A stretch of DNA of 64,000 nt, taken from assembly GCF_001651805.1 (NCBI RefSeq), contig NZ_CP015839.1, positions 4,278,001-4,342,000 of the forward strand, given 5' to 3'. Both the position numbers and the translations under genes were made by a program. The notes beneath the pieces are model-generated. The model had not been told where the DNA came from and made no database searches. It saw only the letters and a program-made list of their open reading frames with translations. Every line of letters begins with the position of its first letter. The first letter of the stretch is position 1. Below, piece after piece: positions 1-64,000 of this stretch. Source of the DNA: Marinobacterium aestuarii (lineage in GTDB: Bacteria; Pseudomonadota; Gammaproteobacteria; Pseudomonadales; Balneatricaceae).

Positions 1-692
1 ATAAACAGTGAAATTCCCTTGGTGCCCGCGGGTGCATCCGGCAGACGCGCCAGTACTATATGGACGATATTCTCGGCCATGTCGTGCTCACCGGCGGAGA
101 TAAAGATCTTGGTACCGCTGATGCGGTAGCTGCCATCGGCTTCAGGTTCGGCGCGGGTGCGCAGCAACCCCAGGTCTGTACCGCAATGGGATTCGGTCAG
201 GCACATGGTGCCGGTCCACTCGCCGCTCACCAGCTTGGTCAGATACTGCTGTTTCTGCTCCTGGGTGCCGTGGGCTTCCAGGGTATTCATGGCGCCGTGG
301 CTGAGGCCGGGATACATGCTCCAGGCCCAGTTGGCGGTGCCGACCATTTCATTGATCACAATGCCGACGGACTCCGGCAGACCCTGACCGCCCCATTGCG
401 GGTCGTGCGCCAGTGAAGACCAGCCACCGTCGATGAACTGACTGTAGGCCTGCTTGAAACCTTCAGGCGTGATCACCTCACCACCTTCCAGGCGGCAACC
501 CTGACGGTCGCCCACGCCATTGAGTGGCGCCAGCACGCGTTCGGAAAATTTGGCGCCCTCTTCAATAATCGCTTCAATCATGTCCGGTGTGGCATCCTCG
601 GCACCGGTCAGCGCCTGGTAATGCGCATCCGCATCCAGCAGCTCGTTCAGCACAAAGTGCATCTCGCGTCGCGGGGCTTTGTACTCTGGCAT
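1..692 (-). CDS. Acyl-CoA dehydrogenase, N-terminal part (3' end outside window)
   Basis: About 230 residues of an acyl-CoA dehydrogenase read leftward off the window edge. The start (MPEYKAPRREM) and the segment with FVLNELLDAD are typical of the ~600-residue DmdC/FadE-like subfamily that has an extra N-terminal helix. Further in, a substrate/FAD-side motif (MCLTESHCGTDLG) and a following GTKIFISAGEHD segment are visible; both are hallmarks of the family middle domain. The enzyme would be an FAD-dependent alpha,beta-dehydrogenase of acyl-CoA thioesters in the cytoplasm, passing electrons to ETF. The catalytic glutamate lies in the missing C-terminal part, so substrate length cannot be judged. 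No beta-oxidation partner gene is visible on this side. The family is certain; the exact substrate is unknown. Confidence 0.9.
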   Translation of the reverse strand, partial: MPEYKAPRREMHFVLNELLDADAHYQALTGAEDATPDMIEAIIEEGAKFSERVLAPLNGVGDRQGCRLEGGEVITPEGFKQAYSQFIDGGWSSLAHDPQWGGQGLPESVGIVINEMVGTANWAWSMYPGLSHGAMNTLEAHGTQEQKQQYLTKLVSGEWTGTMCLTESHCGTDLGLLRTRAEPEADGSYRISGTKIFISAGEHDMAENIVHIVLARLPDAPAGTKGISLF

Positions 693-731
693 GATTTCTA
701 TCCTCAACTGGCTATTCACAGGCATCCGGCT

Positions 732-785
732 GGCAGCCTGTCGGGCTTTTCCGCACTAGATCAGTGGTAAGTCCGACAGGCTGCC
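732..785. repeat. Short inverted-repeat element, internally deleted MITE copy
   Basis: Perfect 13-bp inverted ends (GGCAGCCTGTCGG at 732-744, CCGACAGGCTGCC at 773-785) enclose 28 bp. The right half (CTTTTCCGCACTAGATCAGT and onward) aligns almost base for base with the right end of the 169-bp element at 31128-31296, so this looks like a deletion derivative of the same family. It sits about 40 bp upstream of the acyl-CoA dehydrogenase start. Apart from this element and the terminator near 955-977, I see no gene in the 693-1013 gap. Confidence 0.7.
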
Positions 786-954
786 ACACCGGACGCTCTC
801 GTTATTCTGCAGTCCACAGGATCACCGAATTCGCCCGCCCGACCAATAACAAATGCCCTCAGTTTTAGTGACAAAAATTACCAGCCCCACAAGAAAACCC
901 ATATCACCGTGATCAGAGCTTGATAAATAAATAACATTTACGGTCAGTCAGGCA

Positions 955-977
955 ATAAAAAGCCCGTACACGGGCTA
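955..977 (-). terminator. Rho-independent terminator of the stress-protein operon
   Basis: A hairpin AGCCCGT / ACGGGCT at 961-976 is preceded on the plus strand by five A, which makes a U-run after the hairpin for leftward transcripts. It lies 37 bp beyond the stop of the universal stress protein gene, where a terminator is expected. Confidence 0.7.
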
Positions 978-1013
978 CGGGCGCACAACTTGCCAATGCA
1001 CACAAAGCAATAC

Positions 1014-1847
1014 TTAGCTGTGATCCACCATCACGCCACCGGCGCGCATCACCAGCACATCGGTACTGGTGCTATCCAGAATATCCTCGGCCATATTGCC
1101 GTAGAGCGCGCCACTAACACCGCCGCGGGCGCTGGTACTGATAACCAGCAGCGCGGCACTCAGATTATTGCTGACCTGGCTGATCCAGAATTCGGCCGGC
1201 CCCTCGCCTATATGATGCTGCTGCGGGCTTAGCGCCAACCGCTGACACAGCGCCTGTGCCGCTGCACTGGCCCTGGCGTCGATCAGGCTGGCAACCTGAT
1301 CTTCTGCCGCCGCACCCAGCATGGGGGGCTCGGTGGCGATGACCGTATGCAGCTGGGCCTTCGCCAGGGAACTGACCAGATGGGCGGCGCGCAGCACCGA
1401 CTCATCCAGCGCCCCCTGAACCTCAGCATCATGCAGCGGGTTGATCGCCGCCAGTATCCGCTTGCCGACCCAGGACTCGAGGCGCTTGACCAGCAATACC
1501 GGCGCCGGCACTTCGCGCAGCAGACGCCAGTCCAGCGGTGCCGTCAGCGCAGGCTTGCTGTGTCGCGGGTCGCAGCCCTTGACCACCAGAGAGTAAGGCT
1601 CACGCGCCCACTCGCTGCGCAGGCTGTCAAACAGCGATGTCGTGGGGTCGAGAAGATGCACGGTGCGGTCAACGTGGAGTTGCGCCAGCGCATCATCCAT
1701 GCCCTCCCAGGCCGGGCGCTTGCCAAACCACAGCAGATCAAGCGGCACATCGGTCACCTCGGCAATCAGGCCGGCGCGATTTAACGCCTCCAGGCAATGG
1801 GATCCGCCATCCAGCAGGACCAGTATTCTGTTCGGCGCCAATGGCAT
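1014..1847 (-). CDS. Universal stress protein, tandem UspA-type
   Basis: 277 residues, the length of tandem two-domain Usp proteins. The N-terminal half starts with RILVLLDGGSHCLEAL and the second half ends with a UspA-like nucleotide-loop region (ISTSARGGVSGALYGNMAEDI followed by DVLVMR). Proteins of this family are cytoplasmic ATP- or AMP-binding stress factors. The frame is open further upstream, but the ATG at 1847 was chosen because AGAGGA lies 8 bases before it and the next codons give the usual beta-strand start. It is 46 bp downstream of the MMPL exporter gene and probably cotranscribed with it and the YCF48-like gene. A terminator follows. Specific role unknown. Confidence 0.85.
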   Translation of the reverse strand: MPLAPNRILVLLDGGSHCLEALNRAGLIAEVTDVPLDLLWFGKRPAWEGMDDALAQLHVDRTVHLLDPTTSLFDSLRSEWAREPYSLVVKGCDPRHSKPALTAPLDWRLLREVPAPVLLVKRLESWVGKRILAAINPLHDAEVQGALDESVLRAAHLVSSLAKAQLHTVIATEPPMLGAAAEDQVASLIDARASAAAQALCQRLALSPQQHHIGEGPAEFWISQVSNNLSAALLVISTSARGGVSGALYGNMAEDILDSTSTDVLVMRAGGVMVDHS

Positions 1848-1893
1848 TGGCCTATCCTCTTTTAGTTGACGCGAATCGCGCCTATGCAGTGAC

Positions 1894-4275
1894 TCAGGAC
1901 AGCAGGTCGCTGGTTTCCTTTTGCTCCACCTTGGAGCCGGTATGGCGATAGAGCACACAGGTCAGTGCCGGTAGCAGAATCAGCGCACCCAGCATGTTCC
2001 ACAGGAACATGAAGGTCAGCAGGATGCCCATATCAGCCTGGAACTTGATGGGCGAAAGCACCCAGAGCACCACGCCAATCGCCAGCGTCAGGCCGGTAAA
2101 GGCCACCGACTTGCCGGTGGTGCGCAGGGTCGCCAGGTAGGCGTCAGGCAATGACTGTCCCTGCAGCAGGAAACTGTTCAACTTGGTATAGATATAAATA
2201 CCGTAGTCCACCCCTATGCCGACGCCCAGTGCGATCACCGGCAGTGTCGCCACTTTTACGCCTATGCCGATCTTGGCCATCAGCGCCTGACACAGCAGGG
2301 ACGTCAGCGCCAGCGGCAGGATGATGCAGATCACCGTGCGCAGCGAGCGGAAGGTCAGCAGGCAGAGCAAACTCACCACCCCGTAGACCCAGAGCAGCAT
2401 CTTGTACTGGGCGGTGCTGATCACTTCATTGGTGGCCGCCTCTATGCCGGAGTTGCCCGCCGCCAGGCGGAACTGGATCTGCTCGCTGTCATGCTGTGCC
2501 GCGAACGCCTTCACGCTGTCGGTTACCCGGCTAAGGGTCGCCGCCTTGTGATCATCCAGGAACATGATCAGCGGCAGCAAAGAGCAGTCGCCGTTCATCA
2601 GCCCGCCGGGCACATAGGCCAGGGAGGCGTTGATCACAAACTGGTTGCGACTCACCGAACGCCATTTCAGGCTGCCCTCGTTCAGCCCCGCCGTGACACG
2701 TTCGGACACATCCGCCAGCGACAGGCTGGACTGCACCCCCGGCACGTTGGTGAGGTATTGCTGGAAGCGATCCACCAACTCAAGCGTCCTGAAGCTGGCG
2801 CACTGCTCGGCCTCGGTGGTCACCATCACCACGAACACATCGCTGGATGTCGAGTAGTGGCCGGTAACAAAGGCATTATCGAGGTTATAACGCGAATCCT
2901 TGCGCAGCTCAGGCGCACCGGAATCCAAATCACCGATCTTCAGCTCAGAACTGGCCTGCAGCCCCGCCAGTGCCAGGCCTGCCGCCACCAGCAGCGCCAC
3001 AATAGCGCCACGAGGACGGGCAAAAACCGTGAGAATAGCCCAGCGCGAGCTCACCGCCGCCTGGCTGCGCTTCGCCCGGGCGATGGCCCGTTTCCCCACG
3101 CCCGCCCAGGACATCAGCAGTGGCAGCAGCAACAGGTTGGTCAGGATGATAACGGCCACGCCTATCGACGCCGCTATGGCCAGATCCTGAATCACCTGAA
3201 TCTGGATCACCATCAGGGTCACGAAGCCAAGCCCGTCCGACAGCAACGCCGTCAGGCCCGGAATATAGAGCGCACGGAAGGCGCGGCGGGACGCCAGCAG
3301 ACTGCCAGCACCTTCCGCCTCTTCCTGGGCCACGGTATTGACGATCTGCACGCCGTGACTCACGGCGATGGCAAACACCAGAAAGGGCACCAGCATCGAG
3401 TAGGGATCCAGCCCAAAACCCAGCAGCCGCAGCAGGCCCAGCTGCCAGATCACCGCCACCAGCGAGCAGGCCAGCGGGATCAGGGTGCCGCTGACACTGC
3501 CAGAGTAGAGATACAGCAGCACCAGGGTGACGCCAAAGGCCACCGCAAAGAACAGGGCCACATCACGGGCACCATCGATCAGATCCCCCACCACCTTGGC
3601 AAAACCGGTGATGTGAATATTAATCTGGTCGGATTCGTAGGGCTGGCGCACCAGACTTTCAAGCAGATGAGACAGCTGCTGATAATCCAGCCCGGCGCCG
3701 GTTTCAGGGTCGCGGTCAAACAGCGGCACCTGCACTATGGCCGAACCGAAGTCATTGGCCACCAGCCGCCCCAGCTGCCCCGAGCGCAGGATATTGGTGC
3801 GCAGCTTTTCCAGCGCGGCGGCCGAGCCGTCGTAGTCATCGGGAATCACAGGCCCGCCGACAAAACCCTCTTCGGTGACTTCGGTCCAGCGCACATTGGG
3901 CGTCCAGATCGAGGCCAGCGCCGAGCGATCAACCCCCGGCAGGAAAAACAGCTCGTCGGTCACCTTGCGCAGGCTGTCCTGAAATTCCGGTGTGAAGATA
4001 TCGCCCTCGGTGGCGGCCACCACCACCCGCAGGCTGTTACCCAGCCCCGCCAAGTCGTCGCGGTAGGTCAGATAGTTCTCGACGTAGGGATGTTCGGTGG
4101 GAATCATCTTGACGAAGCTGGCATCAGGCCTGATCTGGCTGGCCTGCCAGCCCAGCACCAGGGTGACGAGGACGAAGAGTGCCAGCAGCGTGCGACGACG
4201 GTGAAACAGCACCCGCTCGATCAGATGCTCGCTGCTTTTTACCAGGCCCAGCATCGACAGGGTCAGTGTTTTCAT
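1894..4275 (-). CDS. MMPL/RND-superfamily exporter
   Basis: 793 residues with the RND/MMPL layout: one N-terminal membrane helix (around residues 30-47), a long periplasmic domain, a helix bundle of five or six segments (around 240-420), a second periplasmic domain and a second bundle (around 620-780) including the conserved GVGIGVDYGIYI stretch. The half-size and the sterol-sensing-like bundle resemble proton-driven lipid or hydrophobic-compound exporters rather than tripartite drug pumps, and no membrane-fusion or outer-membrane partner is adjacent. Its start codon overlaps the stop of the upstream YCF48-like gene by 4 bp (ATGA), implying translational coupling. The pairing with a beta-propeller YCF48-like protein recurs in pseudomonads and related genera. 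Substrate unknown. Confidence 0.85.
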   Translation of the reverse strand: MKTLTLSMLGLVKSSEHLIERVLFHRRRTLLALFVLVTLVLGWQASQIRPDASFVKMIPTEHPYVENYLTYRDDLAGLGNSLRVVVAATEGDIFTPEFQDSLRKVTDELFFLPGVDRSALASIWTPNVRWTEVTEEGFVGGPVIPDDYDGSAAALEKLRTNILRSGQLGRLVANDFGSAIVQVPLFDRDPETGAGLDYQQLSHLLESLVRQPYESDQINIHITGFAKVVGDLIDGARDVALFFAVAFGVTLVLLYLYSGSVSGTLIPLACSLVAVIWQLGLLRLLGFGLDPYSMLVPFLVFAIAVSHGVQIVNTVAQEEAEGAGSLLASRRAFRALYIPGLTALLSDGLGFVTLMVIQIQVIQDLAIAASIGVAVIILTNLLLLPLLMSWAGVGKRAIARAKRSQAAVSSRWAILTVFARPRGAIVALLVAAGLALAGLQASSELKIGDLDSGAPELRKDSRYNLDNAFVTGHYSTSSDVFVVMVTTEAEQCASFRTLELVDRFQQYLTNVPGVQSSLSLADVSERVTAGLNEGSLKWRSVSRNQFVINASLAYVPGGLMNGDCSLLPLIMFLDDHKAATLSRVTDSVKAFAAQHDSEQIQFRLAAGNSGIEAATNEVISTAQYKMLLWVYGVVSLLCLLTFRSLRTVICIILPLALTSLLCQALMAKIGIGVKVATLPVIALGVGIGVDYGIYIYTKLNSFLLQGQSLPDAYLATLRTTGKSVAFTGLTLAIGVVLWVLSPIKFQADMGILLTFMFLWNMLGALILLPALTCVLYRHTGSKVEQKETSDLLS

Positions 4276-5378
4276 TGTGCAGCTCCCGCTGGCAAGGCCT
4301 TGCGCTGAATACCACCTTCACCCACCAGCAGCAGTTGCGAGCCGACCACCAGGGCCGCACTCAAACTCTGGCGCGAACGTTGCTGCAACAGCGGCGCAAA
4401 GCCAGCGGGACCACCCACCTGCAGCAGACCACCCTGCCCCAGCAGCAGCAACTTGTAGTCCACCGCCAGGGCGCCGTTAAGGGTCGCCGTGGCATCCAGT
4501 TCCAGCGCCTGCCAGTGCTCGCCATCAGGGCTGTGGAACAGATTGCCGCGCAGCCCCATCAGCCAAAGGCCATCGAGCTCGGCCATGGCAAAGAGTGAAC
4601 CCTCATAGGGGGATTCCAGCGCTTCCCAGCTATTGCCACTGTCGCTGGAGCGCAGCAAGAGCCCGGCTTCGCCGGCGATATAGAGATCACCGGAACTTGT
4701 TGCCAGCAGACTGTTGAGATGAAAACGATCGGGGTTGGGCAGGCGGTGACCCAGGGTTTGCCAACTGTTGCCACCGTCCCGGGTTTGCAGCAGCTGACCG
4801 TAGGCGCCCAGCACAAAGCCGTGCAGCGGATCGGCGAACCAGACATCCAGCAACGGCATGTTGGGGCCATCCTCCAGCGCAAAGAGTGCATCGTCCAGCG
4901 CGTATTCGAGATTTTCCTGCACCACCGGGTCCGCCTCGGCCTCCAGGCTCAGGGCATCCAGCTCGGCTTCAAGCTGTTCCACCCGCAGTGCATTGATGCG
5001 GTTGCCATCCAGCTGCAGACTCCAGTGGGCACCGCCATCGGTGCTGTGCAGTACAGTGCCATCATGCCCCACCGCCCAGCCCTGCTGCTCATCGGCGAAA
5101 CTCAGGGCGGTCAGCAATACGCTGACCGGCACCTCGGCCTGACGCCAGTGATCGCCGCCATCATCGGACAAGAGCACCAGCCCCTGTTCGCCCACCGCCA
5201 CCAGGCGCCCGCCGGCACGGGCGATATCCAGCAGCAGCGACTGAGTCGCCCGCTCAGTCACCTGAGCCGGCACCTGCAAACGATCGAATGGGGTCGCCGC
5301 GAATGTCGGCGCCGTGATAAGGCTATAACCCAGCAGCAGACAAAGCAGCCACTTGCGGCCCTGAATATTGAATCCCAT
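4272..5378 (-). CDS. YCF48-like / BNR-repeat exported beta-propeller protein
   Basis: 368 residues with a signal peptide (hydrophobic WLLCLLLGYSLI then cleavage near TFAATP) and repeated BNR/Asp-box-like units: LLSDDGGDHWRQ, LHSTDGGAHWS, LQTRDGGNSWQTL, LRSSDSGNSWEAL, FHSPDGEHWQAL. These define a YCF48/sortilin-like beta-propeller, here periplasmic. In cyanobacteria Ycf48 helps assemble photosystem II. In non-photosynthetic bacteria the role is not established and is probably protein-protein or ligand binding. It is the first gene of a leftward unit with the MMPL exporter (4-bp overlap) and the universal stress protein, so it may be an accessory or ligand-presenting protein for the exporter (inference). 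Confidence 0.85.
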   Translation of the reverse strand: MGFNIQGRKWLLCLLLGYSLITAPTFAATPFDRLQVPAQVTERATQSLLLDIARAGGRLVAVGEQGLVLLSDDGGDHWRQAEVPVSVLLTALSFADEQQGWAVGHDGTVLHSTDGGAHWSLQLDGNRINALRVEQLEAELDALSLEAEADPVVQENLEYALDDALFALEDGPNMPLLDVWFADPLHGFVLGAYGQLLQTRDGGNSWQTLGHRLPNPDRFHLNSLLATSSGDLYIAGEAGLLLRSSDSGNSWEALESPYEGSLFAMAELDGLWLMGLRGNLFHSPDGEHWQALELDATATLNGALAVDYKLLLLGQGGLLQVGGPAGFAPLLQQRSRQSLSAALVVGSQLLLVGEGGIQRKALPAGAAQ

Positions 5379-5737
5379 AGTTTTCCCTTCCAGTCCGCCG
5401 ATCTGCCGCAGCGGCAGATTGACAGCGTTCCGCGTTTTATCTTTATTATGCTGGGAAGCCGAACCAGAAGGTTCAGGTGCAGTGACAGTTCAACGTGCCA
5501 GACTACAACCCCGGTCGCCCATGCATTCTAGACCGCAGTTAATCGAAGCATCAGCGATTGCCCGCATTGGCTCAATAACAATCGACACCACATATCCTGA
5601 CAATATCGATCATCTGTACGATTTGCGCGGTCTACAATTGATTTTATGCCGCAGACAAAGTAAACGTAGGCGGCGAGCTATAACAAGAATTACCTGGCCC
5701 TCGCCAGACGAAAAATAATCGAAGGGGAATCTCTGCA
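5379..5737. promoter_or_regulatory. Divergent intergenic region with promoter-like elements
   Basis: This 359-bp gap separates the leftward YCF48-like operon from the rightward liv operon and must hold promoters for both. On the plus strand TTGACA at 5419-5424 is followed by TTTATT at 5442 (17-bp spacer) or TATTAT at 5444, a plausible sigma-70 promoter about 290 bp ahead of livJ. A TACAAT nearer to livJ (around 5632) is an alternative. No gene is evident here. Confidence 0.35.
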
Positions 5738-6859
5738 ATGAAACAGTTTTCTAAAACACTGCTCAGTATTGGTACCGCATTGGCCATTCTGGGTTCAGCT
5801 GCTGCAGTTCAGGCTGAAACACTCAAAATCGCACTGGCAGGCCCGGCAACAGGCCCGGTTGCCCAGTACGGCGACATGCAGAAAATCGGCGTAATGGCGG
5901 CGATTGACGATATCAACAAGGCGGGCGGCGTGAATGGCATGCAGCTTGAAGGCGTTATTTACGACGACGCCTGCGACCCGAAACAGGCCGTGGCCGTGGC
6001 CAACAAGATCGTCAACGACGGCATCACCCATGTGGTCGGTCACCTGTGTTCCAGCTCCACTGAACCTGCGGCTGATGTGTACGAAGAAGAAGGCGTGCTG
6101 ATGATTACCGCCGCTTCCACCTCCCCGTCCATCACCGAAAAAGGTCACCAGCTGATCTTCCGCACCATAGGTCTGGACAGCCTGCAGGGCAGCATGGCGG
6201 CGGATTACATCGCCAACACCGTGAAGCCCAAGACCCTGGCCATTATTCACGACAAGCAGCAGTACGGCGAAGGCCTGGCACAGACCGTCAAGGACGGTCT
6301 GGAAGCCAAGGGCATTTCCGCGGTGATGTTTGAAGGTGTGACGCCGGGCGACAAGGACTTCTCGGCGCTGATTGCCAAACTGAAGAAAGAGAACGTCGAT
6401 TTCGTTTATTACGGTGGCTATCACCCGGAACTGGGGCTGATTCTGCGTCAATCCTCGGAGAAAAATTTCAGTGCCCAGTTCATGGGTCCTGAAGGTATCG
6501 TCAACGCCGATCTGGCCAAGATCGCCGGCGATGCAACCGAAGGCGTGCTGGCAACGGCACCGAAAAGCTTCGATCAGAACCCGGAAAACAAGGCCCGCGT
6601 TGAAGCCATTACGGCCAAGGGCGAAGATGCCTCAGGCCCGTTCGTCTTTACCGCCTACGCCGCCGTTCAGGTGATGGGCGACGCCATCAAGGCTGTCGGT
6701 GATACCGATCCGGTCAAACTGGCCGACTATATCCGCAAGAACGAATTCGATACCTCTATCGGCAAGGTGACCTATGACGAGAAAGGGGACCTGACCGAGT
6801 CCACCTTCCTGGTTTACAGCCTGCACAAAGATGGCTCCAAGACACCTGCTCCCCAGTAA
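5738..6859 (+). CDS. livJ: Branched-chain amino-acid ABC transporter, periplasmic binding protein
   Basis: 373 residues of the LivJ/BraC type I periplasmic binding protein family. A Sec signal peptide ends at VQA-ET (residue 26/27). It is followed by the family start LKIALAGPATGPVAQYGDMQKIG, a DDACDPKQAVAVANK segment and the ligand-pocket HLCSSSTEPAADVY region. The protein captures Leu/Ile/Val or related amino acids in the periplasm and delivers them to LivHM. The start is supported by GAAGGGGAA 10 bases upstream. It heads the five-gene liv operon. A 132-bp gap with a strong potential RNA structure follows, consistent with higher expression of the binding protein than of the membrane components. 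Confidence 0.93.
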   Translation: MKQFSKTLLSIGTALAILGSAAAVQAETLKIALAGPATGPVAQYGDMQKIGVMAAIDDINKAGGVNGMQLEGVIYDDACDPKQAVAVANKIVNDGITHVVGHLCSSSTEPAADVYEEEGVLMITAASTSPSITEKGHQLIFRTIGLDSLQGSMAADYIANTVKPKTLAIIHDKQQYGEGLAQTVKDGLEAKGISAVMFEGVTPGDKDFSALIAKLKKENVDFVYYGGYHPELGLILRQSSEKNFSAQFMGPEGIVNADLAKIAGDATEGVLATAPKSFDQNPENKARVEAITAKGEDASGPFVFTAYAAVQVMGDAIKAVGDTDPVKLADYIRKNEFDTSIGKVTYDEKGDLTESTFLVYSLHKDGSKTPAPQ

Positions 6860-6908
6860 ATAATTACAATAATCAGGCAGCCCGGGCTCCGCGCCCGTCG
6901 CTGCCCAC

Positions 6909-6972
6909 GATACCCAGCTCCGCGATCCGGGGTCGGGCGTCTGTTGATGGTTTAACCGACGCCCCGGGTATC
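6909..6972 (+). promoter_or_regulatory. Structured intercistronic region between livJ and livH
   Basis: GATACCC (6909-6915) pairs with GGGTATC (6966-6972), and inside it GGGCGTC (6935-6941) pairs with GACGCCC (6958-6964). The sequence could form a long, GC-rich stem in the mRNA just before livH. Such structures after a binding-protein gene usually protect the upstream message or attenuate downstream expression. The function here is inferred. Confidence 0.5.
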
Positions 6973-6991
6973 CTTTGACCTGGTTTTTACT

Positions 6992-7918
6992 ATGTCTGAA
7001 GCATCGCTCTATTTCCTGCAACAGCTCATAAACGGGCTGACGATCGGGTCCACTTATGCCCTGATCGCCATCGGCTACACAATGGTCTATGGCATCATCG
7101 GCATGATCAATTTCGCCCACGGCGAGATTTACATGATCGGCTCCTATATTTCATTCATCGTCATCGCCGGCCTGCTCGGCATGGGGATGGTCGCACTCCC
7201 GGTTATTCTGATTATCGCCCTGGTGATTGCGGTCTTCATGGCCAGCACCTACGGCTGGGCTGTTGAACGCGTGGCCTATCGCCCACTGCGCGGCTCCAAC
7301 CGGCTTATTCCGCTGATTTCCGCCATCGGCATGTCGATTTTCCTGCAGAACTACGTGGTTCTGGCCCAGGGTTCCCGTGATGTAGCCCTGGCACCGCAGA
7401 TCAGCGGCAGCTGGACCTTCGGTGATCCGCAGCTGTTCGAAGTGTCGCTGTCCTATATGCAGCTGCTGATCTGGGCTGTGACCCTCGTCTGCATGACCGC
7501 GCTGACGCTGTTCATATCCCGCTCGCGCATGGGTCGCGCCTGTCGCGCCTGTTCTGAAGACCAGGGCATGACCAACCTGCTGGGTATTGATACCAACCGC
7601 ACCATCGCCATGACCTTTATCATTGGTGCGGCCCTGGCCGCCGTGGCCGGCCTGTTGCTGGGCCTGTATTACGGTGTGGTAAACCCCTTTGTCGGCTTTA
7701 TCGCCGGCCTCAAGGCCTTCACGGCAGCGGTGCTCGGCGGTATAGGGTCCATTCCCGGCGCCATGCTCGGCGGCCTGATTCTGGGCGTTACCGAAGCCCT
7801 TACTTCCGCCTACTTCCCCTCTGAATACAAGGACGTGGTGTCGTTCGGTCTGCTGATACTGATTCTGCTGTTCCGCCCCAGCGGCCTGCTGGGCAAACCG
7901 GAAGTGGAGAAAGTATGA
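6992..7918 (+). CDS. livH: Branched-chain amino-acid ABC transporter permease LivH
   Basis: 308 residues, eight or so hydrophobic segments, with the characteristic beginning [42 protein letters not shown] and a permease motif near [17 protein letters not shown] (coupling helix to the ATPases). It forms the inner-membrane channel with LivM. The last codons overlap the livM start by 4 bp (ATGATG). The Shine-Dalgarno is poor, so translation may depend on the structured leader upstream. Confidence 0.93.
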
Positions 7919-9168
7919 TGCGACAGAATTTCTACACTGCCTTTTTCGCCGCCGGCATTACCCTGATCCTCACCTGCCTGATGGTGGGCGTGAAACTCAC
8001 CTCCGAAGGCACCGAGCTGCGCGTGGTCGGCGCCACCGCCGCCCAGTGGACCTGGATATTCGGTGGCATCGCCATCGTTTTTCTATCGCAGCTGTTCCGT
8101 GAGCAGATCAGCGCCGCCACCGCCGGCATTCCGCGCCCCAACCTGGGTGCAATACTGCCCGCCGAGTCCGTGCGCACGCGCCTCAAACCCTGGCTGATCG
8201 CCGCGGTCATTGTCGGTCTGCTCATCTGGCCTTTCATGGTATCCCGCGGATCCGTCGATCTGGCCACCCTGACGCTGATCTACATCATGCTGGGGCTGGG
8301 TCTCAATATAGTGGTCGGCCTCGCCGGCCTGCTGGATCTGGGCTACGTGGCCTTCTACGCCATAGGCGCCTACACCTACGCCCTGCTGTCGAGCTACTTC
8401 GGACTCTCGTTCTGGATCTGCCTGCCGATCGCAGCCCTGATGGCGGCGCTCTTCGGCTTTGTGCTGGGGTTTCCGGTGCTGCGCCTGCGCGGTGACTACC
8501 TGGCCATAGTGACGCTGGGATTCGGCGAAATCATTCGTATCCTGCTGAACAACTGGACCTCCATCACCGGCGGCCCCAACGGCATTTCCGGCATCGACAA
8601 ACCCACGCTGTTCGGGCTGGAGTTCAACCGCCGTGCCAGCGAGGGCGGTACCACCTTCCATGAGTTCATGGGTATCGACTATTCCAGCAGCTACAAGGTG
8701 ATCTTCCTCTACCTGATCGCCGTGGTGCTGGTGCTGGCCGTGCTCTATGTCATCAACCGACTGATGCGCATGCCGGTGGGCCGCGCCTGGGAAGCGCTGC
8801 GCGAAGACGAAATCGCCTGCCGTTCACTGGGCCTGAACCGCACCGTGATCAAGCTCTCGGCCTTTACCATCGGCGCCTCCACCGCCGGTTTCGCCGGCTG
8901 CTTCTTTGCCGCACGGCAGGGCTTTATCAGCCCCGAATCCTTCATCTTCATCGAGTCGGCGATCATTCTTGCGATCGTGGTGCTCGGCGGCATGGGCTCA
9001 CAGCTTGGCGTCATACTGGCGGCCATAGTGATGACCATACTGCCCGAGCTTGCCCGCGAATTTCAGGAATACCGCATGCTGCTGTTCGGACTGCTGATGG
9101 TGCTCATGATGCGCTGGCGCCCGCAGGGTCTGTTACCGAGCAAGCGTCCGCACATGGAGTTGAAGTAA
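7915..9168 (+). CDS. livM: Branched-chain amino-acid ABC transporter permease LivM
   Basis: 417 residues, the usual LivM/BraE size. It carries an N-terminal extension with three hydrophobic segments (DUF3382-like region of LivM) before the conserved permease core ([30 protein letters not shown]) and the ATPase-coupling motif near [18 protein letters not shown]. Inner membrane partner of LivH. It overlaps livH at the start and livG by one base at the end (TAATG), so the operon is tightly coupled. Confidence 0.93.
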
Positions 9169-9935
9169 TGAGTCAGTTACTGCTGGACGTGAATGCTCTG
9201 ACCATGCGCTTTGGTGGCCTGGTAGCAGTTAATGGCGTCAATCTGAAGATCAAGAACCGCCAGATCGTATCCGTGATCGGCCCCAATGGCGCCGGCAAGA
9301 CCACCGTTTTCAACTGTCTGTCGGGGTTTTATATTCCCTCCGATGGCAGTGTGCTGTTCAAGGGCGAGCAGATCGCCGGGCTGAAAGACTTCCACATTTC
9401 CCGCAAGGGACTGGTGCGCACCTTTCAGCATGTACGGCTGTTCTCCAACATGACGGTGATCGAAAACATGCTGGTGGCGCAGCACCGTCACCTCAATACC
9501 AACCTGCTGTCGGGTCTGCTGAAAACAGCCTCTTACCGCCGGCTGGAACAGGAGTCCATGGACCGTGCCGCCTTCTGGCTCGAAGAGGTCGACATGCTGG
9601 CCTTCGCCAACCGCGAAGCCGGCAACCTGTCCTACGGCCAGCAGCGCCGGCTGGAAATTGCCCGCTGCATGGTCACCCAGCCCGAATTGCTGCTGCTCGA
9701 TGAACCGGCGGCCGGACTCAACCCCAACGAGACCAAGCAGCTGGATGAACTGATCGTGCGCCTGCGTGACGAACATGAAATCTCGGTGCTGCTGATCGAG
9801 CATGACATGAGCCTGGTGATGGGAATCTCCGATCACATCTACGTTATCGCCCAGGGCACGCCCCTGGCCGATGGCAACGCGGATGAGATCAAGAATAACC
9901 CCGACGTCATCAAGGCGTACCTCGGAGAGGAATGA
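9168..9935 (+). CDS. livG: Branched-chain amino-acid ABC transporter ATPase LivG
   Basis: 255-residue ABC ATPase. Walker A GPNGAGKTT, signature LSYGQQRRLEIAR and Walker B LLLLDEPAAGLNP are all intact, and the C-terminal DIIKAYLGEE-like ending (here DVIKAYLGEE) is typical of LivG. It energises LivHM at the cytoplasmic face together with LivF. The neighbours and one-base overlap with livM fix the assignment. Confidence 0.94.
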   Translation: MSQLLLDVNALTMRFGGLVAVNGVNLKIKNRQIVSVIGPNGAGKTTVFNCLSGFYIPSDGSVLFKGEQIAGLKDFHISRKGLVRTFQHVRLFSNMTVIENMLVAQHRHLNTNLLSGLLKTASYRRLEQESMDRAAFWLEEVDMLAFANREAGNLSYGQQRRLEIARCMVTQPELLLLDEPAAGLNPNETKQLDELIVRLRDEHEISVLLIEHDMSLVMGISDHIYVIAQGTPLADGNADEIKNNPDVIKAYLGEE

Positions 9936-9936
9936 C

Positions 9937-10638
9937 ATGCTGCAAATCCACAATGTAAACACCCATTACGGGCCCATACAGGCGTTGCATGATGTCTCCG
10001 TCGAGGTCAAAAAGGGCGAAATTGTCACCCTGATCGGCGCCAACGGTGCCGGCAAGACCACCCTGATGATGACCATCTGTGGTGATCCCCAGGCCACCAG
10101 CGGCGAGATTCTGTTCGATGGCCAGCCCATCAGCGGGATGCCCACCGCGCAGATCATGCGTCAGGGACTGGCCATAGTGCCAGAAGGGCGGCGGGTCTTC
10201 GCCCGTCTCACGGTGCAGGAAAACCTGCACATGGGCGCCTACTTTCGCACCAAGGCCGAGTACGAGGAAACCCTGGAAGAAGTGCTGCTGCTCTTCCCGC
10301 GCCTGCGCGAGCGCATTACCCAGCGCGCCGGCACCATGTCCGGCGGCGAGCAGCAGATGCTGGCCATTGGCCGAGCCATGATGAGCAAGCCGCGCATGAT
10401 CCTGCTCGACGAACCCTCGCTGGGCCTGGCGCCCATCATCATCCAGCAGATTTTCAAGATCATTGAAAAACTGCGTGATGATGGCGTGACCATCTTTCTG
10501 GTGGAACAGAATGCCAACCAGGCGCTTAAAATCGCCGACCGTGGCTATGTGCTGGAAAATGGCCGCGTTGTCCTCAGCGGCAGCGGTGCCGACCTGCTCG
10601 ACGACGAAAACGTGCGCAAGGCCTATCTGGGCGGCTGA
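9937..10638 (+). CDS. livF: Branched-chain amino-acid ABC transporter ATPase LivF
   Basis: 233-residue ABC ATPase with GANGAGKTT, signature MSGGEQQMLAIGRA and Walker B ILLDEPSLGLAP, the LivF-specific version. The start at 9937 (MLQIHNVNTHYG) was chosen over an upstream in-frame ATG inside livG because GGAGAGG lies just before it and this is the family N-terminus. It is the last gene of the liv operon; a strong terminator begins 36 bp after the stop codon. Confidence 0.94.
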   Translation: MLQIHNVNTHYGPIQALHDVSVEVKKGEIVTLIGANGAGKTTLMMTICGDPQATSGEILFDGQPISGMPTAQIMRQGLAIVPEGRRVFARLTVQENLHMGAYFRTKAEYEETLEEVLLLFPRLRERITQRAGTMSGGEQQMLAIGRAMMSKPRMILLDEPSLGLAPIIIQQIFKIIEKLRDDGVTIFLVEQNANQALKIADRGYVLENGRVVLSGSGADLLDDENVRKAYLGG

Positions 10639-10673
10639 TCCGCCAGCCCCGCAGGAACATGACTTGCCGCCAT

Positions 10674-10707
10674 AAAAAGGGCGCTGCCACCGGCAGCGCC
10701 CTTTTTT
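10674..10707 (+). terminator. Rho-independent terminator of the liv operon
   Basis: A perfect 10-bp stem GGGCGCTGCC / GGCAGCGCCC with an ACC loop (10679-10701) is followed by six T. A-rich sequence before the stem would also let it stop leftward transcripts. Confidence 0.93.
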
Positions 10708-10823
10708 CATGTCTGCTGTACCGCCCCTGTCAAACCACTTTAACCGCCCAGGATACGCTGCAGCGCAGCGAAACCCATCAACAGGCAGCGGCTCATTGTT
10801 GGGTTACGCCGTGCCCAAGCCGA

Positions 10824-10884
10824 GCAGATCAGTGTTAAGTCCGGCAGGCTGCTAAACTCATACAGCGGTTTGAAAGCCTGCCGG
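10824..10884. repeat. Solo MITE-type end with inverted partner
   Basis: CAGATCAGTGTTAAGTCC followed by GGCAGGCTGCTA (10824-10854) matches the right end of the 31128-31296 element and of the 732-785 copy. CCGGCAGGCT (10841-10850) also forms a perfect 10-bp inverted repeat with AGCCTGCCGG (10875-10884). It lies in the 305-bp gap between the liv terminator and the receiver-domain gene; no gene is seen in that gap. Confidence 0.6.
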
Positions 10885-10943
10885 TCTTTGCCAGTCCTGA
10901 ACCCACTTCAGGTCCTGCAGACTCTAGCAATCAGGAGGCGCTT

Positions 10944-11315
10944 ATGACCCTTGTGCTGGTGGTCGATGATGAACCCAACATAGTGCTGTCGCTGGAGTTT
11001 TTGATGCAGCAGGCCGGCTTCGAGGTGATCACCGCCAATGACGGTGAAACGGCGCTGCTGCGGGTTGCCGAGCAAAGGCCCGACCTGATTCTGCTGGATA
11101 TCAGCCTGCCCGGCCTCAGCGGCTTTGAAGTGCTCGAGCAGCTGCGAGCTCAGCCCGAACATGCCCGCCTGCCGATTATCATGCTCACCGCCCACGGCCG
11201 CGAGGTCGAGCGCGAGAAAGGCCTGGCACTGGGTGCCGACGACTATATCACCAAGCCCTTTTCAACCCGCCTGCTGGTGGAAAAGGTTCAGGCGCTGCTG
11301 ACGGAAGGCAACTGA
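10944..11315 (+). CDS. Single-domain response regulator (receiver only)
   Basis: 123 residues, a complete CheY-like receiver and nothing else. It has the acidic pair in VVDDEPN (residues 8-9), phospho-acceptor D52 in [10 protein letters not shown], the switch T in MLTAHG and the conserved Lys in YITKPFS. With no output domain it must act by protein-protein contact or phosphotransfer. It is the first gene of a tight set with the pseudo-kinase/exonuclease (1 bp apart), a small membrane protein and the symporter-histidine kinase. The simplest inference is that the symporter-kinase phosphorylates it and that it acts on the exonuclease protein. The start is supported by AGGAGGCGCTT directly upstream. 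Confidence 0.9.
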
Positions 11316-11316
11316 A

Positions 11317-13356
11317 GTGCCTTCGTTCCAGTCTCTGCTGGGTCGCTGGCTTCTGCTCAGTGGCACCTCCCTTTTCAGCGGTATCTTTCTGGGCCTCTGG
11401 CTCGACAGCACGCTGCAACCGGCTGGAGCTCAACGCGCCGGGCTCTGGCTGCTGGCACTGCTGCCAGGGGCACTGATACTGCTGCTAGGTGCGGCACTGG
11501 AGCGCCGTCTGCTAACGCCGCTGCGCCATCTGCAGGTACAGCTGGCCCGGCTGGCCGCCAACCCCGATGCCACCCGTGATTTTGCCCCCGAAGGCTGGCT
11601 GCGCCCGCTGACAGCGGACTTCGAACGCCTGCGCGACGGCTGGCGCGAAGATCGCCAGGCGCTACACAACGCTGCGGAACAGGGCGCCCACAAGGCCCTG
11701 CAGATTCGCCACGAACTGGAAGCCGTGCTGCAGGTGCTGCACACCCCGCTGCTCTTGTGCGATCAGCACCAGCGCCTGCTGCTGTTTAACCCGGCCGCAG
11801 AGCAACTCTTTGCCCAGTCGCCCGCCCTGGGCCTCGGACGACGCCTGTCCGAGCTGCTGCCGCTGCCCGGCCTGCAGGATGCCTTGCAAGACCTGCCCCG
11901 CGACGGCCGCGCTCGTCAGCTGCTGCTGCCCTGGGGTCAACACTGGCTGCGCTGTGATCTGCGCCGTGTCGCCGCCAACCAGGGCGAGGCGCTGATCACG
12001 TTGCAGGACAGCACAGCGCAGCAGGCGGCGGATCAGCGCTGGCACGCCCCGCTGGCACACCTGCTGCCGGATCTGCGACGGCGCAGCGCCAGCCTTGTCA
12101 GCAGCAGCGAAGTGCTGGCCAGCGGCCAGGCCACCCCCGAGCTGCAGGGCCGGCTCGAGACCATTGTGCGCGAGGAAAGCCAGGCCCTGGGCGCGCTGGT
12201 AGACCAGCTGGCCCGGCACTTCGACAGCCTGCAACAGGACCCGGGCCTGCTGCAGGACACCTGGTCCAACGATCTCTGGAGCGCGCTGAGTGAACGCCTG
12301 CAGCGCCAGCAGCTTGAACTCCTGGCCATTGGCATTCCCGCCTGGCTCAGGAGCGATGGGCCCGCCCTGCTTGAACTGCTGTGTCGACTGTTAGGTCAGC
12401 TGCATGAAGCCACCGGCGAGCGCCGCTTCGAGGCCGAGCTGCGCCTGGGCAATCAGCGCGTTTATCTGGATCTTATCTGGCCCGGCCAGCCGATTGATCA
12501 GGGCCGCATCGCCCGCTGGCTGCAGCAACCGCTGACCGATGCCAGTGCCTTTCCCTGCCTGCTGGATGTACTGCGCCGCCACGACAGCGACTGCTGGTCC
12601 CTGGCCGACGAGGATGGCCTGCATGCCCGACTGCGGCTGCCACTGCCCGCGCTGGAGCGGGTCGGCGCACCGCCCAAGGCGCGCCAGACAAGACCCGAAT
12701 TTCACGATTTCAGTATTGCCGACCTGCCGCCACCGGATGCAGAACTCGGCGCCAGGCCGCTGGGACAACTGGAGATGGTGGTGTTCGACACCGAAACCAC
12801 CGGGCTGGAGCTGCGCCAGGGCGATACCCTGGTGAGCATAGGTGCCTGTCGCATTATCAATGGCCGGCTGCTGGCGCAGGAGGCCTACGATCAGCTCATC
12901 AACCCAGGCCGCCCCATGCCGCCCCAGAGCACACAGATCCACGGCCTTGGCGATAGCGACGTGGCCGAGGCGCCGCCCGCCGCGGTAGTGCTGCCACAGT
13001 TTCGCGACTTCGTCGGCCACGCCGTGCTGGTGGCCCACAATGCGGCCTTCGACCTGCTGGCCATCAACCTGCATGCACAAACCGCCGGTGTCAGCTTTGA
13101 GATGCCGGTGCTGGATACGCTGCTGCTGTCCCGTGCCCTGGACCCGACCCTGGAGGGCCACGGTCTGGATGCCCTGGCCGAGCGCTTTCAGCTCAGTTTT
13201 GCCCCCGGCACCCGCCACTCGGCGCTGGGTGATGCCAGGGTGACCGCCGAGCTGCTGTTGCAGCTGCTGCCACGTTTGCAGGCACGCGGCGTGCACAGTC
13301 TGGAGCAGGCGCTGCAGTTCCAGGCCAGCGGCCAACGCGGGAGAACAGCCCCATGA
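11317..13356 (+). CDS. Membrane PAS / degenerate histidine-kinase protein fused to DEDDh exonuclease
   Basis: 679 residues. Order of parts: two membrane helices (about 7-29 and 41-62), a HAMP-like linker, a PAS-like domain (about 131-235), and a stretch resembling a dimerisation helix pair and ATPase domain (about 243-445). The phospho-accepting His, the N-box and the glycine-rich boxes are missing from that stretch. Last comes a DNA polymerase III epsilon-type exonuclease domain (about 485-665) with all five DEDDh residues visible: D491 and E493 (VFDTETTG), D579 (HNAAFD), H634 and D639 (RHSALGDA). It therefore looks like a sensor scaffold attached to an active 3'-5' exonuclease (RNA or DNA). 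GTG start one base after the receiver gene, 4-bp overlap with the next gene. Exonuclease genes near symporter-kinases are known in pseudomonads; the kinase-like middle is my reading. Confidence 0.8.
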   Translation: MPSFQSLLGRWLLLSGTSLFSGIFLGLWLDSTLQPAGAQRAGLWLLALLPGALILLLGAALERRLLTPLRHLQVQLARLAANPDATRDFAPEGWLRPLTADFERLRDGWREDRQALHNAAEQGAHKALQIRHELEAVLQVLHTPLLLCDQHQRLLLFNPAAEQLFAQSPALGLGRRLSELLPLPGLQDALQDLPRDGRARQLLLPWGQHWLRCDLRRVAANQGEALITLQDSTAQQAADQRWHAPLAHLLPDLRRRSASLVSSSEVLASGQATPELQGRLETIVREESQALGALVDQLARHFDSLQQDPGLLQDTWSNDLWSALSERLQRQQLELLAIGIPAWLRSDGPALLELLCRLLGQLHEATGERRFEAELRLGNQRVYLDLIWPGQPIDQGRIARWLQQPLTDASAFPCLLDVLRRHDSDCWSLADEDGLHARLRLPLPALERVGAPPKARQTRPEFHDFSIADLPPPDAELGARPLGQLEMVVFDTETTGLELRQGDTLVSIGACRIINGRLLAQEAYDQLINPGRPMPPQSTQIHGLGDSDVAEAPPAAVVLPQFRDFVGHAVLVAHNAAFDLLAINLHAQTAGVSFEMPVLDTLLLSRALDPTLEGHGLDALAERFQLSFAPGTRHSALGDARVTAELLLQLLPRLQARGVHSLEQALQFQASGQRGRTAP

Positions 13357-13553
13357 TGCGCCCCTCTCCCCTGCCACCGCGCCTGATCGCCGTTACCCTG
13401 CTGGCCGCACTGCTGTTCACGCCCCCGCTGCTGGGGCTGTTTGATCAAGCCGGCGACAGCGGCCTGTCGTGGCTGCCGCTGTACCTGTTCGGGGCCTGGG
13501 CCTTTGTTATTCTGCTCGCGGCGCTGACGCTGGAGCTCAGCGATGACGATTAA
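13353..13553 (+). CDS. Small two-helix membrane protein
   Basis: 66 residues with two hydrophobic segments (about 11-28 and 40-60) and a short acidic tail (LELSDDD). The start overlaps the stop of the exonuclease gene (ATGA), so it is translationally coupled to it. It has no domain I recognise beyond the general form of small membrane proteins next to sodium/solute symporters (as with YjcH beside ActP). A helper of the symporter-kinase encoded 79 bp downstream is the likeliest role (inference). Confidence 0.65.
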   Translation: MMRPSPLPPRLIAVTLLAALLFTPPLLGLFDQAGDSGLSWLPLYLFGAWAFVILLAALTLELSDDD

Positions 13554-13631
13554 AACCGCCGCGCTTTTGATCGGCTGGCCCACGCGCGGCGAACACCGTC
13601 GGCCGGCGTGCCACAGCCGCGGGGCCCACCG

Positions 13632-16412
13632 ATGAAGTCCGAATGGGTGCTGCTGTCCGTGGCTTTTGGCTACCTGGGGCTGCTGTTCGTAATTGCCGCC
13701 TGGGCGGACAGGCGCGCCGGGGCCGGGCGTTCGGTTATTGGCTCACCGCTGGTGTATACGCTGTCGATCGCGGTGTACTGCACCGCCTGGACCTTCTACG
13801 GCAGTGTCGGGCGCGCCGCCCAGTACGGGCCGGCCTTTCTCACCATCTACCTGGGACCGACCCTGGTGATGCTGCTGGGCTGGCTGCTGATCAGGCGCAT
13901 GGTGCGTATCGCCCGCGCCCAGCGCATTAGCTCCATTGCCGACTTTATCAGCGCCCGCTACGGCAAGAGCGGCTGGCTCGGCGCCCTGGTGACACTGATC
14001 GCCGTGATCGGCATCATGCCCTATATCGCGCTGCAGCTTAAAGCCATCACCTACAGCTACGCGGTGCTGACACAGTTTCCCGCCTCGCCGGTGTTGCACT
14101 TGGCCGAAGCCCCCTTTTGGACCGACAAGTCGCTCTGGGTCGCGCTGGTGCTGTCGGTATTCATTATCCTGTTTGGCACCCGCCAGCTGGACGCCAGCGA
14201 GCGCCACGAGGGCATGGTGGCCGCCATCGCCTTCGAGTCCGTGATCAAGCTGCTGGCCTTCTGTGCCGTCGGCCTCTTTGTGGTGTTCTGGCTGTTTGAT
14301 GGCCCCGGCCATATGCTGCAGCGCGCCGCACAGGTGCCGGGGCTGGCGGACAATTTCGGGCTGGAGGCGGTTCCCGGCGGCAGCATTGGCTGGGTCAGCA
14401 CCCTGGTGCTGGCAGCGCTGGCCTTTTTAACGCTGCCGCGCCAGTTTCAGGTGCTGGTGGTGGAAAATGTAGATGAGCGCCATATCAGGCGCGCCAGCTG
14501 GCTGTTTCCGCTCTATCTGCTGGCCATCAACCTGTTCGTGCTGCCGATTGCCCTGGCGGGCACCCTGTTGGGTGACAGCGCCCAGACCCCGGACAGCTTC
14601 GTGCTCACGGTCGGGCTTGTCGGCGGCTCCAGCTGGCTGCCGGCACTGGCCTTTATCGGTGGTCTTTCCGCCGCCACCGGCATGATGATTGTCGAGACCA
14701 TAGCGCTCTCGACCATGGTCAGCAACCACCTGATCATGCCGCTCCTGCTACACCTGCGCCGTCTGCAGATCGAAAACTACCAGGATTTCAGCGGCACCCT
14801 GCTGGGCATCAGGCGCATCGCCATAGTGCTGATTTTATTGCTGGGCTACCTCTACCACGCCCTGATTGGTGAATCCTACAGCCTGGTGACCATAGGTCTG
14901 GTGTCCTTCACCGCCGCGGCCCAGTTTGCCCCTGCGCTGCTGATCGGCCTCTACTGGCGCGGCGCCGCACGCCTGGGGGCCGCCGCCGGCATGTTGGGGG
15001 GCTTTGTCGTCTGGTTGCATACCCTGCTGCTGCCGGGCTTTGCCCAATCCGGCTGGCTCGATGCCAGCCTGCTGAGCGACGGCCCCTGGGGCATTCACTG
15101 GCTGCGGCCCTATGCCCTCTTCGGTCTCGACGGCTGGGATATCTACAGCCACGGGCTTTTCTGGAGCCTGCTGGTGAATATAGGCCTGCTGGTGCTGGTG
15201 TCGCTGTTCTGCCGCCAGAGCCGGCTGGAGCAGACCCAGGCGGCACTCTTTACCGGCGCGCTGCACGATGGCCTGATCCAGACCCCGCTCTGGCTGGGCC
15301 AGACCAGCCGCGGCGAGCTGCGCCGATTGCTGCACCGCTACCTGGGCGCCGGCGCAACTGCGCGTGTACTGCAAAGTGCGCCGGGCCCGGCAGAGACGTC
15401 GGCCACTAACCCGGCGGACGACGCCACGCCGGCATCACCCCAGTTGATCAGCCAGGCCGAACACGCCCTGGCAGGCGCCCTGGGGGGCGCTTCTGCCCGC
15501 ATTCTGATCAACTCGGTGGTGCGCGGCGAAGCCCTGGATCTGGAAGCGGTGCTCAGCCTGCTGGACACCACATCCCAGGCGCTGGAGTACAACCGCCGGC
15601 TGGAGCAGAAATCCACCGAGCTGGTGGCCATTGGCGAACAGCTGCGCCACGCCAACGAGCAACTGCGCGAGCTGGATCGCCTCAAAGACGAGTTCGTCGC
15701 CATGGTGAGTCATGAACTGCGCACGCCCCTGACCTCGATCCGGGCCTTCGCCGAAATCCTGCGCGACACGCCAGACATGGACAGCGACAAGCGCAGTCAT
15801 TTTCTTTCCATAGTGGTGCGCGAAAGCGAGCGGCTGTCGCGCCTGATCGAGGAAATTCTCGATCTGGCGCGCCTCGAATCCGGCCGCATGACGCTAAAAC
15901 CCCAGCGGCTGGATCTCACCCGCCTGGCACGCCAGTCGGCCGAAGCCGTCAGTCATCTGTGCAGCGAGCGGGGCCTGAAGCTGGAGCTGGAGCTGCCCGA
16001 AGACAGCGCAGCCGTCACCGCCGATCCCGACCGGCTGCAGCAGGTCATCATCAACCTGCTGGATAACGCCAGCAAGTTCGCCGCCCCTGAGGCGGGCCAG
16101 GCACGGCTTTGTCTGGAGCCGTTCAAGGATCACTGGCGCCTGTCGGTGGAGGACAACGGCGAGGGTATTGCCGAGTCGGAACGCGAGCGGGTGTTCGAGA
16201 AATTTCACCAGCTGGAAAACAACGGTCAGGATGCCAGTGGCCGCCCCCGGGGCACGGGCCTGGGCCTGCCCATCAGCCGTGGCATTATCGCCCACCTGGG
16301 CGGACGCCTGTGGATAGAATCGGGCAGCACCCTCACAGGCGCCCGCTTCGTGATCGAGCTGCCCCGGGCGCCGGAGCAGAATAACGGCAACGAGTGGCTC
16401 ACCGCGAGCTAA
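13632..16412 (+). CDS. Sodium/solute symporter-histidine kinase hybrid (CrbS/MxtR-like)
   Basis: 926 residues. The first ~530 form a sodium:solute symporter (SSS) domain with about 13 membrane helices. A cytoplasmic linker with a coiled coil (about 655-685) follows, then a HisKA domain with H694 in the H-box MVSHELRTPL, and a HATPase domain with NLLDNASKF, VEDNGEGI and GTGLGLPIS. There is no C-terminal receiver domain. CrbS/MxtR-type proteins sense or transport acetate-like substrates and control acetyl-CoA synthetase and related genes through a partner regulator. Here the only adjacent regulator is the single receiver at 10944. The ATG at 13632 gives the symporter N-terminus (MKSEWVLLS), and the frame upstream is not conserved-looking. 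All kinase residues are intact. Confidence 0.88.
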   Translation: MKSEWVLLSVAFGYLGLLFVIAAWADRRAGAGRSVIGSPLVYTLSIAVYCTAWTFYGSVGRAAQYGPAFLTIYLGPTLVMLLGWLLIRRMVRIARAQRISSIADFISARYGKSGWLGALVTLIAVIGIMPYIALQLKAITYSYAVLTQFPASPVLHLAEAPFWTDKSLWVALVLSVFIILFGTRQLDASERHEGMVAAIAFESVIKLLAFCAVGLFVVFWLFDGPGHMLQRAAQVPGLADNFGLEAVPGGSIGWVSTLVLAALAFLTLPRQFQVLVVENVDERHIRRASWLFPLYLLAINLFVLPIALAGTLLGDSAQTPDSFVLTVGLVGGSSWLPALAFIGGLSAATGMMIVETIALSTMVSNHLIMPLLLHLRRLQIENYQDFSGTLLGIRRIAIVLILLLGYLYHALIGESYSLVTIGLVSFTAAAQFAPALLIGLYWRGAARLGAAAGMLGGFVVWLHTLLLPGFAQSGWLDASLLSDGPWGIHWLRPYALFGLDGWDIYSHGLFWSLLVNIGLLVLVSLFCRQSRLEQTQAALFTGALHDGLIQTPLWLGQTSRGELRRLLHRYLGAGATARVLQSAPGPAETSATNPADDATPASPQLISQAEHALAGALGGASARILINSVVRGEALDLEAVLSLLDTTSQALEYNRRLEQKSTELVAIGEQLRHANEQLRELDRLKDEFVAMVSHELRTPLTSIRAFAEILRDTPDMDSDKRSHFLSIVVRESERLSRLIEEILDLARLESGRMTLKPQRLDLTRLARQSAEAVSHLCSERGLKLELELPEDSAAVTADPDRLQQVIINLLDNASKFAAPEAGQARLCLEPFKDHWRLSVEDNGEGIAESERERVFEKFHQLENNGQDASGRPRGTGLGLPISRGIIAHLGGRLWIESGSTLTGARFVIELPRAPEQNNGNEWLTAS

Positions 16413-16427
16413 TTGCAGGCTCAGCCC

Positions 16428-16669
16428 CAGCAGCCTGTCGGACACTGGACTGGTGCGGAGCACGTGCTTTTGTAGGGTGCCTGTGGGGTGTCCGTAGGGT
16501 GCTGATGAGCGCAGCGAATCGCACCGTTTACCACAGCGAATTGTTCCGGGCGGCGCTCCGTCGTGCGGCGTGCCGACAGACGAGGTGCGAGGTGCGAGGT
16601 GCGAGGTGCGAGGTGCGAGATTAAAGGGGCAAGGTGAAAGGTGAAAGGGGCAAGTTAAAGCCGACAGGC
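16428..16669. repeat. MITE-type ends bounding a patchwork of short repeats
   Basis: CAGCAGCCTGTCGGAC (16428-16443) matches the left end of the 31128-31296 element, and GTTAAAGCCGACAGGC (16654-16669) resembles its right end. Between them are a REP-like palindromic stretch (GGGTGCTGATGAGCGCAGCG and GCACC, about 16496-16526) and a tandem heptamer. The left end follows the kinase stop codon by 15 bp and could also form a hairpin with CAGGCT just before it. The 16413-17062 gap holds no convincing gene. Confidence 0.5.
16581..16619. repeat. Tandem heptamer repeat (CGAGGTG)n
   Basis: Five exact head-to-tail copies of CGAGGTG (16581-16615) and a partial sixth are followed by purine-rich degenerate units (GGGGCAAGGTGAAAGGTGAAAG). 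A similar purine-rich AAGCTGAAAGGGACAAGTG text occurs at 33360-33410. It is non-coding and is a site likely to vary in copy number between strains. Confidence 0.85.
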
Positions 16670-16679
16670 GGGCACCCTG

Positions 16680-16708
16680 CCCGTAGGAGCGGCACCCCGC
16701 TGCGAAGC
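16680..16708. repeat. REP-like sequence (GTAGGAGCGGC type)
   Basis: CCGTAGGAGCGGCACCCCGC followed by TGCGAAGC resembles the Pseudomonas REP family (GTAGGAGCGGC...GCCGCGAA type), with partly pairing arms. Only one copy was recognised in the window. IS110-family elements are known to insert in REP sequences, and the IS110 transposase gene ends about 350 bp away. Confidence 0.4.
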
Positions 16709-17062
16709 TTTTGGGACGATGGCTGGGTTCTCCGGGGCAGCAACCATTTGCCTCGGGGCATTCGTCGCGGGGCGCGCCTTCTCTAAAGCGGCATCCCAAG
16801 TCAACCACCAAATTGGTTGTCCTCGGTAGGACTGCCACTGAGTTTCAGGCTTCTCTACGGGGTCGCTCAAGGCGCCGACAGGATGTAATCGGAGCACGCA
16901 GCCTGTCATCTCCTCCTACACGGGGTCTTGTGAGCCTTTCGGCACTCTCGCCCCAAGTCGCGCTCGTGGTCTGCGTGACCGAACTCAGTTGCAGGTTTCA
17001 ACCTCTCTGTATTCTGTTCTCCGAGCTGCAGGTATGCTGCCTCTCTGGTAGACACCGGGCTA

Positions 17063-18076
17063 TCATGCCGCCTGGGGGAAGGCCTCGAAGTCCTTCTCCT
17101 CTTTCCACAGCCGCCAGAGCAGAACCGCCAGTTTTCGTGCCACGGCCACCTTGGCTTTGGCGCTGCCCTTGCGACGCTGCAGCTGCAAGCCCCATTGTTT
17201 CAGGGCGCAGTCTCTGCCCTTCGTGAGCAGAACGTGCGCACATTCCACCAGGTGCCAGCGCAGCAAGTGATCTCCCTCCCGGGTAATCCGCCCGCGATAG
17301 GCCGTATCACCCGACTGGGAGACGCGCGGTGCCAGTCCCAGATAGTCAGCCACCTCTTCTGCGTGCCGGAACCGGTGCGGATCATCCAGCGTCGCCCGGT
17401 ACAGCACGCTGGTCAGCGGGCCCACCCCGTACACCTGTTCGAATCGCCGGGTCACCTGATCAGTTCGACTGCGCTGGCGGATGTGCTTCTCGAGCCGTGC
17501 CGCCTCTACTCGCGCCAACGCCCAGACCTGCAGCATACCGGCAAAGGCGTCGCTCAAGCCGGGTATCTCCCTGTTAACGAGGGTCATGACCGTATCCTCA
17601 AACTGGCCGTTGCTGACCTTGCCCAGGCGGAGCCCCTGGGCACGCAACAGACCGCGGATGCTGTTGAGCTGGGCCTTGCTGGTCTTCTGCAAAGCCTGAC
17701 GCGCTTTCAACAAGCTACGCAGCTCCCGGGCTTCCGGGCTTTTGCGGTGGACTTCGATGTACCAGCCACAGCGGCCGATCTCCGCCAGGGTATGGGCATC
17801 CCGCGGGTCGGTTTTCTTCTTCGCATTCATCAAGTTTTTCGCAGCGCGGGCGTCGATGATCACCGGCTCGTGACCCAGTGTCTCGACATAGTTCGCCACC
17901 ATCTCGGCCAATGGGCTGGCTTCGATAATGACCCTTAACGGGCCCACCCCCTCAAAGGCTCTGCGAAACCCTACTAAATCCGTCTCGACAGTTACGCGAC
18001 GCAACGCCAGAGCGGAACTATCCAGGATGACGACAGCACTTTCTCTACTCGCCAGATCAATGCCACAATAGTTCAT
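17063..18076 (-). mobile_element. IS110-family transposase (intact)
   Basis: 337 residues with an N-terminal RuvC-like DEDD domain (D7 in CGIDLAS, E52 in VIIEAS, D90 and D93 in KTDPRDAH) and a C-terminal Transposase_20 domain. The latter has GVGPLTS and the motif APRVSQSGDTAYRGRITREG, whose SG serine (S255) sits where the catalytic serine is expected. No frameshift or stop, so it may be active. IS110 recombinases use a bridge RNA encoded in the non-coding ends of the element and leave no clear terminal inverted repeats or target duplications. I therefore give only the gene limits; the element must extend into the flanks on one or both sides (about 16.9 kb and about 18.2 kb). It separates the symporter-kinase gene from the convergent DUF294 gene. 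Confidence 0.9.
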
Positions 18077-18196
18077 GTCAGCCCCTCCTGTTTTTGGTTT
18101 AAGGCGCGTTCAGCGACCTTGTGTGCTTAGACACTCAACCAGCTGGAGGGGCTGATCCTGACGTGGCTGGACCACGCACCCGCCGCTTTATTGCAT
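18077..18196 (-). ncRNA. Candidate IS110 left-end region, possible bridge RNA
   Basis: The 120 bp upstream of the transposase start carries an 11-bp perfect inverted repeat (TCAGCCCCTCC at 18078-18088, GGAGGGGCTGA at 18145-18155) and other small dyads, so a transcript would be structured. In the IS110 subgroup the bridge RNA is encoded upstream of the transposase; in the IS1111 subgroup it lies downstream. Which subgroup this element belongs to could not be settled, so this is only a candidate. The alternative region is about 16.88-17.06 kb. Confidence 0.3.
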
Positions 18197-18236
18197 CTCC
18201 TACGGGTTAGATTGGGCTCCTACGGGTTAGATTGGG
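18197..18236. repeat. Two exact tandem copies of a 20-bp unit at the IS110 flank
   Basis: CTCCTACGGGTTAGATTGGG occurs twice head to tail (18197-18216 and 18217-18236) and is followed by CTCT. It lies between the transposase upstream region and the end of the DUF294 gene. It may mark the element boundary: one copy from the element end or circle junction, the other from the target. The other flank has a related CTCCTACACGGGG at about 16912-16924. Confidence 0.8.
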
Positions 18237-18263
18237 CTCTGTAGCTTGCCCTTTGGGATTTTG

Positions 18264-19394
18264 CTAAATCGCGGCAACAGCTTGGCGCTGAAAATCTCTA
18301 ATGGCTTGCAAACTCTGGCGCAGCCGGCTGCAATCTGCCTCATTCAAGCGCCCCTGGTCGATCCAGGCATCCGGCGCCCGCCCGGCCGCCACCGCCTCCA
18401 GCTGTGCCCGCAACAGCAGCGCCTGCAGCTGGTTCAGCGCCTCGACCAGGCGCTGCGCCTGCGCCAAATCCAGTACGCCGGCTTCGGCCAGTGCCCTGAG
18501 CCTTGAGCGCGTATCCACCGCAGCGATGCCATGCAACAGCACCAGCAAGCGGGCCGCCCCCTGCAGCACCAGCAACCCCTGCGCCTTGAGGTTCAGTGCA
18601 CGAGCATGGGGCGCATCCCTGCCATCACCGTGCAGCCGGTCAAATCGATCCAGCGCCACCGGTGTTTCATCCAGCAGCGTCGCCATTTCGTGCAGAAAGA
18701 GCCCGGCTCGGGGCATCAGCGCCAGCGCCTGGCTGCGCAGGCCGCTCGCCAGCGCGGCATCACCGTACACAGGGGCAAAATCCAGCAGGATATTGGACAG
18801 TTGCACCAGCTTGACGACCCGGCGGCCCGTCCAGAGCTGCAGTTGCTGCTGCCACTCGTGGCTGCGCTTGCGCCACGACGGCCAGCGCGCCATCACATTG
18901 CCGTTGCACAGCGGGATGCCGTATTCATGCAAGCGGGCCGTAAAACGCTCGCCAAGGGACTGAAACCAGGTGTCGATGGCCGTATGACGCGCATCCGGAT
19001 AATCCTCGATGATCATGGCGTTGTCCTGATCCGGCCCCAGCAGGCTTTCATGCCGCGCCCCTGAGCCCAGGCACAGCACACAGAAACCGCAGGGCGGTGC
19101 GCCCCAGCCCTGCTGCGCCATTTCCGCCAGCGCATCCCCTATGGCGCGCCTGTAGAGCCAGTCGTTGTGATCACTGAGCAGCTGGCTGATACGCCAGGGA
19201 GGCAGATCGAGCTGCAGCAGTGCCCGGGCAAGGCGCGGCTGCCAGGCCTTGGTCTGTGCCGGCGCAGGGTCCGTACCCAGCGCAGCAAACGCCTGTTGCA
19301 GCGGCAGCAGCACCCCGGGCCAGGCGCGGCTATCGGGCCAGGTATCGGTTGCGAAGAGCTCGCGCCAGGCTGACGCATTCGGATTATCGGGCAT
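18264..19394 (-). CDS. DUF294 putative nucleotidyltransferase
   Basis: 376 residues. The nucleotidyltransferase motif CLGSGARHESLLGPDQDNAMI (GSxxRxE...DxD, as in GlnD) lies about a third of the way in, followed by the DUF294 substrate-binding C-terminal region (helical, RLRALAEAGVLD onward). An N-terminal helical part replaces the CBS domains seen in longer relatives. DUF294 proteins are frequent neighbours of symporter-kinases and epsilon-like exonucleases in pseudomonads and vibrios, so it belongs with 10944-16412 although it is convergent and now separated by the IS110. Predicted cytoplasmic, transferring a nucleotide to an unknown protein or small molecule. The ATG at 19394 is preceded by GGAG; TTG and GTG codons upstream are alternatives. 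Confidence 0.8.
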   Translation of the reverse strand: MPDNPNASAWRELFATDTWPDSRAWPGVLLPLQQAFAALGTDPAPAQTKAWQPRLARALLQLDLPPWRISQLLSDHNDWLYRRAIGDALAEMAQQGWGAPPCGFCVLCLGSGARHESLLGPDQDNAMIIEDYPDARHTAIDTWFQSLGERFTARLHEYGIPLCNGNVMARWPSWRKRSHEWQQQLQLWTGRRVVKLVQLSNILLDFAPVYGDAALASGLRSQALALMPRAGLFLHEMATLLDETPVALDRFDRLHGDGRDAPHARALNLKAQGLLVLQGAARLLVLLHGIAAVDTRSRLRALAEAGVLDLAQAQRLVEALNQLQALLLRAQLEAVAAGRAPDAWIDQGRLNEADCSRLRQSLQAIRDFQRQAVAAI

Positions 19395-19598
19395 GCCAAT
19401 CACTCCGGCGGCCAAAGTACCCTGAGTATAAGCCGCCGGGAGCCGGGCTCACCCCGCAACGCCACTTCTATCGATATAACCATAAAGCCTATTTCGGCAC
19501 CGGGGCCGCAGCCGGACTCTCGGCTATAACTAACACTGCTAACTAAAACCCGTACCCATCAATTCCTATCCATCAACCCCAAGCCAAGGAGCATTACC

Positions 19599-20255
19599 AT
19601 GGCCGTTAGAATTGGCGACGAGGCCCCGGACTTCACAGCCGACACCACCGAGGGCACACTGCAGTTTCACCCCTGGATTGGCGACAGCTGGGCCATTCTA
19701 TTTTCCCACCCCAAGGACTTTACCCCTGTATGCACCACCGAGCTTGGCTACATGGCCAAACTCAAACCCGAGTTCGAGCGACGCAACTGCAAGGTCATAG
19801 GCCTGAGCATAGACCCCGTCAGTGATCACCACGCCTGGATGGGCGATATAGAAGAGACCCAGGGCCATGCCGTGAACTACCCCATGATTGGTGATCCGGA
19901 CCTGCATATCGCCAAGCTGTACGACATGATTCACCCCAATGCCAGCGGCGACAAGGCTCGCACCGCGGCCGACAACGCCACCATCCGCTCGGTGTTTCTG
20001 ATCGGGCCCGACAAGAAGGTCAAGGCCATGCTCACCTATCCCATGAGCACCGGCCGCAATTTCGACGAAGTCCTGCGCCTGCTCGACTCCTGCCAGCTCA
20101 CCGCCAAACACAAGGTCGCCACACCGGTGAACTGGAAACAGGGCGAAGACGTGATCATAGTGCCGGCCGTATCCGATGCCGACGCCAAAGCCAAATTCCC
20201 CAATGGCTGGAAAGCGCCCAAACCCTATCTGCGCATAGTGCCACAACCCAAATAA
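19599..20255 (+). CDS. Peroxiredoxin, 1-Cys / Prx6 type
   Basis: 218 residues with the peroxidatic motif DFTPVCTTE (C45) and the long C-terminal extension (VATPVNWKQGEDVII ... PYLRIVPQP) that defines the Prx6 subfamily. It reduces hydrogen peroxide and organic or lipid hydroperoxides in the cytoplasm, with an external thiol as reductant. A further cysteine occurs in LLDSCQL, but a classical resolving-cysteine VCP motif is absent. The start follows AAGGAGCATTACC. It stands alone, transcribed rightward, with a hairpin (20273-20297) shortly after the stop. Confidence 0.92.
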   Translation: MAVRIGDEAPDFTADTTEGTLQFHPWIGDSWAILFSHPKDFTPVCTTELGYMAKLKPEFERRNCKVIGLSIDPVSDHHAWMGDIEETQGHAVNYPMIGDPDLHIAKLYDMIHPNASGDKARTAADNATIRSVFLIGPDKKVKAMLTYPMSTGRNFDEVLRLLDSCQLTAKHKVATPVNWKQGEDVIIVPAVSDADAKAKFPNGWKAPKPYLRIVPQPK

Positions 20256-20272
20256 CAGCTTGATTCGAAAAA

Positions 20273-20297
20273 GGTGCAGACCAACAGTGTCTGCACC
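20273..20297. terminator. Hairpin after the peroxiredoxin gene
   Basis: GGTGCAGAC / GTCTGCACC is a perfect 9-bp stem with a 7-base loop, 17 bp after the peroxiredoxin stop. A run of A precedes it rather than T following it, so for rightward transcription it is a stem without the classical U-tract. Nothing else is apparent in the 20256-20527 gap. Confidence 0.5.
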
Positions 20298-20527
20298 CTC
20301 GGACCTGTTCCAATACAATCGCATCTTTTGCCCATTCCCTGCCCCACGCAGATGCAGCAGCGGTTGCCCGCAGCCAGCCAATGTGATTGTATTCATCCTT
20401 GCTGAAGAAACTTCGTACCCGAGTTCATCGGGATGCAACGCAGGGCAAAAACGTTCAAGCACAGGCCCCGACCGCCAGCTTGCACTTCGCCATTGCCTGA
20501 TCGCAGGTCGCTTACCATTAGAGAAAC

Positions 20528-21094
20528 ATGATGGATCAACACGTTAGTCTCTGCCTGGGTGGCGATCTCGCCAACTTGCACAGTCTTGGCTGGATCGCCA
20601 CGGATATACATCGACTGATCGAATTCTCCGACCTGCTGGAGTCCGGTGATCAGGAACCGCTGGAACGCTACTTCGGCCCCCAGGCCCGTCCTGCCAACCG
20701 CTATAAAAGCCTTACCGCCAATGGCCACCGCCCACTCAACGATATCAGCCTGCAGGATGATGGTAGCCTGACACTGAATATTCCCAACCTCAGCGTGGCC
20801 GGCGCCATCATCATGCCGCTGGTGCAGACCGCTGTTACCAGGCTACTTATAAAGACCGATTCCCTGCTGGACTTTCGGCTGACGCCGGCAGACCCCGGCC
20901 TCAAGCGCGTCATGCAGGCATTTGAGCGCGGGGATTTCGGCAACGGCCGCGACGGGCTTTTCACCCTGGCCTTCGTGCTGAGGGAACTGAAATACAAGGT
21001 GGCTTTTCTGGACCACAACGCCGCCCTGGTCGAACACTCCGTCGACCGCTACGCGACGCGCATTGCCCGCACCATTCGCAAGCACGGCATGTAG
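20528..21094 (+). CDS. Uncharacterised 188-residue protein
   Basis: I do not recognise the family. It is an apparently soluble alpha/beta protein without signal peptide or membrane segment. It has a basic, arginine-rich C-terminus (DRYATRIARTIRKHGM) and a central hydrophobic stretch (IPNLSVAGAIIMPLVQTAVTRLL). The start context is unclear: ATGATG at 20528 has only a weak purine-rich upstream (TTAGAGAAAC). It stands alone between the peroxiredoxin and a convergent DUF4124 gene. Codon use looks like that of its neighbours, so I think it is a real gene. Confidence 0.6.
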   Translation: MMDQHVSLCLGGDLANLHSLGWIATDIHRLIEFSDLLESGDQEPLERYFGPQARPANRYKSLTANGHRPLNDISLQDDGSLTLNIPNLSVAGAIIMPLVQTAVTRLLIKTDSLLDFRLTPADPGLKRVMQAFERGDFGNGRDGLFTLAFVLRELKYKVAFLDHNAALVEHSVDRYATRIARTIRKHGM

Positions 21095-21116
21095 CAGCCT
21101 GATCAGCTGATAGTCG

Positions 21117-21157
21117 CCTGACCGACACCCAGGCAGGATGCCTGAGTGTCGGTCAGG
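21117..21157. terminator. Large near-perfect hairpin between convergent genes
   Basis: Two 19-base arms (CCTGACCGACACCCAGGCA and TGCCTGAGTGTCGGTCAGG) pair with a single mismatch around a GGA loop. It lies between the stop of the 188-residue protein and that of the leftward DUF4124 gene, 18 bp from the latter, so it may serve as a two-way terminator. No long T-run follows on either side. Confidence 0.6.
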
Positions 21158-21174
21158 GGCTGTCGTTCACCAGG

Positions 21175-21753
21175 CTATTTTTCCGATTTCCCGACGTTTT
21201 TTTCCCGTAGCTTTTCGTTCACGGTTTTCGGAATCCTCCTCACCGGATCCATATCCGGGTCTTTCGGTTTGCGTTCACCCGGTGTCAGCCGTCGGACCTT
21301 TTTAATATCGCGTTCCTTTTCAATCTCTTCGATCCGCTTGCGCTTGTCGTAATCCTTGATTTCCTGCAAACCGGTTTCCAACGTGTCCTTGCGCTCGGCG
21401 CCTTGCTTTCCCGAAACGACCGGCGCTGCTGCAGCATCCTGCCCGGCCCCGGGCTGGCCCGATCCAGACGCTGCTGCAGACGACCTGTCAGCCTCCTTAC
21501 AGACCTGCTCACCGTCGGGCCCTTCCTCGCATTCCGGTGACAGCGCCTCATCGGGAACTTCGACTTTCGGCATCGACACTACCGAGATTTTCGAAAGGTT
21601 CACCTGCTCAGCCTGGATTCCCTTGGGAGGGATATCGCTGAAGTGCAGCACACCCTTCTCGTCCCGCCAGCGGTACACGGATTCAGCCAGTGCTGCGGTA
21701 CACACGCATAGCACTAGCGACAGGACACACAATCGCCATAAAACCATCGCCAT
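21175..21753 (-). CDS. DUF4124 exported protein with charged C-terminus
   Basis: 192 residues. Signal peptide (WRLCVLSLVLCVCTAALAES), then a DUF4124 module (VYRWRDEKGVLHFSDIPP), two cysteines in a CEEGPDGEQVC loop, an Ala/Ser/Gly-rich linker and a highly charged, Lys/Arg/Glu-rich helical tail (about 130-192). DUF4124 is a small periplasmic domain of unknown function that is widespread in gammaproteobacteria. The ATG at 21753 with GGGAGC upstream gives the signal peptide. The 320-bp gap up to 22073 shows no gene. Confidence 0.75.
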   Translation of the reverse strand: MAMVLWRLCVLSLVLCVCTAALAESVYRWRDEKGVLHFSDIPPKGIQAEQVNLSKISVVSMPKVEVPDEALSPECEEGPDGEQVCKEADRSSAAASGSGQPGAGQDAAAAPVVSGKQGAERKDTLETGLQEIKDYDKRKRIEEIEKERDIKKVRRLTPGERKPKDPDMDPVRRIPKTVNEKLREKNVGKSEK

Positions 21754-22073
21754 GCTCCCATTCTCGGACGGGTGACGGCCGCGGATGGCACAGCTTGAGC
21801 CTGCCCCAGGTTCAGCCACATTCGTGCCGCCTGTTATTAACTTGGCAGACAAACAGATTCCCTGCCACTTCGTCTGTCACGTTACAGACGCAAGCGCAGA
21901 TACGCGGATATGCAGGACTTTTAGGGAAAGGGGCGGCGATCGCCATGGTCCTGAAATGAAGGACGCTCAATGATTCAGCATTCCTGCTGCATGCATTATC
22001 CCCTCGGGTTAGTACATGAAAGCAGTCACACGACACAAAGTGTGCAGGACGTCCAGCAACGTCTGTTTGGCGG

Positions 22074-22931
22074 CTAACAATCCAGCTCAAGCGCCTGTAT
22101 CAAAGCATCACGCATCACCTGGGCATCCACCTCGATGCCGCTCCAGTAGTGAATCGCAATACGCCCCTGGTTCACCAGCATGCCCAGGCCATCCAGCACT
22201 GTGCAGCCACGGGCCTCGGCGGCCCGGATCAGCGCCGTGCGCGGCGGGTTGGGAATCGCATCGGCCACCACCATGGCAGCATTCAGTGAATCCAGATCAA
22301 TATCCGGGCAGGCACCCACGTCCGGGTAAAGTCCGATACTGGTGGCATTGACCAGCAAATCGGTGCCGGCGGGCACCACAAAAGTGCGATCCCAGGGTAC
22401 AAAGTCCGCCCTGGCCTGGGTCTTGTCATTCACCAGCTGCGCCAGTTCCTCGCCTCGCCCGGGGTCTCGATTAAGCACCGTAACATGCGCCACACCCGCC
22501 AGCGCCAGCTCAACCGCCACCGCCCGTGCAGCGCCCCCCGCACCCAGCAGCACCACCTGCTTGCCACGCAGATCCAGCACCGGCTGCAGCGCCTCGACAA
22601 AACCCCGACCATCGGTATTCTCGCCCTCGTAACGATCCCCCCGACGCACCACCGTATTCACCGCACCAATAATGCGCGCCGACTCGCCCAGCCCATCCAG
22701 ATGCTCGATCACCGCCACCTTGTGCGGAATCGAACAGTTAAAGCCCGCCCAGCCCATGGCCCTGGCACCACGCACCGCATCCTCCAGATCCGCAGGCGCC
22801 ACCTCGCAATTGATATAGCGCCAGTCCAGCCCATGATGACGGTACGCCGCCTCCACCATCGCCACCGTCGGATTCTCCGCCGACGGCTGTGAGAAAGACC
22901 CGGTCAGCTCACTCAAAAAATTGGCACTCAT
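22074..22931 (-). CDS. Shikimate/quinate dehydrogenase-like protein (atypical AroE)
   Basis: 285 residues, AroE fold: an N-terminal substrate domain with the catalytic lysine K71 in NCSIPHK and D107 in ENTDGRGF, then a Rossmann domain with LLGAGGAARAV and a NRDPGR cofactor-selecting loop. The usual GNPxxHSxSP substrate motif is replaced by GSFSQPSAENP, so only one of the two shikimate-contacting serines has a counterpart (S17; the other position is E19). It is therefore probably a paralogue that acts on shikimate, quinate or a related hydroxyacid rather than the housekeeping AroE. It stands alone. Catalytic residues are intact, so an NAD(P)-dependent dehydrogenase is likely. Confidence 0.75.
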   Translation of the reverse strand: MSANFLSELTGSFSQPSAENPTVAMVEAAYRHHGLDWRYINCEVAPADLEDAVRGARAMGWAGFNCSIPHKVAVIEHLDGLGESARIIGAVNTVVRRGDRYEGENTDGRGFVEALQPVLDLRGKQVVLLGAGGAARAVAVELALAGVAHVTVLNRDPGRGEELAQLVNDKTQARADFVPWDRTFVVPAGTDLLVNATSIGLYPDVGACPDIDLDSLNAAMVVADAIPNPPRTALIRAAEARGCTVLDGLGMLVNQGRIAIHYWSGIEVDAQVMRDALIQALELDC

Positions 22932-23030
22932 TTACAGACTCCCCCCTATCCGATAAACGACAGCCAACAAATAACAGTCGGCAAAAGACAGCCAATACCG
23001 GGCCAGCACAGGAGCACCAGGCCCTCAAAC

Positions 23031-23082
23031 CCATAAAAAACGCTGCCACTATCGCTGCACCTATCTATCCATAAAAAACGCT
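23031..23082. repeat. 14-bp direct repeat upstream of the shikimate dehydrogenase-like gene
   Basis: CCATAAAAAACGCT occurs at 23031-23044 and again at 23069-23082, spaced by 24 bp. A GACAGCCAA pair lies just before it (about 22959 and 22988). The 22932-23321 gap separates two divergent genes and otherwise shows no gene. Confidence 0.6.
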
Positions 23083-23321
23083 ACTCGCATCCTAGCAAGC
23101 GCAGCGACTAAGCCAATTTCAATTGTTGCAGCGTGTGGGTGGCCCGGAATAACGCCAACAATGTAGGAGTTATTACTAAGCTGCCTATGCGGCTTAAGTT
23201 GATGGAATCCAACCTGTCGTACCGCGTGACCAGAAAACCTGTGCCTGGATATCGCACCGCAGTGGCTGCTCAAGTTTCTGGGCAACTACACTGTTTGATA
23301 GCTGCAAACAGGATTTCCGTT

Positions 23322-24068
23322 ATGCAACCCTATCACCTGATCCCGGCTCTGATTCCTGCCCTGATTTTGACGCTGGCCCTTGAGGCGCAGGCCGGCATCT
23401 ACAAGTGCCAGGGGCCGGATGGCCGACTCAGCTTTTCCAGCCTGCCCTGCCCGGCACAAGAGCAGCAGATCGACCTGCGCCTTTCCGCCGAGGAACGGGA
23501 GCAACGCCGCCTCGCCGAGGAAAAAGCAGCGGCGGCATCACAGGGCCGCCAGCAACGCGAAGCACAGGGCCAGGGCGAAGCCGCCACACCGCAGAATGCG
23601 TATGACAAGCTCATGCAAAAGCTGGCCGGGCGGGTCTACCGCACGGCGGCCCCGCTAAGCGGGGCAAGCGCAGTAACACAGCCAGAGTCCAGCGCCGAGC
23701 AACTGGCTGGCGAACTGGTGCGGAACATGGAACAGGGACTCACCTTTGACGTTGAGCCCGGCAGCACCTTCGACCCGGTAAGCAATAACCCAGGCGATGC
23801 CTCGGTACAACAGGTCGCCGCTTTCCTGAAGAAAAACCTGCACAACCCAGGTTCGCTTGAGGTGATCGAATGGGGCCCCGTGCTAAAGGTGATAAAAATC
23901 GACAGTCAGGATTTCAGCTCCAGGAAGGAGTATCGGGTCAGGCTCAGATTCCAGGCAAAGAACGGCCTGGGCCAGCCTGTTGCGCTGGATCAGGTCTTCA
24001 TCCTCGACCACAGCGCAGCCGTGCTGCGGGTGGCGGATTTCGATGACCGCCCCCTGCAGGACTACTGA
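23322..24068 (+). CDS. DUF4124 exported protein, larger type
   Basis: 248 residues. Signal peptide (LIPALIPALILTLALEAQA), then a DUF4124 module (GIYKCQGPDGRLSFSSLPCP, with a Cys pair), a charged helical segment (EEREQRRLAEEKAAAA) and a C-terminal domain of about 110 residues (SLEVIEWGPVLKVIK ... VADFDDRPLQDY) that I do not recognise. The frame is open much further upstream, but the ATG at 23322 gives the signal peptide and has AGGA before it. Its stop overlaps the stop of the leftward binding-protein gene by 7 bp. Periplasmic; function unknown. Confidence 0.7.
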   Translation: MQPYHLIPALIPALILTLALEAQAGIYKCQGPDGRLSFSSLPCPAQEQQIDLRLSAEEREQRRLAEEKAAAASQGRQQREAQGQGEAATPQNAYDKLMQKLAGRVYRTAAPLSGASAVTQPESSAEQLAGELVRNMEQGLTFDVEPGSTFDPVSNNPGDASVQQVAAFLKKNLHNPGSLEVIEWGPVLKVIKIDSQDFSSRKEYRVRLRFQAKNGLGQPVALDQVFILDHSAAVLRVADFDDRPLQDY

Positions 24069-25204
24069 TCGTCTCCAGACGATGCCTCTGCCCCAGGGGA
24101 CGTTCCGAAGGCCCGGCGCCACTCTTCCAGAATAAGGCTGCGTTTCATGGCATCGGTCTGCACCAGCAGGGAGACACCCAGCGGGATGGGGCGCAGCGGG
24201 CTGTTATTGGACAAGCGCAGGCCCTGGGCGCTGGTTTCGCCGGAGACTTCGTCACGAATGGGGTAGAGGCTCGATTGGTCGGCCAGTACCTGCTGGCCCT
24301 GCAGCGACAGCATGAAGTCGAGAAAGCGCTTGGCATCGGTGGTATTGGCGGCGGCGGCGGGGATAAAGGCGCTGCGCATTATCACTGTGGTGTAGTCGCT
24401 GGGCTTGATGACGCTCAGCACCGGATATTGCCGCGCCCAGGCGTGGGCATAGGAGCCCAGCACATTGTAGGCGATAACGATATTGCCCTGGGCCAGCTGC
24501 TGCAGCATGGCGGCGCTGCTGGAGAACAGCCTGGCGTCGTGCAGGCTGAAGGACTCCAGCAGGCGGCCGTTGCTGGCGGTACGCAGATTATCGTGGGACC
24601 AGACCAGGTAACCGATACCGACCTTTTCAATATCGAAGGTGCCAATACGCCCGCGCACCTGATCCCCCTTGCGCCGGATCAGGTCGATCAGCTCGGCCCG
24701 GCTCGAGGGCAGCGTTTCGTTATCCAGAAAGCCACTGTTGATCACCATCACCGCAGGTTCGTAGGTGATGCCAAAGATCTCGTTGCGCCAGCGCGCCCAG
24801 TCGGGCAGCGCCTGGGTCTGGGCCGAACTGTAGGCCTGGGCGTAACCATCATTGACCAGCTTGAACTGCAGATCCATGGCCGAACTCATCACCAGATCCG
24901 GCGTTTTAGGCAAGTCGGCGAGGAAACGGTTATACAGCTCCCGGGTACCGAACTCGCTGTATTGCAGCCGCACCGATGGATACTGCGCCTGATAGGCTTC
25001 AAGCAGCGGCGCTATGGCGACAAAGTCGGCGCCGCCATACACCTGCAGCACCGATGTTTCAGCCCCACGGGACGGCAGATCCCACAGAGTTTCGGCCCGC
25101 AGCGCCGTCGCTGTGCCAACCAAAAACACACTCAAAAACAGGTTCAGCAGCAGACTCAGCAACAAACTCAAAAAATAGCCTGGCAACCTCTTTAACAACC
25201 GCAT
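24062..25204 (-). CDS. Extracellular solute-binding protein, family 1, orphan
   Basis: 380 residues with a long hydrophobic N-terminus (about 8-36, LLSLLLNLFLSVFLVG) and then the iron/thiamine-type family 1 binding fold: VLQVYGGADFVAIAPLLEAY, TPDLVMSSAMDLQFKLVNDGYAQ and NNSPLRPIPLGVSLLVQTDAMK at the end. It follows the TctE-like kinase gene directly (the start touches the kinase stop, and both read leftward). No ABC permease or ATPase is near. A periplasmic protein that presents a ligand to the sensor kinase is therefore more likely than a transport role (inference). Confidence 0.8.
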   Translation of the reverse strand: MRLLKRLPGYFLSLLLSLLLNLFLSVFLVGTATALRAETLWDLPSRGAETSVLQVYGGADFVAIAPLLEAYQAQYPSVRLQYSEFGTRELYNRFLADLPKTPDLVMSSAMDLQFKLVNDGYAQAYSSAQTQALPDWARWRNEIFGITYEPAVMVINSGFLDNETLPSSRAELIDLIRRKGDQVRGRIGTFDIEKVGIGYLVWSHDNLRTASNGRLLESFSLHDARLFSSSAAMLQQLAQGNIVIAYNVLGSYAHAWARQYPVLSVIKPSDYTTVIMRSAFIPAAAANTTDAKRFLDFMLSLQGQQVLADQSSLYPIRDEVSGETSAQGLRLSNNSPLRPIPLGVSLLVQTDAMKRSLILEEWRRAFGTSPGAEASSGDDQ

Positions 25205-26628
25205 CAGGTAGCCCTCCGGCGGTGAAAGCGCACCGTGACCACCAGGCCCGCGGGCTCATTGTCGCTCAGTTTAAGCGAGGCGCGATGGTAACTGGCCACC
25301 TCCTTGGCAATGGCAAGCCCAAGGCCTGAGCCGGTGCGGCTGTTGCCGGGGCTGCGGTAAAAGCGCTCGAACACCAGCGGCTTTTCCGCATCCGGGATAC
25401 CGGGGCCCTTATCCGCCACCGCCAGGCTGATAGAGCGCTCATCCTGCTGCAACTGCACCCGCACCTCGCTGCCCGGATTACTGTAGCGAATGGCATTTTC
25501 GAGGATATTTTGCACCATCTGGCGCAGTGCAAAGGCATTGCCCTGCAGCTGCACGCTGGCATCACCCTCATACCCCAGCTCCACACCCTGCTCCAGCGTT
25601 GGCAACGCCAGCTCGCGACAAAGATCGCGTACCAGCGAATCCAGTGCCACAGATTCCGCCGGCTGACTGCGCAGGCGATGAGCCAGTACCGCCTGGCTGA
25701 GCAGCTGGTTCACCGTATCGCTGAGGCGGTCGGCCGACTCCAGTACCCGGCCCAGTTGTTGCTGGCGCAGGGTTGTGTCTTCTTCGTCCAGCGCGTTCTG
25801 CGCCTGGGAACGCAAGCCTGCCAGGGGCGTGCGAATCTGATGCGCCGCCTCGCTGGTAAAGCGCTGCAGCCCATTAAGGGTGCCGCCCAGCTGCTGCATG
25901 AAATGATTGATGGTGTGTACCAGTTTCGAGATCTCCCGTGGCACCGCCATATCCAGCGGACTCAGGTCCACGGAGGAGCGCCGGGCCAGGGCACGGTCGA
26001 GCTGATCCAGCGGCCGCAGCGTCATCCAGATGCCTAAGGAAACCAGCAGCAGGGCAACGCCAAACAGCAGCCCGATCAGCTGCAGCGCCCGCAGGCTGAT
26101 TTCGTCAGCCAGACTCGTGCGCGCTAGCCTGGTCTGACCGATCTGGATGCGAATATAGCCGCTAAAATCTGTTTCGGTCAGCAGCCGCTCCAGCAGCACA
26201 AAACGCACCGCTTCACCCCGGTAATCGGCATCGAAAAACTGCTTCCTGAAGGCATCACCAGCATGGCTGTCTGCGGTCTGCCCAATGGGCGGCGCCGGCA
26301 AGTCGTCATAACCGGTAATGTGCGCATCCCCCGGCCCCATGATGCGGTAATAGACACGGTCGTCCGGCGCCAGCGCCAGGGTTTCAAAGGCGGCGCGGGG
26401 CAGGTCTGCCACCACCCGGCCCTGGCGCAGTGAAATCTGTTCGGCAATCTGCAGCGCGGCACCGGTGAGCAGGCGGTCGTAGGACAGTTGCGCCGAGCGC
26501 TGGGCATAGCTCTGGGCGGCGCGCACGCCGAGCAGCGACACAGCAATCAGCAGCAGGCTGGTCATGCACAGCAACCGGCGCCGGATCGACCAGCGCCCGA
26601 CATCAGGCAGGCGTATTTTCGACCACAT
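25204..26628 (-). CDS. Sensor histidine kinase, TctE-like
   Basis: 474 residues: membrane helix about 18-36, a periplasmic 2CSK_N-type sensor domain, a second helix (LIGLLFGVALLLVSLGIWM), HAMP region, then the H-box SEAAHQIRTPLAGLRSQ and an ATPase with NILENAIRYS, ADKGPGIP and GSGLGLAI. All motifs are intact. The ATG at 26628 lies inside the end of the regulator gene (26-bp overlap), the usual arrangement for TctD/TctE pairs, and gives the expected membrane-start MWSKIRLP. TctE-type kinases respond to di- and tricarboxylates and control TctCBA transporters; a tct operon lies 1.5 kb beyond. Confidence 0.88.
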   Translation of the reverse strand: MWSKIRLPDVGRWSIRRRLLCMTSLLLIAVSLLGVRAAQSYAQRSAQLSYDRLLTGAALQIAEQISLRQGRVVADLPRAAFETLALAPDDRVYYRIMGPGDAHITGYDDLPAPPIGQTADSHAGDAFRKQFFDADYRGEAVRFVLLERLLTETDFSGYIRIQIGQTRLARTSLADEISLRALQLIGLLFGVALLLVSLGIWMTLRPLDQLDRALARRSSVDLSPLDMAVPREISKLVHTINHFMQQLGGTLNGLQRFTSEAAHQIRTPLAGLRSQAQNALDEEDTTLRQQQLGRVLESADRLSDTVNQLLSQAVLAHRLRSQPAESVALDSLVRDLCRELALPTLEQGVELGYEGDASVQLQGNAFALRQMVQNILENAIRYSNPGSEVRVQLQQDERSISLAVADKGPGIPDAEKPLVFERFYRSPGNSRTGSGLGLAIAKEVASYHRASLKLSDNEPAGLVVTVRFHRRRAT

Positions 26629-27274
26629 AGCCCAGGCCTCTGAGGGTGCGTATCTGCACTGAACTGTGCGGCAGCTTCTTGCGCAGGCGCGCCACATAGA
26701 GCTCGATGGCATTGGCGCCCGGCGTTTCATCGAAGTTATACAGATGATCCAGCAGCTCTTCTTTGCTCAGTACCCGGCCAGTGCGGCTCATGAAAATTTC
26801 CAGCAGGCGAAACTCGCGTTGCTTCAGCTCTACCGCAGCGCCCGCAACGGTAACAGTGCAGGCGTGGCGGTCGAGCTCGGTATTGCCGATGCAAAGCCGG
26901 TCCTGCGCCTGGCCCTGACTGCGCCGCAACAGGGCGCGGCTGCGCGCTTCGAGCTCACCGAAATCAAACGGCTTGCTGAGATAGTCATCCGCCCCCAGAT
27001 CCAGCAGGCTGATGCGGTCTTCTATCTGGCCACGGGCGGTCAACACCAGCACCGGTGTGGTGCTGCCACGCTGGCGCAGCTGCGCCAGTACCTGCTCCCC
27101 TCCAAGCCCCGGCAGGTTCAGGTCCAGAATAATCAGATCAAACGCCTGATGCCTGAGGATGCTGTCCGCCTGGCGGCCGTCGGGCGCCACATCGGCGGCG
27201 TGGCCCTGCTTGAGCAGGCGCCGGCCTATGGCTTCGGCCAGGGTCAGATCATCTTCTACGATCAGAATTCGCAT
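26603..27274 (-). CDS. OmpR-family response regulator, TctD-like
   Basis: 223 residues. Receiver with D51 (LIILDLNLPG), acidic pocket in VEDD and K in SKPFDFGEL, then a winged-helix output domain ending RTLRGLGYVVENTPA. DNA-binding partner of the kinase encoded just downstream. The first gene of the leftward unit regulator > kinase > binding protein, starting 6 bp from the end of the LysR gene, which reads in the same direction. Confidence 0.92.
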   Translation of the reverse strand: MRILIVEDDLTLAEAIGRRLLKQGHAADVAPDGRQADSILRHQAFDLIILDLNLPGLGGEQVLAQLRQRGSTTPVLVLTARGQIEDRISLLDLGADDYLSKPFDFGELEARSRALLRRSQGQAQDRLCIGNTELDRHACTVTVAGAAVELKQREFRLLEIFMSRTGRVLSKEELLDHLYNFDETPGANAIELYVARLRKKLPHSSVQIRTLRGLGYVVENTPA

Positions 27275-27280
27275 GCTGCC

Positions 27281-28198
27281 TCACTTGCTGTCACGCTGCC
27301 CGGCAGTCATTTCCTGCTTGATCCACTGCACAAAGCGCTGAATATCGGGCCGGTTCAGAGTATTGCGCGTGCAGATCAGATAATAGCTGTGCTGCGCCTG
27401 CACGCTGACATCGAACAACCGCACCAGGCGCCCGGCGCGCAGGTCATCCGCCGCCAGCACGCTGCTGCCCAGCGCTATGCCCTGGCCGTCCATCGCCGCC
27501 TGCAGCACCATGCTCGACATGCTAAAACGCGGCCCGTTCACCACCTCCAGCGAGGCTACACCTGCGGCCCCCAGCCAGTGCCCCCAACCGGGAAATTCAC
27601 GGTCATCCGCCCGGCCCTCGAAGTGCAGCAACGTCTGGCCGGCCAGATCCTGCGGCTGCCGGAAGACCTTGCCGCGTTCCAGCAGGCGCGGGCTGCAGAC
27701 CGGAAAAACAATTTCATCGGTGAGGGCCTCAAGGTGCATGCCCCGCTCCTTCGGCGGCCCGTAGCGGATGGCCAGATCCACATCCTCGTAGGAAAAATCC
27801 ACCAGCCGGGTCGAGGCATCCACCCGCAGGTCTATATCCGGGTGCGCCTTGCGAAACAACTCCAGACGCGGCAGCAGCCACTTGGCACCAAAGGACGGCG
27901 CCACACTGATGGTAATCAGGTTCTGGTTGCCAAATTCCTGTGCCCGCGTCACTGCCTGGTTCAGCAGCTCGAAGCCGCTTTCGATCAGCGGTAGCGCTGC
28001 CCGGCCGGCTTCCGTCAGGCGCACGGACTTGTTCAGGCGCTTGAACAGATCCACCCCCAGAAACTCCTCCAGCAACTTGACCTGCTGACTCACGGCACCG
28101 GTGGTGACATGCAGCTCGTCCGCCGCCTGTTTCAGGCTTTCGTGGCGCCCGGCGGCTTCGAACGCGCGCAGCGCCTTAAGGGGAGGTAATCGTCGCAT
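27281..28198 (-). CDS. LysR-family regulator, GcvA-like
   Basis: 305 residues with an N-terminal winged helix (LPPLKALRAFEAAGRHESLKQAADELHVTTGAVSQQVKLLE) and a substrate-binding domain (ISVAPSFGAKWLLPRL, LAIRYG). The wording is that of the GcvA-like subgroup. The ATG at 28198 has AGGA upstream; an in-frame start at 28243 is possible but adds non-conserved residues. Divergent from the PrpF/GalD-type gene across a 574-bp AT-rich region, so it is a good candidate regulator of that operon. Confidence 0.88.
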   Translation of the reverse strand: MRRLPPLKALRAFEAAGRHESLKQAADELHVTTGAVSQQVKLLEEFLGVDLFKRLNKSVRLTEAGRAALPLIESGFELLNQAVTRAQEFGNQNLITISVAPSFGAKWLLPRLELFRKAHPDIDLRVDASTRLVDFSYEDVDLAIRYGPPKERGMHLEALTDEIVFPVCSPRLLERGKVFRQPQDLAGQTLLHFEGRADDREFPGWGHWLGAAGVASLEVVNGPRFSMSSMVLQAAMDGQGIALGSSVLAADDLRAGRLVRLFDVSVQAQHSYYLICTRNTLNRPDIQRFVQWIKQEMTAGQRDSK

Positions 28199-28772
28199 GA
28201 TGCTGATCCTGGATCCGGTAGTACTAAGCTCCAGCGGAGCCAATTGCCATTTAGTGTAGTTTATCTATATCAAATAGCGACTATTTCAATAGCTGCAAAA
28301 CACCCGACGTATAAAAACACGAAAAAATCGGCACCTGAAAGTTTTAGATATTCTAATTCTGAAGCATCTTAGCCTCGTTCATAGCCCAGCCCCCGTCGTA
28401 TTTAGAGCAAGCCTGGCTGTGCGACATCAACGCTTGATGAGACTCGCACAAGGTCTTCAAAAGGGTCGGGGATTTAAATTAAAAAATATAAATAACAAAT
28501 ATTTAACTTAAAAACACTTTTAGCTCACCAAAGTATTCAACGCCTTTTAACACCAGTACGAACAGATAAAAGCTGCATGAAATTCCGCCATATTTTTAAA
28601 CAACAAAAATAACAGGTTTAATTTTTCTATACCAAGAATCGAAATTATATGGTTTGTCGCGCAAAACTGCCGGGCGTATCTTGCTCACAAATCAGCCAGA
28701 CAAGCCTGGCTCGATAACAAATGACATAGAAAAATTAAATCCACTTTCCCTTCATCCACCAGGAGAGCAAGC
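28199..28772. promoter_or_regulatory. Long AT-rich divergent regulatory region
   Basis: 574 bp without a gene between the LysR gene and the tautomerase gene, much richer in A and T than its surroundings (for example 28480-28510). A 15-bp palindrome AAATAGCGACTATTT lies at 28272-28286, about 75 bp upstream of the LysR start, a plausible LysR operator. The tautomerase gene has a clear AGGAG ribosome site at about 28760. Confidence 0.45.
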
Positions 28773-29876
28773 ATGCAGACATCCATCCCCTGCACCATCA
28801 TGCGCGGCGGCACCTCCCGCGGCCCCTATTTCCTGGCAACCAGTCTGCCTGAAGACTGGCCCACCCAGGAGAAGGTGTTGCTGGCGGCACTCGGCTCCCC
28901 CAGCGCCCAGCAGATCGACGGCATTGGCGGCGGTACCTCCCTCACCAGCAAGACAGCCATCATCTCGGCCTCCACTCGGCCAGACGCCGATGTCGACTAC
29001 CTCTTTGCCCAGGTCGGCATTGATACGCTGTCCGTCGATATAGCGCCCTCCTGCGGCAATATTCTGGCAGGCGTAGGTCCCTTCGCCATCGAGTCTGGCC
29101 TGGTAAAAGCCGGCGCAGAGGAAACCGTGGTACGGGTGTTCAACGTCAACACCCGCAAGCTGATCGAAGTGCGGGTAAAAACCCCCAACGGCCAGGTTGA
29201 ATACGAAGGCGACACCGCCATCGACGGCGTCACCGGTACCGCAGCGCCTGTGCTGCTCAACTTTCTCGACGTGGCCGGCAGCAAGACCGGCACCCTGCTG
29301 CCCACCGGCAATGCTTGGGACATGATCGACGGTGTGCCGGTCACCTGCATCGACGCCGCCGTCCCCATGGTGGTTATCGCCGCCGAGTCTTTGGGCAAGG
29401 ACGGCGCCGAAACCAAGGCAGAACTGGATAGCGACACCGACATGATGGCGCGCATCGAAAGCATCCGCCGTGCGGCCTCCTGGAAGATGGGCCTGGGCGA
29501 TGCCAGCGGCAAGGTCATACCCAAGGTGGCGCTGGTGTCGGCACCGCGCAAGGGCGGCAGCATCTGTTCGCGCTACTTTGTGCCCGACAACTGCCACGCC
29601 AGCCATGCCGTTACAGGCGCAATCTGCGTCAGCACCTGTGCCATGGTGCCGGGCTCAGTAGCAGCGCCCTTCCTGGGCACTGTCTTTGGCGACTCGACCC
29701 TGCACATCGAACACCCCAGCGGCCAGATCGAAATCGTGCTGGATATTCAGCCCGCGGCCAAAGGCATCGATGTGCGCAGCGCCGGTGTCATCCGCACCGC
29801 CCGCAAGCTGATCAGCGGCGAGCTGTACGTACCGAGCTTCATCTGGAGCGGTATCCCCCGCGCCAGAGTCTCCTGA
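28773..29876 (+). CDS. PrpF/GalD-family tautomerase (4-oxalomesaconate tautomerase-like)
   Basis: 367 residues, the size of GalD/PrpF-fold isomerases. Conserved features are CTIMRGGTSRGPYF at the N-terminus, GIGGGTSLTSKTAII, and the cysteine-containing PSCGNILAGVGPFAI. The fold is that of diaminopimelate epimerase. Members interconvert keto/enol or double-bond isomers of unsaturated tricarboxylates such as 4-oxalomesaconate (GalD, gallate pathway) or 2-methylaconitate (PrpF). The position ahead of TctC and TctAB suggests that it processes the tricarboxylate imported by them. Exact substrate uncertain. No gallate or methylcitrate genes are in view. Confidence 0.82.
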   Translation: MQTSIPCTIMRGGTSRGPYFLATSLPEDWPTQEKVLLAALGSPSAQQIDGIGGGTSLTSKTAIISASTRPDADVDYLFAQVGIDTLSVDIAPSCGNILAGVGPFAIESGLVKAGAEETVVRVFNVNTRKLIEVRVKTPNGQVEYEGDTAIDGVTGTAAPVLLNFLDVAGSKTGTLLPTGNAWDMIDGVPVTCIDAAVPMVVIAAESLGKDGAETKAELDSDTDMMARIESIRRAASWKMGLGDASGKVIPKVALVSAPRKGGSICSRYFVPDNCHASHAVTGAICVSTCAMVPGSVAAPFLGTVFGDSTLHIEHPSGQIEIVLDIQPAAKGIDVRSAGVIRTARKLISGELYVPSFIWSGIPRARVS

Positions 29877-29990
29877 GACGCACAGTTTTCAAAATACTCC
29901 CATGACAGCTTGGTGACAGTTTGGGGGCATAGATTCACTCATAACCCGGGCCTGCACGGATTCGGGATCACAATAAAAGAGACCATAAAA

Positions 29991-31118
29991 ATGAAAAATA
30001 CCCACCTTAGCCTGCTCAACCTTTCCGCCCGCGCCATTCGCCCGCTGGTTGCCGCCATCGCCTGTGCCAGCGCACTGAGCGTAACGACGCCCACCCTGGC
30101 GGTGGAGTTCGATGGTGCCCGCATTGAAATGACCATGCCCTTCAAGGAAGGCGGCGGCACCGACACCTGGGGCCGTTTCTACGCCCCCCTGATTGGCGAG
30201 CAGCTGCCTGGTCAGCCGATAGTCGTGGTCAAGAACATTCCCGGCGGCGGCTCCACCAGCGGTGCCAACCAGTTTCAGATGCGCGCCAAAAGCGACGGCC
30301 GCGATATCTTCGCCTCATCCGGCTCCACCATGTTCCCCTACATTCTGGGCGACAAGCGCGTGCGTTATGAATACAAGGACTGGACCGCAATTCTGGCGTC
30401 TCCTACCGGCGGCGTGGTCTATATCAGCTCCGACCTGGGTGTGAAAAACGTCGCCGACCTGGTCAAGCTCAAGGATGCCGATCTCAAGTACGCCAGCCAG
30501 GGTGCCACCAGTCTCGACCTGATCACACTGCTGTCATTCGAAGTACTGGGGCTGGATGTCAAAGCCGTGTTTGGCATGAAAGGCCGCGGCGAAGCCCGCC
30601 TGGCGTTTGAGCGCGGCGAGGTCAATATCGACGACCAGACCACCTCCGGCTTTATCAAGAAAGTGCAGCCGCTGGTCGACGAAGGCAAGGCCGTACCGCT
30701 GTTCAGCTGGGGCGTGCTGGGCAAGGATGGCAAGATCCAGCGCGACCCCTCTTTCCCGGATCTGCCGCACTTCGTGGAAGCCTATGAAATGGTGCACGGC
30801 AAGACGCCGGACAGCGAACGTTTCCGCGCCTGGAAATCCTTCTTCATAGCCGGCTATGCCGCCCAGAAAGGCCTGTTCCTGCCCAAGGGCACGCCAGACG
30901 ATGTTGTCCAGGCGTACCGCGAATCCGCCGCCAAGGTGATTGCCGTCCCCGGTTTCAAGGAAAAGGCGCAGGACGTGCTGGGTGACTACGAACAGGCCGT
31001 TGGCGATGAGGCCAGCATGATGTTCGCCGAAGCCGTGAGCATGGATGACGCCGCCAAAACCTGGGTCATCGACTGGCTCAACTCCAAATACAGCGCCGGT
31101 CTTGAAGCACAAGAATAA
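29991..31118 (+). CDS. tctC: Tripartite tricarboxylate transporter binding protein TctC
   Basis: 375 residues, Bug/TctC family. Signal peptide (about 1-36, cleavage near LAVEF), then the family marks FKEGGGTDTWGRFYAPLIGEQLPG and VVKNIPGGGSTSGANQF. It captures a carboxylic acid in the periplasm for the TctAB membrane unit. The ATG at 29991 gives the signal peptide; an upstream GTG at 29910 would add 27 unlikely residues. A MITE-like element separates it from tctAB, which is otherwise the next gene in the operon. Confidence 0.9.
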   Translation: MKNTHLSLLNLSARAIRPLVAAIACASALSVTTPTLAVEFDGARIEMTMPFKEGGGTDTWGRFYAPLIGEQLPGQPIVVVKNIPGGGSTSGANQFQMRAKSDGRDIFASSGSTMFPYILGDKRVRYEYKDWTAILASPTGGVVYISSDLGVKNVADLVKLKDADLKYASQGATSLDLITLLSFEVLGLDVKAVFGMKGRGEARLAFERGEVNIDDQTTSGFIKKVQPLVDEGKAVPLFSWGVLGKDGKIQRDPSFPDLPHFVEAYEMVHGKTPDSERFRAWKSFFIAGYAAQKGLFLPKGTPDDVVQAYRESAAKVIAVPGFKEKAQDVLGDYEQAVGDEASMMFAEAVSMDDAAKTWVIDWLNSKYSAGLEAQE

Positions 31119-31127
31119 GCGGACCTT

Positions 31128-31296
31128 CTAGCAGCCTGTCGGACTTGACCAATCGTAGCGAGGGAAAGTCCGTTTTGAGGCAGTTTTTGAGCTCTTTTGA
31201 GACGAATAGTGGTTCTATTTAACGAAAAAGAGCGCGAAAAATGACCAAAATCGGCTTTTCCACAGTAGATTAATGTTAAACCCGACAGGCTGCTAG
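31128..31296. mobile_element. 169-bp MITE-like element with perfect 15-bp inverted ends
   Basis: CTAGCAGCCTGTCGG at 31128-31142 and CCGACAGGCTGCTAG at 31282-31296 are perfect inverted repeats. The terminal bases read c-TA-GCAGCC ... GGCTGC-TA-g, so a TA target duplication fits the IS630/Tc1-mariner pattern. The interior has no reading frame. The right half matches the elements at 732-785 and 10824-10854. It is inserted between tctC (stop at 31118) and tctAB (start at 31343) and would place a hairpin in the operon message. Confidence 0.8.
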
Positions 31297-31342
31297 GGCG
31301 GCTAACCCCGCCCTTTTCGCACCCTGCCAAGTGGTGACTCCC

Positions 31343-33358
31343 ATGCTCGACACTCTGATTACATCGCTGCTGACCGTACTCAGCATGCAACATATTCTTT
31401 ACCTCGCCGGCGGTGTCTTTCTCGGCCTGATGATCGGCATCTTTCCGGGCCTTGGCGGTATCGCCGGCCTGTCCCTGCTGCTGCCGTTCCTCTACGGCAT
31501 GGACCCCATCTCCGCGCTGGCCATGCTGGTCGGTCTGGTGGCGGTCATCCCGACCTCCGACACCTTTACCTCGGTGCTGATGGGTATTCCCGGCTCCAGC
31601 GCCTCCCAGGCTACGGTGCTGGATGGCTTCCCGATGGCCAAGCGCGGCCACGCAGCCCGCGCTCTGGCGGCCGCCTTCACCGCTTCCCTGTTCGGTGGCC
31701 TGTTTGGCGCCCTGATGCTGACGGTATTCGTGCTGATTGCACGGCCGCTGATTCTCGCCTTTGGCTCGGCTGAACTCTTCATGCTGACCCTGCTGGGCCT
31801 GAGTATGGTGGGCGTGCTGGCCGGCAACAGCCTGGTGAAAGGCATCAGCGCCTGCGGTATCGGTCTGCTGCTGGGCAGCCTGGGTGCAGCCCCCGCCACC
31901 GGCGAATACCGCATGTCGTTCGACAATACCTACCTGATGGATGGCATCCCGCTGGTTGTGGTGGGGCTGGGTATTTTTGCCATTCCCGAAATTATCGACC
32001 TGCTGCGCCAGAACCGCGCCATCGCCGAAACCGCTGCTCTTGGCAGTGGCTGGATTGAAGGCTTCAAGGATGTGATCAAGCACAAATGGCTGTCGATCCG
32101 CTGCGCCATACTCGGCACCCTGGTTGGCGCCCTGCCCGGCCTTGGCGGCAGCGTGGTGGACTGGATTGCCTATGGCCATGCGGTGCAAACCACCAAGGCC
32201 AAGGATAACCCCCAGTTCGGCAACGGCGACGTGCGCGGCGTTATCGCGCCTGAATCGGCTAACAATGCCAAGGAAGGTGGCGGTCTGATTCCGACTCTGC
32301 TGTTCGGTATCCCCGGCTCCGGCAGCATGGCGGTGTTCCTCGGCGGCATGGTACTGATCGGCCTGGAACCTGGCCCCGCCATGGTGGGTGCCGAGCTTGG
32401 CACCACCTACACCATCGTCTGGTCGCTGGCGCTGGCCAACGTCATCGGCGCTGGCTCCTGCCTGCTGCTGTCCAAGTGGGTTGCTCGCCTGACGCTGATT
32501 CCCTATGCGCTGATGGCGCCCTTCATGCTGATGGTCATCTGCTTTGCCGCCTTCCAGGCGACACGCAGCCTCGGCGATCTGGTCGCGTTGCTGGCCATTG
32601 GCGTGCTGGGTGTCGTGATGAAACGCTTTGACTGGCCGCGCCCGGCCTTCCTGATCGGCTTCGTACTGGCCGGCGGCATGGAAACCTACCTGTATCAGGC
32701 GGTGCAGTTTGATGGCTGGTCTTTCCTGACCAAGCCCGGCGTGTTGATCATTGCCGCGATTACCGTCGCTTCGATCTGCTTCGCCGTGCGCACCAAGCCT
32801 GCGGACAAAACCGATGACACAGACGCAAACACCGAGACTGGGGCCACACCCGAAGCTCCGCGTCGTCGCGCCAGCAACCTGCGCCCGCAGATCGTCTTCG
32901 CCATCGCCGTGGTCGGCCTCTTTGGCTACGGTCTCTACGATGCGCTGCAGCATTCATTCCTGGGCGGCGTTTTCACCGCAGGTCTGTGCGCCTTCATGCT
33001 CCTGATGTCGCTGATCGTGCTGGTCAAACTGCTGCGCGGTCGACTCGAAGACCCGGTGAACTTCGACAACGAAGTGGAAGCGGGCTACAGCACCGACAAC
33101 AGCATCACCAGCCTGCCCCACTATGTTTACTGGCTGAGCGGGCTGGTGCTGGGCTGCTACCTGTTCGGTTACCTGATCGCCATTGGCCTGTTCTTCGTCA
33201 TCTTCCTGCTGCTCAAAGCCCGCACCTCGATGATCAGAACCCTGTCACTGACCGGTGCGGCCCTGGCCTTCCTGGTGATGCTGTCACACCTGATGGTGCT
33301 GGATATGCCTCGCGGACTGCTACAGGAAATGGTGCAGCTCCCCTGGCCGCTGAGCTAA
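31343..33358 (+). CDS. Fused tripartite tricarboxylate transporter TctA-TctB
   Basis: 671 residues. The first ~500 are a TctA permease (FLGLMIGIFPGLGGIAGLSLLLP, GIPGSSASQATVLDGFP, LFGIPGSGSMAVFLGG). After a charged linker rich in Asp/Thr/Glu (about 490-515), the last ~155 residues with four hydrophobic segments are a TctB-like domain. A single-chain A-B form is uncommon compared with separate genes. Inner membrane, proton- or sodium-coupled uptake of tricarboxylate with TctC. A GTG-GTG start four codons upstream (31331) is an alternative to ATG 31343. Preceded by the MITE-like element. Confidence 0.87.
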   Translation: MLDTLITSLLTVLSMQHILYLAGGVFLGLMIGIFPGLGGIAGLSLLLPFLYGMDPISALAMLVGLVAVIPTSDTFTSVLMGIPGSSASQATVLDGFPMAKRGHAARALAAAFTASLFGGLFGALMLTVFVLIARPLILAFGSAELFMLTLLGLSMVGVLAGNSLVKGISACGIGLLLGSLGAAPATGEYRMSFDNTYLMDGIPLVVVGLGIFAIPEIIDLLRQNRAIAETAALGSGWIEGFKDVIKHKWLSIRCAILGTLVGALPGLGGSVVDWIAYGHAVQTTKAKDNPQFGNGDVRGVIAPESANNAKEGGGLIPTLLFGIPGSGSMAVFLGGMVLIGLEPGPAMVGAELGTTYTIVWSLALANVIGAGSCLLLSKWVARLTLIPYALMAPFMLMVICFAAFQATRSLGDLVALLAIGVLGVVMKRFDWPRPAFLIGFVLAGGMETYLYQAVQFDGWSFLTKPGVLIIAAITVASICFAVRTKPADKTDDTDANTETGATPEAPRRRASNLRPQIVFAIAVVGLFGYGLYDALQHSFLGGVFTAGLCAFMLLMSLIVLVKLLRGRLEDPVNFDNEVEAGYSTDNSITSLPHYVYWLSGLVLGCYLFGYLIAIGLFFVIFLLLKARTSMIRTLSLTGAALAFLVMLSHLMVLDMPRGLLQEMVQLPWPLS

Positions 33359-33768
33359 GGGCGAGGGGCGAGCTGAAAGCTGAAAGGGACAAGTGAAAGT
33401 AAAAGGCTAAAGAGCCATCAACCTGAAACCCAAGGAGGCAAACCACCCTTAAACCGCATTGAAAACGTAAATGGTTGTATGAGTGATTGTTGATTGGCAC
33501 CGGCCCCGCTTCTGCGGGGCCAACTATTTGTGGCACAGGCTGGGCTGGAGGCTAAAGAGCCGTTATTCGCTATTCGTAATTGGTGATTGGTAGCGGCATC
33601 AGGCCTGGCAGCGTTGATGTGCGTTCCAGGCGCTAACCTGCGGATGCCGGAATTTTCTTCGCTCACTTCCCACCTGAAGGTTGCTGGCACTGGCGTTTAC
33701 CTCGCCCCTTTCACCTGCTCCTTGCTCCGTTTAGCTCGCACCTTTGTCCTTGAACCTTTCACCTGCCG
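33359..33768. other. Intergenic region with purine-rich repeats and a GC hairpin
   Basis: A 410-bp gap between convergent tctAB and tamB. It starts with purine-rich text like that at 16620-16660 and ends with a pyrimidine-rich counterpart (33712-33765). GGCCCCGC / GCGGGGCC at 33502-33521 is a perfect 8-bp hairpin without a T-run, a possible terminator. I see no gene. Confidence 0.5.
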
Positions 33769-36700
33769 TTACCGCTCCAGCTGATAGAAGATATCGGCGC
33801 CGCTGCCGGCGGTGCCGGTGTTGGACTCGAACGACCAGCGGTCGGTGAGCTTGTAGCGCAGCAGGAAACTGGACGCTGGCGACAAGAGGCCCACGCCGTA
33901 TTTCACATAGAGCCTGGGGGACAGATACTTGCCGATATAGAAGGAGGTGTCGTCCAGCGTATCGCCGCCACCGACGCCGACTTCATCCACATTGAGTGCA
34001 TCGGCCAGGCGCTCGCCCACAGCATTGCCGCCCTTGCGTCCCATGGCCAGGGCCAGCTTGACCAGCATCTCCTGCTCACTGGCCGAGGCCGTACCCGGCG
34101 CCCGCCCCAGTATCAGGTAGGACAGCAGGCTGGTGTCCGGCATGGCGGGTTCGGAAAACAGCGTCAGCTTGGGCACGCGCAGCGTACCGGTCACCCGGGC
34201 GCCGACAGTGACGTTATCCACCTCGCGCTGTACCCGCATATTCAGACCCGGGTTATCCACAGGGCCGCCGGTATAGATGAAGCTGCCGCGGGAGATATCC
34301 AGTTCCTGACCATAGAGCTCGTACTTGCCCGCGGCCACACCTATATTGCCGGTCGCGCGGGTGCCACGGCGGCTGTCTTCCTGCAGCGCCAGGCCGCCGG
34401 TCAAACGCCCGTTGAAACCAAAGGCATCCACCAGCACCTTGTCGCCCAGGGTGACCCGCAGCTTGAGATCCAGCCCTGGGCCTGCCAGCGGCGCCTCGCC
34501 CACGCCGGCGGCATTCACCACCAGGGCATCGGGGGAGACGGACACCGCATTGCTCAGCTTGGGCGGTTTGATCAGCGCTTCCGGCACCTTCAGCTCGCCT
34601 CCCACGGAAATAGCACCTTCGGTCATGCTGATCTGCATGTCGGGGGAGATAAACACCTGAATTTCCGGCGTACCCACGGCCTGGAAGCGCTCACCGTTAA
34701 TGCTGATCAAGCCGGTCTGGGCCAGGGGTTCAAACTCGCCCGAAAGCGTAAGAGTGCCGCCACCTGAGGCCATGCTGCCATCCAGCAACAGGTATTCCGG
34801 CCGGGCCGGGTCATCCCGCAACCGCACACTAAGATCGGCCAGGGCGATACCCGCCGCCGGCAGTTCTATATTGCCGTTGTTGAGGTTCAGCTCACCCTGA
34901 ATCCGCGGCGCTGCCAGGTTACCGCCGATCGCCAGGTTGCCCTGCACCTTGCCGCTGCGCACCTTCATGTCCGGCACCAGCAGGGAGAGAAACTTGAGAT
35001 CCTCGATGGCGAGCGCTAGCTGTCCCTTGATCAAACCGGCGCCGGCCAGATCACCCACCGTTACCGAGCCCTGCACGCGGCCATCGACTTCATCCATCAG
35101 CAGGTTCAGATCCAGCGCCGCTTTTTTATCCGTACCGCTGGCACTGACGCGGGCATCGGTAAAGCTCAGCTTGAGGCCTTCATCGGGCAGGGTCAGGCGG
35201 GTCTGATCCAGTGATACCTGGGCGTCATAGGCCAGCGCACCCTTGGCCGACAGGCTGCCGCTGGCCCTGGCATTGATCTGCCCGGTGATCTCGGTGGTGG
35301 CCGGCAGCCAGGGCGCCAGCAGCGTCAGCGGCAGGCCTTGCAGCGTCAGCCCGCCTTCGCTGTTGCCCTCGGCCAGCCAGAGCCCATCCAGACAGAGCTG
35401 ACCCTGGCCACTTTTAGCCGCAAGACAGAGCGCCTGAGCGCGTGCCTTGTTGGCGGCAAGTTCCAGCGGCACCGGTGCCTGCAAGCCCCAGGCGCCAGCA
35501 TCGGGCTGGGTTAGATCCAGCTGCGTGAGGCTGCCGCGCCACTGCTGCTTGTCCTGCAGCCCGCCCTTAAGCGCCAGGCTGAGCTGGGCGGCTTTGGCGT
35601 CCACATCCAGTGTAAGGCGGTGATCTTTCTCCAGCCCGCTGCCCTGCAGACTCAGGCTGCGTACCGGCTGCCCGGCCAGCAGCAGATCCTCGGCCTTGAG
35701 GTCGATTTTGGCCGGTGTTTTCCAGCCCAGATCCAGTGCCACTGTGCCGCCGATTTTTTCCAGCTGGTATTCACTGAAACGCAACTGGCTGCCCTGCACA
35801 CTGGCATTCACCTGGGGTGCCTGGGGCGTACCGCCCAGGGTGCCGCCGGCCTTGATGGAACCCGCCGCCTGGGGCAGCAGCGCCGCCAGATCGCTGGCCA
35901 GCAGCTGCCAGTCCAGCGCCAGCTTATCCGCCGCCTGCCCCTGCACGTTCAATTTGGCGTTACCCCAACCCAGCACGAGTTCACGGATATCCAGCGCCGT
36001 GCCCTTGATCTTGACCTGGCCACTGCCACTGAGCGCCTGCTGTCGCAGGCTGCCCGAGAGCGCAGTGATATCCAGCTGCGCCCGGGGCTCGCCATCCACC
36101 AGCTGCCCCTGGGTTTTAAGGTTGAGCCCAACGGCGCCTTTCCAGTCGGGCCATTGCAATCCCGGGTTGACCTTGTCGGCACGCACCTGCAGATCCCACA
36201 CAGGTTGCGGCGTCCAGCCGGCGCTGCCCTCCAATACCACTTGGCCACCGAGGGTATCCAGGGTCAGCGCCAGGGCCGGCATGCTCTCCAGACTGCCTTC
36301 GCCTGTCAGCGCCACGCCTGTGGCCGGCAGACCTTCGCCACTGACCTTGCCATCCAGCCTGAGTCTGTAGTCACTCAGCGGGCCGCTGATTTTCAGGGTG
36401 CCGCTTTCGCTGGCAAACTGTGCCGGCAGTTGCGCCGACAGCGGATAACGCAGGCCTGTCCAGCCCAGCGTCAAATCCAGCTCTGGCGTTTGCTGCAACG
36501 CCAGCACAGTGCCCGACAGGCTCAGGTCCGTGCCGCTTTGCGGCAGCTGTATCTGCGCCCGCGCAAGATTTAACTGTTCTGTGGTGGCCGCCAGCGTGCT
36601 GTCGAGCGTCAGCGGACCTACATCCGGCAGGCTGCCGGCAAGGGCAAGATCACCGCCGGCCGAGGCCAGGTCACCCTTGAGGTTAACCGTACCGCTCACC

Positions 36701-37548
36701 AGATGACCGCCAAGCTCGGCGGCAAAGGGCGCCGGATCGAAACGGGCCAGATCCAGCGCCAGCTGCCAGCTGATCTCACCCAAAGGCTGGGACACCCGGG
36801 CCTGCAGCCCAGCATCCGCCAGCCCCTGCAGCTGCTGTTCCAGCGTCAGCACTGCAGCATCACCCAGCAGCTCACCGCCCAGGGTGCCGCTGCCGCTGAT
36901 CGCACCGCGCTCGGGAATCTGTGCGCTCCAGTCAAGCTGAAACGCCAGCGGATAGTTGCCGGCGGCGGTCAGCTCACCACTGAGTGTCACCTCGCCCTGG
37001 GGCGCCTTGATACTGAAACTATCCAGTATCACGCGCTCCAGTTCGTTGTGCGCCCCCAGCGCCACGGCCTCGATCAGGATGGGTTCGGTACTGCCTGCAG
37101 GATGAATCCGCAGTCCGTGGCCATAGACCTCACCTATCTGTATCGCCAGCGGCAGCCGTACCGAATCCGGCAGGGAGAACGGGCCCGCAGGCTCAACCGG
37201 GGCTTCCTCTTCAGCCGGGGCTGGCAGCCAGAGATCCAGCTCCTCCACGCCCAGGCGGTTCAGTTCGACCCGGCCACTGAGCAGCGCCGCCGGACGCCAG
37301 GCGAACTCGATACGCCCCGCTGCAACGCGCAACTCATCCAGCTGGTATTTCAGATCGCGGATTTCGAGCTGCTTCAGCAGGGCACCATTAAGCGAGCTGT
37401 AACTCAGCTGGCCTGGAATCAGGGGCTGCAGCTGAGTGAACAACGTGCGAGTCCCCTTTTCGGTCAGACCTATGGCGGCGATGGCGGCTATCAATAACAG
37501 CAGTACTAACAGCAGACCTAACAGAATACGCAGCATCCAGCGCTTCAT
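33769..37548 (-). CDS. tamB: Translocation and assembly module protein TamB
   Basis: 1259 residues: one N-terminal membrane helix (about 7-27), an extremely long repetitive beta-rich body and the conserved DUF490 C-terminus (GLNMRVQREVDNVTVGARVTGTLRVPKLTLFSEPAMPDTSLLSYLILGRAPG). TamB spans the periplasm and works with TamA in outer-membrane protein assembly and in phospholipid transport to the outer membrane. It overlaps tamA by 4 bp (ATGA), the normal coupled order tamA-tamB. Confidence 0.95.
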   Translation of the reverse strand: MKRWMLRILLGLLLVLLLLIAAIAAIGLTEKGTRTLFTQLQPLIPGQLSYSSLNGALLKQLEIRDLKYQLDELRVAAGRIEFAWRPAALLSGRVELNRLGVEELDLWLPAPAEEEAPVEPAGPFSLPDSVRLPLAIQIGEVYGHGLRIHPAGSTEPILIEAVALGAHNELERVILDSFSIKAPQGEVTLSGELTAAGNYPLAFQLDWSAQIPERGAISGSGTLGGELLGDAAVLTLEQQLQGLADAGLQARVSQPLGEISWQLALDLARFDPAPFAAELGGHLVSGTVNLKGDLASAGGDLALAGSLPDVGPLTLDSTLAATTEQLNLARAQIQLPQSGTDLSLSGTVLALQQTPELDLTLGWTGLRYPLSAQLPAQFASESGTLKISGPLSDYRLRLDGKVSGEGLPATGVALTGEGSLESMPALALTLDTLGGQVVLEGSAGWTPQPVWDLQVRADKVNPGLQWPDWKGAVGLNLKTQGQLVDGEPRAQLDITALSGSLRQQALSGSGQVKIKGTALDIRELVLGWGNAKLNVQGQAADKLALDWQLLASDLAALLPQAAGSIKAGGTLGGTPQAPQVNASVQGSQLRFSEYQLEKIGGTVALDLGWKTPAKIDLKAEDLLLAGQPVRSLSLQGSGLEKDHRLTLDVDAKAAQLSLALKGGLQDKQQWRGSLTQLDLTQPDAGAWGLQAPVPLELAANKARAQALCLAAKSGQGQLCLDGLWLAEGNSEGGLTLQGLPLTLLAPWLPATTEITGQINARASGSLSAKGALAYDAQVSLDQTRLTLPDEGLKLSFTDARVSASGTDKKAALDLNLLMDEVDGRVQGSVTVGDLAGAGLIKGQLALAIEDLKFLSLLVPDMKVRSGKVQGNLAIGGNLAAPRIQGELNLNNGNIELPAAGIALADLSVRLRDDPARPEYLLLDGSMASGGGTLTLSGEFEPLAQTGLISINGERFQAVGTPEIQVFISPDMQISMTEGAISVGGELKVPEALIKPPKLSNAVSVSPDALVVNAAGVGEAPLAGPGLDLKLRVTLGDKVLVDAFGFNGRLTGGLALQEDSRRGTRATGNIGVAAGKYELYGQELDISRGSFIYTGGPVDNPGLNMRVQREVDNVTVGARVTGTLRVPKLTLFSEPAMPDTSLLSYLILGRAPGTASASEQEMLVKLALAMGRKGGNAVGERLADALNVDEVGVGGGDTLDDTSFYIGKYLSPRLYVKYGVGLLSPASSFLLRYKLTDRWSFESNTGTAGSGADIFYQLER

Positions 37549-39347
37549 AGGTCAGGCCCCAGGGTGAAGTGAATGCGAAAGCCCGAATCATCCAGCGGCT
37601 TGGCCAGATCCACCCGCACAGGACCTATGGGCGACTGCCAGCGCACCCCGACCCCGACCCCGTTTTTCAGCGGTTCGGACAGAGAATCCAGCGAGTTGCC
37701 GGCATCGTAAAAGGCCGCCACCCGCCAGCTCTCGGCAACCCGATAATCCACCTCGGCACTGCCCACCAGCAGATAGCGTCCGCCGACAACATCACCATTG
37801 CTGCCCGTCGGCCCCAGCTGCTTGTAATCGTACCCACGCACGCTGTTGTCGCCACCGGCAAAGAAACGGTGCGACGAGGGCATCAGGTCAAAGTTATCCA
37901 TGGCGGTTACACCGATTTCTGCCCGGGTGAGCAGGCGGGTGCGGTTATTCAGCGTCAGCACATGCTTGCCCTTGGCCTGGGCCTGCACAAAGTCCGCCTC
38001 GGACAGTAGCACTTCGCTGGCGGCATCAAGTTCCAGCGACAGCCGGTAACCGCGCGTCGGATTGAGAGGGTTATCGGTATTAGTGGTCGACCAGCGCATG
38101 CCGGGGATCAGAAAACTGGTACTGCTGGTCTCATCATCCAGGGTGAAGCGTTCCTGCTCCCAGTCGACCGACAGCAGCCGCTGCCAGGGGCCCAGCTGCT
38201 TTTTCCACAGTACGCCCAGGCTGAGAATCTCACTGTCGGTGCTATCGGTCAGCTCGGTTTCCCACGCCAGACGGGCACTGTAACTGTCGGTCTGCGGCTT
38301 CTGGCCGGGGATGTTGTACTGCACCGCCGCAGTGGACTCCACTTCCGACAACTGTGCCACACCCGTGAAACTGTGGCCCCGCTGGTTGATCCAGCGCCGG
38401 TTAATACTGGCACTGAGACGCGCCCCCGTATCGGTACCGTACCCGGCGCCAAAGCGGTAGGCGGTGCGCTTGTTGGGCTCGAGATCCACCGCAATAGGCA
38501 CCACCTGATCAACCGCCTTGTCCCAGCTCGGCTGCACCTCCACCCGGCTGAAATAGTCGCTCTCCGTCAGCCCGCGCTGCAGCTCAAGCAGCCGGCCGCT
38601 GGAAACAGGGTCGCCCTCCTTGAAGGGAACATAACGTGACAGCAAGGCCTCGCCCACCGGCGCCTCGGAAAAATTAACCGCGCCTATGCGATAGCGCGGG
38701 CCCGAATCCAGCACCAGCTCTATATTGGCCTGATTCAGTTCGGGGTTGATCAGCAACTGCTGCCGACTCAGCACCGCTTCGTAATAGCCCCGCTCGGAGG
38801 CCAGCGACTGCAGTCGACTTTTTAGAGCTTCATAATCGGCATGGCGCAGCGGCTGCCCCTTTTGCAGCCGGTTATCCGCCAGCGCCAGCACAAACTGCGG
38901 GTCGGTTTCGGCTTCGCCGGTGACGACGACGTTGACATTTTCCAGTCGCACCTGCTCGCCGGGATCCACCTGGTAGCGCGCCAGCCACTGCTTGGGCTCA
39001 TCGATCAATTCGGTCTTGATGCTGGGCTGGTAGTAGCCAAAGGGCTGCAGAGCAGTACGAATCTGCTCTTCGGCCTGGCGGTGCAGATACTGCAGCCGGC
39101 TTGCCATGGGCGCGGCTTCACCCTTGATACGCTCAATCGCCAGAAAGGCACGGATATTGTCGGCCAGCTCGCCGGGCAAATCCCCGTTCAGCCCCTCAAC
39201 TTCCACAGCCAGGGTGCGTTCTGCCACAACCTGTTCATGCTGGGCCGCTGTCGCCAGTGCAGGCGTGTACAACAGCGCGCTCAGCAGGCTATGCAGCAGC
39301 CATCCTGGCAATTTTTTAGTGATCACTCGATTAGCCTTTATCGTCAT
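37545..39347 (-). CDS. tamA: Translocation and assembly module protein TamA
   Basis: 600 residues: signal peptide (LLHSLLSALLYTPALATA), three POTRA-type repeats (about 45-285) and an Omp85 beta-barrel with the conserved loop motif RFFAGGDNSVRGYDY and the C-terminal beta-signal region FRIHFTLGPDL. Outer-membrane partner of TamB. 278 bp separate it from the divergent SixA gene; that gap must contain both promoters and shows no gene. Confidence 0.95.
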   Translation of the reverse strand: MTIKANRVITKKLPGWLLHSLLSALLYTPALATAAQHEQVVAERTLAVEVEGLNGDLPGELADNIRAFLAIERIKGEAAPMASRLQYLHRQAEEQIRTALQPFGYYQPSIKTELIDEPKQWLARYQVDPGEQVRLENVNVVVTGEAETDPQFVLALADNRLQKGQPLRHADYEALKSRLQSLASERGYYEAVLSRQQLLINPELNQANIELVLDSGPRYRIGAVNFSEAPVGEALLSRYVPFKEGDPVSSGRLLELQRGLTESDYFSRVEVQPSWDKAVDQVVPIAVDLEPNKRTAYRFGAGYGTDTGARLSASINRRWINQRGHSFTGVAQLSEVESTAAVQYNIPGQKPQTDSYSARLAWETELTDSTDSEILSLGVLWKKQLGPWQRLLSVDWEQERFTLDDETSSTSFLIPGMRWSTTNTDNPLNPTRGYRLSLELDAASEVLLSEADFVQAQAKGKHVLTLNNRTRLLTRAEIGVTAMDNFDLMPSSHRFFAGGDNSVRGYDYKQLGPTGSNGDVVGGRYLLVGSAEVDYRVAESWRVAAFYDAGNSLDSLSEPLKNGVGVGVRWQSPIGPVRVDLAKPLDDSGFRIHFTLGPDL

Positions 39348-39624
39348 CTTTCACTCAAGCCGCGCCGCGAAAACCCGCGCCTACTATACAGGAGTCCAAG
39401 CTTACCGAGTTTTGCCGGTGGGGGTAACGCCCGACGGGTCTTGCTGTGCAAAAACCGCCCCGAAAGAGGGCACAACAACCGGCGCAATTACAGGCATAAG
39501 TGCCAGCACAGCAACACGAACGCATTCATACGCAGCCCGGCCGGCCTCAGACCACCCTGGCTGACTGGTATTTCCACCACTTTCGACCAATACTGCTACG
39601 AAGTCCCGCCACCTGGCAATCACC

Positions 39625-40125
39625 ATGAGAAAGCTCACGCTGATCCGGCATTCCAAGTCCAGCTGGGCCGATCCCTTGCTGAACGACATCGACCGCCCGC
39701 TGAACAAGCGCGGTGAAAGCGATCTGCCGCTGATGGCCAAGCGGGTGCGCGATTTCGGCCTTTTCCCCGACCGTATCCTGACCAGCGGCGCGCTCCGCGC
39801 CCTGACCACCGCAGAGGCCCTGGCCGACACCCTGGAACTCGATTCCGAAGCGCTGTACGAATTGCCGGACCTCTACGAGTCCTGCAGCGAAACCCTGCTG
39901 CATGTGCTGCAACAGCAGCCCGATCACTGTCATCATCTGATGCTGGTGGGCCACTCCCCGGGCCTCGACAGCCTGGCCTACTACCTGACCCACGAAGCGC
40001 TGCAAAAATTCCCGACGTCTGCCGTACTGCACATTCACCTGAGCATTACCCGCTGGTGTGAGCTGGCCGAATCCTGCGGTACAAGGGAACTGTTCGACTA
40101 CCCCAAACTTCACCAAGCCCACTGA
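39625..40125 (+). CDS. sixA: SixA-type histidine phosphatase
   Basis: 166 residues of the histidine phosphatase (RHG) family. It has TLIRHSKSSW with catalytic R8-H9, the DRPLNKRGESDLP loop typical of SixA, and the second histidine in LMLVGHSPGLDSL. SixA dephosphorylates phosphohistidine on phosphotransfer proteins. Cytoplasmic, single gene. The Shine-Dalgarno is weak. The substrate cannot be inferred from the context. Confidence 0.85.
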   Translation: MRKLTLIRHSKSSWADPLLNDIDRPLNKRGESDLPLMAKRVRDFGLFPDRILTSGALRALTTAEALADTLELDSEALYELPDLYESCSETLLHVLQQQPDHCHHLMLVGHSPGLDSLAYYLTHEALQKFPTSAVLHIHLSITRWCELAESCGTRELFDYPKLHQAH

Positions 40126-40201
40126 TCACGCAGGTGCAGCAACTTATATACACAAGGCTGCTGAGGTACACTAAAGCCCCGCCACCCATCCGGAGCTTAG
40201 A

Positions 40202-41164
40202 GTGGAACTCTATCTGCAATCGCTGCAGTTCACCGCCGGCATCGTCACCCCCATTTTTGTAATAGTGCTGCTGGGTTTCCTGCTGCGCCGACAACGCCTG
40301 ATCGACGAGGCCTTTATCAATACCTCGTCACGGCTGGTGTTTATGGTGGCCCTGCCGACGCTGGTGTTCATGTCCATCGCCAGCACGGATTTTCAGGCGG
40401 TGTTCAACCCGGCTCTGCTGGGATTCGTCTTTCTTGGCACCCTGCTGAGTTTCCTCGTCATCTGGTGGCTGGCGGCACGCCGCATCACCGATCCAGCGGA
40501 CCTGGGCGCCTTTGTCCAGGGCGCTTTTCGCAGCAATTTCGGCATTATCGGCATGGCGCTGAGCTACAACCTGTTTGGCGACAGCGGCCTGAGCCAGGCG
40601 GCTATGATACTGGCGCTGGTGATTCCCATGTATAACGTGCTGTCTGTGGTGGTGCTGACCGTCACCGCAAACCAGGGCACGGCAAGCGGCGTCAGCCTGC
40701 TCGGCATCCTGCGCGCCATCGCACTGAACCCGCTGATTATCGCCGTGGTACTGGCGCTGCCGTTTTCCTACTACGGCCTGCACCTGCCGGCGGCGCTGGA
40801 TACCACCGGCAAGTATTTCGCCAACCTCACCCTGCCGCTGGCACTGCTGGCCATAGGTGGCGCACTGGACCTGAAAAGCCTGCGCAACAGCTCCATGACC
40901 GCATTCTGGGCCACCTTCACCAAGCTGCTGATTCTGCCACTGCTGATGGTACCCGTTGCAGCCGCCCTGGGTTTCAGTGGTACGGAACTGACCCTGCTGT
41001 TCGTGCTCTTCTCCAGCCCCACCGCCGCCGCCGCATTCGTCATGGCCCGGGCGATGGGCGCCAACGCCCAGCTCACTGCCAATATCATCCTCACCACCAC
41101 CCTGGGCTCAATCCTGACCCTGTCCGCCGGCATTTTCGTACTGCGCCTGCTGGCGGTGATCTGA
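40202..41164 (+). CDS. AEC-family transporter (auxin efflux carrier type), copy 1
   Basis: 320 residues, ten hydrophobic segments, GTG start with GGAG 7 bases upstream. It closely resembles the AEC protein at 60991-61941: both have LID(E/D)AFINT, (V/F)VQGAFR.N.GI and LTLPLAL....G. AEC proteins move small organic acids (malate, malonate) or amphiphiles across the inner membrane. The two copies flank the uronate/aldarate island, so a sugar-acid or breakdown-product substrate is possible (inference). Confidence 0.85.
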   Translation: MELYLQSLQFTAGIVTPIFVIVLLGFLLRRQRLIDEAFINTSSRLVFMVALPTLVFMSIASTDFQAVFNPALLGFVFLGTLLSFLVIWWLAARRITDPADLGAFVQGAFRSNFGIIGMALSYNLFGDSGLSQAAMILALVIPMYNVLSVVVLTVTANQGTASGVSLLGILRAIALNPLIIAVVLALPFSYYGLHLPAALDTTGKYFANLTLPLALLAIGGALDLKSLRNSSMTAFWATFTKLLILPLLMVPVAAALGFSGTELTLLFVLFSSPTAAAAFVMARAMGANAQLTANIILTTTLGSILTLSAGIFVLRLLAVI

Positions 41165-41276
41165 GCATGCGGGCCACCAGCCAAAGACTGCAATGTCATC
41201 GCATAACCCAGGCAGGGCAGCCGTGGCACCTCGGGCGACATCCAGGCTGCCACACTGATCAATTACAGCGCTATAT

Positions 41277-41313
41277 CAAGCGTTTGTGACTAATCACGTG
41301 TAATCGACGCTTG
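41277..41313. promoter_or_regulatory. Inverted repeat upstream of the GntR regulator gene
   Basis: CAAGCGT (41277-41283) and ACGCTTG (41307-41313) are perfect inverted arms around a CACGTG-containing spacer, about 45 bp ahead of the GTG start of the regulator. A possible operator for autoregulation; there is no independent support. Confidence 0.3.
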
Positions 41314-41358
41314 CGGGTGTGATACGATCTCTGAGGAATTCAGCAGTGAGACAGCACC

Positions 41359-42084
41359 GTGAGCAGCCCGCAACAACCCGACAATGCCGATACCAGAACT
41401 CAACCGCGCAAGCGTTCGCGTAACCTCGCCCAGGGACTGGTGCAGCAATTGCGCGGGCAGATAGCGACAGGGGAACTGCAACTGGGCACCAAACTGCCCA
41501 CTGAGTCCGCCATCATGGCGCAGCATGGCGTCAGCCGGACAGTCGTGCGTGAGGCATTGCAGCGCCTGCAGGCCGCAGGCCTGGTTGAGACGCGCCACGG
41601 TGTTGGCACCTTTGTTATCGCCAAACCCGGCGAATCCGCTCCCCTGCTCGATGTCACGGTCGATCCGATTCGTGACGCTGTAGCAATACTGGAGTTACGC
41701 CTGAGCCTGGAAATAGAAGCCGCGGGGCTCGCGGCGGAACGTCGCACCGACGCACAGCTAACGGCAATAAGGGAAGCGCTACAGACACTGCAAAACTGCG
41801 AACAGCAGGACGAAAGCGGGGCCAGCAGCGCCGATTTCCAGTTCCATCTGCGCATTGCCGAAGCCGCAGGGAATCATTATTTTGGCGACATCATGCTTCA
41901 CCTGGGCGGCTCCCTGGTGCCGCGCAAGCGCATCGAAACCGATCGCGTCAACCATGAGCATGAAGAGGTGGTAACGGCGATCGCGCGCAAGGACTCCTAC
42001 GCGGCAAGGGCGGCCATGCGCCTGCACCTGACCAACAGCCGCGAACGTTTTCTGAAACTGAATCGGGGCGCGCGCGACGCCTGA
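41359..42084 (+). CDS. GntR/FadR-type regulator (FCD domain)
   Basis: 241 residues: winged helix with KLPTESAIMAQHGVSRTVVREALQRLQAAGLVETRHGVGTFV, then a helical FCD ligand domain ending HEEVVTAIARKDSYAARAAMRLHLTNSRERF, with the histidines that normally hold a metal. FCD regulators usually respond to organic acids or sugar acids and act as repressors. Position next to GLI and Gci points to control of uronate/aldarate genes. GTG start; GAGGAATTC lies about 25 bp upstream rather than adjacent, so the exact start is less certain. Confidence 0.88.
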   Translation: MSSPQQPDNADTRTQPRKRSRNLAQGLVQQLRGQIATGELQLGTKLPTESAIMAQHGVSRTVVREALQRLQAAGLVETRHGVGTFVIAKPGESAPLLDVTVDPIRDAVAILELRLSLEIEAAGLAAERRTDAQLTAIREALQTLQNCEQQDESGASSADFQFHLRIAEAAGNHYFGDIMLHLGGSLVPRKRIETDRVNHEHEEVVTAIARKDSYAARAAMRLHLTNSRERFLKLNRGARDA

Positions 42085-42122
42085 ATCATCAGTGTGCCGC
42101 GCACCACCGCCGCCCAATCCCC

Positions 42123-42974
42123 TCAGCTGAAGTCGTACAGCTCCCTTGGATTCTGTACAAAGACGCGCTGCAGCGTCTCGTCATCCCCCATCCAGCCACA
42201 AACGGTATCAAGCAGCGCGGCATCATCAGGTGCCCCTTCCACAGTCTGGCTCACATGGGGCCAGTTGCTGGCCCAGAGCACACGCTCGGGCGCATGGGCG
42301 ATCAATGCCCGGGTCAGCGCCGCCGTGTCGGCATAGTCAGGCCCGCCGGTATGGGAAGACTCATAGCAACCCGCAATCTTCACGTAGCAATTGCCCCTGT
42401 CCAGCAGTTTAAGCAACGCCTTGAACTCGGCACTTTCGGGCGTCACAGGCCCCAGGTATTTACCGATATGGTCGATAACGAAGGGGTTATCGACCTGTGC
42501 CAGCAAGGGGACATGACCCAGTATCTCGCGTCCATCGAACTGCACGATGCAGTGCCAGCCAAATTCACGGATGCGGGCATTCACCGCCAGCAGGTGCTCA
42601 AGGCCGACCGCCCCGCCGGTCAGCTGCATAATGCGCGCGCCCCGCGCACCAAGCTCATGCATGGAGACCAGTTCCGACTCAGGCGTATCGGGCGTCACCA
42701 CAACAACACCGCGGGCCTGAGCCCCCAAAATATCCAGCGCATCCAGCATGCAGCGGTTGTCATTGCCATAGGCGTTGGCCTGCACTATCACAACCTGTTG
42801 CAGCCCCAGCCTGCGCTGCACCAGGCGATAGTCATCAAGCCCCGGACAATCGGCCGGAATCAACGGGCCCGGCGTCTGTTGTGGATATAAGGGCGAATAA
42901 ACATGCATATGCGTATCAACACTGTTCGCCGGCAGGCGGACTAGCGGTGCGCAACCTTCAAGTTGGCGTGGCAT
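42123..42974 (-). CDS. Amidohydrolase, probable D-galactarolactone isomerase (GLI)
   Basis: 283 residues, TIM-barrel amidohydrolase of the COG3618 type: VDTHMHVYSPLYP at the N-terminus, QFDGREI, VIDHIGKYLGP and LWASNWPHVS. GLI interconverts D-galactaro-1,5- and 1,4-lactones in uronate oxidation. 2-Pyrone-4,6-dicarboxylate lactonase is a relative and the main alternative. The assignment rests on the neighbour: the next gene upstream is a near-certain Gci, and GLI and Gci are adjacent in Agrobacterium. AAGGAG precedes the start. Confidence 0.78.
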   Translation of the reverse strand: MPRQLEGCAPLVRLPANSVDTHMHVYSPLYPQQTPGPLIPADCPGLDDYRLVQRRLGLQQVVIVQANAYGNDNRCMLDALDILGAQARGVVVVTPDTPESELVSMHELGARGARIMQLTGGAVGLEHLLAVNARIREFGWHCIVQFDGREILGHVPLLAQVDNPFVIDHIGKYLGPVTPESAEFKALLKLLDRGNCYVKIAGCYESSHTGGPDYADTAALTRALIAHAPERVLWASNWPHVSQTVEGAPDDAALLDTVCGWMGDDETLQRVFVQNPRELYDFS

Positions 42975-43022
42975 TTAAAACTCCTTTGCTGCTAAAAGGC
43001 CGACAAGCGCGGCAGGGTTAAA

Positions 43023-44156
43023 TCAGGATTTAGCACTAAAACGCTCCAGCGCATCCAGATTGATCTCAATACCCAATCCAGGCCCATCCGGTATCCGCAC
43101 CCGTCCACTCTCAAGACGGATGGGATTCACCAGCAGGCAGTCCCGCATCGGGTTGCTGCTCTGATCAAACTCCAGCAGTGCACACTCGGCTTCAAAAGCG
43201 GGCGGCGCAGGCGGCAGTATGGCGTGAAAATGCAGACCCGCCGCAAGGGCTACGTCGGTTCCCCAGATATGAGGCACGCAGCGCACGCCGTAAATATCGC
43301 ACAGCGTCAGCAGCCGCCGCGCCTCGCTGAGGCCGCCGACACCGGCCACATCCGGCTGCAGTATATCCACCGCTTCCTCGCGCAGCGCCTCAGCAATGCC
43401 CCAGCGGGTATGCCAGGTTTCGCCACCAGCAATCGGTATGCTGTTAAGCGAACGCAGGCGGCGATAGCTTGAGAGCGCTTCCGGCACCACCGGCTCTTCA
43501 AACCAGTCGATACCGTATCCTTGCGCGAGCTGAATAATACGGCTGGCAGCAACGGCATCGTAGCCGTGATTGGCATCGATCATCAGCTTGATATCGGGGC
43601 CAATCAGCTCACGTACAGCGGCGATAGACTCTATATCCAGCGCAATGCCAAAGCCGATCTTGATCTTGATGGCGCCAAAACCTGCATCAACAAAGCCCTG
43701 CACCTCGCGCTTGAGGCTGCTGATGCGATCCTGCCCGACCTGCCTGAAGCCCCCGGTGGCATAGGCCGGCACCGAGGTACGAAAGGCACCGCCCATCAGC
43801 TGACTGACCGGCACCTGGTAATACTTGCCACTCAGATCCCAGAGGGCTATATCGATGCCGCTGATGGCATTGATGGTGGCCCCGCGCTGGCCCTGATCAC
43901 GGAACTGGTTGTAGAGCTCCAGCCAGATCGGCTCTATATCCAGCGCCGAGCGCCCCAGCAGCAGTGGCGTCATCGCCGCCACTATGCCGGCATTGATCTG
44001 CGCATTGCCCAGACACTCGCCCCAGCCGACCAGGCCATTGTCACAGCGGATCTCGACCAGCAGATGCCGGCGTACATCAAACCGCATGGCGGAGGATTCG
44101 AACGGCTGCTCCAGCGGATGCTCCAGCAGGTGCGTTTTGATGGCGGTAATACGCAT
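43023..44156 (-). CDS. gci: D-galactarolactone cycloisomerase (Gci), enolase superfamily
   Basis: 377 residues. As I recall the Agrobacterium Gci, long stretches agree, for instance ITAIKTHLLEHPLEQPFES (KxHLLEH start), DQGQRG..., IKIKIGFG, LMIDANHGYD, IDWFEEPVVPE, GGETWHTRWG and PDGPGLGIEIN. The catalytic lysine pair (KIKIG), metal ligands (D in IDANHGY, E in WFEEP, E in GGET) and H in VPHIWGTD are all present. It opens galactarolactone to the 3-deoxy-2-keto acid. The ATG at 44156 fits the family start; GTG at 44168 is an alternative. It reads leftward and probably forms one unit with GLI. Confidence 0.9.
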   Translation of the reverse strand: MRITAIKTHLLEHPLEQPFESSAMRFDVRRHLLVEIRCDNGLVGWGECLGNAQINAGIVAAMTPLLLGRSALDIEPIWLELYNQFRDQGQRGATINAISGIDIALWDLSGKYYQVPVSQLMGGAFRTSVPAYATGGFRQVGQDRISSLKREVQGFVDAGFGAIKIKIGFGIALDIESIAAVRELIGPDIKLMIDANHGYDAVAASRIIQLAQGYGIDWFEEPVVPEALSSYRRLRSLNSIPIAGGETWHTRWGIAEALREEAVDILQPDVAGVGGLSEARRLLTLCDIYGVRCVPHIWGTDVALAAGLHFHAILPPAPPAFEAECALLEFDQSSNPMRDCLLVNPIRLESGRVRIPDGPGLGIEINLDALERFSAKS

Positions 44157-44631
44157 CAGTGGTTCCACCGGTTTTCCAGCCCCTGGCCAGCAACGCGAAG
44201 CGCCCTGCAGCCATGGCAGACCTGGCGTCCTAATGTCGAAAGATTCGGGTGTGTCATGCTGTTCTCTCTCGCTGTTACAGGTTGTTGAGTTAGACCAAAG
44301 ACATACGACATCCTACGACAACACCGATAACAGTCAATAGTTGTATGACAACAAAAATATAACTACCAATGGCCAGATCACATCAGCCGACGCATCATAA
44401 AACCCATTAAATAAATAAAAATCATGCAGTTATATAAAAACAAACATATAAAAACACTCTATTACAATTAAACAAGTCGGAAAATAAAGTTAATATGACA
44501 TCACATAACTGTTGTTCATCATACAACTACATGCTACAACATAATGGCAACAGATCAGGCGCAACCAGCGGGCACCAAAATGCCCCTTGGGCGCCGGATT
44601 TCCCGACCGACTCTCACCCGGAGCAAGAACA
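44157..44631. promoter_or_regulatory. Divergent control region between gci and the TRAP operon
   Basis: 475 bp, AT-rich. It holds the palindrome GTTGTATGACAAC (44340-44352), a related CTACGACAAC just left of it (about 44313-44322) and CATCATACAAC (44517-44527, which is GTTGTATGATG on the other strand). The same 11-mer CATCATACAAC occurs at 60458-60468. TTGT-N3-ACAA fits the half-site geometry of FCD-type GntR operators. No gene is seen here. Confidence 0.55.
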
Positions 44632-45612
44632 ATGATAAAACGCTTTGCAGGCAAAGCCGTCTGCCTCACCACGCTGATGTCCGGCCTTCTTCTCACCAGT
44701 GCGGCTCAGGCCGACCTTAAGGGCTGGAACGGCCATCCACCGGATTACCCTGTGTCCGTTGCCATGGATCAATTCGGCAAGCTGGTGTCCGAGCGCACCG
44801 ACGGACGCATTGGCGTCAAAACCTACCATTCGGCCCAGCTGGGCGAACAGGATGACGCCATCGAGCAGATTCAGTTCGGGGGTATCGATTTCGCTGTCTT
44901 TAACCTGGTGCCGCTGAACAACATAGTGCCGCAAACCCAGGCGACCACCCTACCCTACGCCTTCAAATCCGTTGAGCACATGCACCGCGTTATGGATGGC
45001 CCGGTTGGCGCCGATATAGCCGCAGCCATGGAGTCGGCCAACCTGGTGGGGCTGGCCTGGTACGACAGCGGCGCCCGTTCCTTCTATGCCAACAAGCCAC
45101 TGAACTCGATTCAGGACCTCAAGGGCGTGAAGATTCGCGTGCAGAACTCCGACGTCAACGTCGCCATGGTCGAAGCGCTGGGCGCCAACGCAACGCCCAT
45201 CCCCTACGGTGAGGTCTACACGGCGATCCAGTCGGGTGTGGTGGATGGCGCCGAAAACAACTGGCCCTCCTACGAGTCCAGTGGCCACTACGAGGCGGCG
45301 AAACACTATATCCTCGACCAGCACACCATCGTGCCCGAGGTCTTTGTGGTTAATAAAGGCACCTGGGACAAGCTGAGTGCTGAGGACAAGGAAATTGTCC
45401 GCACAGCGGCACTCGAAAGTGCCCAGCTGCAGCGCACACTCTGGGCCGAACGCGAAGCCAAGTCCGAAGAACTCGTGCGTGCAGCGGGTAATACCATCGT
45501 CGAGCTTGAGGACAAGAGCGCCTTTATTGATGCCATGAAGCCGGTCTACGAGCAGTTCGCCAGCGACCCTAAGGTACGCAGCATTCTCGACAGGATTCAG
45601 GCGGTCGAATAA
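44632..45612 (+). CDS. TRAP transporter substrate-binding protein DctP-type
   Basis: 326 residues, signal peptide (KAVCLTTLMSGLLLTSAAQA), then the DctP fold with VKIRVQNSDVNV (the conserved arginine that binds the carboxylate) and GEVYTAIQSGVVDGAENNWPSYESSGH. It binds a carboxylic acid in the periplasm; next to uronate dehydrogenase the ligand is probably galacturonate or glucuronate. ATG 44632 has GGAGC 8 bases upstream. First gene of the run dctP-dctQ-dctM-udh. Confidence 0.92.
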   Translation: MIKRFAGKAVCLTTLMSGLLLTSAAQADLKGWNGHPPDYPVSVAMDQFGKLVSERTDGRIGVKTYHSAQLGEQDDAIEQIQFGGIDFAVFNLVPLNNIVPQTQATTLPYAFKSVEHMHRVMDGPVGADIAAAMESANLVGLAWYDSGARSFYANKPLNSIQDLKGVKIRVQNSDVNVAMVEALGANATPIPYGEVYTAIQSGVVDGAENNWPSYESSGHYEAAKHYILDQHTIVPEVFVVNKGTWDKLSAEDKEIVRTAALESAQLQRTLWAEREAKSEELVRAAGNTIVELEDKSAFIDAMKPVYEQFASDPKVRSILDRIQAVE

Positions 45613-45694
45613 AGCCCTGTGTCAAAATTCACTCCCTGGTTTACCGGGCAGCCTTCGCCGCCCGGCAAACCTTTCAGCACAGAGGTGACCCGCT

Positions 45695-46180
45695 ATGAGC
45701 TGGAAATTCAATGACCGTATCGCCGCGGCGGTGGTCGTGGCAGGCGCTATGTCGCTGGTCGGCCTTGTTGGCCTGATCGGCTACCAGGTGTGGGGGCGCT
45801 ACGTCCTGAACGACTCGCCCACCTGGGCCGAAAGCCTGGCATTGCTACTGGTACTGATGGTGTCACTGCCGGTTGCGGCCCTGGGGCTGCGCGAGAACTT
45901 TCACCTTGGCATTTCCTTTGTCCTGGACAGGCTCTCGCCCAAATTAAAGCGCTACGTCGAATACAGCAACACACTGATTCTGTGTGCCTTTGGCGGCGCC
46001 ATGGCCTGGTACTCGACGGACCTGGTGATCGGCACCTGGAACCGTCAGATCCCTCTACTGGGATTACCCCAAGGCCTCAAATACCTGCCGCTGGTAATCT
46101 GCGGCGTCCTGATTGTTCTGTTTATGCTCGAGCGCCTGGCGGATTTATCCAAGGCCCGCGCTTCGAACGAGGAAAGCTGA
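45695..46180 (+). CDS. TRAP transporter small permease DctQ-type
   Basis: 161 residues with four hydrophobic segments and the DctQ marks VWGRYVLNDSPTWAESLALLLVLMVSLP and ENFHLGISFVLDRLSP. Inner-membrane partner of the large permease, which begins 1 bp after its stop. AGAGGTGA precedes the start. Confidence 0.88.
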   Translation: MSWKFNDRIAAAVVVAGAMSLVGLVGLIGYQVWGRYVLNDSPTWAESLALLLVLMVSLPVAALGLRENFHLGISFVLDRLSPKLKRYVEYSNTLILCAFGGAMAWYSTDLVIGTWNRQIPLLGLPQGLKYLPLVICGVLIVLFMLERLADLSKARASNEES

Positions 46181-46181
46181 T

Positions 46182-47462
46182 ATGGGTTTGCTGGTTTTAT
46201 TGGGCGTGTTTATGCTGGCAATGCTCACCGGCATACCCATCGCTTTTGCGCTGGGCATTGCCGCCTTTGCCGCCGCCCTGATGGAAGGGCTGCCTGAGCT
46301 GATCGTGTTTCAGCGCATGGTGTCCGGCATGAGCGGTTTTACCCTGCTGGCCATTCCTTTTTTTGTGTTCGCCGGTGAACTGATGATGCACGGCGGCATA
46401 GCACTGCGCCTGGTTCGCTTTGCAGAAACCCTGGTAGGCCAGGTGCGCGGCGGCCTTGGGGTCGTCAATGTGCTCAGCTCGATGCTGTTCGGCGGCATCT
46501 CGGGCTCGGCGGTCGCAGATACCTCGGCACTGGGATCGGTGATGATCCCGATGATGCGCGAAAAGGGTTATCCAGACGACTACTCGGTCAATGTGACCGT
46601 CACCTCGTCGATTGCCGGCATCATGATTCCGCCCAGTCACAACATGATTCTTTACGCCCTCGCCGCCGGTGGCGGTATCTCCATTCCCGCGCTCTTCCTG
46701 GCCGGCATAGTGCCGGGCATACTGATGTGCGTCATTCTGGCCCTCGCGGCCTACGTGATCGCCGTGCGTGAAGGCTACCCGTCGAGCAAGTTTCCGGGAT
46801 GGCGCCTGGTACTGATTTCGGCGGCATCCGCCCTGCCCGGATTCATGACCGCTGTAGTGATCATCGGTGGTGTGCTATCCGGCATCTTTACCGTAACCGA
46901 GTCGGCCGCGATCGGGGCTATCTGGGCCCTGCTGGTCACGCTGATCATCTACCGCTCCCTCAGCTGGGAGGCCTTCAGGACGAGCCTGACGCAGTCGATT
47001 CGCACCACTTCGCTGGTCATGATTCTGGTCGGTGCCGCAACCGCCTTTGCCTACTTCCTGGCGCTCTACCAGGTGCCGGAAAAAATCATGGAGCTCATGC
47101 TGTCGATCTCGGACAGCAAGATCATGATTCTGCTGATGGTGAATATTGCCCTGCTGATTCTGGGCATGTTCATGGATATGGCGGCACTGATACTGATATG
47201 CACGCCCATATTCCTGCCGGTGGTACGGGAATACGGCATGGACCCCGTCCAATTCGGCATGGTGCTGATGATGAACCTTGGGCTGGGGCTGACGACGCCA
47301 CCGGTGGGGGGCTGCCTCTTTGTCGGCTGCGCCGTTGCCAAGGTGCGTATTGAAAGCGTGCTCAAGACGATCTGGCCTTTCTATATGGCGATTCTGGTGG
47401 CCCTGCTGCTCACCACCTATGTGCCGGCCATTTCGCTCACTCTGCCCAATCTGTTCCTGTAG
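46182..47462 (+). CDS. TRAP transporter large permease DctM-type
   Basis: 426 residues, about 12 membrane segments, with typical DctM signatures LAIPFFVFAGELMMHGGIA, GGISGSAVADTSALGSVMIP, TVTSSIAGIMIPPSHNMILYA and MVLMMNLGLGLTTPPVGGCLF. Sodium-coupled uptake with the binding protein. The ATG at 46182 immediately follows the small-permease stop; upstream in-frame codons overlap that gene. Eight bases separate it from udh. Confidence 0.93.
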   Translation: MGLLVLLGVFMLAMLTGIPIAFALGIAAFAAALMEGLPELIVFQRMVSGMSGFTLLAIPFFVFAGELMMHGGIALRLVRFAETLVGQVRGGLGVVNVLSSMLFGGISGSAVADTSALGSVMIPMMREKGYPDDYSVNVTVTSSIAGIMIPPSHNMILYALAAGGGISIPALFLAGIVPGILMCVILALAAYVIAVREGYPSSKFPGWRLVLISAASALPGFMTAVVIIGGVLSGIFTVTESAAIGAIWALLVTLIIYRSLSWEAFRTSLTQSIRTTSLVMILVGAATAFAYFLALYQVPEKIMELMLSISDSKIMILLMVNIALLILGMFMDMAALILICTPIFLPVVREYGMDPVQFGMVLMMNLGLGLTTPPVGGCLFVGCAVAKVRIESVLKTIWPFYMAILVALLLTTYVPAISLTLPNLFL

Positions 47463-47470
47463 GAGATCCA

Positions 47471-48274
47471 ATGTTAAAGCGACTGCTTATTACCGGCGCC
47501 GCCGGCGGCCTGGGCCAGCTGGCACGTGAAAACCTGGGCGACCTGGCGCAGCACCTGCGGCTGAGCGATATCAGCCCGCTGCAGGCGACATCGCCACAGG
47601 AAGAAATCATGTGCGGCGACCTGAGCGACGCGGCCTTCGTCAGCCAGCTGGTCGAAGGCTGCGATGGCATACTGCACCTGGGCGGCGTCTCGGTCGAGAA
47701 TCACTTCGAGGCGATTCTCAGCGCCAATATTATTGGTGTGCATAACCTCTACAGTGCCGCCCAGCAACACGGCCAGCCACGCATCCTGTTTGCCAGTTCC
47801 AACCACACCATCGGTTTCCATTCGCCATCAACACGCTTGGACGCCAGCTCGGTGACGCGCCCCGACAGCTATTACGGCGTATCCAAGTGTTTTGGGGAAG
47901 CCGTGGCGAGCCTGTATTACGACAAGCTAGGGCAGGAAACCGCCATAGTGCGCATTGGCTCCTGTTTTCCCGAGCCCCAGGATGTTCGCATGCTGAGCAC
48001 CTGGTTCAGCCCGGATGATTTTCTGGCGCTGATCAGACGCGTGTTCACCATAGACACACTCGGCTGCCCGGTGATCTACGGCGTATCCGCCAACAGGGAC
48101 GCCTGGTGGGACAACCATGAAATCGATCATCTCGGCTGGAAACCAAAAGACAGTTCAGAGGCATACCGCGCCCAAGTGGAAGCCAGGGCGACGGCGCAAG
48201 GCGGGGAAGCGGACAGCCAGCCCCAGTTTCAGGGCGGAGCCTTTGCAACGGCTGCGCTAATTACGAAAAGCTGA
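47471..48274 (+). CDS. udh: Uronate dehydrogenase
   Basis: 267 residues, short-chain (extended) dehydrogenase fold. The cofactor motif is TGAAGGLG and the active site SYYGVSKCFGE (YxxxK), with LRLSDISPL, LHLGGVSVE, FASSNHTIGFH, RIGSCFPEPQDVRMLSTW and WWDNHEIDHLGW-KPKDSSE all as in the known Pseudomonas/Agrobacterium Udh. It oxidises galacturonate or glucuronate to the aldaro-1,5-lactone with NAD. AGGAGATCCA precedes the start. Last gene of the TRAP operon; a terminator-like hairpin follows. Confidence 0.93.
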   Translation: MLKRLLITGAAGGLGQLARENLGDLAQHLRLSDISPLQATSPQEEIMCGDLSDAAFVSQLVEGCDGILHLGGVSVENHFEAILSANIIGVHNLYSAAQQHGQPRILFASSNHTIGFHSPSTRLDASSVTRPDSYYGVSKCFGEAVASLYYDKLGQETAIVRIGSCFPEPQDVRMLSTWFSPDDFLALIRRVFTIDTLGCPVIYGVSANRDAWWDNHEIDHLGWKPKDSSEAYRAQVEARATAQGGEADSQPQFQGGAFATAALITKS

Positions 48275-48290
48275 GCGTCACCTCTCTCCT

Positions 48291-48315
48291 GCCGCCCCCT
48301 GCGGCGGGGTTTTTA
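48291..48315 (+). terminator. Terminator after udh
   Basis: GCCGC / GCGGC stem in a GC-rich stretch followed by GGGG and five T (48311-48315), about 20 bp after the udh stop. Confidence 0.65.
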
Positions 48316-48397
48316 CGTTTCAAGACCCTGCTGCGACAGGCGTACGTCTGTAGGCGTAAAGCTTAGCCGGCACGCAATGATTGAAGAGACCGAATTG

Positions 48398-49027
48398 ATG
48401 AAAACTGTGCTGTGCTATGGAGACTCCAACACCTGGGGACAACGCCCGGATGGCCCCGGGCGCCATGCGCTTGATGAACGCTGGCCCGGGGTAATGGCCA
48501 CCGAACTGGGCGCAGGCTGGCGCGTTCTGGTGGAAGGTCTGGGTGGGCGCACCACCCTGTTCAACGACCCCATCGACGGCGCACACCTCAATGGTCTGAA
48601 CTACCTGACGCCCTGCCTGGCATCCCAGAAGCCGATCGACCTGGTCATCATCATGCTGGGCACCAATGACCTTAAACACCGCTTCGGCGTATTGCCGGAT
48701 GATATCGCCCGCGCCGCCGGCAAACTGGTGCAGCAGGTACAGCAAAGCGACGCCGGATTACAGGATAGCGCCCCCGCCGTGCTGCTGATCGCGCCGCCCC
48801 CCATACGGGAAGTCGGCGCGACGGGCACCCGCTTTAGCGGCGGGCAGCACAAGTCCCAGCAATTCAAGACTACCTATGCCAGGGTAGCGGCAGAACTGCA
48901 GTGCCACTTCCTGGATGCAGGCCGCCATATCGAAATCTCGCCCGTCGATGGTATCCATCTGGACCTGGAGGCGCACCGAACTCTCGGCGCAGTCGTCGCC
49001 GGCCAGGTGCGTAACCTGCTCAGCTGA
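48398..49027 (+). CDS. SGNH/GDSL hydrolase
   Basis: 209 residues with block I GDSNTWG, block III-like MLGTNDLKHRFG and the catalytic DGIHLD at the C-terminus. The fold is that of SGNH esterases and arylesterases. No signal peptide, so cytoplasmic. The family includes acyl-ester and lactone-acting enzymes; next to udh a role on an acylated uronate or on aldarolactone is possible but unproven. ATG 48398 is preferred; ATG 48377 in frame is an alternative. Confidence 0.82.
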   Translation: MKTVLCYGDSNTWGQRPDGPGRHALDERWPGVMATELGAGWRVLVEGLGGRTTLFNDPIDGAHLNGLNYLTPCLASQKPIDLVIIMLGTNDLKHRFGVLPDDIARAAGKLVQQVQQSDAGLQDSAPAVLLIAPPPIREVGATGTRFSGGQHKSQQFKTTYARVAAELQCHFLDAGRHIEISPVDGIHLDLEAHRTLGAVVAGQVRNLLS

Positions 49028-49049
49028 GATGTTGCAGCCGACAACACGC

Positions 49050-49079
49050 AAAAATGCCCGTCGCCAGAGGCGCGGGCAT
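49050..49079 (-). terminator. Terminator between the SGNH gene and gudD
   Basis: ATGCCCG / CGGGCAT with additional CGCC / GGCG pairing, preceded by five A on the plus strand, which gives a U-run for leftward transcripts. It ends the gudD-side run. Confidence 0.75.
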
Positions 49080-49146
49080 GGGGTCATTAGAAGCAACAGA
49101 GACTAAGCGGCGCCAGGGCATCGCCTAAACCCGAGCCTGCGCAGTC

Positions 49147-50487
49147 CTAACGCACAAGCGCTGAACGTTTGGGGTCGAACTTCCAGCCAGGAATCAGATG
49201 CTGCATGACCACACCGTCATTGCGATCGCCCGAGGGCAGCGCCTTGTAGAGTGCGTGTGCCTTGGCAATGCGTTCCATATCCACCGCTATACCCAGTCCC
49301 GGCGCATCGCTGACGGTGATCCTGCCACCTTCGATACGGTGCGGCTCCAGCGTCAGCTGCTGGCCATCCTGCCATATCCAGTGCGTGTCCAGCGCCGTGG
49401 TCTTGCCCACTGCGGCTGCCCCAACGTGGGCAAACATGGCCAGTGAAATATCGAAATGGTTATTGGAATGGGAACCCCAGGTCATGCCCCACTCCTTGCA
49501 CATCTGGGAAACACGCACGGCACCGGACAGCGTCCAGAAATGCGGATCCGCCAAGGGTATATCGACCGCGCGTAGCGCCACGGCATGGACCATTTCACGC
49601 CAGTTTGTCGCCACCATGTTGGTTGCCACCGCAAGGCCAGTTTCGCGCCGAAACTCGGACATGATTTCCCGGCCGGAAAAGCCCTGCTCGGCGCCGCAGG
49701 GGTCTTCGGCATAGGCCAGTATTCCCTTGAGACCGGAACAGAGTTCTATCGCCTCCCGCAGGGACCAGGCGCCGTTCGGGTCAAGGGTGACCCTGGCGTC
49801 GGGGAAACGTTTTGCCAGCGCGGTAACGGCCTCGATTTCCTGCTCACCCGGCAAGACCCCGCCCTTGAGCTTGAAATCCTTGAAGCCGTAGAGGTCACGG
49901 GTGGCTTCGGCCTGCTCGATAATGCTTGCAGGCGTCAGCGCCACCTGGTTACGCAGGCGATACCACTCATGCTTGCCATCCGCGCTCGTGCGATAGTCAA
50001 TCGGCGTCTTGCTCGCATCACCCACAAAAAACAGATAGCCCAGCACCTCAACCTGGTCACGCTGCTTGCCGTTACCCAGCAATTCAGCGACCGGCACGCC
50101 CAGGTGCTGGCCCAGCAGGTCCAGCAGAGCCGCTTCAAGCGCCGCCACCGCATTGATGCGCAGCTCGAAGGTCCAGGCACCTTTGCCAAAGGCTTCAAAA
50201 TCAGCGTTTTGGCTGGCCGACTGTACCGCCGTAACCATCGCATTCATTTTCCCGATCGACTGGCCCATCAGCTGGGGCTCAAAGCTTTCGAGGGAGCGCA
50301 AAATGGTGGCGCCACCGGGCGCCTCACCAACGCCGATATTGCCCGAGCTATCGGTAATCAGCAGGATGTTACGGGTAAAGTAGGGGGCGTGAGCTCCCCC
50401 TATGTTCATCAGCATGCTGTCCTGCCCCGCCACCGGTATCACTTTCACATCGACGATCTTCGGCGTCTGCTCGCATTGCGCTACCAT
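49147..50487 (-). CDS. gudD: Glucarate dehydratase
   Basis: 446 residues, enolase superfamily, usual GudD length. It has [32 protein letters not shown] (KxK region), [29 protein letters not shown], and [15 protein letters not shown] with the catalytic histidine. It dehydrates D-glucarate (and L-idarate) to 5-dehydro-4-deoxyglucarate. It is the last gene of the ten-gene leftward run from 60180 and lies 84 bp after the YiaK-type gene. Confidence 0.95.
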
Positions 50488-50571
50488 CCTTCACCTCTTG
50501 CTTGTTGTTTGAGTTCGAATTAACGCATGCCGCTGCCAAACGGCGTGGCACAGCCTGCGGGGGGATCCGGC

Positions 50572-51597
50572 TCAGGCTTCAGCCAGCGCCTGCACCTGCG
50601 CCCAGACAGCCTCGTCCACCGGCACTCCGTGCTGCCGGTTGTCTTCCCGCCGCTGCCAGGTGGAGGCGCCCGGATACAAAACCCTGCCGTCGACCTCGGC
50701 CGGCTGCGAGGCCTGCACATAGTCAGCCACACTGTTGGCGATCTGTTCGGCAACGGCGGCACCGCCAAGCTGACGCGGATCGAACAGCATGAACACCTGG
50801 CTGGCGCCGGTGCCGCTGCCCTGCTTTATCTGGTCGATTTGATTGGTTGCCATCCCCTGGGACAGTAAGGCCGCCATGGCATCGAGCATGATGGTCAGGC
50901 CGGAGCCCTTCCAGTAGCCCGTGGGAAGAATACGCCGCGAGACCTCGATGGCACCGGGATCGTGCGTCAGACGCCCAGCGCTGTCGTAGCCCCCGGCGTA
51001 GGCCAGCTGCTGCTCCTGCAACCGGGTGCTTTGCAGCTTGCCGTAGGAGTATTGGGACATGGCCATATCCAGCACCAGTGGGCCTTCTGCTCGGGGTACG
51101 GCGATCACCAGCGGGTTATTCCCCACTCGACAATCTGCCGCGCCCCAGGCCGGCATACAGGATTCGGTATTGGTCCAGCAAATGGATGCAAAGCCCTGCT
51201 GCGCTGCGTGCCAGCCGTAACTGCCGCCGCGCATCCAGTGTGTGGTGTTGCGCAGCGCAACGATACCGACCCCCTGGGCCCGGGCCATTTCCATCGCCCG
51301 CCCTGTGGCAAAAAGCGCATTGGTGACACCAACGCCCTGGTGGCCGTCATACACTTCGATGGCCCCCAGGGTACTGACAGGGGTTGGCTCGGCGGCTATA
51401 TCAATCCAGCCCTTACCGACGTATTCGACAAAACGGGGCACGCGATTCAGGCCATGGGAATTGACACCATCACAGCTGCTGGATGCATGCACCCGGGCGC
51501 ACTGCAGTGCCTTTTGCGGACTGAGCCCGGCCCTTAACAGAGCCTGCTCAATTGTGCGTTCCAGCTCGTCCAACTGTATTCTGATCATTCTCTGCAT
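50572..51597 (-). CDS. YiaK-type 2,3-diketo-L-gulonate reductase / LDH2-family dehydrogenase
   Basis: 341 residues of the malate/L-lactate dehydrogenase (LDH2) family, with SSSCDGVNSHGLNRVPRFVEY, RNTTHWMRGGSYGWHAA, CWTNTESCMPAWGA and SGLTIMLDAMAALLS. The NTTHWMRGGSYGW segment is that of YiaK. The enzyme reduces a 2-keto acid with NAD(P)H. In this context it may act on a keto-sugar acid. The start is taken at 51597; ATG 51588 (MIRIQLDEL) is an equally good protein start. 32 bp after the D-2-hydroxyacid dehydrogenase. Confidence 0.85.
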   Translation of the reverse strand: MQRMIRIQLDELERTIEQALLRAGLSPQKALQCARVHASSSCDGVNSHGLNRVPRFVEYVGKGWIDIAAEPTPVSTLGAIEVYDGHQGVGVTNALFATGRAMEMARAQGVGIVALRNTTHWMRGGSYGWHAAQQGFASICWTNTESCMPAWGAADCRVGNNPLVIAVPRAEGPLVLDMAMSQYSYGKLQSTRLQEQQLAYAGGYDSAGRLTHDPGAIEVSRRILPTGYWKGSGLTIMLDAMAALLSQGMATNQIDQIKQGSGTGASQVFMLFDPRQLGGAAVAEQIANSVADYVQASQPAEVDGRVLYPGASTWQRREDNRQHGVPVDEAVWAQVQALAEA

Positions 51598-51629
51598 CCA
51601 TAGATTTGGATAATGTAAGCCGCGGTCTT

Positions 51630-52571
51630 TCAGAGCACCGGGGTCATCAGCTCGCCACGGCTGATAAAGCTCGCCAGATTATCAAACACCAGTGCTTCCA
51701 TCTGCTGACGCGTTTCCTGGGTACCGCTGCCGATATGGGGCAACAGCACCAGCTGTGGCAGGTCCAGCAGTTCGGCCGGTACCTGCGGCTCCTCGGCAAA
51801 CACATCCAGGGCCGCGCCGCCCAGACGCCCGGCCTGCAGTAACTCCACCAGCGCCGGCTGATCCACCACTGAGCCACGGGCGACATTGATCAGGGTGCCC
51901 TTGGGCCCCAGGGCTTGCAGCACTTCGCGGTTGACCAGCCCCTCGGTGGAGGGGCCGCCAACACAGGTCAGCACCAGGTAATCGGCCCAACTCGCCAGAT
52001 CAATCAAGGAAGACTCATAGCCGTAACTGACCGTCGGATCCTCGCGCCTATTGTGGTAGCGGATTTCCATATCAAAGCCCGAGGCGCGCCGGGCAACACA
52101 GTTGCCGATACGCCCCAGACCCAGAATCCCCAGTCGCTTGCCACTGACGCGACTGCCCAGAGGAAACGGCTGCTGCCCCCAGTGTCCGCTGCGAACAAAG
52201 CGATCACCTTCGGCGATGCGCCGGGCCGACGCGATCATCAGCCCCATGGCCAGATCGGCGACACAGTCATTCAGCACGTCCGGCGTGTTGCTGACGCGGA
52301 TATTGCGGGCGCGGGCCGCATCTATATCGATCGGATCGTAACCAACGCCAAAGCTGATGATGGCCTTGAGCTTGGGCACGGCCGCCATGACATCGGCGCT
52401 GCAGCCAAAACGGCCCGAGGTCACAATAATGTCCACCTCGGCCCCATTCTCAGCCAGGAAGGCATCGCGGTCCTGCTGCTCCCAGATGCGGTGTGTTCTA
52501 TGCAGTGAACTCAGTCGATCATTGAAAGCGTCGGTCAGGGGGCCCATTTGCAGCAGTGTGGGTTTGTTCAT
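51630..52571 (-). CDS. D-2-hydroxyacid dehydrogenase, copy 1
   Basis: 313 residues with the NAD-binding motif LGILGLGRIG, the catalytic arginine in NVARGSVVD, the glutamate in FAEEPQVP and the histidine in LLPHIGSG. Hydroxypyruvate/glyoxylate reductase-like. It reduces a 2-keto acid to the D-hydroxyacid or the reverse. It is a paralogue of the gene at 54074 (shared LINVARGSVVDxPALV and DNLA ending). GAGGTGACCT precedes the start. Confidence 0.88.
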   Translation of the reverse strand: MNKPTLLQMGPLTDAFNDRLSSLHRTHRIWEQQDRDAFLAENGAEVDIIVTSGRFGCSADVMAAVPKLKAIISFGVGYDPIDIDAARARNIRVSNTPDVLNDCVADLAMGLMIASARRIAEGDRFVRSGHWGQQPFPLGSRVSGKRLGILGLGRIGNCVARRASGFDMEIRYHNRREDPTVSYGYESSLIDLASWADYLVLTCVGGPSTEGLVNREVLQALGPKGTLINVARGSVVDQPALVELLQAGRLGGAALDVFAEEPQVPAELLDLPQLVLLPHIGSGTQETRQQMEALVFDNLASFISRGELMTPVL

Positions 52572-52640
52572 AGGTCACCTCGAAGTTATGCGATTTCGTT
52601 ACCGCGAAAGTGTCGTCGCCGCGGTTCAATCTGGAACGCT

Positions 52641-53378
52641 CTAGCTCAGTCCGCGGAAAATCAGCAGCAGGGCGGCAAAACCAGACATCCAGAGCAATGC
52701 CCCGCGGTAGCGGCTGTCAAAACGCCCTCTCAGGCGCCGCGCTATATAGAGCCCCAGCAACATGGGTGGCACCATCAGCGCGGCCGTCTGAGTTTCTCGC
52801 CACCCCGCCCAGCCACTGAAATAGAGCCCCGCCAGGGAGACGATGCCGCCGAGAGCGAAGAAGGCCGACAGCGTCGGTCGGGCCTCACCTGCCAGGCGCC
52901 CCTGGTACAACATTGCCATGGGCGGCGCGCCAACCGAGGTGATGGTGGCCATGAAACCGGACAGATTAGCCATGCCAAACAGGTTGCGGCGACTAAACGC
53001 CAGCTGCCAGCCACTGAGCGACAGCAACAGCGCCGCCAGAATCAGGGCACCAAATACCAGCATGAAGAGTTTCGGGTCAGCCACGCAGGTCAGCACCAGG
53101 GTTGCCGCGAGCACCCCGGTAAAGCGCCCGGCCACCCCAACCCCCACTTCGTTCCAGCGAATCGAGGGACGCTCCTGCAGCGCGGCCCAGACCGAGGTCA
53201 GCATGCCCAGGAACAACGCCGGCACCGGCACCATCACCGGATCGATCAGCGCCAGAAAAGGCGCCGCCACCAGGCCAAAGCCCATCCCCAGCCCGGACTG
53301 CACTATGGTGCCGAAGGTGACAATCACGAAGATCGCCACCAGCATCGCCGGGGGATACATCAGTACGCTAACGTCCAT
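52641..53378 (-). CDS. TauE/SafE-family sulfite-exporter-like membrane protein
   Basis: 245 residues, about seven or eight hydrophobic segments, with the TauE features (TIVQSGLGMGFGLVAAPFLALIDPVMVP, GPRLSG-like repeat second half). Proteins of this family move sulfite, sulfoacetate or other small organosulfur or organic anions. The ATG at 53378 has AAGGAG 8 bases upstream. In the middle of the ten-gene run; transported compound unknown. Confidence 0.8.
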   Translation of the reverse strand: MDVSVLMYPPAMLVAIFVIVTFGTIVQSGLGMGFGLVAAPFLALIDPVMVPVPALFLGMLTSVWAALQERPSIRWNEVGVGVAGRFTGVLAATLVLTCVADPKLFMLVFGALILAALLLSLSGWQLAFSRRNLFGMANLSGFMATITSVGAPPMAMLYQGRLAGEARPTLSAFFALGGIVSLAGLYFSGWAGWRETQTAALMVPPMLLGLYIARRLRGRFDSRYRGALLWMSGFAALLLIFRGLS

Positions 53379-53403
53379 GCAGCAAACTCCTTCTTCGGCA
53401 GTG

Positions 53404-54051
53404 TTAACCCTGTGTTGCCGCTGCAACGTAGGGCAGCACATCGAGACTGCCGCGCCAGATCATGTCCAGCGACACATACAGAATGATCACCAGGCCGAGG
53501 TAGGCGATCCAGTGATAGCGCTGCAGCAGCCGTGCAATAAAGTTCGCGGCAAACCCCATCAGACCGATCGACAGCGCCAGACCGAACACCAGAACGGTCG
53601 GGTGTTCCCGGGCGGCCCCCGCCACGGCCAGCACGTTATCCAGCGACATTGACAGATCCGCAATAACGATCTGCATGGCAGCCTGGGGAAAGGTTTTGCT
53701 CGCAGCCGGCGCCGGGGCTTCCACCCCACTCGCGGTTTCTGCCTGCAGCAGCTGTGCCTGTCGCATTTCCTGCAGCTCGCGCCACATTTTCCAGCACACC
53801 CAGAGCAGCAGCACTCCCCCGGCCAGCAGCAGTCCAATCACTTCGAGCAGCTGGGTCGTGACAGTTGCAAACAGGATACGCAGTACCGTAGCGACAATAA
53901 TGCCCACCAGGATCGCCTTGCCCCGTTGCGCCGCAGGCAAACCTGCAGCCGCCAGGCCGATGACGATGGCGTTATCACCGGCCAGTGCCACATCAATCAT
54001 CACGACCTGAAAAAACGCCGACATTACATCTGGGGTAATCATTTCAAACAT
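53404..54051 (-). CDS. TerC/YjbE-family membrane protein
   Basis: 215 residues, about seven membrane segments, with the TerC signatures DVALAGDNAIVIGLA and IADLSMSLDNVLAVAGAA, whose acidic residues in the membrane suggest a metal site. Related proteins export manganese or metallate proteins. Between TauE and the second hydroxyacid dehydrogenase, 25 bp and 22 bp away. Its presence in a sugar-acid run is unexpected. Confidence 0.85.
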   Translation of the reverse strand: MFEMITPDVMSAFFQVVMIDVALAGDNAIVIGLAAAGLPAAQRGKAILVGIIVATVLRILFATVTTQLLEVIGLLLAGGVLLLWVCWKMWRELQEMRQAQLLQAETASGVEAPAPAASKTFPQAAMQIVIADLSMSLDNVLAVAGAAREHPTVLVFGLALSIGLMGFAANFIARLLQRYHWIAYLGLVIILYVSLDMIWRGSLDVLPYVAAATQG

Positions 54052-54073
54052 GGTGCAGCCTCCACCGCCTCGT

Positions 54074-55024
54074 TCAGGACACCGGCGTCAGTAACGCCCG
54101 CCCGGCAAAGTGTGCCGCCAGGTTATCCACCACCAGCTGCGCCATGGCACCGCGGGTTTCAACCGTACCGCTGGAGCAGTGTGGCTGTAGCACGACATTT
54201 TCCATGTCGAGCAGTGCCGGCGGTACCCGGGGTTCATCGGCGAATACATCCAGCCCAGCGCCGGCGATAGTGCCCTGCTGTAACGCAGCCACCAGCGCAG
54301 GTTCATCCACCACCGAGCCGCGAGCCACGTTGATCAGGTATCCACGCGGCCCCAGCGCTTCAAGCACGGCGCCATCCAATATGCCCTGGGTCTCATCGCC
54401 GCCGGGCAGGGCCAGCAGCAGAATGTCCACATCCCGGGCCAGAGCAGGCAGGCTATCGTAGTAGGGATAGGCGATATCCTGCTGCTGGCGACGGCCGTAA
54501 TAGCTCACTTCCAGACCGAAAGTTTCGGCCCGCAGGGCAACCGCCTTGCCGATACGACCAAAGCCGACGATACCGAGCTTCTTGCCCCGAATGCTGGTGT
54601 TTAGCGGCATCATGCCCTTGCTCTGCCAGTGGCCGCCTCGCACCCAGCGCTCCCCCTGCACCAATCGTCGCACTGTGGCGAGCAGCAGCAGCATCCCCAT
54701 ATCGGCGACATCTTCGGTCAGTACACCCGGGGTATGGGTCACCGGGATACCGCGGCTGTGACAGAAATCAACACAGAGGGTATCGACCCCCACGCCCGAC
54801 GACGCCACAATCTCCAGCTTCGGCAGACGCTCCACCAGGCTCTGCTTTAGCCCACCACCATGGGACGTCACAACCGCACGAATACGCGGTGCGACCTGCT
54901 GCAGCAAGGCCTCCGGATCCTCCGCCTGATCGAGCCGGTGCAGGCTATAGGTCTGTTCCAGGATCTGCATTTGCTCCGGCCGATTCGGCCACACAACCAA
55001 CACTTCGGGCTTATCCATCATCAT
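54074..55024 (-). CDS. D-2-hydroxyacid dehydrogenase, copy 2
   Basis: 316 residues; GIVGFGRIG, NVARGSVVDEPALV with catalytic R, E in FADEPRVP and H in LQPHCSSG. Same family as 51630-52571, clearly paralogous but divergent enough to suggest a different substrate. Three successive ATG codons begin the frame (55024, 55021, 55018); GGAGA is closest to correct spacing for the third. Confidence 0.88.
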   Translation of the reverse strand: MMMDKPEVLVVWPNRPEQMQILEQTYSLHRLDQAEDPEALLQQVAPRIRAVVTSHGGGLKQSLVERLPKLEIVASSGVGVDTLCVDFCHSRGIPVTHTPGVLTEDVADMGMLLLLATVRRLVQGERWVRGGHWQSKGMMPLNTSIRGKKLGIVGFGRIGKAVALRAETFGLEVSYYGRRQQQDIAYPYYDSLPALARDVDILLLALPGGDETQGILDGAVLEALGPRGYLINVARGSVVDEPALVAALQQGTIAGAGLDVFADEPRVPPALLDMENVVLQPHCSSGTVETRGAMAQLVVDNLAAHFAGRALLTPVS

Positions 55025-55072
55025 TCTCCAACTGACCGCAGTCTGCGGCGGATTAAGGGGGACAACGCGGGG

Positions 55073-56722
55073 TTACACGGCACAGGTCGCACGGGTGGCG
55101 GCACGCTCTGCCCGGCGTTCGGCCTGAATATCGGGGTCCGCCTCCAGGCTCGCGGCCAGCAGATCGCGGGTATAAGCCTGCTGCGGGTTATTGAATATCT
55201 GCTCCACCGTGCCGATTTCGACGATTTCACCGTTCTGCATCACTATGACCCGGTCGGCAAAGTCCCGTACCACCGGCAGGTCATGGGCGATAAAGATATA
55301 AGAGAGGTTAAGGTTGCGCCGCAGATCATCCAGCAGCTCAACGACCTGGGCCTGGATCGACACATCCAGCGCGGAGACCGCCTCATCGCAGATAATCAGT
55401 TCAGGGCTCATGGCCAGCGCCCTGGCGATAGCGATACGCTGACGCTGGCCACCGGAGAACTGATGTGGATAGCGCTGCGCGTGCTCCGGCAGAAGCCCCA
55501 CCTGCACCAGCAGTTGGGCGACCCGCTCAGACCACTGCGCCCGGGGCAGCAGGTCAGGGTGAATGGCCCAGGCCTCGGAGATCAGCTGCTCCACCCGCAT
55601 GCGCGGATTGAGTGACTGGGTCGGATCCTGAAACACCATCTGGATCTCGCGCCTTATTTCAAACAGCTCAGCGGGCGACATCGCGAACAGGTCCCGGCCC
55701 TTGTATAGCGCGCGCCCGCTGTTGGGCTCTTCCAGCCGAAGCAGCGTGCGTGCCAGGGTGGACTTGCCGGAACCGGACTCACCGACAATGGCCAGGGTTT
55801 CACCCGGCATAAGGTTGAAACTGGCACCTTTCAGCGCTTTCAGGCCGCCATAATACTTAACGACATTGTCCACCTGCAGCAGCGGCGTTTGGTTTGTATC
55901 CAGCGGCGCCCCTGTGTGCAGCTCGCCCTTCCCAGGCGCGGCGGCAATCAGCTTCTGCGTGTACGGGTGGCGCGGATGTTTGAACACATCGCGAGTACTA
56001 CCCGCTTCCACAATCTCGCCGCCATTCATGACCACCACCCGGTCGGCGATATCCGCGACAACCCCAAGATCATGGGTAATGAGCAGCAATCCCATGCCCG
56101 TTTCAGCCTGGAGTTGCTGCAGCAGTTCCAGAATCTGTGCCTGCACGGTGACATCCAGCGCCGTGGTCGGCTCATCGGCAATAAGAATGTCCGGCTCAAG
56201 ACCCAGCGCCATGGCGATCATCAGGCGCTGACGCTGGCCACCGGAAAACTGATGCGGATAGGCATCAAAGCGCTCTTCTGCATTGGGCAGACCTACGCGC
56301 TGCATCAATTCCAGCGCCTTGGCATTGGCGGTGGCCTTGTCAACGCCGTGGGCCCGCAGCAACTCGGCGATCTGCCAGCCCACCGGGTACACCGGGTTAA
56401 GGTGTGCCAGCGGGTCCTGGAAGATCATCGCGATCTTGCAGCCATTTATTTCGCGCCGCTTCGCGGCACTCATACCCAACAGATCCTGACCGCGGTACTG
56501 AATGGAGCCCTGGGTAATATAGCCAGGCGGCGTATCGATAAGATTCATGATGGCGGATGCTGAGACACTCTTGCCTGAGCCACTCTCGCCCAGGATCGCC
56601 AGCGTCTCGCCACGATCGAGATAAAAGCTGACATCCCGTACCGCCTTGACCCGCCCCTGTACCGTATGAAATTCAACAGCCAGGTCCTTTACCTCAAGCA
56701 CGTGCGCTGATTCAGTTGGCAT
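55073..56722 (-). CDS. Peptide-type ABC transporter ATPase, fused DppD-DppF
   Basis: 549 residues with two complete ATPase domains: first [35 protein letters not shown]; second [29 protein letters not shown] and [12 protein letters not shown] (the usual DEP is DEA here). Each has the oligopeptide-type C-terminal extension. GsiA- and opine-type importers have the same fused form. Overlaps the permease gene by 11 bp. Confidence 0.92.
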
Positions 56723-57656
56723 TGTTGTTAGCTCCCATTTCCAGTCTCCAGCGCTGCAATGGATCCAGCGCGATGCGCAGCCAGCCTGATAACAGGTTCA
56801 GCGACATGGTGGTCAGAATGATGGCGATGCCTGGCCAGAACGCCAGCCACCAGGCCTGATTCAGATAGGCGCGGCCCTGCGCGATCATCAGTCCCCAGGT
56901 AATCTCCGGCGGTTGAATACCGATTCCCAGAAAGCTCAGCGAGGACTCGGCCAGCATCACGAATGCGAAGTCCAGCGTGCCGATCGTTACCAGTGTTGGC
57001 ACGACGATCGGCAGAATATGCCGCAGTATGATGCGGGCCGAAGAGGCCCCCATGACCTGAGCCGCCTGGATAAACATCCGCTCACGGATCTCCAGTACTT
57101 CGGCGCGGGTGGTGCGCAGATAAATAGGGATGCGGGTAATCGCCAGCACAAAAACCAGATTGGTGATGCTCGGCTCCAGCATGTAGAGCACGATCACCGC
57201 CAGTAACAGCGACGGAAAGCTCATGATCACATCGGCCAAACGCATGATCGCATCGCTCAGACGACGCCCCGAATAGCCCGCGATCAGCCCAAGCGTGCCC
57301 CCCACCAGCATGGCGAACACAACCGACGCCGCCGCAATCAGCAGGGTGTTCTGTGACGCAACGACGATACGGGCCAGAATGCTGCGTCCCAGCGAGTCAG
57401 CGCCCAGAATAAACAGCCAGCCTTGCTCCAGATCAAACGGAGGGGCATTGCGGCCGCGCAGATTCAGCTTGGTGGCAGCCTCTTCCATAAATCCGGCGCC
57501 GAAAACGGAACAGAGCACCGCAAACAGCAGGAAGATTGCCGCAACCAGCGCGAACTTGTCGGCCCAGAGCATCCGCAACATGGCCGCGGCCGGGTGCCGG
57601 GGCGCAGCCAGTACCGTTGCAGGGGCCTGTGCGCACTTTAGAATAGAAGTAACCAT
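56712..57656 (-). CDS. Peptide-type ABC transporter permease, DppC-like
   Basis: 314 residues, six membrane segments, with the N-terminal OppC-type helix and the EAA-type coupling region (TRAEVLEIRERMFIQAAQVMGASSARIILRHILP). Inner membrane. 3 bp from the preceding permease gene. Confidence 0.92.
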   Translation of the reverse strand: MVTSILKCAQAPATVLAAPRHPAAAMLRMLWADKFALVAAIFLLFAVLCSVFGAGFMEEAATKLNLRGRNAPPFDLEQGWLFILGADSLGRSILARIVVASQNTLLIAAASVVFAMLVGGTLGLIAGYSGRRLSDAIMRLADVIMSFPSLLLAVIVLYMLEPSITNLVFVLAITRIPIYLRTTRAEVLEIRERMFIQAAQVMGASSARIILRHILPIVVPTLVTIGTLDFAFVMLAESSLSFLGIGIQPPEITWGLMIAQGRAYLNQAWWLAFWPGIAIILTTMSLNLLSGWLRIALDPLQRWRLEMGANNNAN

Positions 57657-57659
57657 GGC

Positions 57660-58574
57660 TCAGTACCTGATCCGGGGATCGAGCACTGCATAAAGCAGAT
57701 CGATCAGAAGGTTCATAAGAAAGATGGCCAGGGCAGTCACCATGATGGCCGCCAGCACAACGGCAAAATCCCGTTGCAGAATGCTGTCAATCATCAGCTT
57801 GCCGATGCCCGGAAAGCCGAAAATGGTTTCCACGACCACCGCGCCGTTAAGCATGCCGGCCGCCTGATCACCAATGACTGTCACTACCGGAAGCATGGCG
57901 TTGCGCAGTGCATGCACGAAGATGATGCTGCGTTCGCGCACGCCCTTAGCCCGGGCGGTCTTGACGTAGGCGGAGGAAAGCGCGTTGATCATGGATCCCC
58001 GCACGACCTGCAGGATGAGCCCGAAGGGCCGAATAAAGAGCACGGACACTGGCAGCACCCAGTGCCAGAGGGTGCCGGTACCGGATGTTGGCACCCAGCC
58101 CAGATACACCGAAAAGAAAAAGATGCCGAGGATAGCGATCCAGAAATCAGGCGCACTGGCCGCAGCCAGGGACAGCATGCCGGACAGGCGGTCAAAGGGG
58201 CCGCCGACGTTAAAGGCCGCCAGGGAGCCGATCACAATGGCGGCAATCGTCACACAAATCATGGTGACCGCGGCAAGCCACAAGGTCCAGGGGAAGGCCT
58301 CGAGCACCACATCCAGTGCCGGCCGCGCCTTGCGGATCGAATCGCCAAAGTCGAATTGCAGGATATCAACCAGGTAGCGGCCGAATTGCTGAATCAGCGG
58401 ATCATTGAGACCATGAACGACACGAAAATTGTCCCGGGCTTCCAGCGAGGCATCCAGCGGCAAATAAAGCCCGGTTGGGTCCCCGGTCAGACGGGAGAGA
58501 AAAAAGATCAGCACGATCAGCCCGATGAGGGAAATCCCGCTGGACAGACTGCGTCTTCCGATAAATGAGTTCAT
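57660..58574 (-). CDS. Peptide-type ABC transporter permease, DppB-like
   Basis: 304 residues, six membrane segments, RLTGDPTGLYLPLDAS near the N-terminus and the coupling motif SSAYVKTARAKGVRERSIIFVHALRNAMLPVV. Forms the channel with the DppC-like protein. GGAGGTTCTGCG precedes the start. Confidence 0.92.
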   Translation of the reverse strand: MNSFIGRRSLSSGISLIGLIVLIFFLSRLTGDPTGLYLPLDASLEARDNFRVVHGLNDPLIQQFGRYLVDILQFDFGDSIRKARPALDVVLEAFPWTLWLAAVTMICVTIAAIVIGSLAAFNVGGPFDRLSGMLSLAAASAPDFWIAILGIFFFSVYLGWVPTSGTGTLWHWVLPVSVLFIRPFGLILQVVRGSMINALSSAYVKTARAKGVRERSIIFVHALRNAMLPVVTVIGDQAAGMLNGAVVVETIFGFPGIGKLMIDSILQRDFAVVLAAIMVTALAIFLMNLLIDLLYAVLDPRIRY

Positions 58575-58668
58575 CGCAGAACCTCCTCATGCATGCCCTG
58601 AACAGGACACAACGGCTATACATTGTCGTTATGAAGGAGCCGCCGAGCGGCCCCTTCAGGCTGAGGTA

Positions 58669-60180
58669 TTACTTGAAGGAAATCTGCGAAAGTTGCAGTT
58701 CACTGTTGGTCGCAATGGTTGGCTTGAACGAAAGCCGCGGGTTCACTCGGGTGTAACCCACCATATGAAAGAGCGGAATATCCGCAATAATGGTGTCATT
58801 GACTTCGGCAAACAGCTGCTGCCACAGGCTGGTGCGGTTGTCACCGGACGCCGCTGTCGCTTCCCCGATCAGTGCATCCACCCGGACGCTGTCCAGTACA
58901 CTCTGGCCACCCTGGGAATGGTATTTGCCGTAGGCCGTAAAGACCGCATCGCCCTTGGCATTGTCGTGCTGAGCCTGCAGCAGCGTCGGGCCGCGATTTT
59001 CAGGAAAGGGCTTGATAAACAACCCGTTCCATTCCGCGACATCGTACATCTGCAGCGATGCATTGAAGCCCGCGTCCTGCAACATGGCCATCAGCGCTTC
59101 CATCACTTCGGTCGCATTGGGGTACACATTGGTGCGGCCGATCATCTTGATTTCGGCATCAACCGGCACGCCGTCAGCCTTGGCGGCGGCTAGCAACGCC
59201 CTGGCCCGCTCGGGGTCATAGGGCCAGACCTGGAGATCCTTGTTGTAACCGCTGGTCGTGGGCACCACCAGCTGAGTGGCCGGGATCACGTCCGCGCTGA
59301 GAATGGATCCGCGCAGCGCCTGGCGGTCGATGGCAAGATTCAAGGCTTCACGCACACGCCGGTCATCCAGCGGACTGATCTGAACGTCAATGCGCAGGCG
59401 GGCCGTTTCCGAGTTGGGATAACTGAAATCAGTGTCCTTGTTGGTCGCATCCTGGACCGCAATATTCGGCACTATATCCGCCTCACCGGTCTGAACCATG
59501 GCGGCAGCCACCGCAGAGTCGGAGCGGAACAGGTAGGTCGCCGTATCCACAACAGGCTGCTCGCCCCAGTAGTTGCCATTACGCTCAAGCACAATGTTCT
59601 GGCCTACGTTCCACTGGGCAAAGCTATAGGGCCCGGTACCCACCGGAGCGCGGGTAAATTCATTGCGGGGTGTTGAGTCCGGGACTATGGGCACGGTAGA
59701 AAACAGCAGCGGCAGTATGGGTTGCGCCGGCGATGTCATGACTTCCAGCGTCTGGTCATCGATAACATTGATCGTCATTTCGGTGCCACCGAAATACTTG
59801 ACCCCAACCTCACAGATCATGGACTTGTCAGCGGTGCGCTCGAGAGAAAATTTAACATCGTTGGCATCAAGGGCTTCGCCATTGTGAAACTTTACGCCTT
59901 CGCGCAGCTTGAAACGCCAGGTGGACTCGTTTACCTGTTCCCAGGCCGTCGCAAGTCGTGGCTTAAGACCGCCCTGCTGGGCATCGAACTCGGTCAGCGT
60001 CTCGTTAACATTCTGCAGAATAACTCGGCCAACATTGGATCTGGCTGCCATGCAGGGCTCAACAACATCGAGCTCTTCGTTCAGCACTATACGCACGTCG
60101 TGCTCACCGGCGGCGTATGCGGAAGAAACAGCTGCACTCAAAAGTGAAGCGCCTATGATCGTTTTAAAAACGTGTCGCAT
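58669..60180 (-). CDS. Peptide-type ABC transporter binding protein (family 5)
   Basis: 503 residues, signal peptide (GASLLSAAVSSAYA-A) and the SBP family 5 body: LATAWEQVNESTWRFKLREGVKFHNGEALDANDVKFSLERT. It binds peptides, opines, nickel complexes or glycosides in other systems. In this setting a uronate oligomer or a sugar-acid conjugate is conceivable. GGGGG lies 6 bases before the ATG. First gene of the ten-gene leftward run; the shared motif CATCATACAAC lies about 280 bp upstream. Confidence 0.9.
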   Translation of the reverse strand: MRHVFKTIIGASLLSAAVSSAYAAGEHDVRIVLNEELDVVEPCMAARSNVGRVILQNVNETLTEFDAQQGGLKPRLATAWEQVNESTWRFKLREGVKFHNGEALDANDVKFSLERTADKSMICEVGVKYFGGTEMTINVIDDQTLEVMTSPAQPILPLLFSTVPIVPDSTPRNEFTRAPVGTGPYSFAQWNVGQNIVLERNGNYWGEQPVVDTATYLFRSDSAVAAAMVQTGEADIVPNIAVQDATNKDTDFSYPNSETARLRIDVQISPLDDRRVREALNLAIDRQALRGSILSADVIPATQLVVPTTSGYNKDLQVWPYDPERARALLAAAKADGVPVDAEIKMIGRTNVYPNATEVMEALMAMLQDAGFNASLQMYDVAEWNGLFIKPFPENRGPTLLQAQHDNAKGDAVFTAYGKYHSQGGQSVLDSVRVDALIGEATAASGDNRTSLWQQLFAEVNDTIIADIPLFHMVGYTRVNPRLSFKPTIATNSELQLSQISFK

Positions 60181-60990
60181 TTGAAACCCCCAAGTTATTT
60201 TTATAAAAACTTATTGTCACAGTTCAGCCCTTTCCAGCAAGGCAAGGTCCGGGTTGTTCAATAGTGAAACGGGAAATGCATGTAAATCGATCAATAAAAC
60301 ATCGGCTAAGCGAGATTAATTCACACAATAAAAAGTGACCGGCAGCAGAACAGGAAAATCACCTAATGGCTGATAAACCCTGTCGCCATACCCACCAGAG
60401 ATACGCTTTACCGGCCAAGTTGGGTTGCTCATATCGCTTGCCCGCCAATAGATATTACATCATACAACCATAATAACAAGCCTTTGACTCAATAAATTAA
60501 AACAATGGAAATCATTCTTAACAAACACATAACCTTCTGATATATAAGTATATTTATATACTAAAAAGAATTATTAAGAACAGCAGTAGCCGAAAAAACC
60601 CAAAAAATTAAGGGCCGTTGAACGATACTATTATTAATAACTGTGGGTTAATCCATGTAAAAAACCTGTTCAATCCGCCAGGTTAATACATGAAGCATGC
60701 ATACTTCACCATTGGCCTTTCGTTGAAACCAGGGGGCCAATGCGAACGCCACCTACCCTCCCGCAAGAATCCAGCACGTCCGCCCACCTGCGTCCATTTC
60801 TTAGATTAAATAGACGGTGGCGGAAACCGTTACGCTGCAGGAGCAAAAGTGAAGGGACAGTGCTTCCTGTACATAACGGGAAAATAGGTAGGGAACCTAT
60901 TTGCACGCCAGGTTAATCGTTAAATGCCAGGCCACTGAGCAGGGAATCGGCTTGCCTGCATGACAAATATCTACTGCCCTGCAAGCAGAA
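60181..60990. promoter_or_regulatory. Long AT-rich non-coding region upstream of the ten-gene run
   Basis: 810 bp without a convincing gene. CATCATACAAC at 60458-60468 is identical to 44517-44527 ahead of the TRAP operon. A strongly AT-rich block follows (about 60480-60640). CGCCAGGTTAAT occurs twice, 230 bp apart (60676-60687, 60906-60917), a possible trace of an inserted or deleted element. An AGGTAGGGAACCTATTT dyad lies near 60886. Confidence 0.45.
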
Positions 60991-61941
60991 CTAAATAAGT
61001 TGCCAGTATTGCAACAGATAGAGCCCGACCATGATGGTAATGACGGACAGCAGTGTGGATAGCGCAATGATATTGGCGGCCAAGCGGGCGTTGCTGCCAC
61101 TGGTTCGCGCCATCACATAGCTAACCGCCGCAGTGGGACTCGCCAGAAACAGAAACAGCAGCCCCAGTTCCCGGCCCTCAAACCCCAATGCCCAGGCAAG
61201 CGCCGTGAAAATCAGCGGCAGCCAGAGCACCTTGAGCAGACTGGCACTGACGGCAACCCGCCCGGAGTCTCGAAACGCTTCCAGCGACAGCGATCCCCCG
61301 ACGCAGACCAGGGCCAGCGGTAATGTCAGCGAGCCAAAATACTCCCCCGACACCATCAGCCAGGGCGGCAGCGACAGCTCGAGCGAGGCCATCAGCAACC
61401 CCGCCGCTACACTGATAATCAACGGGTTCTTCGCCAGATCCCGCAGCACAGTGCGCAGATTGGCCTCGTAGCTGCTGCTGTAAATGGATAACACTATGGT
61501 CGAGAGTATGTTGAACAGCACTATCACCAGCCCGGACATCACGCCGCCGGTGGACAGCCCATAGGCGCCGTACTGATTGGCGGCCAGCGCCAGACTGACA
61601 ATGCCACAGTTGCCACGAAAGGCTCCCTGCACATAGACACCGCGATCCTCCCCGGCGACAAACCGCAACGACCAGAGCCAGGCCCCGGCAAAGCTCAGCA
61701 GGGTTGCCAGGCAAAAATAGCCGATGAGTCTCGGTTGCAGCGCCGTCGCCAGGTCCGCCTTGATAATGCCCAGAAACAGCAGCGTCGGCATGGTGGCCCT
61801 GAAGGTCAGGGTCGAGGCGGTATTGATAAAGGCATCATCGATCAGGTCGATTTTCTTCAGCAGCATGCCCACCAGCACCATGATAAACACGGGACCTGTA
61901 ACGGCGAAAATCTGACTCAATAGGGTAAAGGACGTTTCCAT
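60991..61941 (-). CDS. AEC-family transporter, copy 2
   Basis: 316 residues, ten hydrophobic segments, paralogous to 40202-41164 (see shared LIDDAFINT, YVQGAFRGN, LTLPLALVCVGG). AAGGAG 12 bases ahead of the ATG. Inner membrane carrier of organic acids or similar. It reads leftward between the non-coding region and the terminator of the aldehyde dehydrogenase gene. Confidence 0.85.
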   Translation of the reverse strand: METSFTLLSQIFAVTGPVFIMVLVGMLLKKIDLIDDAFINTASTLTFRATMPTLLFLGIIKADLATALQPRLIGYFCLATLLSFAGAWLWSLRFVAGEDRGVYVQGAFRGNCGIVSLALAANQYGAYGLSTGGVMSGLVIVLFNILSTIVLSIYSSSYEANLRTVLRDLAKNPLIISVAAGLLMASLELSLPPWLMVSGEYFGSLTLPLALVCVGGSLSLEAFRDSGRVAVSASLLKVLWLPLIFTALAWALGFEGRELGLLFLFLASPTAAVSYVMARTSGSNARLAANIIALSTLLSVITIMVGLYLLQYWQLI

Positions 61942-62023
61942 CGGGCACCTGCTCCTTGGCTCTGTTCGCAGTATGCAAGCAGGTCTGAATGCGCTTTGTA
62001 TATCCAGCGTCGGACGGCACCGA

Positions 62024-62056
62024 CAAAAAGGCCCCGCATTTGCGAGGCCTTTTTCG
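62024..62056 (-). terminator. Terminator downstream of the aldehyde dehydrogenase gene
   Basis: A stem of AAAAAGGCC / GGCCTTTTT type around GCATTTGCG (about 62025-62055) with A-run on one side and T-run on the other, functional in both directions. It ends leftward transcripts about 90 bp after the gene stop. Confidence 0.85.
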
Positions 62057-62144
62057 TGGCTGATCTATAGCACCGTGCAAACGCTATTAACCGACCACCT
62101 TTGCGCAACTATGCCGCAGAGCCTGCCGCAAAACAGCCGGCACC

Positions 62145-63722
62145 TCAGCCGCCATTGCGACCGTCCAGCAGACGGCGCACGCCCAGCGGGTTGCTATCCT
62201 GCAGAGCCTCTGGCAGCAGCGCTGGTGGCAGATCCTGGTAGCAGACCGGGCGCAGGAAACGCAGGATCGCGGCACTGCCCACCGAGGTGGTGCGGCTATC
62301 GGAGGTCGCAGGGAAAGGCCCGCCGTGTACCATGGCCTGGCACACTTCGACACCGGTCGGGTAGCCATTGCACAGAATGCGGCCCGCCTTGCGTTCCAGC
62401 ACCGGCAGCAGGCCGCGAGCCAGCTCGGTATCGGCTTCATCCAGCAGCAAGGTTGCGGTCAGCTGACCTTCCAGATGCTCCGCCACGCGGGCAAACTCAT
62501 CGGTGCTGCGGCACTTGATCAACAGCGAACTGGCGCCAAAGATCTCCTCCGCCAGACGTTCATCCGCCAGAAAGGCCTCGGCACTGGTGACATAAAGCCC
62601 GGCCTGACACTGGTTCGGCCCTGCGGCCGCAATACCGACGCCGGCCTGGTTTACCGCAGCGTGCTGCTGCAGCTGATCCGTGCCCTGGCTGTAGGCCTGG
62701 TGGATACCGGGCGTCAGCATGGTCTGGGCTGCGACCTCGGCCAGCGCCGTAGCAGCGGTTTGCACGAAGGCATCCAGCGCGGCGCCTTCCTGTGCAATCA
62801 CCAGCCCAGGGTTGGTACAGAACTGCCCCGCTCCCATCGCCAGCGACCCCACGAACCCCTTGGCGATGGACTCGCCGCGGGCTGCCAGCGCCGCCGGCAG
62901 CAGGAACACCGGGTTAATGCTGCTCATTTCGGCATAGACCGGAATTGGCTCGGGCCTGTTGGCGGCGATCTGCATCAGCGCGGTACCGCCGCTGCGCGAA
63001 CCGGTAAAGCCCACCGCCTTGATGGCGGGATGGGCTACCAGGTTGGCACCGACTTCGGTACCGGAGCCAAACAGCAGCGAGAACACGCCCTCGGGCAGTC
63101 CTGCGTCGGCCACTGCCTGCTGAATCGCACGCCCCACCAGCTCGGAAGTACCAGGGTGCGCCGAGTGCGCCTTCACCACCACCGGGCAACCGGCCGCCAG
63201 GGCAGAAGCCGTATCCCCCCCTGCCACCGAGAACGCCAGCGGGAAGTTGCTGGCACCGAACACCGCCACAGGGCCCAGCGCAATCTGGCGCTGACGCAGG
63301 TCGGCACGGGGCAAGGGCGCACGTTCAGGCATGGCAGGATCAAGGCGAACATCCAGCCAGTTGCCGGAGCGCACAACGGCGGCAAACAGCCGCAGCTGAC
63401 CCATAGTACGACCACGCTCACCTTCAAGCCGAGCCCGCGGCAGGCCGGATTCGGCCATGGCACGCACAATCAGATCGTCGCCCAGCGCCAGTATGTTTTC
63501 GGCAATGGTTTCGAGGAAAGCAGCACGTGCCTCAAGCCCGGTTTCACGGAAGCTATCGAACGCCTCAGCCGCCAGCGCGCAGGCCTGGTCGACGTCAGCC
63601 TGAGCGCCGCCGGCAAAGGCCGGCTCCAGCGCCTCACCGGTCGCCGGGTTGATACCCCGGATCACACGACCCTGGCCGCGTACAGCACGGGCTCCGATCA
63701 GCATTTCACCTTTAATCTGCAT
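62145..63722 (-). CDS. Alpha-ketoglutarate semialdehyde dehydrogenase-type aldehyde dehydrogenase
   Basis: 525 residues of the NADP-aldehyde dehydrogenase group that contains alpha-ketoglutaric semialdehyde dehydrogenase: [15 protein letters not shown]-like beginning, [37 protein letters not shown], catalytic E in [11 protein letters not shown] and nucleophile C in [10 protein letters not shown]. It is the final enzyme of the oxidative glucarate/galactarate pathway, forming alpha-ketoglutarate. The ATG at 63722 with AAGGGGATA upstream was chosen; the open frame extends 76 codons further without family likeness. A FCD-type regulator gene ends 137 bp upstream, reading the same way. Confidence 0.88.
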
Positions 63723-63858
63723 AATTATCCCCTTGAGATTGTCGATGGGCGCCCCCGCGGATGCACGGATACACCCCAGCAAGCAATTAAATCGCCGGTA
63801 AAAGATGGCAGCAGGCATTACTGCAGGGTGTTTTCCACCCCGCCGAAACTTTAAATAT

Positions 63859-64000
63859 TCAGTCGAACGACTGGTTTTTTTTGTACTTCTCGTACAAATG
63901 AAATGCGCGGAATAAATGCTGATGCATTGCCGCACGCGCCGCCTCGCCATTCTGAGCCTTTATGGCCTCGAATATTTCCACGTGCTCATCTTCCACCCGC
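63859..64000 (-). CDS. FCD/GntR-family regulator, C-terminal end (5' part outside window)
   Basis: The last 47 codons (ending KYKKNQSFD) of a leftward gene. [20 protein letters not shown] followed by RAAMHQHLF is the closing part of an FCD ligand domain (H...I..AI...n...A..A...HL). It is the second FCD-type regulator in the island; being next to the KGSADH gene it is likely its regulator. Confidence 0.8.

Follow-up and report, generated by a model that had tools for sequence, protein, structure and literature searches.

A conserved gene set for a symporter-like kinase, a stand-alone receiver and a predicted pseudokinase-exonuclease in Marinobacterium aestuarii

The usual end point of a two-component system is a transcription factor. 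In the 64-kb stretch of the Marinobacterium aestuarii genome that was analysed here (the window), a symporter-linked histidine kinase is encoded close to a lone receiver and an exonuclease protein, which raises the question of whether such a kinase might signal to an enzyme. The original prediction took five genes at this locus for one working unit with an output of a new type.

Gene layout and conserved residues

All five genes were present at the locus, with Pfam domain matches for REC, EXO, SSK and DUF294. Their positions in the window are as follows.

10944-11315, + strand: REC, a stand-alone receiver of 123 aa (Pfam Response_reg, E 2.2e-31)
11317-13356, + strand: EXO, 679 aa (Pfam RNase_T, E 4e-28; PAS_4, E 3.7e-6)
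13353-13553, + strand: SMP, 66 aa, with two hydrophobic stretches seen by eye
13608-16412, + strand: SSK (Pfam HisKA, E 1.1e-21; HATPase_c, E 1.3e-25)
17063-18076, - strand: IS110-type transposase gene
18264-19394, - strand: DUF294 (Pfam DUF294, E 1.5e-34; DUF294_C, E 1.1e-28)

The lone receiver is indeed coupled to the exonuclease gene by a 1-bp gap, as the GTG start of EXO lies one base past the REC stop codon, and the first 4 bases of SMP are also the last 4 of EXO. Judging from the length of its relatives, SSK more likely starts at the ATG at 13632 (13632-16412). The locus had been described as compact, which holds for REC, EXO, SMP and SSK but not for DUF294; the latter lies outside their operon, convergent to it on the opposite strand and separated from SSK by 1.85 kb that include the IS110-type transposase gene. 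This element, the sole copy found in the genome, has no counterpart between the SSK and DUF294 genes of another locus (L034) and was rejected as a component of the system.

As predicted, no LuxR-type partner lies near SSK; a CrbR profile detected no LuxR-type gene in the window, matching only REC and a receiver at 26606-27280. A distant LuxR-type gene may still serve SSK, but none that accounts for it was found; the genome's CrbR-like gene, which encodes a receiver and a GerE domain, adjoins a separate hybrid kinase. The regions upstream of REC and DUF294 were scanned for a CrbR-type inverted repeat with a motif guessed from a primer in PMC5715377; the scan was dropped as uninformative because control promoters matched only with three mismatches, and matches with no more than three mismatches numbered 41 in the window.

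SSK consists of an SLC5 symporter-like domain, a putative STAC-like linker, HisKA and HATPase_c. The SSF model scored 24.8 bits, above its cut-off, in the genome search and was not returned by hmmscan of the protein. Pfam recognised neither a PAS nor a receiver domain in SSK, just HisKA, HATPase_c and a weak second HATPase model, in agreement with the predicted symporter-kinase lacking a fused receiver. The residues of an active histidine kinase (His702, N box, G1 and G2) were kept in 50/50 sequences. Asp52 and Lys104 of REC were present in all 58 REC sequences, with Thr or Ser at position 82 in each. The DUF294 protein has both Pfam domains and the DxD...D motif of DUF294 nucleotidyltransferases, and the GS...DxD...D motif was found in 52/52 sequences; Pfam recognised no CBS part in the window protein, and a PDB profile search with it gave no match at E 0.01. 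The SMP alignment holds 15 members that are 29-89% identical to the window protein, for which no Pfam family was returned; scattered weak matches occurred in 1 or 2 of the 15.

A predicted pseudokinase-exonuclease

From AF2 models and Pfam, EXO comprises two N-terminal hydrophobic helices, a HAMP-like helix, PAS, DHp-like and CA-like domains and a DEDDh exonuclease, in that order. The N-terminal helices, judged by eye, probably form a membrane anchor.

11737-12012, + strand: PAS domain of EXO, residues about 141-232 (AF2; PAS_4 at residues 143-235)
12034-12657, + strand: predicted pseudo-histidine-kinase of EXO, DHp at residues about 240-306 and CA at about 310-447
12772-13320, + strand: DEDDh exonuclease domain of EXO, residues about 486-668

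A profile search matched EXO to the VicK-like kinase 4i5s over residues 88-446 (E 2.6e-12) and also to DnaQ/PolC. The CA model resembled PrrB (Z 14.4, rmsd 2.9, 129 aligned), and the structural matches of the pseudokinase included DivL 4q20 (Z 12.6, rmsd 14.5, 189 aligned). The phospho-acceptor His at position 251 was found in none of 70 sequences (4 gaps), and the G1 Asp of the ATP site was replaced by Trp at 388 in 65/70 (3 gaps). The fold and profile matches, together with the loss of the phospho-His and the G1 Asp, bear out the predicted identity of EXO, which, as far as sequence and models tell, is a pseudo-kinase fused to an exonuclease.

Asp491, Glu493, Asp579, His634 and Asp639 of EXO were kept in 70/70 sequences, and all five are active-site residues shared with DEDDh exonucleases (DnaQ/Pol III epsilon, PolC, ExoX, RNase T, TREX). 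Among the 50 matches listed, the fold likeness to these enzymes ranged from Z 17 to 25; the exonuclease model aligned with Pol III epsilon 2gui (Z 21.6, rmsd 1.9, 167 aligned) and PolC 9qpc (Z 25.4, rmsd 1.9, 194 aligned). The predicted activity is that of a 3'-5' exonuclease. Unlike these enzymes, EXO has a putative membrane anchor and a PAS-pseudokinase in front of this domain. In the sets compared, active-site residues are invariant in SSK, REC, DUF294 and the exonuclease, whereas the kinase part of EXO has lost its phospho-His and G1 Asp.

A candidate relay and its genomic neighbourhood

We propose, with roughly even confidence, a two-component-type module for a small nutrient, leading from SSK through REC to EXO, with an enzyme rather than a transcription factor as its output. 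SSK, a receptor kinase resembling a transporter and probably helped by SMP, would sense or move a solute, with acetate, pyruvate or a similar monocarboxylate as the likeliest candidate, and would pass phosphate to the lone REC. By analogy with the binding of DivK~P to DivL, REC~P may bind the pseudo-histidine-kinase of membrane-anchored EXO and thereby switch or place its 3'-5' exonuclease. The DUF294 nucleotidyltransferase may serve this pathway too, perhaps adding nucleotides at the places from which EXO takes them off, and we infer a chain from phosphorylation through nuclease to nucleotidylation. It is doubtful that the relay ends at a common target to which DUF294 reversibly adds nucleotides or RNA tails and from which EXO trims them; if true, transporter occupancy would drive a switch between nucleotidyltransferase and exonuclease that is spread through Pseudomonadota.

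The distribution of the genes was compared in two genome samples. In a family sample of 60 genomes, full-length EXO and SSK matches occurred in the same 19 genomes and in 0/41 of the rest, and the two genes were clustered on one contig in 19/19, so that their neighbourhood exceeds chance. In a phylum sample of 398 genomes, EXO-profile matches were present in 52, a few of them spanning mainly the exonuclease part, and a full-length SSK was found in 42 of these compared with 20 of the 346 genomes without an EXO match. Several of the 10 EXO genomes lacking a full-length SSK match are incomplete assemblies; in the EXO genome G500, the SSK match spans residues 7-546 only. EXO and SSK were not near each other in 18 of the 42 phylum genomes having both; in 4 they shared a contig, at distances of 31 kb to 1.5 Mb, and in 14 they lay on different contigs, which in drafts is no proof of distance.

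At 57 of the 70 loci, REC was the gene directly 5' of EXO, however the other genes were arranged, and the gene maps showed no fusion of REC to EXO. The laboratory strain Paracoccus denitrificans PD1222 carries DUF294-SMP-SSK-REC-EXO on one strand as a single gene run with overlapping ends, spanning PDEN_RS25395 to PDEN_RS25415, Cupriavidus necator C39 has SMP-SSK-REC-EXO-DUF294 with ActP pieces upstream, and ActP lies within the stretch at 21/70 loci. The survey thus found the expected co-occurrence of receiver and exonuclease in other genomes, and the conserved neighbourhood and genome-wide co-occurrence support the prediction of one working unit.

A REC upstream of EXO was not found at 13/70 loci, five alphaproteobacterial ones (L184-L188) among them. 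This would fit a different reading, which we consider rather unlikely, namely that SSK and REC relay to some other output (a distant transcription factor, or REC itself, acting as a phosphate sink or shuttle) and that EXO is co-transcribed for a related task, outside the control of REC. REC is a CheY-size receiver that could serve as a shuttle, and a CrbR-like regulator as well as many kinases are encoded in this genome. REC-EXO docking also drew no support from covariation, despite the adjacency of the two genes, in a small test of 57 pairs (Neff 34, far too few sequences) that placed 2 of 736 kinase-regulator interface pairs between REC and the EXO DHp in the top 0.5%, without enrichment. 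With likewise too few sequences, REC and SSK gave 1/736 interface pairs, also without enrichment. One DHp block of SSK came out top of 126 when compared with the REC interface, but the intended control, a DUF294 block, behaved like SSK in coming out top of 47. Against another output, however, REC adjoins EXO and not SSK in the REC-EXO-SMP-SSK loci, and it is still beside EXO at five of the 57 loci, where the order is ActP-DUF294-REC-EXO and SSK is absent from the stretch. In addition, EXO retains a kinase-like fold minus the catalytic residues.

Relation to known signalling systems

DivL of Caulobacter reportedly acts on another kinase, whereas EXO bears its own nuclease domain. In the available part of PMC4211667, DivL is a pseudo-histidine-kinase that binds the single-domain receiver DivK once phosphorylated. 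Information might also run in the opposite direction. EXO would then be the sensor, its PAS and pseudokinase taking up a ligand or nucleotide, and together with REC it would adjust SSK by feedback, while its exonuclease made or removed a signal nucleotide. We regard this as improbable. A PAS domain is present in EXO and not in SSK, and hydrophobic helices open both proteins (by eye; those of EXO are also modelled), but none of the observations suggests that EXO signals to SSK, and in most EXO sequences the nucleotide site has the Trp noted above instead of its G1 Asp.

CrbS/CrbR (MxtR/ErdR) has an SLC5-STAC type receptor kinase like SSK, and its regulon includes themes met here, namely ActP, a small membrane protein and a CBS-nucleotidyltransferase protein (PMC5715377, PMC9927547, both in part) and, in P. 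putida, an exonuclease. There, the available text of PMC9927547 places the exonuclease pp_0353 and the CBS protein pp_0354 in one operon as MxtR/ErdR targets and reports that pp_0353 is required for normal growth on pyruvate, calling its precise role in pyruvate utilization unclear. RpuS of RpuS/RpuR in Sinorhizobium fredii is likewise an SLC5-STAC kinase, of a pyruvate circuit, with a DUF3311 small protein in the gene map (compare SMP); an exonuclease is not mentioned in the available part of PMC9100948. In print, both CrbS and RpuS are hybrid kinases that contain PAS and REC (PMC7918813, PMC9100948, as available), and RpuS has a LuxR partner (PMC9100948). In contrast, SSK has no PAS, no receiver and no LuxR-type gene alongside, and the exonuclease here is fused to a predicted membrane PAS-pseudokinase that is usually preceded by a receiver.

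The genome of the window also has a CrbS-like locus (G000:C1 941-958 kb) with a hybrid kinase (PAS + Response_reg), the CrbR-like gene, ActP, a cNMP-CBS-DUF294 protein, unlike the window DUF294 in its CBS part, and a 209-aa exonuclease. The latter is 27% identical to the EXO nuclease domain, which does not support its being a stripped EXO. In genome G052 (L096), an SSK-REC-EXO block lies between CBS-DUF294 and fliE/fliF, and the matching site in the window's genome holds the 209-aa exonuclease instead.

That the module is a diverged CrbS or RpuS system, its true output being transcription via a LuxR-type regulator in cross-talk with the CrbR-like protein, is very improbable: the symporter and linker part common to SSK and the CrbS-like protein (46% identity over residues 7-686), the shared ActP, DUF294 and exonuclease themes and the opposite-strand LuxR-type matches near EXO at two of the 13 REC-less loci (L142, L172) speak for it, but LuxR-type matches occur in just 6/70 stretches (at least 6 kb from EXO in L050, L060, L185 and L187) and never between REC, EXO and SSK, CrbS and RpuS are hybrids where SSK is not, and this genome has, besides SSK, a CrbS-like kinase that lies next to a LuxR-type gene of its own.

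As pp_0353/pp_0354 are already reported as MxtR/ErdR targets, the exonuclease-kinase theme is partly known. The predicted novelty of the output therefore gives way for an exonuclease under MxtR/ErdR and stands for the wiring of REC to a pseudokinase-exonuclease, which was not found in literature searches (papers outside the open library would be missed). No paper on DUF294 together with an exonuclease was found in the open literature (other wording would be missed), no kinase-exonuclease fusion like EXO was recognised in the titles and abstract starts of the matches listed, and no biochemistry on the module was found in the literature searched; six terms relating to nucleases or gene neighbourhood are all absent from PMC5436829.

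Under the SSK-REC-EXO scheme, a widespread two-component system apparently ending in a membrane-anchored nuclease via a pseudokinase would be a new output. The module would offer a way to approach the question of why symporters for acetate and pyruvate have genes for exonucleases and DUF294 proteins beside them, and the five adjacent genes in P. denitrificans PD1222 make it testable.

Gene layout in the window and in related loci

In the 5.19-Mb genome that holds the window, four genes follow one another on the + strand: a stand-alone receiver (REC), a membrane PAS-pseudokinase-DEDDh exonuclease protein (EXO), a 66-aa membrane protein (SMP) and an SLC5 symporter-kinase without PAS or receiver (SSK). 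One base separates REC from EXO, there is a 4-base overlap between EXO and SMP, and SSK lies 78 bases from SMP, provided that it starts at ATG 13632. A nucleotidyltransferase gene (DUF294) faces these genes from the - strand. One further gene is inserted between SSK and DUF294:

17063-18076, IS110-type transposase gene, the sole copy found in the genome

No IS110 counterpart was found between SSK and DUF294 in L034, the locus of a close relative. The same gap carries short tandem GAGGTGC-like repeats, at 16585-16620 in the window and at about 15150-15450 in L034, where the repeat stretch is longer. The module is bordered 5' by a branched-chain amino acid transport operon and 3' by a 1-Cys peroxiredoxin; the transport genes adjoin it in only four other mapped loci (L034, L035, L037 and L038). 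Among the matches listed, which may omit records very near this genome, the best named match of EXO was from Marinobacterium profundum (93%).

Seventy loci were mapped, all selected by an EXO match, with three genomes contributing two loci each. The EXO search returned 38 loci, of which the 28 matching beyond the exonuclease domain were kept (L034-L061, from Marinobacterium, Nitrincola, Marinospirillum, Halomonas, Bisbaumannia and MAGs, one of them Nitrospirota) and 10 were dropped (L062-L071). Genome searches added 42 loci, including 3 distant Balneatricaceae loci (L094-L096), 19 stretches out of 20 retrieved for 25 match rows (L108, of 3.2 kb, was dropped), and 20 stretches picked for variety from 20 of the 52 EXO genomes of the phylum sample.

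REC lay immediately 5' of EXO in 57 of the 70 loci, including L058, with a broken EXO frame, and L189, with an over-extended EXO frame that begins before REC. SSK was present in 49, DUF294 in 52 and the symporter gene ActP in 21, all minimum counts because many contigs end inside the stretch. Gene order varied between REC-EXO-SMP-SSK and SMP-SSK-REC-EXO, with DUF294 on either strand, and the position of REC 5' of EXO was constant despite this shifting. REC was not found upstream of EXO in 13 loci: L129 and L142 (both with EXO at the contig start), L131, L136, L137, L138, L140, L172 and L184-L188. In the last five, which are alphaproteobacterial, DUF294 and EXO are separated by a gene of 169-176 aa; these loci hold ActP, DUF294, the 169-176-aa protein and an EXO of 465-667 aa, and no receiver was detected in them. 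LuxR-type matches occurred in 6 of the 70 stretches; in L142 and L172 the match lies near EXO, on the opposite strand. In L190, EXO is followed immediately 3' by a 1043-aa kinase-receiver gene that gave no match to the symporter profile.

Plasmid 1 of P. denitrificans PD1222 carries the five genes in a single run with overlapping ends. In gene order, and with the annotations in brackets, profiles identify them as DUF294 with a part of CBS type (nucleotidyltransferase-type protein), SMP (81-aa protein), SSK (901-aa ATP-binding protein), REC (response regulator) and EXO (exonuclease-domain protein). Pfam assigned HisKA and HATPase_c to the 901-aa SSK, with SSF under its cut-off, and found neither PAS nor receiver. 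In Cupriavidus necator C39 the order is SMP-SSK-REC-EXO-DUF294, preceded by pieces of ActP. The Ruegeria TM1040 stretch holds DUF4212, a symporter, DUF294, a hypothetical protein and a short EXO, with neither REC nor SSK.

Co-occurrence of EXO and SSK

Full-length EXO matches were found in 19 of 60 Balneatricaceae genomes (16, counting that of the window, at >=56% identity and 3 at 35-37%). The same 19 had a full-length SSK match, nearby in every one, and both were absent from the other 41 (SSK cut-off 1e-90).

The EXO profile and SSK were both run on one sample of 398 Pseudomonadota genomes. EXO (E up to 1e-50) matched in 52, part of these matches spanning mainly the exonuclease part; SSK (E up to 1e-150) matched in 83, extending past residue 900 in 62. 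Both were present in 42 genomes, EXO only in 10, SSK only in 20 and neither in 326 (Fisher p 7e-32, too small a value owing to genome relatedness). The two genes were not close together in 18 of the 42: in 4 they share a contig at distances of 31 kb to 1.5 Mb, and in 14 they are on separate contigs, some of these genomes being drafts in which EXO is close to the end of its contig. Of 14 genomes in which SSK or REC was missing from the EXO stretch, 11 proved on re-checking to have a full-length SSK, which in G370 sits inside the fetched stretch.

Protein features and the CrbS-type locus

Functional residues were invariant in SSK (His702, N, G1 and G2; 50/50), REC (Asp52, Thr/Ser82 and Lys104; 58/58), DUF294 (motif; 52/52) and EXO (DEDDh; 70/70, L058 being left out as too short and the window protein added), a conservation partly built in, as the sets were chosen by profile. 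The phospho-His position of EXO held His in 0/70 (4 gaps), and the G1 Asp was replaced by Trp in 65/70 (3 gaps). Its profile matched histidine kinase 4i5s over residues 88-446 (E 2.6e-12) and PolC/DnaQ over 486-658. AF2 models gave mean pLDDT 78.7 and pTM 0.38 for whole EXO, and 86.8 and 0.53 for residues 92-470. The CA-like part aligned with PrrB (Z 14.4, rmsd 2.9, 129 aligned). A number of longer matches, including DivL, had a large rmsd, as expected where domains are placed differently.

The same genome also encodes a 1313-aa kinase with PAS domains, HisKA, HATPase_c and a receiver, beside a receiver-GerE regulator, ActP, a cNMP-CBS-DUF294 protein and a 209-aa RNase_T-family exonuclease; by gene content this is a CrbS-type locus. 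Likeness to this CrbS-like protein predicts a STAC linker in SSK. In G052 (L096), the place of the small exonuclease, with CBS-DUF294 on one side and fliE/fliF on the other, is taken by an SSK-REC-EXO block. The two exonuclease types share only 27% identity, and may therefore be two separate genes that serve one circuit. Elsewhere in this genome, L097 (1606001-1615000) encodes a 735-aa protein that resembles SSK only over its residues 9-652; it matched no Pfam family at E 0.001, and its remaining sequence is too short for a kinase part.

A putative signalling chain

In published work, an exonuclease and a CBS protein are already described as MxtR/ErdR targets (PMC9927547), and a CBS-nucleotidyltransferase protein as a CrbS/R target. 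Our literature search found no receiver paired with a PAS-pseudokinase-exonuclease.

The most economical chain runs from SSK through REC to EXO, with SSK an active-looking kinase that lacks a receiver, REC a receiver that lacks an output, and EXO an enzyme bearing a kinase-like docking fold. SSK would signal to REC, and REC would act on EXO, putatively by docking on the kinase-like fold. Covariation between REC and EXO, examined on a small set of sequences, speaks neither for nor against this docking. The binding of a receiver to a dead kinase has a precedent in Caulobacter DivL (PMC4211667). From the LuxR-type matches, a transcriptional branch is possible in some genomes. The presence of ActP in 21 of the 70 loci, together with the pyruvate phenotype reported for P. 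putida pp_0353 (PMC9927547), suggests the substrate class, and the authors of that work speculate on mRNA degradation for pp_0353.
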